From Campylobacteraceae bacterium (GTDB lineage: Bacteria; Campylobacterota; Campylobacteria; Campylobacterales; Campylobacteraceae): DNA of 37,216 bases. Under the pieces are notes generated by a model. That model did not search any database and was not told the DNA's origin. It saw only the letters and a program-made list of their open reading frames with translations. Below, piece after piece: positions 1 to 37,216 of the stretch. Each line of letters begins with the position of its first letter. Positions within the stretch are counted from its first letter, which is position 1. Made by a program: the position numbers and the translations under genes. The stretch covers positions 1 through 37,216 of the forward strand of contig JAISNU010000102.1 of the NCBI GenBank assembly GCA_031276075.1, written 5' to 3'.

Positions 1-539
1 GCATGAGACGCCGCTAAAGCTAACGCCCAGAACCTGTCAGCGTGTCCGTGTTCGTTTCTATCCGCATCGTATAAAAAACCTCTTGCTCCAGCTTTTCTTT
101 TAATAGCGTGAATATCTGCTATAAGAAGAGGATCGTTTGGAATAGTTATAATCTTATCTTCAAACATCTTTTTAAGGTTTAACGCCATCGCCTCTTTTTG
201 CACTGCCGTAAAATAAATCCCTTGAACTCTGCTTTTAAACTCTTGGCTTATATCTTCAGCCAAATTCATACCAATACCTGTTTTATCCATTCTTAGCCTT
301 GCGAATACATTCACATTCATAAAGTTTCTTATATGTAACCTCTGCTCGTTAAATACCGCTTTTCTAAGAACATCCATAATACATAAAGTATATCTTCCTC
401 CCTCTTTAACATCCAATACTCCTAATGTACTTGAATCCTTTACCCTTCCCACATCATAACCTGATATAAGAGGAGATAAATGGTGGGGAGTATAGTAATG
501 GGCGTTTATGTGTGTCAATTCAAAACACTCTTTTTTGTC
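1..539 (-). pseudogene. C-terminal (nuclease-domain) part of a tailed-phage terminase large subunit, Mu gp28/terminase-6 like; runs off the left edge, N-terminal ATPase part absent
   Basis: My minus-strand translation: ...ECFELTHINAHYYTPHHLSPLISGYDVGRVKDSSTLGVLDVKEGGRYTLCIMDVLRKAVFNEQRLHIRNFMNVNVFARLRMDKTGIGMNLAEDISQEFKSRVQGIYFTAVQKEAMALNLKKMFEDKIITIPNDPLLIADIHAIKRKAGARGFLYDADRNEHGHADRFWALALAASHA. The GYDVGR..D, MDKTGIG, V.GI.FT and HADRFWALALA motifs are typical of large terminase nuclease domains. The 5' side is cut at a REP-like repeat. Confidence 0.75.
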
Positions 540-950
540 ATCGCGAGGAAGGAGTGCAACGACGAAGCAATCCAAAAAACACCCCATTAACTGCATTCAA
601 TGCGAAGTACATGCCTCCTTCTCCGTCATTGCGAGACACTAAGTGTCGCGGCAATCCATATTTTACAAAAAACAAAAACAGTATCATTAATAATAAACCA
701 AAATACTTTTTAATTTATATGTTTGGATTGTTTTGTATTATTTTCTGGATTGCTTCGTCGCGCTTCGCGCTCCTCGCAATGACAGAGAAGAGGAATTGCC
801 GCATTGTTTTCAAGGAAATATTTTGGAAATGCGTTTCGCATCGGAAACATTTTGATTCACAAAAATGCTTTGCTTGTTTTCATGGCTTGCAATAACAAAA
901 AAAATTTACATGATGAAAGATATGGATTGCCGCGTGTCTCGCAATGACGG
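537..950. repeat. REP/MITE-like hairpin repeat cluster A (at least 4 arms: ~537-576, 623-659, 745-786, 921-950)
   Basis: gtcatcgcgaggaaggagtgcaacgacgaagcaatcc; ccgtcattgcgagacactaagtgtcgcggcaatcca; tggattgcttcgtcgcgcttcgcgctcctcgcaatgaca; tggattgccgcgtgtctcgcaatgacgg. Forward and reverse arms are mutually inverted. Confidence 0.9.
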
Positions 951-1071
951 GTTACAGTTTTGCCGCTGAATTTCTTCAAAAAATTTAAAAAAGAGCGGAT
1001 ATTGGCGCTGTAATTTATTTTTTTAAAAAAATTAGATAAAATAACACTCTAATTTTTAAGTATGGGCATAA

Positions 1072-1872
1072 ATGAAGCAAAAAGTAGAACGCATTTCACC
1101 GTTTAGACAATTTATATCGGTAATATTCGCACTGTTTTTAAGAGAAATCAAGACGCGTTTCGGCGGGCGGAGATTTGGCGTATTTTGGACATTTGTTGAG
1201 CCTGCGGTGCATCTTGTAATAATACTTCTTGTGTTCTCTTTTCTGCGTATTAGAATGATGCCGCAAGTACCGTTTGAACTGTTTTTATTAACGGGTATAG
1301 TGCCGTTTTTTCTCTTCCGCCATATCGCTTCCGGACTAATGTCAAGCACGGACGCCAATAAAGCTCTGTTTGCCTATGCGCCCGTAAAGCCCATAGATAC
1401 ATATATCACGCGCACCATACTTGAAACGCTCATTTATACCGTTATATTTGCGGTTATTTTGTTTGTTTTGGGATTTTGGGGCGGATTTGATATAAGTATT
1501 GCAAATCCTTTCGCAGCAACAGCTCTATATTTTCTCATTATACTTTTCGGTTTTTCCTTTGGCGTTATTGCAAGCATAGCGTCCACGATATTTCCGTCAG
1601 TAAAAATTATTATGAATATAATTTTACTGCCTCTGTATTTTCTTTCAGCTATCATGTATCCTCTATGGATAGTGCCCGTGCAGTATATTAAGTATTTGCA
1701 GTTCAACCCGATACTGCACTTGCTGGAGCTTTTTAAAGCCAATTTTTTCTCATATTATCCTTTGGTGGACGGCATAAATATTTATTATCCGCTTGCTTTT
1801 GAATTTGTACTGCTGTTCATAGCTCTATCGCTTTACAGGATAAAACGGCTCTCATTGGCGGCAAAAACATGA
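1072..1872 (+). CDS. kpsM: Capsule polysaccharide ABC transporter, inner-membrane permease KpsM
   Basis: 266 aa polytopic ABC-2 permease, [27 protein letters not shown]; first gene of the kps operon. Confidence 0.93.
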
Positions 1873-2549
1873 TAAAACTTGACAATATTACCAAATCCTA
1901 TCCGTTAAAAGACGGCGGCAGACATTATGTTTTCAGATATTTGTCGTTTGAATTTCCCGAAAACGCCAATATAGGCTTGATAGGTCCGAACGGTGCTGGC
2001 AAATCAACGCTCATGAATATTCTGGGCGGTACGGATACGCCCGATAGCGGCAGAATTATCACGGACAAATCCATCTCTTTTCCAATAGGTTTCGGCGGCG
2101 GATTGCAGGGAAGTTTAAGCGCGGCGGACAATGTTAAATTTGTTTCAAGAATTTACGGTTTTACAGGTGAAAAAATGCGCAAAAAAGTAGAATATATACG
2201 CGATTTTGCAGACATTGGAGAGTTTTTTGACCAGCCCGTAAAGACTTACTCGTCAGGCATGAAAGCCAGAATCTCTTTTGGTCTTAGTATGGCGTTTGAT
2301 TTTGACTATTATTTGATAGATGAAGCGGGCGCAGTCGGAGACCCGTATTTCCAAAAAAAAAGTTCAGCCGTGTATAAAGAAAAATTAAAAGGCGCAAATG
2401 TTATAATCGTTTCCCACAACATGAATGAGATAAGATCTTTATGCGACCATATTATCGTTCTTGGCGGCGGCATGGCGCAAATTTTTGACGATGTTGAAGA
2501 AGGTATCAAAATGTACAAAAGTTTTAGAAATGCAAAAGGCGCGGCATGA
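1869..2549 (+). CDS. kpsT: Capsule polysaccharide ABC transporter ATP-binding protein KpsT
   Basis: Walker [10 protein letters not shown], signature-like [14 protein letters not shown]; 4-nt ATGA overlap with kpsM. Confidence 0.93.
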
Positions 2550-3703
2550 GCAAAATGACAAAACTTGTTAATAACCCGAAACTCTTTTTTGCAGACGCAT
2601 ACCGCAAAAGAGTGGGAGCATGGTTTTTGACAAAAAGTTTTATTATCATAGTGGTTGTTCCATTTGTTCTTGCGGTTTTTTATTATCTTTTTTTTGCTGC
2701 CGAGAGATATGTAAGCGAAAGTATAGTTTCTATAAGGCAAGCAAAAGATGCGTCGTCTATAGCCGGCAGCGGGATTGCCGCGCTTGTTGGAATAAATACA
2801 AACTCCAAAGAAGATACGCTCTATTTAAGAGAGTATATACATTCTCTTGATATGCTTAAAAGCTTGGAAAAAGAGATGAATTTGCTGGAAATATACACGG
2901 CAGAAAAATTGGACTTTTTATATAGATTTTACGGTTTTTTGCCGCAGGAAGATTTTTTGGAGTATTATCAAAGCAGAGTGCAAATCGCGTATGACGACAT
3001 GAGCGGGCTTTTAAGGATAAGTGCGGAAGCATTTAAGCCTGAAGATGCACAAAAACTCTCAACTCTCATATTGAAAAACAGCGAAACTTTTGTCAATGAG
3101 CTTTCGCATATCATGTCAAGAAAACAGCTTGAATTTGCCGAAGAAGAGCTGAAAAAATCAGAAAGCAGATTTAGCACGGCAAAAGAGGCGCTTTTGAACT
3201 TTCAAAACACTTACGGCATTTTCAATCCGATAGAACAGGCGCAGTCGCAGGCAAATCTGGCGCTTGAATTTGAAGCAGAACTTGCAAAAAAAGAGGCGGA
3301 ACTTACGGCTTTGTCGTCCTACATGCAAAACAGTGCGCCGCAGGTCGTAACGCTGAAAAATGAAATTGCCGCGCTGAAAACGCAAATACGAAAAGAGCAA
3401 AACCGCGTCGCCAAAAAATCGGATAACGCATCAAATATTTTAGCTTCCGAATATCAAACTTTAAGCATAGAAGCGAATTTTGCCGAAGAACTTTATAAAC
3501 TCTCTTTGCAGGCGGTAGAACAAGCGCGCATAGAAAGCACGAAACAGATAAAATATCTCTCCATTGTGCAAACGCCCTCCATGCCTGAAAGCGCAAAATA
3601 TCCGCGAAAAATATACAATCTCATCACGCTGCTTGCCGTACTGTTTTTATTATACGGCATCGTGCAATTGATAAAAGCCACCATAGAGGATCACAAATAC
3701 TGA
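2546..3703 (+). CDS. kpsE: Capsule export inner-membrane/periplasmic protein KpsE (PCP family)
   Basis: 385 aa with N- and C-terminal TM segments and coiled-coil middle; position in operon; ATGA overlap. Confidence 0.88.
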
Positions 3704-5313
3704 TGAAAAAGACAATTTTAACGCTGCTGGCGTTAGCCATGTTTGGTTTCGCCGCCATAGATACGGGCGCGATAGCGGTCATAGAAAACAATAACAGCGC
3801 AGATGCGCAAAAAGGCGTTTTTGGTACGCACATGTTCGGGGGCAATTTCGCAAATGTAAAACGGTATGCGTACAATCCCGACTACCGCATCAATATCGGC
3901 GATGTAATACTTCTTAAAATGTGGGGAGCTTTTGAATTTGAACAGCCGCTTACCGTTGATTCGCAGGGAAATATTTTTATTCCAAAAGTCGGCATTGTTA
4001 AACTTTTGGGAGTGCGCAACGGCGATATAGTCTCCGTAATAACCCAGCATGTAAAAAAGGTGTATAAAGATAATGTTTTCGTATATGCAGACATGGATGC
4101 ATATCAAAATGTTTCCGTATTTGTAACGGGAAATGTAAACAAACCCGGTCTTTACGAGGGATTGAGTTCCGATTCGTTGATACAGTATCTTGACAAAGCA
4201 GGCGGCATCAATCCTCAATACGGCAGTTTCAGAAAAATTACGGTTCTAAGGGATAATAAGCCTTACGCCAGCGTAGATTTGTACGACTTTTTGATTGACG
4301 GAAAAATGGAACCGTTTGCATTTAGAAGCGGCGATGTTATTCTTGTGGACAGCGTAGGCTCGTATATCAGCGCCAAAGGCGAAGTTTTGAGGGCTTTTAG
4401 ATTTGAGTCAAAAGACGAAAACATGAGTTTGAAAGATTTTGCCAAACTTGCAGGTATCAAGCCGACCGCTACAAACGCTATAGTAAAAAGCTACAAAGCC
4501 GACAACCATTTAAGCATAAATTATTACGCTTTAAATGAATTTGAAAATGTCTTTTTGCGCGCAGGAGATGAAGTTGAATTTTTGCCTGAACATCTCGCGG
4601 ACGAAATAAGAGTAAGCATAGAAGGCGAACATGACGGACTTCATACGCTCATATTTAAAAAAGGTTCTACGCTTCAAGACTTGAAAGAGAGGCTTGTTTT
4701 AAATCAACAGTCTAATGCCGAAGCTATTCAGGTATTTAGAAAAAGTGTTGCAAAAGTGCAAAAAAATCTCATAGAAGCGCAGCTTAAAGAACTTGAAACA
4801 TTAGCGCTCACAACGCCTTCGGTATCGCCCGAAGAGGCAAATACGAGAATGCAGGAGACAAAAGCCGTTTTGGAGTTTATAGAGAGAGCCAAAAAGATAG
4901 AGCCCAAAGGACAGATAACGATAAATGAAAAAACTGCGCTTAAAAGTATAATTCTTGAAGAGGGCGATATTATCAATATTCCCGCCCGCAACAATATAGT
5001 CATAGTACAGGGCGAAGTCGGCGTTCCGGGAGCTTTTACTTATATGAAAGAGCAGAATATTGATGATTATATAAAACTTGCAGGCGGTTTTAGCAGCAGA
5101 GCAAATAAATCAAAAATTTTGGTTATAAAAGCAAGCGGTAAAGCCGAAAATTACGATGCGTCCATGTTTTCATTCAAAAAGCCTGCCATTGACGAAGGAG
5201 ACGCCATACTTGTGCTGCCTAAAGCCGAGGGTAAAAATTTACAACTTACAAATCTTGTATCGCAAATTTTATACCATGCAGCCATAGCAACAAAAGTCAT
5301 ACTTGATATATGA
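3703..5313 (+). CDS. kpsD: Capsule export outer-membrane/periplasmic protein KpsD (polysaccharide export, SLBB domains)
   Basis: Signal peptide, YRINIGDVILLKMWG...TVDSQGNIFIPKVG and SLBB-like repeats; overlaps kpsE by 1 nt. Confidence 0.88.
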   Translation: MKKTILTLLALAMFGFAAIDTGAIAVIENNNSADAQKGVFGTHMFGGNFANVKRYAYNPDYRINIGDVILLKMWGAFEFEQPLTVDSQGNIFIPKVGIVKLLGVRNGDIVSVITQHVKKVYKDNVFVYADMDAYQNVSVFVTGNVNKPGLYEGLSSDSLIQYLDKAGGINPQYGSFRKITVLRDNKPYASVDLYDFLIDGKMEPFAFRSGDVILVDSVGSYISAKGEVLRAFRFESKDENMSLKDFAKLAGIKPTATNAIVKSYKADNHLSINYYALNEFENVFLRAGDEVEFLPEHLADEIRVSIEGEHDGLHTLIFKKGSTLQDLKERLVLNQQSNAEAIQVFRKSVAKVQKNLIEAQLKELETLALTTPSVSPEEANTRMQETKAVLEFIERAKKIEPKGQITINEKTALKSIILEEGDIINIPARNNIVIVQGEVGVPGAFTYMKEQNIDDYIKLAGGFSSRANKSKILVIKASGKAENYDASMFSFKKPAIDEGDAILVLPKAEGKNLQLTNLVSQILYHAAIATKVILDI

Positions 5314-7358
5314 TTTTTTCAACCTCTAAAAAGCTTATAGAAAATTCAAGCTCTTTTTTAGAGATAAAATATTACTCTTTTTGGGATAGAATTTCAAAAA
5401 AAAATGGCGTTTTTTGCGGCTGGGGCAGGAAAAAATCGGGACTCAAAGCTGTATTTTTAGCCAAAAAATTTAAAACCTCTTTTTTGCTTTTGGAAGATGG
5501 CTTTATAAGGTCATGCGGACTTGAAAGCGCCCTGTATCCCTCTTTTAGCATTGTAGAAGACAGTGTCGGCATATATTATGACGCAACACATGAAAGCGCA
5601 TTGGAGCGCATACTAAACAGTTATGACTTCAAAAACGATAAAAAACTTTTAACGCAAGCCAAAGAGGCAATTTCATTTATTATAGAACACAATATATCAA
5701 AATACAATCATGCAAGAAATTTAGATGAAAATTATTTCCCAAATAACGGCAGAAAGCGGATTTTAATAATAGCGCAGACGAAAAATGACGCCTCTTTGAA
5801 ATATGGATTTGCGGATAAATTTTCAATCCATGAAATGATAAAAACAGCAAAAAATGAGAATGAAAACGCCGATATATATCTGAAAATCCACCCGCAGGCG
5901 CTTAAAAATATTAAACGCTCAGATGCAAATGCGGACGAAATTTTGCCGTATTGCAATCTGATAACAGAGGATATAAATCCCATATCTTTGTTGAAAAAAA
6001 TAGATAAAGTCTATACAAAAACTTCTCAAATGGGCTTTGAAGCGCTGCTTTTGGGTAAAGAGTGCATCTGTTTCGGAATGCCTTTTTACGCGGGCTGGGG
6101 AGTAACCGACGACAGGGTAAAATGCGAAAGAAGAACGCAAAAAAGGAGCGTTGAAGAGATTTTTGCCGCAGCTTACATTCTTTATGCAAAATACCGCGAC
6201 CCATACGGAAATATTCCGCTTACATTGATGCAAGCGATGCAAAACATTGTTTATATAAAAAATAATAATCTTCATAAAAAAGGATTTTTTTTCGGATTTT
6301 CAAAGTGGAAACACAACTTTGTCAAACCGTTTTTTGAAAAGGAGCAGTTCGCCAAAATCTTTTTCATAAACCCTTTTTTTCAGAAAAATCATTTGAAAAC
6401 CGCCTTGAAAAATGGGCTTGATGAAAATTCTTTAATATATGTTTGGGGCAAAAAATCATTTCATAAAATTGAAAATTATGCCAAAAAACATGATATTTCC
6501 ATATTTCGCGTAGAGGACGGCTTTATAAGGTCTGTGGAACTTGGCTCGGATTTGGCGCGTCCGTATTCATTGGTTGTGGACAGACACGGAATCTATTTTG
6601 ACGCAGCGCGAAAAAGCGAATTGGAACAGATACTGAACGAAACGGATTTTGACGAAAAAATTATTAAAAAAGCGAAAGAAATTCAAGCATTTCTTATTAA
6701 AGAGCGCATCTCAAAATACAATGCTGCCTTGCATGAGAGCATTAATATAAAAACCGACAAAAAGATAATATTTGCTGTAGGGCAGGTTGATGACGACGCT
6801 TCTATCATATACGGTTCGCAAAATATGTCAAATCTCGCCCTTTTAAAAACGGTGCGCGAAAAAAATCCGCAAAGTTATATCGTTTACAAGCCGCACCCTG
6901 ATGTTCTGGCAAAAAACCGCATGGGAAAAATAAGCGAACATGAAGTTTTGCAATATGCCGATAAAATTATTAAAAACGCTTCGCTTGACAATCTGTTTGA
7001 GATTTGCGACGAGGTGCATACGATAACATCTTTGGTCGGTTTTGAGGCGGTTTTGAGAGGCAAAAAGGTCGTAACTTACGGCATGCCGTTTTACGCAGGC
7101 TGGGGGCTTAGCGACGATATGCTTGCAAACGAGCGGCGCAAACGAAAATTAAATATTTATGAATTGATAGCCGGAGTTTTGATACTTTATCCGCGCTATA
7201 TCAGCCCGAAAAATTACAAACTCTGCGATATAAAAACATTTTTACAAGAGTTTAAAGAGGAAAAAATAAGATATAATTCCAGCCGTCAAATTTCAAAAAA
7301 AGTTTTGATATTTTTTATAAGAAAAATACAATTTATATATAGAACAGTGAGAATATGA
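5310..7358 (+). CDS. kpsC: Capsule lipid-linker Kdo transferase KpsC (two tandem related domains)
   Basis: 682 aa with duplicated motifs (LLEDGFIRS/RVEDGFIRS; GMPFYAGWG twice); ATGA overlap with kpsD. Confidence 0.92.
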   Translation: MIFSTSKKLIENSSSFLEIKYYSFWDRISKKNGVFCGWGRKKSGLKAVFLAKKFKTSFLLLEDGFIRSCGLESALYPSFSIVEDSVGIYYDATHESALERILNSYDFKNDKKLLTQAKEAISFIIEHNISKYNHARNLDENYFPNNGRKRILIIAQTKNDASLKYGFADKFSIHEMIKTAKNENENADIYLKIHPQALKNIKRSDANADEILPYCNLITEDINPISLLKKIDKVYTKTSQMGFEALLLGKECICFGMPFYAGWGVTDDRVKCERRTQKRSVEEIFAAAYILYAKYRDPYGNIPLTLMQAMQNIVYIKNNNLHKKGFFFGFSKWKHNFVKPFFEKEQFAKIFFINPFFQKNHLKTALKNGLDENSLIYVWGKKSFHKIENYAKKHDISIFRVEDGFIRSVELGSDLARPYSLVVDRHGIYFDAARKSELEQILNETDFDEKIIKKAKEIQAFLIKERISKYNAALHESINIKTDKKIIFAVGQVDDDASIIYGSQNMSNLALLKTVREKNPQSYIVYKPHPDVLAKNRMGKISEHEVLQYADKIIKNASLDNLFEICDEVHTITSLVGFEAVLRGKKVVTYGMPFYAGWGLSDDMLANERRKRKLNIYELIAGVLILYPRYISPKNYKLCDIKTFLQEFKEEKIRYNSSRQISKKVLIFFIRKIQFIYRTVRI

Positions 7359-8554
7359 ACTCTATCGGCGTTTTGAAAGATAAAAATATTCTATTTTTGC
7401 AAGGTCCTATGGGGACATTTTTTAAAAGACTTGATAAAATTTTTCGCAAAAAAGGAGCCAAAACTTATAAAATAGCCTTTAATGCGGCGGATTGGTTTTT
7501 CTCAAATAAAGATAATGTGATAAGCTACAAAGATAAACCCGAAAAGTGGAAAAAATTTATCAGCGATTTTTTAGCTGCAAAACATATAGATAAGATATTT
7601 TTGTTTGGGGATTGCAGATTTTACCAAAAAATCGCCATAAAAGCGGCGGATAGTTTAGGTATAGAAGTTTTTGTATTTGAGGAAGGGTATATAAGACCTG
7701 ATTTTATAACGCTTGAAAAATACGGCGTAAACGATAATAGCAAACTTCCGCGCACAAAAGCATTTTATGAAAACCTGACGAAAATTTTAGAATACCCAAA
7801 AACGCTTCCCATGAAAAACAGCCTTTACAATCTCATCATAAGCGCCACAACATACTATCTGATAGCCAACGCTTTTATATTTTTATATCCGCACTATATT
7901 CACCACAGGGAATTTTCAGCCGTAAAAGAGGGATTTTACGGTATAAGAAATCTTGTAAGAAAGATAATTTACGCTCAAAAAGACAGATACTGCAATGCTC
8001 TTTTTAAAACCGCCCTTTCAAAAAAGTATTTTTTTGTACCGCTGCAAACATATGCCGATGCGCAGATAAAAAAACACTCGCCGTTTAAAAACATGGAAGA
8101 GTTTATACAGACAGTTTTAACATCATTTGCGCATTTTGCCGACAAAGACTGTTTTATCGTATTCAAGCATCATCCGCTTGATAGAGGCAGAGTAAATTAT
8201 GCAGGATATATAAATGCTTTGGCAAAAAGGCTTGGCATTGAAAACCGCGTTATGGCTTTATATGAAATCCATATACCAAACGCCCTGAAAAACGCGCTTG
8301 GAACAGTTACGATAAACAGTACTGTCGGGCTTTCGTCTTTATATCACGGCACTCCTACTATCGCTATGGGGAAAGCCATATACGACATAAAATCTCTTAC
8401 ATGCAAGGGGATGAAATTGGATGATTTTTGGCAAAATGCTGTGCCGCCAGATAGAGATTTGTTTCAAAAATTCAGAGCGTTTTTAATCCAAAATTCGCAG
8501 ATAAACAGCAGTTTTTACGGCAAAATCGGAGATTTGGAAAAGATGGGCTTTTAA
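7355..8554 (+). CDS. kpsS: Capsule lipid-linker Kdo transferase KpsS
   Basis: 399 aa; LFLQGPMGTFFKRL N-terminus, FEEGYIRPDFITLEKYGVN, TINSTVGLSSLYHGTPTIAMG; ATGA overlap with kpsC. Confidence 0.9.
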   Translation: MNSIGVLKDKNILFLQGPMGTFFKRLDKIFRKKGAKTYKIAFNAADWFFSNKDNVISYKDKPEKWKKFISDFLAAKHIDKIFLFGDCRFYQKIAIKAADSLGIEVFVFEEGYIRPDFITLEKYGVNDNSKLPRTKAFYENLTKILEYPKTLPMKNSLYNLIISATTYYLIANAFIFLYPHYIHHREFSAVKEGFYGIRNLVRKIIYAQKDRYCNALFKTALSKKYFFVPLQTYADAQIKKHSPFKNMEEFIQTVLTSFAHFADKDCFIVFKHHPLDRGRVNYAGYINALAKRLGIENRVMALYEIHIPNALKNALGTVTINSTVGLSSLYHGTPTIAMGKAIYDIKSLTCKGMKLDDFWQNAVPPDRDLFQKFRAFLIQNSQINSSFYGKIGDLEKMGF

Positions 8555-8630
8555 AGCTGTGCTGTTTTGACAAATGTCAAAAACTGCTTAAAGTGTAGTA
8601 ATTAGCGTAAAATCTATATAATATAGTCCC

Positions 8631-9323
8631 TTATGTAGTTCTTATATTTGTTATCAAATTATCCTGTAATAATCCGTCCGCGTCTTTTGTAGCAAGTAAA
8701 AAGCCCGTATAAAACTGATTAGGGTCAAGTTTTATATAATGGTTATTTATCGCTCCTGGTATTGTCTCAACCTGCTGTGTCTCTTTAAAGTAATTAATCC
8801 TTTCGTTTGACGCCCGCGAATAACCGATAAGCTGTTCGCTGTCTATACTTAAACGCGCTGAATTAACCGTTATACCTGTTCCAAGTGCCGCTTCGCTTGC
8901 CCATTTTACTTTTAGATACAAACTACTGAAATTTTTTGTAAAAAGTATAGTATCCTGCGGGCGTTTTTCGTTAGGTATTACCAAGTCAATAAATACCGTT
9001 TGTTTTTGTACCTGATTTGATAAACTCGCGCCTTTATTTACCTGTGTAAAAGGCTTAACGCCGTTATTTAAAATATAATTATATACAAGCTTTTCACCTG
9101 CAATCATTTTTATATTTAAGCTGCCGTTTGCTACTAAATTTAAAGATGAAATCAATCTGAAAAGATTATCATCTTTCCAAACCGCGCCCGCTGTCGTCGT
9201 TGTGTTTACTTCCAAGCTTAAAATGTATCTTTGTACATGATAATTTCTTGATAACTCTACATCTTTCTGAATGCCTGTCGTGTATTCAACTACTGCTTCT
9301 TTCCTATTGTATACTCTTGCCAT
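8631..9323 (-). pseudogene. Major capsid protein of a tailless double-jelly-roll (PM2/Autolykivirus-like) phage, apparently truncated in the second jelly roll
   Basis: RYILSLEVNTTTTAGAVWKDDNLFRLISSLNLVANGSLNIKMIAGEKLVYNYILNNGVKP and RPQDTILFTKNFSSLYLKVKWASEAALGTGITVNSARLSIDSEQLIGY match my recollection of the first jelly roll of DJR/P2-type capsid proteins. The ORF stops shortly after what would be the start of jelly roll 2. Confidence 0.6.
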
Positions 9324-9337
9324 GTTTATTTTTTTCC

Positions 9338-9430
9338 TTATTTATTTATTTGTTTCCATATAAAATTTAGGATTAATCCACCTACGACTATTCCAACTAT
9401 ATCAAACGATTTATCTTTTAATATTTCCAT
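9338..9430 (-). CDS. Small single-TM protein (30 aa), candidate tailless-phage membrane protein
   Basis: MEILKDKSFDIVGIVVGGLILNFIWKQINK*; preceded by GGAGTAAAAA-ATG; sits directly upstream of the capsid-like ORF. Confidence 0.55.
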   Translation of the reverse strand: MEILKDKSFDIVGIVVGGLILNFIWKQINK

Positions 9431-9454
9431 TTTTTACTCCAATTAATATTTTTC

Positions 9455-9568
9455 TTATGCTGGTATTCTATTAGAAACTTTATGCAAAAGTTTCACCACT
9501 AAAAAGCTTACAAATCCTAAAATAATGCCATTTTTTAAACGGCTTTTTTGGTCATCTGTGATTTCCAT
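9455..9568 (-). CDS. Small single-TM protein (37 aa), candidate tailless-phage membrane protein
   Basis: MEITDDQKSRLKNGIILGFVSFLVVKLLHKVSNRIPA*; strong SD AAGGAGTAAAGTA-ATG. Confidence 0.55.
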   Translation of the reverse strand: MEITDDQKSRLKNGIILGFVSFLVVKLLHKVSNRIPA

Positions 9569-9589
9569 TACTTTACTCCTTTCATAAAA

Positions 9590-9618
9590 TTGATTTTATT
9601 ATAAAATTTTGCTATACT
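9590..9618 (+). promoter_or_regulatory. Predicted sigma70-type promoter TTGATT-N17-TATACT with extended -10 (TGcTATACT)
   Basis: Direct reading: TTGATT at 9590-9595, TATACT at 9613-9618; divergent to the phage genes. Confidence 0.4.
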
Positions 9619-9645
9619 TTGACATATTGATATAAAGGTTTCATT

Positions 9646-9738
9646 ATGGAAAATTTTTTTATTGCTATTGTTATTGGTTTTATTAGTATGTTTATTATAA
9701 AAATTATTGAAAAATATTTTTTTGTTAAAAAAGCCTAA
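9646..9738 (+). CDS. Small hydrophobic peptide (30 aa), divergent to the flanking phage ORFs
   Basis: MENFFIAIVIGFISMFIIKIIEKYFFVKKA*; upstream AAAGG and the promoter at 9590-9618. Confidence 0.4.
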   Translation: MENFFIAIVIGFISMFIIKIIEKYFFVKKA

Positions 9739-9739
9739 A

Positions 9740-10024
9740 TTACAAAGCATCTATCACCTCAATATTTTTAGGTAAAGTTTTAACCTTCACTGCCTCGTTG
9801 TTTTCTTCCGTGTACCTTATAAATTCGTATTTTTCTAAGTTTCCAATGGCTTCTATTACCTCCTTGCTTAGTATCTTATTTGCATAATCCAAATCCGCTG
9901 GCTCGTTTATCCTTGCAAAGTAAAAAATATCCGTATTTGCCGTTAAACTCCTGCTTACATTCGCTGGTCGTCTGCTTGTCGTTATGATATTTATCTCTTT
10001 GTGTCTTGCAAAGTTTATGTTAAA
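9740..10024 (-). pseudogene. C-terminal part of a HerA/FtsK-like ATPase, probably the genome-packaging ATPase of the tailless phage
   Basis: My translation: FNINFARHKEINIITTSRRPANVSRSLTANTDIFYFARINEPADLDYANKILSKEVIEAIGNLEKYEFIRYTEENNEAVKVKTLPKNIEVIDAL*. The RH..I....+RRP.+VSR.LTA..D....F...EP.DL pattern is typical of packaging ATPase C-termini. In-frame TGA at 10025-10027; Walker motifs lost. Confidence 0.6.
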
Positions 10025-10029
10025 TCAAA

Positions 10030-10809
10030 ACAAGCGTTGTATTGAAAATTATATTATTATAATCCGTCATTGCGAGGAGTGCGAAGCACGACGAAGCAAT
10101 CCGCCATTATAAGAATAAAAATGACATGACAAAACAACGGCTTTTTTATATGTTTAAGTTGCTTTATGTTATTTTTCCAAATTGCTCTACAATATCTGGA
10201 TTGCCGCGCCGCAAGCGGCTCGCAATGACGGAGGAAAATTGTTATGCAAAAAGTGCAGCAATTCAGAAAAACACCAAAGCCGACCGCACATAAAGCACAT
10301 GCGCATCTTCCCGTCATTACAAAAAACAGGAGGAAAGTATATGCGTCTATATTCGTCATTACGAGGAAGGAGTGTAACGACTGACGAAGTAATCCATTGA
10401 TTGAGAATAAAAATATGTTGTTTATTTTATCTATAATAATTTTTTTGTTGTTATAAAATATGGATTGCCGCGCCGCAAGCGGCTCGCAATGACAGAAAGA
10501 GGTCATTACATAAAAATTCTCTGTATAAATAAAGCAGCAACTCTGTCATTGCGAGAAGTATAACGACGAAGCAATCCAATAAACAATAAAAAAGCAATTC
10601 AAATATATAAATAAAAAAAGCGGTTTTGATTGCTGTCAATAATATGTTTTATTGTTGTAAAATGTGGATTGCTTCGCTGACTTCGTCAGCTCGCAATGAC
10701 GGAGAGAATGCTTTTGAACTTATACAAGCGTTGTATTGAAATCACTCGTCGGGTGAGTATAATTGTTTGCATTTTCCGCAATATGAACCGAAACAAGCGT
10801 TGCATGAAA
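10030..10809. repeat. Direct repeat ACAAGCGTTGTATTGAAA: exact at 10030-10047 and 10724-10741, degenerate copy at 10793-10809
   Basis: Direct reading; the two exact copies bracket repeat cluster B and the left one abuts the broken ATPase ORF. Confidence 0.8.
10063..10703. repeat. REP/MITE-like hairpin repeat cluster B (about 6 arms in alternating orientation)
   Basis: ccgtcattgcgaggagtgcgaagcacgacgaagcaatcc (10064), tggattgccgcgccgcaagcggctcgcaatgacgg (10198 and 10461), cgtcattacgaggaaggagtgtaacgactgacgaagtaatcca (10353), ctgtcattgcgagaagtataacgacgaagcaatcca (10543), tggattgcttcgctgacttcgtcagctcgcaatgacgg (10665). Confidence 0.9.
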
Positions 10810-11012
10810 TAACGCTTCACTTTTGCAGGCAAAAGCAACGGTTTACATAAGCCGATACCGAAGGCTTATTTAAACACTGCTTTACTCTGCCGCCGTTTTT
10901 ACTTATTAAAATTGTAAAAAACAGCATTTTGTTTTCATATTATTATCATTGTTGGCAATTTATCCGCGTTTTGCCGTTTTGACAAAGCAGTGCGTTTTAT
11001 TGCTTCGCAAAG

Positions 11013-12221
11013 CTATTTCAACAACCCTTTAAACAACTCCGCAGCGTCTAATTTTTCCCATGGATAATCGCTTTGACCTACCTGTCCGCGCGCCGCGACA
11101 TCAGCATAAAGAAAGGTCTTTTTACTCGGTTTGTCAAGGGCAAATTGTTTTGTTATCCATTTTGGCGTCAATGGAAAATTTTCCAAAACAAAATCGGATA
11201 AAATATCGTCATTCACATACTGCTTGAATGTACCCATTGTATCAACGCATACAGATATAGGATGCGCCACGCCTATGGCGTATGAGATTTGCACTATGCA
11301 TTTGTCCGCCAAGCCTGCCGCCACGATATTTTTAGCTATCCATCTTGCCGCGTAAAGTGCGCTTCTATCTACTTTGGTATAATCCTTGCTTGACTGCGCC
11401 CCGCCGCCTATCGGAGAATATCCGCCGAAACTGTCTACTATAAGTTTTCGCCCCGTAAGTCCCGAATCATGCAAAGAACTGTGATTGACATATCTGCCTG
11501 TGGGATTAATGTGTATAATAGTATCCTTTTTTTCAGGATCATAAAGCTCTTTGGGAAGTCCTGCGCCGTCTATCAATTGCTTGATAAGTTCGCGCACTTT
11601 TACAATAGGCATACCCTCCACGCTTGGCGCGGAAACTACGATAGTATGGATATGCTGCGGCTTGCTGTCTTCAAAATTGCTCTTAGTGCCGTAATCTATG
11701 GTAACTTGCGTTTTTATATCGACGCCGAGTTCATTTTTGTGTGTAAGCGCATATTTATAAACCTTGTCGCATATCACTCTGGCATAAGTAATTGCCGCGG
11801 GCATAAACTCTTTTGTTTCGTTTGAGGCAAATCCGAACATAATTCCCTGATCTCCTGCGCCTATCTCGCCGTCTTCTTGGTCAACGCCTTGATTGATATC
11901 GGGGGATTGCTGATTTAGCAGCACTTGCACTTTAACATCATCGGGATGAAGGCACTGCTCTTTTGTAAATGCGCTTTTGCCGTCGTAACCTATATTTTTA
12001 AGCGCGTCTTTAGCGATATTTTCATAATCGCTTTTGCTAAACTTTGCTTTTGTATTTACCTCGCCGCCGATAATTACATGCTTACCCGCGACGAAAACTT
12101 CGCTTGCTACTCTGCCGTTTGGGTCTGCCTGTAAAATTCTATCAACAATCGAATCGGCTATGATATCCGCACACTTATCAGGATGCCCCGGACTCACAAC
12201 TTCAGAAGTAAAAAGATACAT
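11013..12221 (-). CDS. metK: S-adenosylmethionine synthetase
   Basis: MYLFTSEVVSPGHPDKCADIIADSIVD...; SD AAGGAGACGG precedes the ATG at 12221 (ORF track start 12272 is over-extended). Confidence 0.97.
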   Translation of the reverse strand: MYLFTSEVVSPGHPDKCADIIADSIVDRILQADPNGRVASEVFVAGKHVIIGGEVNTKAKFSKSDYENIAKDALKNIGYDGKSAFTKEQCLHPDDVKVQVLLNQQSPDINQGVDQEDGEIGAGDQGIMFGFASNETKEFMPAAITYARVICDKVYKYALTHKNELGVDIKTQVTIDYGTKSNFEDSKPQHIHTIVVSAPSVEGMPIVKVRELIKQLIDGAGLPKELYDPEKKDTIIHINPTGRYVNHSSLHDSGLTGRKLIVDSFGGYSPIGGGAQSSKDYTKVDRSALYAARWIAKNIVAAGLADKCIVQISYAIGVAHPISVCVDTMGTFKQYVNDDILSDFVLENFPLTPKWITKQFALDKPSKKTFLYADVAARGQVGQSDYPWEKLDAAELFKGLLK

Positions 12222-12289
12222 TTTAACCGTCTCCTTTTTTTTAAAATCGGTATTGTACCATAAAAAAATCATGATAAAAAAGGTTTATT

Positions 12290-12940
12290 TTATAATATTG
12301 AGGGTTTAGCGCCCAAAATATGGAGAGTTTGCAAAAATTCCTCTCTCGAAATTTCCACTGCTCCAAGCGAAAAAAGGTGAGGATTTATCACTTGACAATC
12401 TATAATTCCGCCCTTTTCCAAAACTATTTGGCATAATTTATAAAGCGCGGCTTTTGAAGCGTCTTTTTTGACGGCAAACATGGATTCTCCGCAAAAAACT
12501 CCGCCGATACACACGCCGTATAATCCTCCTGCAAGCTCTCCGTTTTCATCGTAACTTTCCACAGAATGCGCAATTTTAAGCTCATGCAAACCGCAATAAG
12601 CTCTTTTTATTTCATCATTTATCCATGTGCTGTTTTTTCTGATTTTAGCACACATGTTAATAACTTTTGAAAAATTTGCGTTTATTTTTATCTCGTATCT
12701 TTTAAGGCTGCGTTTTAAAGAGCGCGTAAGGCGAAAATCATCTGGGTATAAAACGGCGCGCGGATTGGGCGAAAACCACAAAAGCGGCAAGTTTTCATGA
12801 GGCCAAGGAAAAATACCGCTTTTGTACGCCAAAATGAGCCGCATTGGGTTCAAATCTCCGCCAAATGCCACCACTCCGTTTTCATCTGCTTCGTTTGGGT
12901 CAGGAAAAGAGATACTCTCCGCGCTCAGTCTGCAAATCAT
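12290..12940 (-). CDS. aat: Leucyl/phenylalanyl-tRNA--protein transferase
   Basis: FPDPNEADENGVVAFGGDLNPMRLILAYKSGIFPW, WFSPNPRAVL, GVCIGGVFCGESMF. Confidence 0.96.
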   Translation of the reverse strand: MICRLSAESISFPDPNEADENGVVAFGGDLNPMRLILAYKSGIFPWPHENLPLLWFSPNPRAVLYPDDFRLTRSLKRSLKRYEIKINANFSKVINMCAKIRKNSTWINDEIKRAYCGLHELKIAHSVESYDENGELAGGLYGVCIGGVFCGESMFAVKKDASKAALYKLCQIVLEKGGIIDCQVINPHLFSLGAVEISREEFLQTLHILGAKPSIL

Positions 12941-12944
12941 GAAT

Positions 12945-15587
12945 TTATTTCAATTCGCCCCAATTATTGCCGATACTTACGGTAGTTTTCAGCGGAACAT
13001 TGAGTTTATAGACAGCTTCCATTACTGCGCCCGCTTTTCTGGAAAACTCCAAAGCGTTCTCCTCTTTAACTTCAAAAATAAGTTCGTCATGTATTTGCAA
13101 AAGAAGTTTGGCATTTTCGTTTAAAAGCGTATCATGTATTTTAAGCATCGCAAGTTTTATTAAATCTGCCGCACTTCCCTGAAATACGGCATTCACCGCT
13201 TCCCTGTTATAATTTGCCATCATCAGAGGCGTAGCGGAAGCAAAATCAAAATTACGCCTGCGTCCCAATATCGTCTCTATAAAGCCGTTTTTTTTCGCAA
13301 AATCCTCTATGAATACAATATAATTTTTCACGGTCGGGAAAGAGGCAAAATAGCTCTCTATGTAAGATTTGGCTTCATTTTGCGGCACATCTATCGCGGC
13401 GGCAAGTTTTTTTGCTCCCATGCCGTAAAGAAGTCCGAAATTAATGCTTTTTGCAACATTCCTCATCTCTTTGGCTCTATCGCCGAAAAGTTTTGCCGCC
13501 GTTTCAAGATGTATATCCTTATCGTCCAAAAACGCCTTTACAAGCGCGCTATCCTGACTAAAATGTGCCAAAAGCCTAAGTTCTATCTGCGAATAATCAA
13601 TACCGACAAGTTTGTAACCGTCCTTAGCAATAAACGCTGTTCTTACCTCTTTGCCAAACTCCGTTCTGACGGGAATATTTTGCAGATTCGGCTCTTTGGA
13701 GCTAAGCCGTCCCGTTGAAGTGCCTGTCTGCAAAAAACTTGTGCGTATGCGCGAGTTTTTATCCGAAAGTCCAAGCCTTAAAAGCGGCTCTATATATGTT
13801 GATTTTAATTTATAAACTTCTCTGTATTCCAATAATTTCGGTATAACGGCGTGCTCATGCAAGAGTTCGCTCAATACATTTTCGTCCGTGCTGTAGCCTG
13901 TTTTTGTCTTTTTGGACGCATCAAGCCCCAAATGCCCAAATAAAACCGCTCCCAACTGCTGCGTGGAGTTAATATTAAACTCTCTGCCGCTCAAATCATA
14001 AATATTGCGCGTGAGCGTATTTATCGCATTTTCACTCTTTTCAAGCAATATTTTCAAATGCGCTGTATTTACTTTTATCCCTTCGTTTTCCATGTATCTT
14101 AATATTTTTATAAACGGAAACTCTATTGTATTTGCAATTTCTAAAAGTTTCGGCTCCAAAAGCTCTTTTAACTTATGATAAAATTTCAGCGTTATCCATG
14201 CGTCCTCAGCCGAATACCTGCATGCATCGTTAAGTTCAACATTCGCAAATGTCGCGTTTTTGGGTACGACATCGGAAAATTTTATCGTATTGTAGCCGAA
14301 CAGCCGTTTTGCCAAAGAGTCCATGCCAACACTTGACTCGGAGTCCAAAAGCCACGCCATTATCATTGTGTCGGCGCAAATATCCACATCTTTTATGCTG
14401 AAATTAAACTCTACAACATTAAGGTCAAATTTTAAATTCTGCCCGATGATTTTATGCGTAAAGAGTTTACTTAGCGCATCTTTCGCATCGGTTTTGTTGA
14501 TTTGCGCGCCGACTCCCAAATAATGGTGCGCAATCGGGACATAATAAGCTTTATCCTCTTCAAAACAAAATGAAAACCCTACCATATCGGCATTTCTGGA
14601 ATCAAGCGAATTGGTTTCAGTATCAAACGCAACAGATGCGCCTTTTGGAATAGAATCTATAACGCCGAAAAGTTTCTCATGCGAATCAAGCAAAACAGCC
14701 TCAAAACTCATCTTTTCATCTTTTTTTCTATTTGCCGCGCCCAAACGGTTCAAAATGGAGTACATGTCGTTGTCTAATAATTCTTGTTTTATCGCTAAAA
14801 GCGGCTGTGAAGAAGGAAGTTTAAAATTTTCAAGTTTTTCATAAACGCTTAAAGAATCGTCAAGCGCTGTCAATTTTAAACTCATAAACGCGCTTTCCCG
14901 TCCCGCTTTTAAAAGCTCTCTTATGCGTTCATTGCGCACTTTTTCCAAATTATCATAGATATTTTGCAAATTATCAAATTCGTCCAAAAGTTTTTTCGCG
15001 CCGACTGCTCCTATGCCTTTGACGCCGGGGATATTATCCGCCGTATCGCCCGTTAACGATAGATAATCTCTTATCTTTGAAGGCGGCAGTCCGAATTTTT
15101 CAAAGCAGCCGCTTTCGTCTATCTCTCTTTTTTTCACAGGTTCATATATCACTACTTTGCCGCCGTCTATGAGTTGATATAAATCTTTGTCATGAGTAAC
15201 AATGCGCACTTTCAAATCATTTTTTTTCGCAAATTTTACCATAGAGGCAATAACATCATCCGCTTCGTAACCCTCTTCGGAGTAGCGCGCAAAACCCATT
15301 TTTTTTATCCACTCAATTGCTATTGGAAGCTGTATTTTCAAATCTGACGGAGGCGGGGCTCTGTTGGCTTTGTAGTTTGGGTCTATATCGTGGCGAAAAG
15401 TTTTGCCTTTGCTGTCCAGCGCAAATAACATGTAATCAGAGGGAAATTCGCGCAAAGATGTTTGAATAAAGTTTGCAAATCCCGTCAAAAGTCCGGTCGG
15501 TTCGCCTTTTGCATTTTTCAAATTCGGCAGAGCATAGTAACTTCTAAAAAAAAATCCAAATGTGTCTATTATCGTTATGGTTCTCAT
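12945..15587 (-). CDS. polA: DNA polymerase I (5'-3' exo, 3'-5' exo, polymerase)
   Basis: 880 aa; VDTFGFFFRSYYALP N-term; FDTETNSLD and NLKFDLNV exo motifs; DYSQIELRLLAHFS, QIHDELIFEV. Confidence 0.97.
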   Translation of the reverse strand: MRTITIIDTFGFFFRSYYALPNLKNAKGEPTGLLTGFANFIQTSLREFPSDYMLFALDSKGKTFRHDIDPNYKANRAPPPSDLKIQLPIAIEWIKKMGFARYSEEGYEADDVIASMVKFAKKNDLKVRIVTHDKDLYQLIDGGKVVIYEPVKKREIDESGCFEKFGLPPSKIRDYLSLTGDTADNIPGVKGIGAVGAKKLLDEFDNLQNIYDNLEKVRNERIRELLKAGRESAFMSLKLTALDDSLSVYEKLENFKLPSSQPLLAIKQELLDNDMYSILNRLGAANRKKDEKMSFEAVLLDSHEKLFGVIDSIPKGASVAFDTETNSLDSRNADMVGFSFCFEEDKAYYVPIAHHYLGVGAQINKTDAKDALSKLFTHKIIGQNLKFDLNVVEFNFSIKDVDICADTMIMAWLLDSESSVGMDSLAKRLFGYNTIKFSDVVPKNATFANVELNDACRYSAEDAWITLKFYHKLKELLEPKLLEIANTIEFPFIKILRYMENEGIKVNTAHLKILLEKSENAINTLTRNIYDLSGREFNINSTQQLGAVLFGHLGLDASKKTKTGYSTDENVLSELLHEHAVIPKLLEYREVYKLKSTYIEPLLRLGLSDKNSRIRTSFLQTGTSTGRLSSKEPNLQNIPVRTEFGKEVRTAFIAKDGYKLVGIDYSQIELRLLAHFSQDSALVKAFLDDKDIHLETAAKLFGDRAKEMRNVAKSINFGLLYGMGAKKLAAAIDVPQNEAKSYIESYFASFPTVKNYIVFIEDFAKKNGFIETILGRRRNFDFASATPLMMANYNREAVNAVFQGSAADLIKLAMLKIHDTLLNENAKLLLQIHDELIFEVKEENALEFSRKAGAVMEAVYKLNVPLKTTVSIGNNWGELK

Positions 15588-18415
15588 TTCTCCTCCTTTT
15601 GCTTCAATCCCAACTCATACGCTAAAAATTCTCCCGTATAAGAGAGCGTTTTTTTGTAATTTTGCGCCATTTTCAAAGGCGGTGCGCAATCCACGATTTT
15701 GCCGCCTTTATCGCCGCCCTCAGGTCCCATGTCTATTATAAAATCGGCATTTTTTATGATATCCATGTTATGTTCAATGACTATTGCCGTATTGCCGAGC
15801 GAAACCAAATGGTGCAAAACTTTGGTAAGTTTATCCACATCGGCAAAATGAAGCCCCGTCGTTGGTTCGTCCAAAACATAAAGCGTTTTTCCCGTATCTT
15901 TTCGGCTAAGCTCTTTTGAAAGTTTTATCCTTTGCGCTTCGCCGCCGCTTAAAGTCGTGGCGTTTTGCCCGAGCGTAATATAACCAAGCCCGACATCTTG
16001 CAGTGTTTTTAATATTTGATAAATTTTTGGTATGGCGGCGAAAAAAACGATAGCTTCGTCCACGCTCATGTCCAATATGTCCGATATTGACTTGCCTTTG
16101 TATTTCACTTCCAAAGTTTGAGCATTATAGCGTTTGCCGCCGCATGCATCGCATTTGACCATAATATCGGGCAAAAAATGCATCTCTATTTTTATTTCGC
16201 CGTCGCCTTGACATTTTTCGCATCTGCCGCCTTTGACATTAAATGAGAAGCGTCCGGGTTTGTAGCCTCTGATTTTCGCCTCTTTGGTATTGACAAAAAG
16301 CGTTCTTAATTCGTCCATGAGTCCCGTGTATGTGGCAGGATTGCTTCTTGGCGTTCTTCCAATCGGGCTTTGGTCAAGATAAATGACTTTATCAAGCTGC
16401 TCAAGTCCGATACACTCCACGCCCGATACTTTTTTGATTTTTTTGGCTCTGTTTAAAAGTTCTTTTGCAACAGGAAGCAGAGTTTGAAGTATTAAAGAAC
16501 TTTTGCCGCTGCCGCTTACGCCTGTGATTGTAACTAAATTTTGAAGCGGGATTTTGACATTTAACTTGCGGATATTGTTGATATTAACATTTTTAAGTTC
16601 AAGCCAACTGTTTTGCTTTCTATTTTGCTGATAATCTATCGTTTTTTTGCCCGTCAAATACATAGCCGTTTGCGTATCGCTCTTTTTAAGTTCATCCAGC
16701 GTGCCTGCAAATATCACTTCTCCACCGAATTTTCCCGCAGCAGGTCCGATATCCACGATAAAATCTGCGCTTTTAATCGTCTCTTTATCATGTTCTACGA
16801 CAATAAGCGTATTTCCCTTCTCCTGCAAAGCTCTAAGCGTTTTTATGAGTTTTAAGGTATCTCTCTCATGAAGTCCGATACTTGGTTCGTCCAATACATA
16901 CATAACGCCCGTAAGTCCGCTTCCGATTTGCGAAGCTATTCTTATTCTTTGCGCTTCGCCGCCGCTTATGGTTCTTGAATCTCTGCCCAAAGTAAGATAT
17001 CCCAGCCCAACATCATATAAAAAGCGCAGTCTTTCGTTTATCTCCCTTAAAATCGGAGCCGCTATCATTTTTTTCTGCGTTGTAAAATGTTTGAAATTCT
17101 CTTCATTTGAGAAAAATTCAAATGCTTTTTCTATCGGCATGACAAGTATATCCGCGATGCCTTTATCTGCTACTCTAACGGCAAGAGATTCTGGATTGAG
17201 CCTGAAGCCGCCGCATTTATCGCATACTTTTTCGCTCATGTATTCGCCAAATCCCTGTTCATTTTTTATGATGTCGTATGCCATTTTAACTACGCCGTCG
17301 TATGTTTTGCTTATCTTGTGGTGTTTCCAGTAAAATGAAACCGCTTCTGTGCGCCCATGTAAAACGGCTTTTCTCTCATGCTCTTTCAATTCGCCGAACG
17401 GCACGGAAATATCTATCTTTTCACTTTCGCAAAAGGCTATTAAAAATTTGTAATAAAAACTTTTGTTGAAACCGTAAAAAATCCGCACCGCCCCGTTTTC
17501 TATACTTAAACTTTCATCTACAATCCTGTTTATATCCAAAGCGTATCGTATACCGAGCCCATCGCATGCCTGACATGCGCCGTTTGGCGAATTAAACGAA
17601 AATGAAAGCGGTTCAAGCGGATTGAAGCTTATCTTGCAATCAAAACATGCCAAATGTTCGCTAAAATGGATATTCTCTTTTTCATATCCTATCTCTTTGG
17701 CGTTGAGTATCTCTACTTCAACCTCCTGATAACTCTCTTCAAGCGCTTTTTCAACGCCCGAAGCTATGCGCTCGCGGTTCTCTCCGCTCATCACTATACG
17801 GTCTATGACGACTTTTATCGTGTGCTTTTTGGTTTTTGAAAGCTCTATCTCTTCGTCAAGCCTTACCATGACGCCGTCTATCATGGCGCGCACATACCCT
17901 TTTAAGCGCAGAGATTCTATCAAATCGCTAAAAGTCCCTTTTTTTTCACGAATAAGCGGAGCCGTTATAACAAGTCTCGCACCGTCGGGAAGTTTCAAAA
18001 TCTGTTCTATAATATCCGAAGCGGACATTTTGGAGATAGGTTTGCCGCATAAATGGCAATGCTGTACGCCTACCCTTGCATATAAAAGTCTTAAATAGTC
18101 ATATATTTCCGTAATCGTCCCAACGGTTGAACGCGGATTTTTACTCGTACTTTTCTGGTCTATCGCGATGGCGGGCGTAAGTCCCTCTATTTTTTCAACA
18201 TCAGGCTTGCCGACTCTGTCCAAAAACATTCTCGCATATGAAGAGAGCGACTCAATATACCGCCTTTGCCCCTCAGCATAAAGAGTATCAAAAGCAAGAG
18301 TGCTTTTGCCGCTGCCCGAAATGCCTGTAAAAACGATTAGCCTGTTTTTTGGGATAGTTAAATTAATAGATTTTAGATTGTTCTCTTTTGCCCCATATAT
18401 TTTTATACTTTCCAC
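15584..18415 (-). CDS. uvrA: Excinuclease ABC subunit A
   Basis: 943 aa; two Walker A motifs GISGSGKSTLAF and GVSGSGKSSLI; Zn-finger CxxC pairs; LSGGEAQRI. Confidence 0.98.
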   Translation of the reverse strand: MESIKIYGAKENNLKSINLTIPKNRLIVFTGISGSGKSTLAFDTLYAEGQRRYIESLSSYARMFLDRVGKPDVEKIEGLTPAIAIDQKSTSKNPRSTVGTITEIYDYLRLLYARVGVQHCHLCGKPISKMSASDIIEQILKLPDGARLVITAPLIREKKGTFSDLIESLRLKGYVRAMIDGVMVRLDEEIELSKTKKHTIKVVIDRIVMSGENRERIASGVEKALEESYQEVEVEILNAKEIGYEKENIHFSEHLACFDCKISFNPLEPLSFSFNSPNGACQACDGLGIRYALDINRIVDESLSIENGAVRIFYGFNKSFYYKFLIAFCESEKIDISVPFGELKEHERKAVLHGRTEAVSFYWKHHKISKTYDGVVKMAYDIIKNEQGFGEYMSEKVCDKCGGFRLNPESLAVRVADKGIADILVMPIEKAFEFFSNEENFKHFTTQKKMIAAPILREINERLRFLYDVGLGYLTLGRDSRTISGGEAQRIRIASQIGSGLTGVMYVLDEPSIGLHERDTLKLIKTLRALQEKGNTLIVVEHDKETIKSADFIVDIGPAAGKFGGEVIFAGTLDELKKSDTQTAMYLTGKKTIDYQQNRKQNSWLELKNVNINNIRKLNVKIPLQNLVTITGVSGSGKSSLILQTLLPVAKELLNRAKKIKKVSGVECIGLEQLDKVIYLDQSPIGRTPRSNPATYTGLMDELRTLFVNTKEAKIRGYKPGRFSFNVKGGRCEKCQGDGEIKIEMHFLPDIMVKCDACGGKRYNAQTLEVKYKGKSISDILDMSVDEAIVFFAAIPKIYQILKTLQDVGLGYITLGQNATTLSGGEAQRIKLSKELSRKDTGKTLYVLDEPTTGLHFADVDKLTKVLHHLVSLGNTAIVIEHNMDIIKNADFIIDMGPEGGDKGGKIVDCAPPLKMAQNYKKTLSYTGEFLAYELGLKQKEEK

Positions 18416-18533
18416 ACTTATCCTTCAATTTAATAAAACCTGTTATTGTATAACAGAGGCTCTTAATATACGATATATTGCAGGTAAAGAAAAATTATTA
18501 TAAACTTATAGCCATGTTTATAGAGGAGAAAAA

Positions 18534-19301
18534 TTGCGCGCCGTTACTCTTTGGCTCATGCTTGCCGCTTCGCTGTTTAGCGCAAATATCACAGACATAA
18601 TCTATCCCGACAAGCAGTATAAAAACGGAACTCTGAAACTTACTCTTATGCTTGATAGCAGTTTTAACGCCTCTTTTGAACAGAAAAATGAAGGCGGTAC
18701 AGCGATATTGATTTTCTATGGTTTAAACAGCGCTAAGTCTTTCACAAAAACGCTCAATGCTTCTATGATTCAAAATATAAGTGTTAAACCTTTGGATAAT
18801 AATTGCACGGAAATTTTATTGGTCGGTAAACAGTTATTTACTATATCCGTTGCAAACAGCGCCAATGCACTGCATATCGTTCTTACTCCAAAAACTGCTC
18901 CGTTTACAATAGAAAATATCGCAAAAGATACGGGAGGCGGAGCGCTTACGGGTTATATTTTGGACACGCTTTTTTATATTGTCATGTTTTTATTTGTGAT
19001 GACGATTGCGGCTGTACTGTTTTTGAAATTTAAACTCTTCGGACGCAGCAAAAAAGCGAATATCAAAACAAAAGAGGAGTTTAAAAAAAGCGTTTATGAA
19101 GAGGCTTTTAAAATCGCAAATCCGCGCGATATCTCTGCTGTTGAGGGCGAATTTGATAACGCTAAAGACGCGATGCAGACGGGAAATTCTGCCGCGTTAT
19201 CAGAAAAATCTACTGTGCCGCAATCGGAAAAATCCGCCGAAAATCCACAAAAATCAAAAAAGAAATCTTCCGCCATACGGCAAAAAACACTTTTTGATTG
19301 A
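18534..19301 (+). CDS. Exported/membrane-anchored hypothetical protein (signal peptide, beta-rich ectodomain, one TM, charged cytoplasmic tail); TTG start
   Basis: MRAVTLWLMLAASLFSANI... TGYILDTLFYIVMFLFVMTIAAVLFLKFKLF...; SD GAGGAG upstream of the TTG. Confidence 0.75.
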   Translation: MRAVTLWLMLAASLFSANITDIIYPDKQYKNGTLKLTLMLDSSFNASFEQKNEGGTAILIFYGLNSAKSFTKTLNASMIQNISVKPLDNNCTEILLVGKQLFTISVANSANALHIVLTPKTAPFTIENIAKDTGGGALTGYILDTLFYIVMFLFVMTIAAVLFLKFKLFGRSKKANIKTKEEFKKSVYEEAFKIANPRDISAVEGEFDNAKDAMQTGNSAALSEKSTVPQSEKSAENPQKSKKKSSAIRQKTLFD

Positions 19302-19335
19302 TACATACATTTTGATATTTTAAACGCTTCGAGTG

Positions 19336-20435
19336 TTTGGATTATTTCGCTGCTTTGTGCCTCGCAATGACGGAGAGATTGTGTCATTGCGAGCGAAGCG
19401 ACGCAATCCATAACATAAACAGAAAAAATTTGTAATTGCAAGTTTACAAAACAGGGATAACTACCCTCTGTCATTGCGAGGAATACGCAGTATGACGAAG
19501 CGATCCAGAGAAATAACATAAAACAATCCAAACAATAAATAAAAAATGTTATTCTATTCATCACTTAATGACACTCTTTTTATTATTATAAATTCTGGAT
19601 TGCTTCGTCGTTCCTCCTCGCAATGACAGAACAGGTTTTTATTTTTTATGGATTTTCACTTGCGCAAGAATGACAATTTCTGTTGTTTCTATTGCGAGCT
19701 TGCGAAGCAAGAAGCAATTTATTGCCATACTCCGTCATTGCGAGGAATACGCAGTATGACGAAGCAATCCAGAATAAAAAATGAAACAAAGCCGTTTTTC
19801 CCACTAATTCCGTCATTGCGACTGCGAGCTTGCGAAGCAGGAAGCAATCCATTTTATTATAAAACATAGATTGCCGCGCTGACTTCGTCAGCTCGCAATG
19901 ACAAAATAACAGTATGTGCTTTGCATGTGGTCGGGTTTATGTGGGGGCGTTGTCGTGCTTCGCTCGCAGTCCTTGCAATGACAAAAAGGCGATGCATGTG
20001 CTTCATTGCCGTTCGGGAATGACAGAAAAGGTAATTATGTTTTTATTTGCATGGGTTGCCATGCTATCAAGAAATACAAGAATAATAACCTTCCGTCATA
20101 CCATCGAAAGCGGGTATTCAAACTAATAAACAATATACTTTATAAATTCTGTCATTACTAAGCATATAATTTTTTTGGATTCCTGCATTCCGGCTTCGCC
20201 TGTCGTTCGGTTGCGGGAATGACAAAGAGAGGCGCATGCGTTTTACTTGTCATTCGGTTGCATGAATGACAAACAGTAAAACACACACTTTCGTCATTGC
20301 GAGCCATTGAAAACGGCAAGGTGATTTATTATTTGTACGATACTCTTTTTATTATTATAAATTCTGGATTGTTTCACCGCAAGCGGCTCGCAATGACGGA
20401 AAGGGAAGATTGCCGCACTCCTCCGCAATGACAAA
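19336..20435. repeat. REP/MITE-like hairpin repeat cluster C (about 9-11 intact or degenerate arms)
   Basis: tgtcattgcgagcgaagcgacgcaatcca (19383), ctgtcattgcgaggaatacgcagtatgacgaagcgatcca (~19470), gtcattgcgaggaatacgcagtatgacgaagcaatcca (~19734), ccgtcattgcgactgcgagcttgcgaagcaggaagcaatcca (~19810). The core actctttttattattataaattctggattg occurs at ~19571 and ~20341. Confidence 0.9.
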
Positions 20436-20759
20436 AGAAGCCTTTATTGTTGCCTATTTATCATAATTACCGAACTGATTTAAAAGAAGTAAAAAACGGA
20501 TAAAATCTACACAATCATAAATTATTTGATACGATAGAAGCAAACTCGCAAAGGAATATTTAAAATTGTTATCTATTTTATAAATATTAAACAGTAAATT
20601 ATGATAACTTAAACCATACACAGCGTTAAATAACTATATATAGTATATCTTAGCTGTGCATGCAAAACTGCTTTTCATAATAAATCTATAACTGTGCCTA
20701 TTCGCTTATAGCTGCAACAAAATCAATCAATTTCCACCCTGCTTCATTATGGTAAAAAT

Positions 20760-21323
20760 TTATTTAACTTTCTCTAAATATTCGCCTCTTACGGTATCTA
20801 CTCTTACAATATCCCCTTCAAGCACATGAAAAGGCACTTGTATGACGGCGCCGCTCTCCAATGTCGCGGGCTTTCTGCCGCCCTGCGTATCGCCTTTGAA
20901 ATTTGGCGGGGTATCTACTATCTTATATTCAACGGTTTGAGGAATTTCCACATCTATTGCAACATCATTATGAAAAAGTACCTCTACTGTCATGCCGTCA
21001 AGCATCCATTTGATAAGATCACCCATTTGCTCTTCTGAAATAGCGACTTGCTCATATGTAGCGGTATCCATAAATTGCAGGTTTTCGCCGTCATCATATA
21101 GATATTGCATAGTTTTTTGACTGAGATTGGGCTGTTCGCACTTATCGCCTGCATGAAAAGTTTTTTCTATGACTTTGCCATTTATAAAAGATTTGATTTT
21201 TGTTCTTACAAATGCCGGTCCTTTTCCCGGTTTTACATGCTGATACTCTACTATTTTATACGGAATACCGTCCAATTCTATCTTTAATCCTTTTTTTAAA
21301 TCACCCATAGAAAATGAAGCCAC
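20760..21323 (-). CDS. efp: Elongation factor P
   Basis: [46 protein letters not shown]. Confidence 0.97.
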
Positions 21324-21339
21324 TTTTTTCTCCTGTTAT

Positions 21340-22923
21340 TTATATGTTTACGCTCTGCGCCCAAATACAATTTGGAAGCTCGTTTAATTTTGCAAGAAGT
21401 TCTCTGCCAATATCCTGATCTACAAGTATAACTGCAAGCGCCAATCCATCGCTTCCGCGTCCCAAACGAAAATCCGCTATATTTATATTGTTTTGCGCCA
21501 AAAGCGTACTTATGGACGCGATAACGCCGGGAACATCTCTATTTTTAAATACAATCATTTTGCCTTTTGGTTTAAAATCAGTTTTAAAACCATTTATACT
21601 TACAATTCTTTGTTCATCTTCGCCGAAAACCGTACCGCTTACTTCCGCCACGCCTTTGTCGGTAGAGATTTTCACGGTTACTTTATTGCTGTAACCGCTG
21701 GCAGGCAAAATTTTTGAGCTTGTATCTATTTTTTTATCTAAAGCCATATAGCCTGCGTTTACATAATTGATATTATCCCCCAAAGACTCTTTCAGGGCTC
21801 CAACGATTGCAAATGTCAAAAATGAATCCAAATATTCGCCAATAGCTCCCTCGCCTTCTATATGAATGCCCAAAATCGGGCGTTTGTATATCTGAGCGGC
21901 TAAAAAGCTTATCTTTTGCACAAGTTCAAGATAGGGCGCGGTAGATGAAGGCAAATCTTCCGTTTTGATTGGGAGATTGAGAGCATTTGGATAACTTATG
22001 CCGCGGACTGCCGATAAAGCCTGTTCTGCGGCTTGAATTGCAATCTTTTCTTGGGATTCAAAGGTGTTTGCGCCAAGATGAGGAGTTACCGTTACATTAT
22101 CCAAATCCAAAATTGGATTATCAACGGCAGGTTCTTTGGAAAATACATCTATGCCTGCAAACGCTATTTTGCCGCTTTTTAACCCCTCTATTAGAGCCTC
22201 TTCATTATAAAGCCCGCCGCGCGCGACATTTATAAGCCTCACACCGTCTCTCATTTTGGCGATTTCGGCTTTGCCTATTATATTGACAGTCTCTTTATTT
22301 TTCGGAGTGTGAATAGTGATGAAATCACACGCCAAAATATCGTCAAAATTTTCCGTATATGTCATACCAAATTCCGTTACTTTATTGCATGGAATATATG
22401 GATCATACGCTACAATATCCATACCAAAAGCTTTGGCGCGCACGGCAACACGGCTTCCTATATTGCCAAATCCTATAACTCCGAGCTTTTTGCCGAACAA
22501 TTCTACGCCGTACCATTTTTCGCGCTTCCACATTCTGTCTTGTTTTAACGCATTATGCGCGTAGGGAAAACTTCTTGCGGTTGAGAGGATATGCGTCATG
22601 GTAAGCTCCACAGCGGCTATCGTATTTGCTGTAGGAACATTCATGACAATTACGCCGCGTTTGCTGCACTCGTCTATATCTACATTATCTACTCCTACGC
22701 CTGCGCGGATAATAGCGCTCAGTTTTTTGCCCGCGTCTAAAAATTTTGCATCAACATCCGTAGGACTTCTTGTGATAGCAACATCCGCATCTTTCATAAA
22801 TTCATACAGTTTGTTTTTAGCGGTTTCAGCCGCGTTTATAATCTCTATATCGCTCTCTTTTTCTAAAAGCTTAAAACCTTTTTCATGAATAGTATCACAT
22901 ATAATAATTTTTTTTCGTTTCAC
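21340..22923 (-). CDS. serA: D-3-phosphoglycerate dehydrogenase
   Basis: 527 aa; GKKLGVIGFGNIGSRVA, VARGGLYNEEAL, C-terminal ACT domain. Confidence 0.96.
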   Translation of the reverse strand: MKRKKIIICDTIHEKGFKLLEKESDIEIINAAETAKNKLYEFMKDADVAITRSPTDVDAKFLDAGKKLSAIIRAGVGVDNVDIDECSKRGVIVMNVPTANTIAAVELTMTHILSTARSFPYAHNALKQDRMWKREKWYGVELFGKKLGVIGFGNIGSRVAVRAKAFGMDIVAYDPYIPCNKVTEFGMTYTENFDDILACDFITIHTPKNKETVNIIGKAEIAKMRDGVRLINVARGGLYNEEALIEGLKSGKIAFAGIDVFSKEPAVDNPILDLDNVTVTPHLGANTFESQEKIAIQAAEQALSAVRGISYPNALNLPIKTEDLPSSTAPYLELVQKISFLAAQIYKRPILGIHIEGEGAIGEYLDSFLTFAIVGALKESLGDNINYVNAGYMALDKKIDTSSKILPASGYSNKVTVKISTDKGVAEVSGTVFGEDEQRIVSINGFKTDFKPKGKMIVFKNRDVPGVIASISTLLAQNNINIADFRLGRGSDGLALAVILVDQDIGRELLAKLNELPNCIWAQSVNI

Positions 22924-22956
22924 GCAAACAACCTTTTGAAATATCGCTTCATGTGA

Positions 22957-22975
22957 AGCCGCCTTATTAGCGGCT
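22957..22975 (-). terminator. Stem-loop just downstream of the rpsA stop
   Basis: AGCCGC-cttatta-GCGGCT; no strong U-tract, so possibly an RNA-stabilising hairpin. Confidence 0.4.
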
Positions 22976-22980
22976 CAAAT

Positions 22981-24660
22981 CTATTTTAGCTGGTCTTTGA
23001 TAATATCGCCCAGAGTCATTTTGTCGTCTTTGTTTATCTCGTTCAAGACTTCTCTCTCTTTAATTCTCGAGAGTCTTTTTACAGAGAGGCGTATGCGGTT
23101 TTTCTTTTCATCTATAAAAACTACCACAGCTTCCAATTCGTCTCCCGCTTTCAACTCGCTAATGTTAAGACTGCCGAAATCTTCCTTTCTGATAAGCGCA
23201 TCTACGCCGTCTTCAAGCTCCACAAACAGACCAAAATCCTTTATATCAAGAATTTTGCCCTTTACGATACTGCCGTTTACATATTTTTTGGCATATTTTT
23301 GTATCGGACTCTCTTGAAGCTCTTTTTGGCTTAATGAAATTTTTTCATTTTCACTATCTATTTTGATAATTTTAACATCAATTTCATCGCCTTCCTTGAA
23401 CAAGTTCTTGCATTTTGCGCTTTTATCCCATGAAGAGTCTTCGTTATGCAGCAGCCCTTCAATTGCGCCAATTTTGATAAATGCGCCGAAACTCGTAAGA
23501 GTAGTTACCGTTCCTTTTACCACATCTCCAACTTTATGAGTTTTTGTAAAATCTTCAAACGGCTTGGGAAGAATATTTTTTAAAGAGACGCGCAAACGCC
23601 TCTCTTTGATGTTTATCTCTATAACTTCCACATCTATTTGCTGCCCTTCGCTTATATAATCTTTCGGGTGCTTAATGTTCTTATCCCATGAAATTTCTGA
23701 TATATGCAAAAATCCTTCCACATCGTTGCCCAAGTCAACAAATGCGCCGTAAGGCTCTATATTGCTTACGATAACCTGTATAACATCTTTAACTTCAAGT
23801 TGGTCTTCTATCTCTTTCCATGGGTCGGGCTGCGCCGATTTGATAGATAAAGACAAGTGTCTTTTTTCTTTGTCGTAACTAACGGCTTTTACTAAAATTC
23901 TGTCGCCCTCTTTATAAAACGAACTCGGATTTACCGGACCTCTATAACTTATCTCGCTATAATGAACAAGTCCGTCCACGCCGCCCACGTCAACAAACAT
24001 GCCATAAGTGGTAATCTTTTTGACGACGCCCTCTATTGCTTCATTTTTCTCCATCAACTCTTGAATAATATCTTTCCGCCTTTTGCGTTCCTCGTCTAAA
24101 GGTTTTTTTCTGGAGACTACTATGGATTGATTTTCTTTATCTATTTTTAAAACTGAAACTTTGACAGTTTTACCTGTCAAACTCTGCGGATCTTTTGCCG
24201 CAATTTGGGAGCGCGGCATAAAAAAGTCTATTCCATCGCTGTTTTCAACGATAAGCCCGCCCTTGTTTTTGCCGATAACTTTTACATCAAACAAGAGATT
24301 GTCATTCTCATTAAAATTATCTATAAAAGCTTTTATCTTCTCTTTTTTGACGGCTTTTTTGTGAGAAACCATAGGTTTTTCATTTCTATAGCCTGTTATC
24401 ACAACTTTTATGGTATCGCCTGCTTTATAAGTAAAATTGCCTTCTTCATCTTTAATTTCGGAAATATGAAGCCTTCCTTCACTCTTTTTGCCTACATCTA
24501 CCAAAACAATATCATCTCTAATCTCTACGATGACGCCATCAACTGTTACTTCATTGTCAGTCTCTTTAAAAGACTCCTCAAGCATTGCGGCAAAATTTTC
24601 ATCATCTGTAAATTCTGCGGCTTCGCTGTTTTGAACACTATTGTTCACCTCTTTTGCCAT
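22981..24660 (-). CDS. rpsA: 30S ribosomal protein S1
   Basis: 559 aa; multiple S1 domains (GMFVDVGGVDGLVHYSEIS; GAFVDLGNDVEGFLHISEISW; etc.). Confidence 0.96.
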   Translation of the reverse strand: MAKEVNNSVQNSEAAEFTDDENFAAMLEESFKETDNEVTVDGVIVEIRDDIVLVDVGKKSEGRLHISEIKDEEGNFTYKAGDTIKVVITGYRNEKPMVSHKKAVKKEKIKAFIDNFNENDNLLFDVKVIGKNKGGLIVENSDGIDFFMPRSQIAAKDPQSLTGKTVKVSVLKIDKENQSIVVSRKKPLDEERKRRKDIIQELMEKNEAIEGVVKKITTYGMFVDVGGVDGLVHYSEISYRGPVNPSSFYKEGDRILVKAVSYDKEKRHLSLSIKSAQPDPWKEIEDQLEVKDVIQVIVSNIEPYGAFVDLGNDVEGFLHISEISWDKNIKHPKDYISEGQQIDVEVIEINIKERRLRVSLKNILPKPFEDFTKTHKVGDVVKGTVTTLTSFGAFIKIGAIEGLLHNEDSSWDKSAKCKNLFKEGDEIDVKIIKIDSENEKISLSQKELQESPIQKYAKKYVNGSIVKGKILDIKDFGLFVELEDGVDALIRKEDFGSLNISELKAGDELEAVVVFIDEKKNRIRLSVKRLSRIKEREVLNEINKDDKMTLGDIIKDQLK

Positions 24661-24720
24661 TACTTTCCTTTTGGTGTGGTTTGTTCGTCTTTTATGGGCA
24701 AAACGAATTCAAAACATATA

Positions 24721-25554
24721 TTATACTTTAATTTTTCTGATTTTTTCAATAATTTTTTCAATAATCCAATTTGGAGTTGAAGCCCCAGCTGTTATCCCGC
24801 ATATTCTTTTGCCGTCAAACCACGATGAATTCAGCTCTGCGGCGTTTTCTACAAGAAAAGAGTCTTTGCAATATTCTTTGACGATTCCGTATAATTGTTT
24901 TGTATTTGACGAGTTTTTTCCGCCGATAACTATAACAACATCGGCATCCATCGCCAATTCGCGCGCTGCATCTTGATTTTCAAAGGTCGCATTGCAGATA
25001 GTATTAAAAACTCTTACTTCCGCACATATTTTCACCAAAAAATTTACAATTTTCAAAAATTCGTTTATATTGCGCGTAGTCTGCGACACAAGAGCCGCTT
25101 TTTTGCCGATATTTATATTCTTTATCTCTTCAATACTCAATACGACATATACATTATCATGCAGGCTGTAACTCTTGACGCCTTTTACTTCGGGGTGGCT
25201 TTTATCGCCGAAAATGATTATCGTATAGCCTTGCGCGCTCATCTCTTCGCAAATCTTTTGAGGCTTTGTAACAAATGGGCATGTAGCGTCTATTATCTCT
25301 ACGCCGATGTTTTTTAACTTTTCCAAATCCTCTTTTTGAATACCATGCGTGCGGATAATCGCTTTTTTGATGCCCTGTGCTTCGGCTACGCTGCTAAGCG
25401 TTTCAACATTATAGTTATTTTTCAGCCTCAAAATCTCTTCGTTATTGTGTATCAAAGGACCTATTGTGAAAGCTCCTGGCGTATTTTGCGCAATATTTAT
25501 CGCTCTTTTTACGCCAAAACAAAATCCGTAATTTTTGGCTAATTTTATCTCCAT
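24721..25554 (-). CDS. ispH: 4-hydroxy-3-methylbut-2-enyl diphosphate reductase
   Basis: MEIKLAKNYGFCFGVKRAI...; FTIGPLIHN; ITAGASTPNWIIEK. Confidence 0.97.
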   Translation of the reverse strand: MEIKLAKNYGFCFGVKRAINIAQNTPGAFTIGPLIHNNEEILRLKNNYNVETLSSVAEAQGIKKAIIRTHGIQKEDLEKLKNIGVEIIDATCPFVTKPQKICEEMSAQGYTIIIFGDKSHPEVKGVKSYSLHDNVYVVLSIEEIKNINIGKKAALVSQTTRNINEFLKIVNFLVKICAEVRVFNTICNATFENQDAARELAMDADVVIVIGGKNSSNTKQLYGIVKEYCKDSFLVENAAELNSSWFDGKRICGITAGASTPNWIIEKIIEKIRKIKV

Positions 25555-26837
25555 TATTCTACTCTTGTCAATTTACTCAAAATATCAATAAAATTCGGAA
25601 AAGATGTGTTTATGCACTCCGTATCCTCAATAACTCCGCCGCATGCAAGCGCCGCTATGGCAAAGCTCATGGCGATTCTATGGTCGCCGAAACTTTGTAC
25701 TTTAAAACTTTTAAATTCTCCGCCTTTTATATTGTAGCCGTCCTCTTTTTCCGCCGCTTCTATGCCGCAAAGTTTCAGATTTTGAACCACGGCGCTTATT
25801 CTATCGCTCTCTTTGACTCTAAGTTCTTTGGCGTTTTTGACGCTGCTGATACCCTGCGCATGCGCAAAAACAATGGAAAGCGCGGGCAGTTCGTCTATAA
25901 GCCATGAGATATTTTCGCTCACTTCAACGGCTTTTAGCGGTGCATGTTGGACGATAATATCGCCGATATTTTCGTATTTTTCGTCTTTTTTCACAAATTC
26001 TACTTTCGCGCCCATTTTTTGCAAAATTTTATAGGCTTCAATGCGCGTTTTATTTAAAAGCACATTTTTCAAAGTTACTTTTGAATTTGGCGTAACCGCC
26101 GCCGCCGCCGCGAAAAAAAATGCGCTTGAAGGGTCGGCAGGAATGGTAATATCCAAAGGCTGAAGCGGTTTTTTATTTGGATAAACAGTAATTTTACCGC
26201 TCTCGCATCTAATATCGGCGCCCATGCCTTTTAACATTTTTTCCGTATGGTCGCGGCTAAGCTCGGGTTCGCTAAAAATACTCGGCATATCGTTTTTTGA
26301 ATTTACCGCGCTTAAAATCAGCGCGCTTTTTACCTGCGCGGAAGATATCGGGCTTTTGTAATCAAACGATTTTAAACCGCCGCCTCTGATGCAAATCGGC
26401 GATAAATCGCCTTTTTTTCTACCATCTATTTTTGCGCCGATATTTCTTAAAGGCTCGGCAACTCTTTTCATGGGACGATTTGCTAAATATTTATCTCCAT
26501 GAAGCACAAAAAAACCGCTGCATGAGCTTAAAAATCCCATGAAAAGCCGCATTGCCGTTCCGCTGTTGCCGCAGTCAAGTATTGAAGGCGGTTCTATGAT
26601 GCAAGAAGGCGGAGTTATGTATAAAATCCCGCTCTCGTCTTTTACTTCGGCTCCAAGCGATTTTACAATATTCAGCGTGCAGAGCGTATCTTCGGCGCGC
26701 AAATAGTTTCTGACAATAGATGTTTTATCGCTCAAAAGCGAAAAAAGCGCGCATCTGTGAGAGATTGACTTGTCAGGCGCGATATTTGATATCTGCAAGT
26801 CAAACGAAGCGGCTTTGCTTACATGCAAGATATTCAT
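25554..26837 (-). CDS. aroA: 3-phosphoshikimate 1-carboxyvinyltransferase (EPSP synthase)
   Basis: DKSISHRCALFSLLS, LDCGNSGTAMRL, FGDHRIAMSFAIA. Confidence 0.97.
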   Translation of the reverse strand: MNILHVSKAASFDLQISNIAPDKSISHRCALFSLLSDKTSIVRNYLRAEDTLCTLNIVKSLGAEVKDESGILYITPPSCIIEPPSILDCGNSGTAMRLFMGFLSSCSGFFVLHGDKYLANRPMKRVAEPLRNIGAKIDGRKKGDLSPICIRGGGLKSFDYKSPISSAQVKSALILSAVNSKNDMPSIFSEPELSRDHTEKMLKGMGADIRCESGKITVYPNKKPLQPLDITIPADPSSAFFFAAAAAVTPNSKVTLKNVLLNKTRIEAYKILQKMGAKVEFVKKDEKYENIGDIIVQHAPLKAVEVSENISWLIDELPALSIVFAHAQGISSVKNAKELRVKESDRISAVVQNLKLCGIEAAEKEDGYNIKGGEFKSFKVQSFGDHRIAMSFAIAALACGGVIEDTECINTSFPNFIDILSKLTRVE

Positions 26838-26845
26838 TTGCGCTC

Positions 26846-29206
26846 TTATCTAACCGCGGCTTTTAAAACACAAATCAAACCCTCTAAAATCTGCTCCATG
26901 AAAGCGTTTATCTCTTCATCTACAAATGTTTTTTCGTCAGGTTCAAATATAAAAGTCAATGTTACGCTCTGTTTATCTCCCAAAGAGTCGTTTGAATAAA
27001 TATCTATCGGATAAAACTCTTTGAGTTCTTTCGGCGCGCGATCCTTTATGCACTTGCTAATATCCATGTAGGCGGTTTTTTTGGAAACTAAAATACTCAA
27101 ATCCCTTGAAACGCTCGGAAGTTTTGAGTAAGGCTTTGCAGTTTTGCGCTCGTAATTTAACTTTTCAAAATCAATTTCGCAAATATATGTCCTGCCTAAA
27201 CCATAATCTTTTGACGCCGCCGCTCTGCCTGCAAAACCGATACTTTCGCCTTCCACCAACAATTCCGCAAATTCGTAAGGGCTGTAAAATCTGTTTTTCG
27301 GCGTTATGGGAATTATTTCAAAATTTCCCAAAACGGCGCTGATTTTTTCCATAAACAGCGCAAAATCTATCTCTTTTGGCTTACCATGATTAACAGGGCT
27401 CGGCAATTCGCTCTCGCCGCTTGAAATAAAGCTCAAAACCGTCTTTTCGCCGCGCGCCGCATCAAATACCTTTCCGCTCTCAAATAAATTTACGCTTCGT
27501 CTGCCGGCTTTTATATTATTGCCTGCCGCTTCTATGAGATTAAGAGCGCAGGAAGAGCGAAGCGTGTTAAGTTCGTTCGTTATGGGATTTGCGATATCCA
27601 ACTCTTCACGCACGCATTCAAAACCATATAAAAGCTGCTTCGCTCTATCTGTAAAAATGTAACTTACGCTTTCAAAAAATCCCGCAGCAACGGCTTTATG
27701 CCTGTAAAATTTCTTTTTTTGAAAATTGTTATAAACGCCGTTTATGCGGTTTGTTTCTACAAATTCAAGCGGCTTGGAGTTGATATTGTCTATGCCGACT
27801 ATTCTTACTATCTCTTCGCAAATATCCTGAATATTTGAAACATCATGCCTGAAAGAGGGGATATCGATCACAAGCAGATTTTGTTCCGGTTTGAAAACAG
27901 GATAAAATCCAAGATTTTTCAGTATGGATATAATTTCTGTTTTACTGATTTGCGCGCCTATGATATTAAAAATATCTTCAAAATCTATATTTATCTGCTT
28001 CAAAGGCTGCTCTTTCAGTGCGCTTTGAGTACCTGTCAAAATAGCGGCTTTTGAAGTTGAATTCAGCAAAATACTCAAATAATTCAAACCAAAATCAAGA
28101 TTGGTTTCGCTTCCTCTAAGAGCGCGAAATAGCGCGAAATCGGACTCTTTGGCATTTCTTGCGCCGTTTTGTCCAAGCATATACGGATCTATAAAGCTTG
28201 CCTCTACGATAACCAAATCATCGCTTTCGTCAGGTTTTGAGTTTTCGCTTTGCCAAACTCCCACATAAGAAACAAGCTCTTTGCCAAATACTGCGTCCAG
28301 ATTGTTTTCATCTTTTTTCACGACAATTTCCATTTTCGCGCTTGCATACGGATTTTCGCTCCTGCTTTTTACCTCTTCAAAAATGCCGAATTTATAAGCT
28401 CTCAGTATAACGCCCGAAGCATGCGAAGCATAAGAAAGATATCGCTCCAAAATACTTTTTTTAACATCATTGCCGCTCATGGCAAGACGCAAATCTATCA
28501 GCGTATTGCCGCTCAACTCTTTTTTATTGATAACTTTGTAAACCAAAGATGCGTTTACGCCGCTTTTAACGCTTAATTCTAAAATGCGTCCTATACCTAT
28601 CTGTTCGGAATCGTCAGGTAAAACAGGAGGAATTTTTACTTTGGAGTTATAAACTGCGCTCAAATCGCGCGCAATGCCGTGAATACTCAAACAGTCGCCT
28701 CTGTTCGGCGTCAATTCTATCTCTATGGCATCGTCTTGAAATTCAGGAATATCCGCAAGCGCAGTTCCGGGTTTAATATCCTTGAAACTACCGTCCAAAA
28801 CCATTATCCCGTCATTTATTTCAGGATATCCAAGCTCCGTTGACGAACATATCATGCCTTGAGATTTTACGCCTCTTAATATACTCTCCTGTATAAGCGT
28901 CCCATTCGGAAGTCTGCACCCTTCAAGCGCGACCGCTACCAATTGACCCTTTTGCACATTTTTCGCACCGCATACAATTTGCAAATCCTCGCTCTGCCCA
29001 ATATCTACCGTACATATGCTTAATTTTTCGGCATTTGGATGCTGCTCTTTTGCCTTTACAAAACCTGCCGCGCACTTTTCAATCATGCAATACTGCGTAA
29101 TAGAACTTACTTCAAGCCCAATTTTATTTAATGTTTGACATAACTCTTCCGTGCTTCTCCCGCCCAAATCTATCCATTCGTTGAGCCAATTTCTTGTAAT
29201 TATCAT
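26846..29206 (-). CDS. pheT: Phenylalanyl-tRNA synthetase beta subunit
   Basis: 786 aa; [50 protein letters not shown]. Confidence 0.97.
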
Positions 29207-30195
29207 TTAAATTGCTCCAATAGTCGTAAATCCCCTTCAAAAAGCGCGCGCAAATCCGGAATTCTGTGCAGCAGCATGGCAGATCTTTCCATGCCCATGC
29301 CGAATGCATATCCGCTGCAATTTTTATAACCTACCGCATTAAACACATTTTGATCCACTGTTCCGCAGCCCAAAACTTCAAGCCAGCCCGTATTTTTACA
29401 TACCCTGCATCCCGAACCATGACAAAATATACAGCTTATGTCCACCTCTGCGCTTGGCTCCGTGAAAGGGAAAAAACTCGGACGAAAGCGCACTTTAACA
29501 TCTCCGAACATATATTTTAAAAACTCTTCCAGAATGGATTTGAGATTGGCAAACGATACCGCCCCTTTTTTATCCACAACAAGCCCTTCTATCTGATGAA
29601 ACATCGGCGTATGCGTCAAGTCAAGATCAGGTCTAAACACGGCGCCCGGGCAAATCATGCGCACAGGCGGCTGCTGCGAAAGCATAGTTCTTATCTGAAC
29701 AGGCGAAGTGTGCGTCCTTAAAAGCGCGCCGTCTTTAAAATAAAATGTATCCTGCATGTCGCGCGCGGGATGAAATTTAGGCAGGTTTAGAGCCTCAAAA
29801 TTATGAAAGTCGTCTTCTACCAAAGGACCGTCTTCTACTGAAAAGTTAAGCGACGCAAAATATTCCGTAATCTTATCCATAGTGTCCATGACGGGGTGAA
29901 GCGCGCCGATATTTGCGCCTTTGGAGTATAAACTCACATCAAGAGCGTCTCGTTTTAGTATATCCTCATACTCTTTTGCTTCCAAAAAAGTTTTTTTGGC
30001 ATTTACAAGTTCGCCGAATTTCTCTTTTTCTTCATTTAATTTTGCGGCGTAAGATATTTTTTCGCCGCCTTCCAACTCTTTAAGTTTTGCAAACTCTTTG
30101 GAAAAATACCCTTTTTTGCCAAATACCTCAACCCTTAATCGTTCCAATTCCTTAACGCTATTGCACTCTTCTATGCTTTTTTGCAATGTTTCCAA
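29203..30195 (-). CDS. pheS: Phenylalanyl-tRNA synthetase alpha subunit
   Basis: 330 aa; [36 protein letters not shown]; overlaps pheT. Confidence 0.97.
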
Positions 30196-30309
30196 TGGTT
30201 TACCTTAAAATGCAAATTTTGAATTTCAGATTGTAATCAAATTTTAATTATAAAAGAGTTAAAGCAAAAATAGTTTATACTCTTGAAAATTTTCCAAAAG
30301 GAGTTTAAA

Positions 30310-30666
30310 ATGACCATTTTTACAAAAATCATAAACGGCGAAATTCCAAGCAACAAAGTGCTTGAAAACGACAATTTTCTAGCCTTTCATGATATCAATC
30401 CAAAGGCGCCCGTGCATATATTGATAATTCCGAAAAAAGAAGTTGAAAATTTTCAAAGCGTAAGCGCGGAATTGATGGGCGAAATGACGCTTTTTATACA
30501 TGAGGTCGCAAAGCTCATGGGGCTGGATAAAAGCGGGTACAGGCTTATTACCAACAACGGCAAAGACGGCGGACAGGAGGTAATGCATCTGCATTTTCAC
30601 ATGCTGGGAGGTTCAAAGCTTATATGGCCTCATTTATCGGATACGGATACAAAAAACTTTTTTTAA
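30310..30666 (+). CDS. HIT-family (HinT-like) nucleotide hydrolase
   Basis: MTIFTKIINGEIPSNKVLENDNFLAFHDINPKAPVHILIIPKKE...MHLHFHMLGG; SD AAAAGGAG before 30310. Confidence 0.95.
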   Translation: MTIFTKIINGEIPSNKVLENDNFLAFHDINPKAPVHILIIPKKEVENFQSVSAELMGEMTLFIHEVAKLMGLDKSGYRLITNNGKDGGQEVMHLHFHMLGGSKLIWPHLSDTDTKNFF

Positions 30667-30779
30667 ATTTTTATATTCCATATTATAAATAAAAAATGTG
30701 GGCATAAAAAACTTTTTGTGATATTTTTGTTATATCCATTCTATACCATATCTACTCAAAATTAGTAGGATATGCATAA

Positions 30780-31406
30780 ATGAACAGTATAACAAATGAT
30801 ATTATAAAAATGTCTTCGGCTATCGTTGAAACAAGTTACGATATACTTGAAGGATTGAAAAAGAGCGATGTCGTTTTGCTTGAAAAAGCCATAGAGCAAT
30901 TGGCAAACATAGACATAAACGCAAACAAAATAGATAATAAAATCATCTCTTCCATACAGCTTTTATGTAAATGCGAAAATAGCACAAGAGAGCTTGTGTC
31001 GTATTTCAGGATAGTCAGCGAATTTGTCCAAGCGGCGCGCATTTTAAGATCTTTTTGCAGATATATCTTAACATATATAAACGAACACTCTTTTATGGCT
31101 GCAAAAGAGTACATTTTGAAAATTTTTCAATTATCCATAGACGCTTTCATAATGTCGATAGAGCTTATAAAAAAACGGGATTACTTGGATAATACATTTC
31201 GTCAAATTAGAGTCAAACAGGCAGAAGGACACGAATTACTTGCAAAATTAGAGAAAAATATTACGGAGTTTGACACAAAATATACGCTCAAATGCGCAGG
31301 AGTATTAAATACGGCGGAAAAACTTGATGAAGTATTTAAAACTGCTATCGCCATAGCAAAGATTATTTTACTTATACATGACAATGGAAAAATTAGGATA
31401 TGCTGA
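30780..31406 (+). CDS. PhoU-domain-like protein
   Basis: 208 aa all-alpha protein; VVLLEKAIEQLANIDINANKIDNKIISSIQLL...ELVSYFRIVSEFVQAARI resembles PhoU repeats. Confidence 0.5.
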   Translation: MNSITNDIIKMSSAIVETSYDILEGLKKSDVVLLEKAIEQLANIDINANKIDNKIISSIQLLCKCENSTRELVSYFRIVSEFVQAARILRSFCRYILTYINEHSFMAAKEYILKIFQLSIDAFIMSIELIKKRDYLDNTFRQIRVKQAEGHELLAKLEKNITEFDTKYTLKCAGVLNTAEKLDEVFKTAIAIAKIILLIHDNGKIRIC

Positions 31407-31796
31407 ATTTAGAGTTTACCTTTTGCACAGGCTAAGACCGCAGTCGCTTCGCTTTGTCCAAATATAATTATAAACTCTCCTGCTTGGGGTAAAGACTATA
31501 AAAATCAGGTAATTTTAAGAACTTGACTGCAAACTATGCTGTTTAATATAGAACTTTTTTTAAATTCGTTATGGCAGTCAATAATTTAATACCGCTGCCG
31601 CTTTTGAAGAGTTACAAAGTTTTCAAAACCTGCGTTTTAACCAAATAATATTGCAAAGGATATGAGCAATATTGCGGCATTTTTTTAACTGATTTAAATT
31701 CAAGTAAAGAAATAATTAAAATACTTGGTTTATTCATAACTCCATCAATCTGTATAAAAAAGTTAGAAATTTTTATTTGCGGATTGCAAAATTTTG

Positions 31797-33275
31797 TTAA
31801 TCAGGCTGATTGTCATAAATAACGACAGAAAACACTTCGGGTTTGAATATTTTTTTGACGGGCTCTTTTGCCAGATATAAAGATTCTGCGGTTCTTATGT
31901 ATAAAGAGCCGTTTTCAAACGAAAATGACAGAGGTTTTACCGCGCCGTGTTCAAGCAGAATTTTTACAAGCGAAAAGATAAATTCAAGCCAGTTTAATTC
32001 CAAGACGGAAGGCAAAAGTTTTTCATATAAAAATATATCGTTTTGAGTAATTTTTTTATTGTAAAACTTGATTATCGTGGAGATTAATATCTTCTCTCTA
32101 TGGGTAAAACCGTAATTCAGGCTGTTTAAAACAAAATATGCGCTGTGCAAATGTTCTTGATAAAAGCTTAGGTTCTTGCCGATTGACTCCAATTTAGCCG
32201 CGGCGGTAAGCGGACGCAGCATTTTGTCGTCAAGTTTGTGAAGCGGTTTTAACTCAAAAAAAAGCCACTCTATATGCTGTGTCAAAAATCTGCTCTCTTT
32301 TTTATCAACGCCGAATTTCTCTTTTAACCGTTCAAGACTGAGATTAAAATCTTTCGGAAATTTTGCGCCGCTTGTACGCAATATATCGCTAAGATATACG
32401 CCTTCTCTGATTCCAACGCCGCTTGTGATGATTTTTTTTGCGCCGAGTTTTTTGATGAGAGCTTCAAATATCACGCTTCCTTCGCGGATAGTGTCGTATC
32501 TGTCCTTTTTGACGCCGAGATTTTTCAGATTTAAAACATTGGACGCGGCTATCTCATGGATATATTTCAACGCCCATTTTGAAGTATATTCAAATCCATG
32601 CACAGTTGAGAGCGGGTAACGACTTTGCGCCATAAACATTTTACCCAAAGCCCTTATCGTGCCGCCGATGCCGACTAAATTTTCGCAATTGAACTCTTTG
32701 TCCACCGTTTTTATCTCTTTTTTGATAAAACCGCTTATTTTATCAAATGAGGCTTTTTTATCAAAAAACAACTCTTTAAGCCGTACGGTACCGATATTGA
32801 GGGAGATAGTTTTAACAATCGCGCCGTTTTTGATTTTGGCTAACTCCGTAGAGCCGCCGCCTATATCAATCGTAGTTGCTTCATCATACGGCGGAAGCAT
32901 ATTTCTAACGGCCACCGCGCCGTAGTAAGCCTCTTTGCCGCCGTCTATGATTTTAATATTAAAACCAAAGCGTTTTTTGGCTTCATTGACAAAAGCGTTG
33001 GCATTTGGGGCGTCCCGCACAGCCGAAGTGGCTATGCAAAGAAGTTTGCGGCATTTCATGTTATGCGCGATTTTGTTAAATTCGCCAAGCGCGGTTAATG
33101 CTCTTTGCATAGCGGAAGGCTGGAGATTTCCGCCCTCTTCATAAGCTCCCTCGCTGATTCGCACTTGATTTTTTATCTCTTTTAAGAGCGAAAATGCAAA
33201 CCGCGACTCTTTTTCGTAAACCGCCATTCTTGCCGAGTTTGAACCTATATCTATTACAGCAGTGCGTTTAGCCAT
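31797..33275 (-). CDS. Exopolyphosphatase/guanosine pentaphosphatase (Ppx/GppA) family
   Basis: 492 aa; AVIDIGSNSARMAVYE, TIDIGGGSTELA, GVGIREGVYLSDI. Confidence 0.93.
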   Translation of the reverse strand: MAKRTAVIDIGSNSARMAVYEKESRFAFSLLKEIKNQVRISEGAYEEGGNLQPSAMQRALTALGEFNKIAHNMKCRKLLCIATSAVRDAPNANAFVNEAKKRFGFNIKIIDGGKEAYYGAVAVRNMLPPYDEATTIDIGGGSTELAKIKNGAIVKTISLNIGTVRLKELFFDKKASFDKISGFIKKEIKTVDKEFNCENLVGIGGTIRALGKMFMAQSRYPLSTVHGFEYTSKWALKYIHEIAASNVLNLKNLGVKKDRYDTIREGSVIFEALIKKLGAKKIITSGVGIREGVYLSDILRTSGAKFPKDFNLSLERLKEKFGVDKKESRFLTQHIEWLFFELKPLHKLDDKMLRPLTAAAKLESIGKNLSFYQEHLHSAYFVLNSLNYGFTHREKILISTIIKFYNKKITQNDIFLYEKLLPSVLELNWLEFIFSLVKILLEHGAVKPLSFSFENGSLYIRTAESLYLAKEPVKKIFKPEVFSVVIYDNQPD

Positions 33276-33526
33276 TATTCTCCATCTTGAAGCTGTTCAA
33301 ATTTAAATTTTAATTCCTCTATGCTTTCTATATTATCCGGATCAGGAATTATCGCATCAACGGGGCAGACAGCGATACATGAGGGTTCATCGTAGTATCC
33401 CACGCACTCCGTACAAATATCAGGGTCTATCACATAGACAGGATCGGACTCTTCTATTGCGCTGTTTGGACACTCTTCTCTGCAAGCATCACAGGCGATA
33501 CAATCCTCGTTTATCATTAATGACAT
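33275..33526 (-). CDS. 4Fe-4S dicluster ferredoxin (YfhL-type)
   Basis: MSLMINEDCIACDACREECPNSAIEESDPVYVIDPDICTECVGYYDEPSCIAVCPVDAI. Confidence 0.95.
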   Translation of the reverse strand: MSLMINEDCIACDACREECPNSAIEESDPVYVIDPDICTECVGYYDEPSCIAVCPVDAIIPDPDNIESIEELKFKFEQLQDGE

Positions 33527-33857
33527 TATTTGCCTCTTTGGTAGAAATTAAAGTTGTTTTATACACTAAAAAGACTTTAATAAAATTTAAAAACAGCTGG
33601 TTGTTATGATTTTTTATGCATTTAATACGGATACAATTTATAAGAGGCTTGTTTTTTGATAAGCAAGGGATTGGATAGTAAATATGAAACTAAAACAAAT
33701 GTTTAAAAATAAAAACAATTACTGAAACCGCAAGCCCAAAAATAGATACATACCGCACAAAAAATAGAGCAAAGCCCTCAGCCTGTTTTTATTCCCTATA
33801 TTTTTTGTACATTTTAATTTTGTGAAAATATAAACTTTGCCTGCGCATGTACGGAAG

Positions 33858-33890
33858 TTTCAACCAGCGCATTTTTTGCGCTGATTGAAA
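33858..33890 (-). terminator. 14-bp stem-loop immediately downstream of cosR/hsrA
   Basis: TTTCAACCAGCGCA-TTTTT-TGCGCTGATTGAAA; the minus-strand transcript has one U.G wobble and is otherwise perfect; no U-tract. Confidence 0.5.
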
Positions 33891-33896
33891 ATAAAT

Positions 33897-34568
33897 TTAT
33901 GGTTTTTTAGGAAAACAAAATCTATAACCGCGTCTTCTTACGGTTTCGATGGTTGATATATTAAGCGGTTTGTCCATTTTTTGGCGGATTTGATTAATTG
34001 CTACCTCTATCACATTAGGCGTTACAAGCTCAGGCTCTTCCCAAATAGCGTCCAGCAGCTGCTCTTTGGATACGATTTGGTCGGAGTGGCGCGCCAAATG
34101 CGTTAAAACTTCAAACGGTTTGCCTTTGAGTTCTATATCTACGCCCTTATAGATAATCTTCTCTTCATCAGGATCTATAATCAAATCGTCTATTTTGATG
34201 ACATTTGTACCGCCAAAGCGCAGTCTCGCCTCTATTCTTGCGACTAAAACATCAAAGTCAAAAGGCTTTTTGATATAATCGTCAGCACCTGCTTTAAGAG
34301 CTTTTACTTCGCTCTCTTTATCGTCTTTAGCCGATATGATAATGACTGCGGTTTTGGACATTTTCTGTTTGATAGTACTCACCAAATCAATGCCGTCTCC
34401 GTCAGGCAGCATCCAATCAACCAAAACCAAATCATAATTTCTAATACCTACATAATATTCGGCATCCTTAAAATTTTCCGATGTATCGGTTTGATAGCCA
34501 AACTCTTGAAGACCTTCTGAAATAGTCTTATTTAGCGTTACTTCATCTTCAACAATTAGTATGCGCAT
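33897..34568 (-). CDS. cosR: OmpR-family response regulator CosR/HsrA
   Basis: 223 aa; GGTNVIKIDDLIIDPDEEKIIYKGVDIELKGKPFEVLTHLARHSDQIVSKEQLLDAIWEEPELVTPNVIEVAINQIRQKMDKPLNISTIETVRRRGYRFCFPKKP, near-identical to my recollection of the Campylobacterota essential regulator. Confidence 0.95.
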   Translation of the reverse strand: MRILIVEDEVTLNKTISEGLQEFGYQTDTSENFKDAEYYVGIRNYDLVLVDWMLPDGDGIDLVSTIKQKMSKTAVIIISAKDDKESEVKALKAGADDYIKKPFDFDVLVARIEARLRFGGTNVIKIDDLIIDPDEEKIIYKGVDIELKGKPFEVLTHLARHSDQIVSKEQLLDAIWEEPELVTPNVIEVAINQIRQKMDKPLNISTIETVRRRGYRFCFPKKP

Positions 34569-34649
34569 GTGTTTTTATTCCTTCTTAAAAAAATTTAAGC
34601 CAAATTATAGCATTTTTTTAGATTTTTTTAATATTTTTTTTAGAAAATT

Positions 34650-34988
34650 TTAAAAATTTTTTTTGATACAAGCTCCGACAGCCGTATTTTCAATGATTTC
34701 AGGCTTGAGAATTTTTAAAAAAATTTTTTTGATTTTTGGATTTGCGCCTGAAATTTTATCGCATGTGCATAAAAGAGCCTCCTCAACCGTGAAAAATTTC
34801 TCATTTTGTATAGTGCTTTTTATCACATCGCACAAAAGCGTATAATCAACCAGTGATTTTTTTTTGTATTTTATCTCTATTTTTGCCCAAACCTCAACCT
34901 TTTGCGGCGTTTCGCGCTCTTTTTCAAGCAATCCTATAACAGCTTCAAACTGAAACCTTTCAATCAAAAGGGTTATTTTTTTAGACAA
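34650..34988 (-). CDS. folB: Dihydroneopterin aldolase-family protein (FolB)
   Basis: 112 aa; FEAVIGLLEKERETPQKVEVWAKIEIKYK; conserved position between cosR and plsY. Confidence 0.85.
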   Translation of the reverse strand: MSKKITLLIERFQFEAVIGLLEKERETPQKVEVWAKIEIKYKKKSLVDYTLLCDVIKSTIQNEKFFTVEEALLCTCDKISGANPKIKKIFLKILKPEIIENTAVGACIKKNF

Positions 34989-35628
34989 CTTTGCCTTCCT
35001 CTTTTTTTATAAGCCTGACGATATTCGGGATATGCTTGTAGAGTATGATAAATACGATAAATACAAGCGGCGTGAAACTGTTGACATGCGGAATCGTTCC
35101 ATGTATGAAAATTACCGAAATGACTAATGCCATAACTGCTAAAAGCGAAGCTGCGGAAGAGATTTTCAAAATCCTGCCTGCAATAAACCAAACAACTATG
35201 GCTATAAGCGTTTCTATCGGCAGTAAAAAGAGCATTACGCCAGCACCCGTGGCAATTCCTTTGCCGCCTTCAAATTTAAGATACGGACTGAAGCAGTGCC
35301 CCATTACCGCCATGATAGCCATAAACCATAAAGCATTTATATCAAATCCAAGCAAAGTCCCGACAATAAGCATAAAGACGCCCTTAAAAGCGTCTAATGC
35401 GACGGTAATAACGGCAAGTTTTTTTGCCAAAGAGGGGTCTTTTTCTTTTACGACTCTAAGCACATTTGTAGCTCCTATGCTTTGACTGCCGGCATTTTTC
35501 ACATTTGCGCCTGCAAATTTTTTCGCCAAAATCAAGCCAAACGGAATACCGCCGACAAAAAAGCTGATAACATAAAAGATAAAGTGTATATTCGTAACAA
35601 GTCCGGCCAAAATATCAAGTATCGGCAT
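34981..35628 (-). CDS. plsY: Glycerol-3-phosphate acyltransferase PlsY
   Basis: GGIPFGLILAK...GSQSIGATNVLRVV...ALDAFKG...HCFSPYLKFEGGKGIATGAG; likely start ATG at 35628 with AAAGGA upstream (ORF track start 35718 over-extended). Confidence 0.95.
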   Translation of the reverse strand: MPILDILAGLVTNIHFIFYVISFFVGGIPFGLILAKKFAGANVKNAGSQSIGATNVLRVVKEKDPSLAKKLAVITVALDAFKGVFMLIVGTLLGFDINALWFMAIMAVMGHCFSPYLKFEGGKGIATGAGVMLFLLPIETLIAIVVWFIAGRILKISSAASLLAVMALVISVIFIHGTIPHVNSFTPLVFIVFIILYKHIPNIVRLIKKEEGKVV

Positions 35629-35888
35629 GAAAATCCTTTTTAAAAACATGTAAAAACTTACTATTTTATCAAAAAAGAGTTGAAAAAAGCTTTTCATGCG
35701 GACAGTTTTAGCCTTCATAAGGCAAAGTCCGCCAAATTTGGCAAATCTTAATAATACGCTCCCAAAAAAACAAAAAGAGTTAGAAAAAACACTTTTTGTT
35801 TTTAGCGATGCAAAAACGGCACATGGGAAATGATGCGCAATTTAAAAGTTTATTATTTCGCCGAATATTTTGATTTTTTGCGATTTTT

Positions 35889-36110
35889 CTAAACTCTCGT
35901 TTTAATTTTTAAAACTGCTTTTCCCTGTTTATCTTGCCGCGACGGCAAAGCATTAACCGCCTCTTTTATACCTTCAAAGCTTATAATGAAGCCGCCTTTA
36001 ATATTTTCAGTTTCAGATAAAGCTTCTTGAGAGACGGAAAAATCGGATTTTGCTTCTGCCGCCATGAGCATATTTCCTTTTCCTTCTATTTGAAATATGC
36101 TCGGTTGCAT
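35889..36110 (-). CDS. Short hypothetical ORF; possible gene fragment
   Basis: MQPSIFQIEGKGNMLMAAEAKSDFSVSQEALSETENIKGGFIISFEGIKEAVNALPSRQDKQGKAVLKIKTRV; open frame continues upstream without an obvious start. Confidence 0.3.
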   Translation of the reverse strand: MQPSIFQIEGKGNMLMAAEAKSDFSVSQEALSETENIKGGFIISFEGIKEAVNALPSRQDKQGKAVLKIKTRV

Positions 36111-36231
36111 TAATATTAAAACGCTTGCGCCGTTTCTTTTATATTTTTCAAACTTGACCTTGCGAGGCTTTACATGGCGTTAAAACGCTGTTTAAATTGG
36201 GACTGTTATACAACTTCAAAAGGATTTTTAA

Positions 36232-36330
36232 GTGGAAGTAAAAATTATCAATAACAACATAAAACTTTTGGGAAATTTGATGATGATTGAGCCAAACAAA
36301 CAACAGCTCCTAAAAGTCATCTATTGTTGA
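36232..36330 (+). CDS. Short ORF (GTG start), possibly the 5' remnant of a gene truncated by repeat cluster D
   Basis: SD AAAGGATTTTTAA-GTG; (M)EVKIINNNIKLLGNLMMIEPNKQQLLKVIYC*; stop lies at the entry into the repeat. Confidence 0.3.
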   Translation: MEVKIINNNIKLLGNLMMIEPNKQQLLKVIYC

Positions 36331-36760
36331 AAATATAGATTGCCGCGCTTCGCTCGCAATGACAAAATTTGGTCGCAAAAATAAAAAGAACAGGAATAGT
36401 TGGAATACAATTACACTCTTTCCGTCATTGCAAGGAGGAACGACGAAGCAATCCAGAAAAACGCCATTTTGTTATTACAAGAAGCAGAATAACGAAGCAA
36501 ATGTATCTTTTCTCGTCATTGCGAACTTGCACCAATCCCTTCTCGCTGCGTTATTTCTCTCTCTGTCATTGCGGCATAGCACGACGAAGCAATCTACAGC
36601 CATAGATAAAAAATAATTATCTACTTTTTCAAATGATACACTTTTTGTTATTGAAAATATAGATTGCCGCGCTTCGCTCGCAATAACGGAGAGGAGCGCA
36701 ATTGCTTCGCACTTCTCGCAATGGCGCAGAGATAGCGAGTTCATACGCCTTGCAATGACA
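36323..36760. repeat. REP/MITE-like hairpin repeat cluster D
   Basis: ttgaaaatatagattgccgcgcttcgctcgcaatgaca (~36328), repeated nearly identically at ~36652; ccgtcattgcaaggaggaacgacgaagcaatcca (36421); ctgtcattgcggcatagcacgacgaagcaatc (36563). Confidence 0.88.
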
Positions 36761-37081
36761 AAAATAAGAGATATTACCGCATTATGCTTCGCACTCTCCA
36801 AAATAATAAAAGAGGGGATTGCGAATTTATCAAACCAGACAGAATTAATTGTCGCCCGACAAACCCGAATTATTATGTCCTGCTTCGCAATGGCAGAATG
36901 GGACAAGTGGTTTTCGATGTGTTGGCAAATGGTGCTTTAAAGACAAGATATAGCGTAAAATAGCGATGCGGCAAAAAACCATCTTATCTTTTTTATCGCT
37001 AAATATTGAAATTTTAATAAACCATATAATTTCTAAAAAACGGAGAGAAGCCGATATACTTCTGCTCCGAGTTATAATCAA

Positions 37082-37216
<135 letters not shown>

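Follow-up and report, generated by a model that had tools for sequence, protein, structure and literature searches.

The question raised by this locus is whether an open reading frame (ORF) of 230 codons in the chromosome of a Campylobacteraceae bacterium derives from the major capsid protein (MCP) of a tailless phage with the double-jelly-roll (DJR) fold. The initial annotation had described the frame as the first jelly roll of such a protein, ending about where the second should begin, and as the fossil of a virus lineage little known in Campylobacterota. We analyzed it in the window, that is, the whole stretch of DNA of 37,216 nucleotides, to which all positions refer unless another contig or locus is named (G000 denotes the window's own genome and G001, G003, G006, G008, G095, and G393 denote relatives; C-numbers are contigs and L-numbers loci). 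The frame is real, with the position and length originally given and with the peptides quoted from it, but its strand needs correcting to minus: on that strand it runs from ATG to TAA, and the plus-strand frame at the same place is riddled with stops. It is not a chance ORF, because it has homologues at 55% identity (E 1.3e-70) in a 319-aa protein of the congener G001 and at 38% identity (E 2.7e-40) in a 317-aa protein of G095, which belongs to another family of the same order. The frame also matches PHROG 28223, a family of unknown function (E 6.7e-7). In tblastn, capsid homology ceases at ~8616, a few codons past the in-frame TAA, and we place the junction with host DNA at this point.

AlphaFold modeling of the 319-aa homologue together with eight aligned sequences gave a mean pLDDT of 86.3 and a pTM of 0.84, with a first barrel that ends near residue 165 and a second barrel at about residues 174–316. 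In a Foldseek comparison of this full-length model with the PDB, the matches listed are DJR capsid proteins only: PRD1 P3 (E 7.1e-23), PR772, the STIV MCP (TM 0.75/0.74), iridovirus and PBCV-1 capsid proteins, and PM2 P2 (TM normalized by target 0.75). Bacillus phage Wip1, Gluconobacter phage GC1, and STIV1 are near the top in a viral structure library. When the window ORF is modeled alone (pLDDT 78), a jelly-roll fold is again predicted, and PRD1 P3 (the best match), PR772, and STIV come first, with E values in the 1e-7 range. These comparisons support the DJR reading of the initial annotation, and the window ORF is predicted to encode the first jelly roll and about a third of the second. It was thus correctly recognized as containing barrel 1 but does not stop where barrel 2 begins: by the barrel limits of the model, it comprises barrel 1 plus about 55 of the 143 residues (roughly 38%) of barrel 2. 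Profile comparison gave a divided result, in that six of eight family members match P2_C, the Pfam model of the C-terminal domain of the PM2 coat protein (best E 3.6e-6; members scanned singly reach 22–23 bits against a curated cut-off of 25), but neither the window ORF, which lacks most of the P2_C domain, nor the ATPase fragment next to it has a Pfam match.

The features that surround the capsid frame are collected in Table 1. The open stretch at 9740–10018, which reads INFARHKEINIITTSRRPANVSR..., matches its PHROG family ("terminase large subunit," head and packaging) with an E value of 9.1e-8, and the small ORFs between it and the capsid frame were judged hydrophobic by eye only. The resulting order of ATPase tail, membrane ORFs, and capsid head is the same as in the intact proviruses described below; the window copy lacks ATPase codons 1–127 and the final part of the capsid gene. 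No further viral genes were found in the window, and the flanks are ordinary chromosome, with capsule export and synthesis genes on the left and metK, aat, and polA on the right. A beheaded ATPase, a truncated capsid protein, and no other viral gene found in the window bear out the term "fossil" used in the initial annotation. Because only the ATPase tail, membrane ORFs, and capsid head remain, the window copy would be unable to make capsids. We consider 8616–10018 to be, very probably, a dead 1.4-kb remnant of a temperate tailless DJR phage of Campylobacterales that integrates at difH or dif and that presumably contained a membrane.

Table 1. Features predicted in and beside the viral remnant, with positions in the window
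Feature	Position	Strand	Basis
In-frame homology beyond the TAA, up to the host-DNA junction	8616..8630	-	tblastn of the G001 capsid protein
Predicted truncated DJR MCP, residues 1-230 of about 319	8631..9323	-	homologues and fold
Mini ORF MEILKDKSFDIVGIVVGGLILNFIWKQINK, hydrophobic, at the place of the membrane ORF between ATPase and MCP	9338..9430	-	position as in intact proviruses
Mini ORF MEITDDQKSRLKNGIILGFVSFLVVKLLHKVSNRIPA, hydrophobic	9455..9568	-	similar DNA in G003 C58
Packaging ATPase, C-terminal 92 residues (from codon 128), no start codon	9740..10018	-	PHROG 2666; alignment to intact ATPases
CRISPR repeat copy, flush with the viral fragment	10019..10047	-	repeat family behind cas4-cas1-cas2 in G008
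Cluster of REP-like elements (GTCATTGCGAG ... GAAGCAATCC)	10066..10700	.	
Degenerate CRISPR repeat copy	10713..10741	-	
Degenerate CRISPR repeat copy, 41 bp from the 10713-10741 copy	10783..10810	-	

A common gene order is found in 7–8 proviruses or contigs from eight genomes. The first gene encodes an initiator-like protein (HTH_36; PHROGs "replication initiation O-like" and "DnaD-like") and is followed by a gene for a 190-aa protein and then by that for an FtsK/HerA-type packaging ATPase of 211–220 aa, which is intact in all eight proviruses or contigs (8/8) and lies near the capsid gene, with one or two mini membrane ORFs in between. The capsid protein, of 315–323 aa, is whole in each of the seven proviruses or contigs that reach its full gene. 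Small membrane proteins and glycine-rich proteins are encoded 3' of the capsid gene and, further downstream, a spike-like protein (in seven) and a PHROG-3108 protein resembling a lytic transglycosylase (in five); the names spike and transglycosylase were given by position and look, without a profile of known function. We recognized no integrase inside the proviruses, and neither a rolling-circle Rep nor an M13-like Rep among the provirus proteins scanned. These phages would be expected to form particles with a membrane, and their capsid protein would form pseudo-hexagonal trimers.

Some proviruses carry a gene for a GNAT-type acetyltransferase amid the virion genes 3' of the capsid gene (L009 13774–14247 and L024 3960–4391). 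At the right end of L009 (17280–17790), two overlapping ORFs, one of 109 aa with an N-terminal hydrophobic segment and one of 76 aa with a lipoprotein-like start, resemble an Rz/Rz1 lysis pair, by eye only. At L014 3343–4660, on contig C44 of G008, two different ATPase tails stand in tandem ahead of a capsid gene head, and one of the tails is fused to a piece of the 190-aa gene, resembling a deletion or recombination product.

The proviruses are 9.1–9.3 kb long and are bounded by difH or, in Sulfurimonas, by classical dif, with such sites at both element ends in five relatives. Sites of the published difH motif, TGAAAAC...A.TTTTCAAA (PMC2731167), stand at both ends in G001 (8779/18010), G095 (6359/15518), Arcobacter (5377/14672), and G393 (5118/14279); these four elements span 9,159–9,295 bp, and xerH is encoded just outside the provirus in every one of them. 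The genus Sulfurimonas has a classical dif system (PMC2731167), and classical dif-like sites are located 9,086 bp apart on the Sulfurimonas contig L033. Based on these sites and on the lack of a recognized integrase, we infer that the host recombinase, XerH or, in Sulfurimonas, XerCD, carries out integration and excision, for which the phage would use its own copy of the site. The attachment sites track the chromosome-dimer resolution system of the host (difH with XerH; classical dif in Sulfurimonas), and Xer dependence is therefore directly testable in cultured hosts. The first 1.5 kb of L033 (10,633 bp) recurs in slightly altered form after 9,086 bp, which looks like a tandem arrangement of two related proviruses at dif. 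The window fragment itself does not lie at difH. We rejected the possibility that it is a provirus end at such a site, given that the only look-alike, a left arm with one mismatch at 10039, is made up of the CRISPR repeat's edge and flanking sequence. The host's own difH lies beside xerH on contig C55 of G000, where the stretch examined includes no viral gene. At the metK locus, no empty site was definable, and the far-side neighbors in the relatives examined are not capsule genes.

Full-length capsid homologues (314–323 aa) were found by tblastn in several Campylobacterales families. Among 100 related genomes, they occur in G001 and G095, and with the window's own genome counted, 7 of 400 genomes of the order and 10 of 398 in a sample of the phylum carry a homologue. 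Small tailless DJR proviruses can thereby be placed in Campylobacterota, the named carriers being Sulfurospirillum sp. BB15, two Sulfurimonas bins, Arcobacter sp. BM504, a Helicobacteraceae bin, and Campylobacteraceae bins; most of the relatives are metagenome bins. The window belongs to the same genus as the Kf353 and Ncb351 Campylobacteraceae bins, whose names suggest a termite-gut origin. Single-sequence scans of genome and viral contig collections and an alignment scan of viral contigs returned no relatives, and tblastn gave no match for the window ORF in phage records or for a relative in plasmids. The Campylobacterota host proposed in the initial annotation agrees with the placement of the relatives in Campylobacterales. 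Its view of a fossil lineage in this phylum stands for the window, but the lineage is also present in relatives as near-complete proviruses.

The proviruses resemble members of the PM2 group (Corticoviridae; PMC1950889, PMC5894146) in that a DJR capsid gene and an FtsK-like packaging ATPase gene are shared and that integrated copies with a genome near 10 kb occur in bacterial chromosomes. They differ from PM2 in the host phylum, in the length of the capsid protein (269 aa in PM2 P2 vs. 315–323 aa here), and in replication, as the PM2 rolling-circle initiator (P12) was not encountered among the proteins scanned, in which the initiator is of the HTH_36/O-like/DnaD-like type. The NO16-like vibriophages (Asemoviridae), for which Xer-mediated integration has been proposed (PMC9966536), and the tailless Vibrio prophages, for some of which Xer use has been discussed (PMC11630473), are likewise temperate tailless DJR phages with dif-like ends; in contrast to the NO16 type, the elements described here would use difH with the single recombinase XerH in most hosts, and at 9.1–9.3 kb they are shorter than the Vibrio cyclitrophicus elements (12.1–15.1 kb). 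No match to the Campylobacterales proviruses was found in the phage collection at the DNA or tblastn level. The best ATPase matches in phage records are to Marinomonas phage YY, Lysinibacillus phage phiG2, Methanosarcina spherical virus, and Rhodobacter phage Jorvik (E 3e-3 to 0.1); the genomes of Jorvik, YY, and Methanosarcina spherical virus measure 8.8–10.6 kb, but their ATPases are only 21–25% identical to those here and their capsid proteins are unmatched by tblastn. FLiP (Finnlakeviridae) has a DJR capsid protein of similar size and a genome of about 9 kb. An M13-like Rep is the hallmark of the FLiP group (PMC5894146). We rejected a FLiP-type ssDNA phage, as no M13-like Rep was recognized here and a packaging ATPase is present.

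The statement in the initial annotation that few or no such viruses have been described in Campylobacterota is in line with the literature searched, in which we found no earlier description of DJR, tailless, or Vinavirales viruses in the phylum. The main text of the 2018 DJR census makes no mention of Epsilonproteobacteria, Campylobacter, Helicobacter, Arcobacter, Sulfurimonas, or Sulfurovum. PM2-like tailless DJR prophages and the use of dif are already known in Vibrio and related bacteria; the Campylobacterota host phylum, XerH/difH, and the O-like initiator are new as far as checked. To the same extent, we found no earlier description of viral fragments that are flush with CRISPR repeats.

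The ATPase fragment of the window begins at 10018, the base that adjoins a copy of the repeat family ATTTCAATACAACGCTTGTTTCGGTTCATG, in which 30-bp repeats recur with a period of about 66 bp and are separated by spacers of about 36 bp. We identify this family as CRISPR repeats because 13 copies stand directly behind cas4-cas1-cas2 in G008. In G000, about 45 copies are scattered over >20 places, where usually just one to five repeats survive, often beside REP-like elements. A search of this genome, which is 99% complete, found no Cas1, and nine congeners have one. G000 contains four ATPase fragments (in the window and on contigs C121, C14, and C105), each of which abuts a repeat, with two distinct types of junction. 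C121 has the same codon-128 junction as the window, with 313 bp that are 97% identical followed by a different capsid allele. C14 and C105, whose DNA is about 75% identical around the junction, are both cut near codon 103 and are both flush with the same degenerate repeat. In G000, a random end would lie no more than 5 bp from a repeat edge with a probability of about 5e-4. On contig C52 of G001 (L100 4747–5622), at the edge of a 14-repeat array, an 814-bp viral piece stands where one spacer would be and directly abuts a CRISPR repeat at each end; it extends from the ATPase Walker A motif (KSTLTEILLLL) to midway through the membrane gene, is interrupted by a frameshift and a stop, and has only 59% protein identity to the provirus of the same genome. 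Downstream of metK in G008 (C64, L195 3412–4355), part of a different viral gene comes immediately after a degenerate repeat, and another two repeats stand some 820 bp farther along. Pieces of right-hand provirus genes are also found downstream of metK in G006 (L197 130–800), as in G008.

An assembly artefact, in which contigs join host and virus through CRISPR spacers or REP repeats, is suggested by the nature of the sources, which are metagenome bins with many repeats and several contigs that end in viral fragments. However, host genes stand on both sides in the window, and the junction on the MCP side lies within no recognized repeat; furthermore, similar fragments occur in three separate bins, and the frameshifted and interrupted G001 fragment differs from the provirus of its own bin. 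We therefore consider an artefact quite improbable. A similarly low probability is given to the proposal that selection maintains the shortened capsid ORF or the small membrane ORFs, whose products might serve, for instance, as a decoy that poisons capsids or as a factor in superinfection exclusion. This proposal would account for a frame of 230 codons without stops and for the common origin of the fragments detected in G000, all from the same ATPase-tail to MCP-head region, but sister fragments retain only 30–60 capsid codons and have different mini ORFs, so that no product is common to them, and no exclusion is seen in G001 and G008, since both carry a fragment together with a provirus.

Some cellular proteins are reported to be homologous to DJR capsid proteins (PMC8812541), and the window ORF could in principle encode one. 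This reading is contradicted by the adjoining packaging ATPase fragment, by the viral gene order and Xer-site ends of the relatives, which are those of a provirus, and by a patchy distribution (10/398 genomes of the phylum sample). We rejected it as exceedingly unlikely, the context being viral, and prefer to regard the window fragment as the remnant of a tailless phage.

Compared with the tailless proviruses, the CRISPR junctions of such remnants are the less certain and the more surprising part of our analysis. We tentatively posit, with slightly less than even confidence, that CRISPR arrays took up virus pieces of 0.8–1.4 kb where a spacer would normally stand, through either aberrant two-ended Cas1–Cas2 integration of unprocessed virus DNA or recombination between virus and array, and that the window capsid fossil is a giant-spacer remnant of this kind that has since lost its far end to decay. 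Aberrant Cas1–Cas2 capture, virus–array recombination, and later gene conversion are all candidate origins of the junctions. A comparison of 173 spacers with the proviruses gave chance-length matches only, among the matches listed, which argues against simple spacer-guided recombination, and on the same ground we rejected the idea that surviving spacers supplied the homology for recombination. Should the fragments flush with CRISPR repeats be what they resemble, arrays can acquire virus DNA in pieces of kilobase size, which is absent from the usual picture of spacer acquisition; in a limited library, we found nothing relevant on kilobase "spacers" of this sort.

When 1,918 aa of other proviral proteins were also searched against G000, two weak matches only were obtained. 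The skew toward the ATPase tail and capsid head is strong in G000 but is not universal, given the right-hand pieces in G008 and G006, and faster change of the other proteins may account for part of it. The pieces downstream of metK in G008 and G006 lie at the same locus as the window fragment, with other genes and in the opposite orientation. The window contains 26 REP-like cores (GTCATTGCGAG, <=1 mismatch), which are grouped in four clusters at 537–940, 10066–10700, 19361–20390, and 36353–36760.
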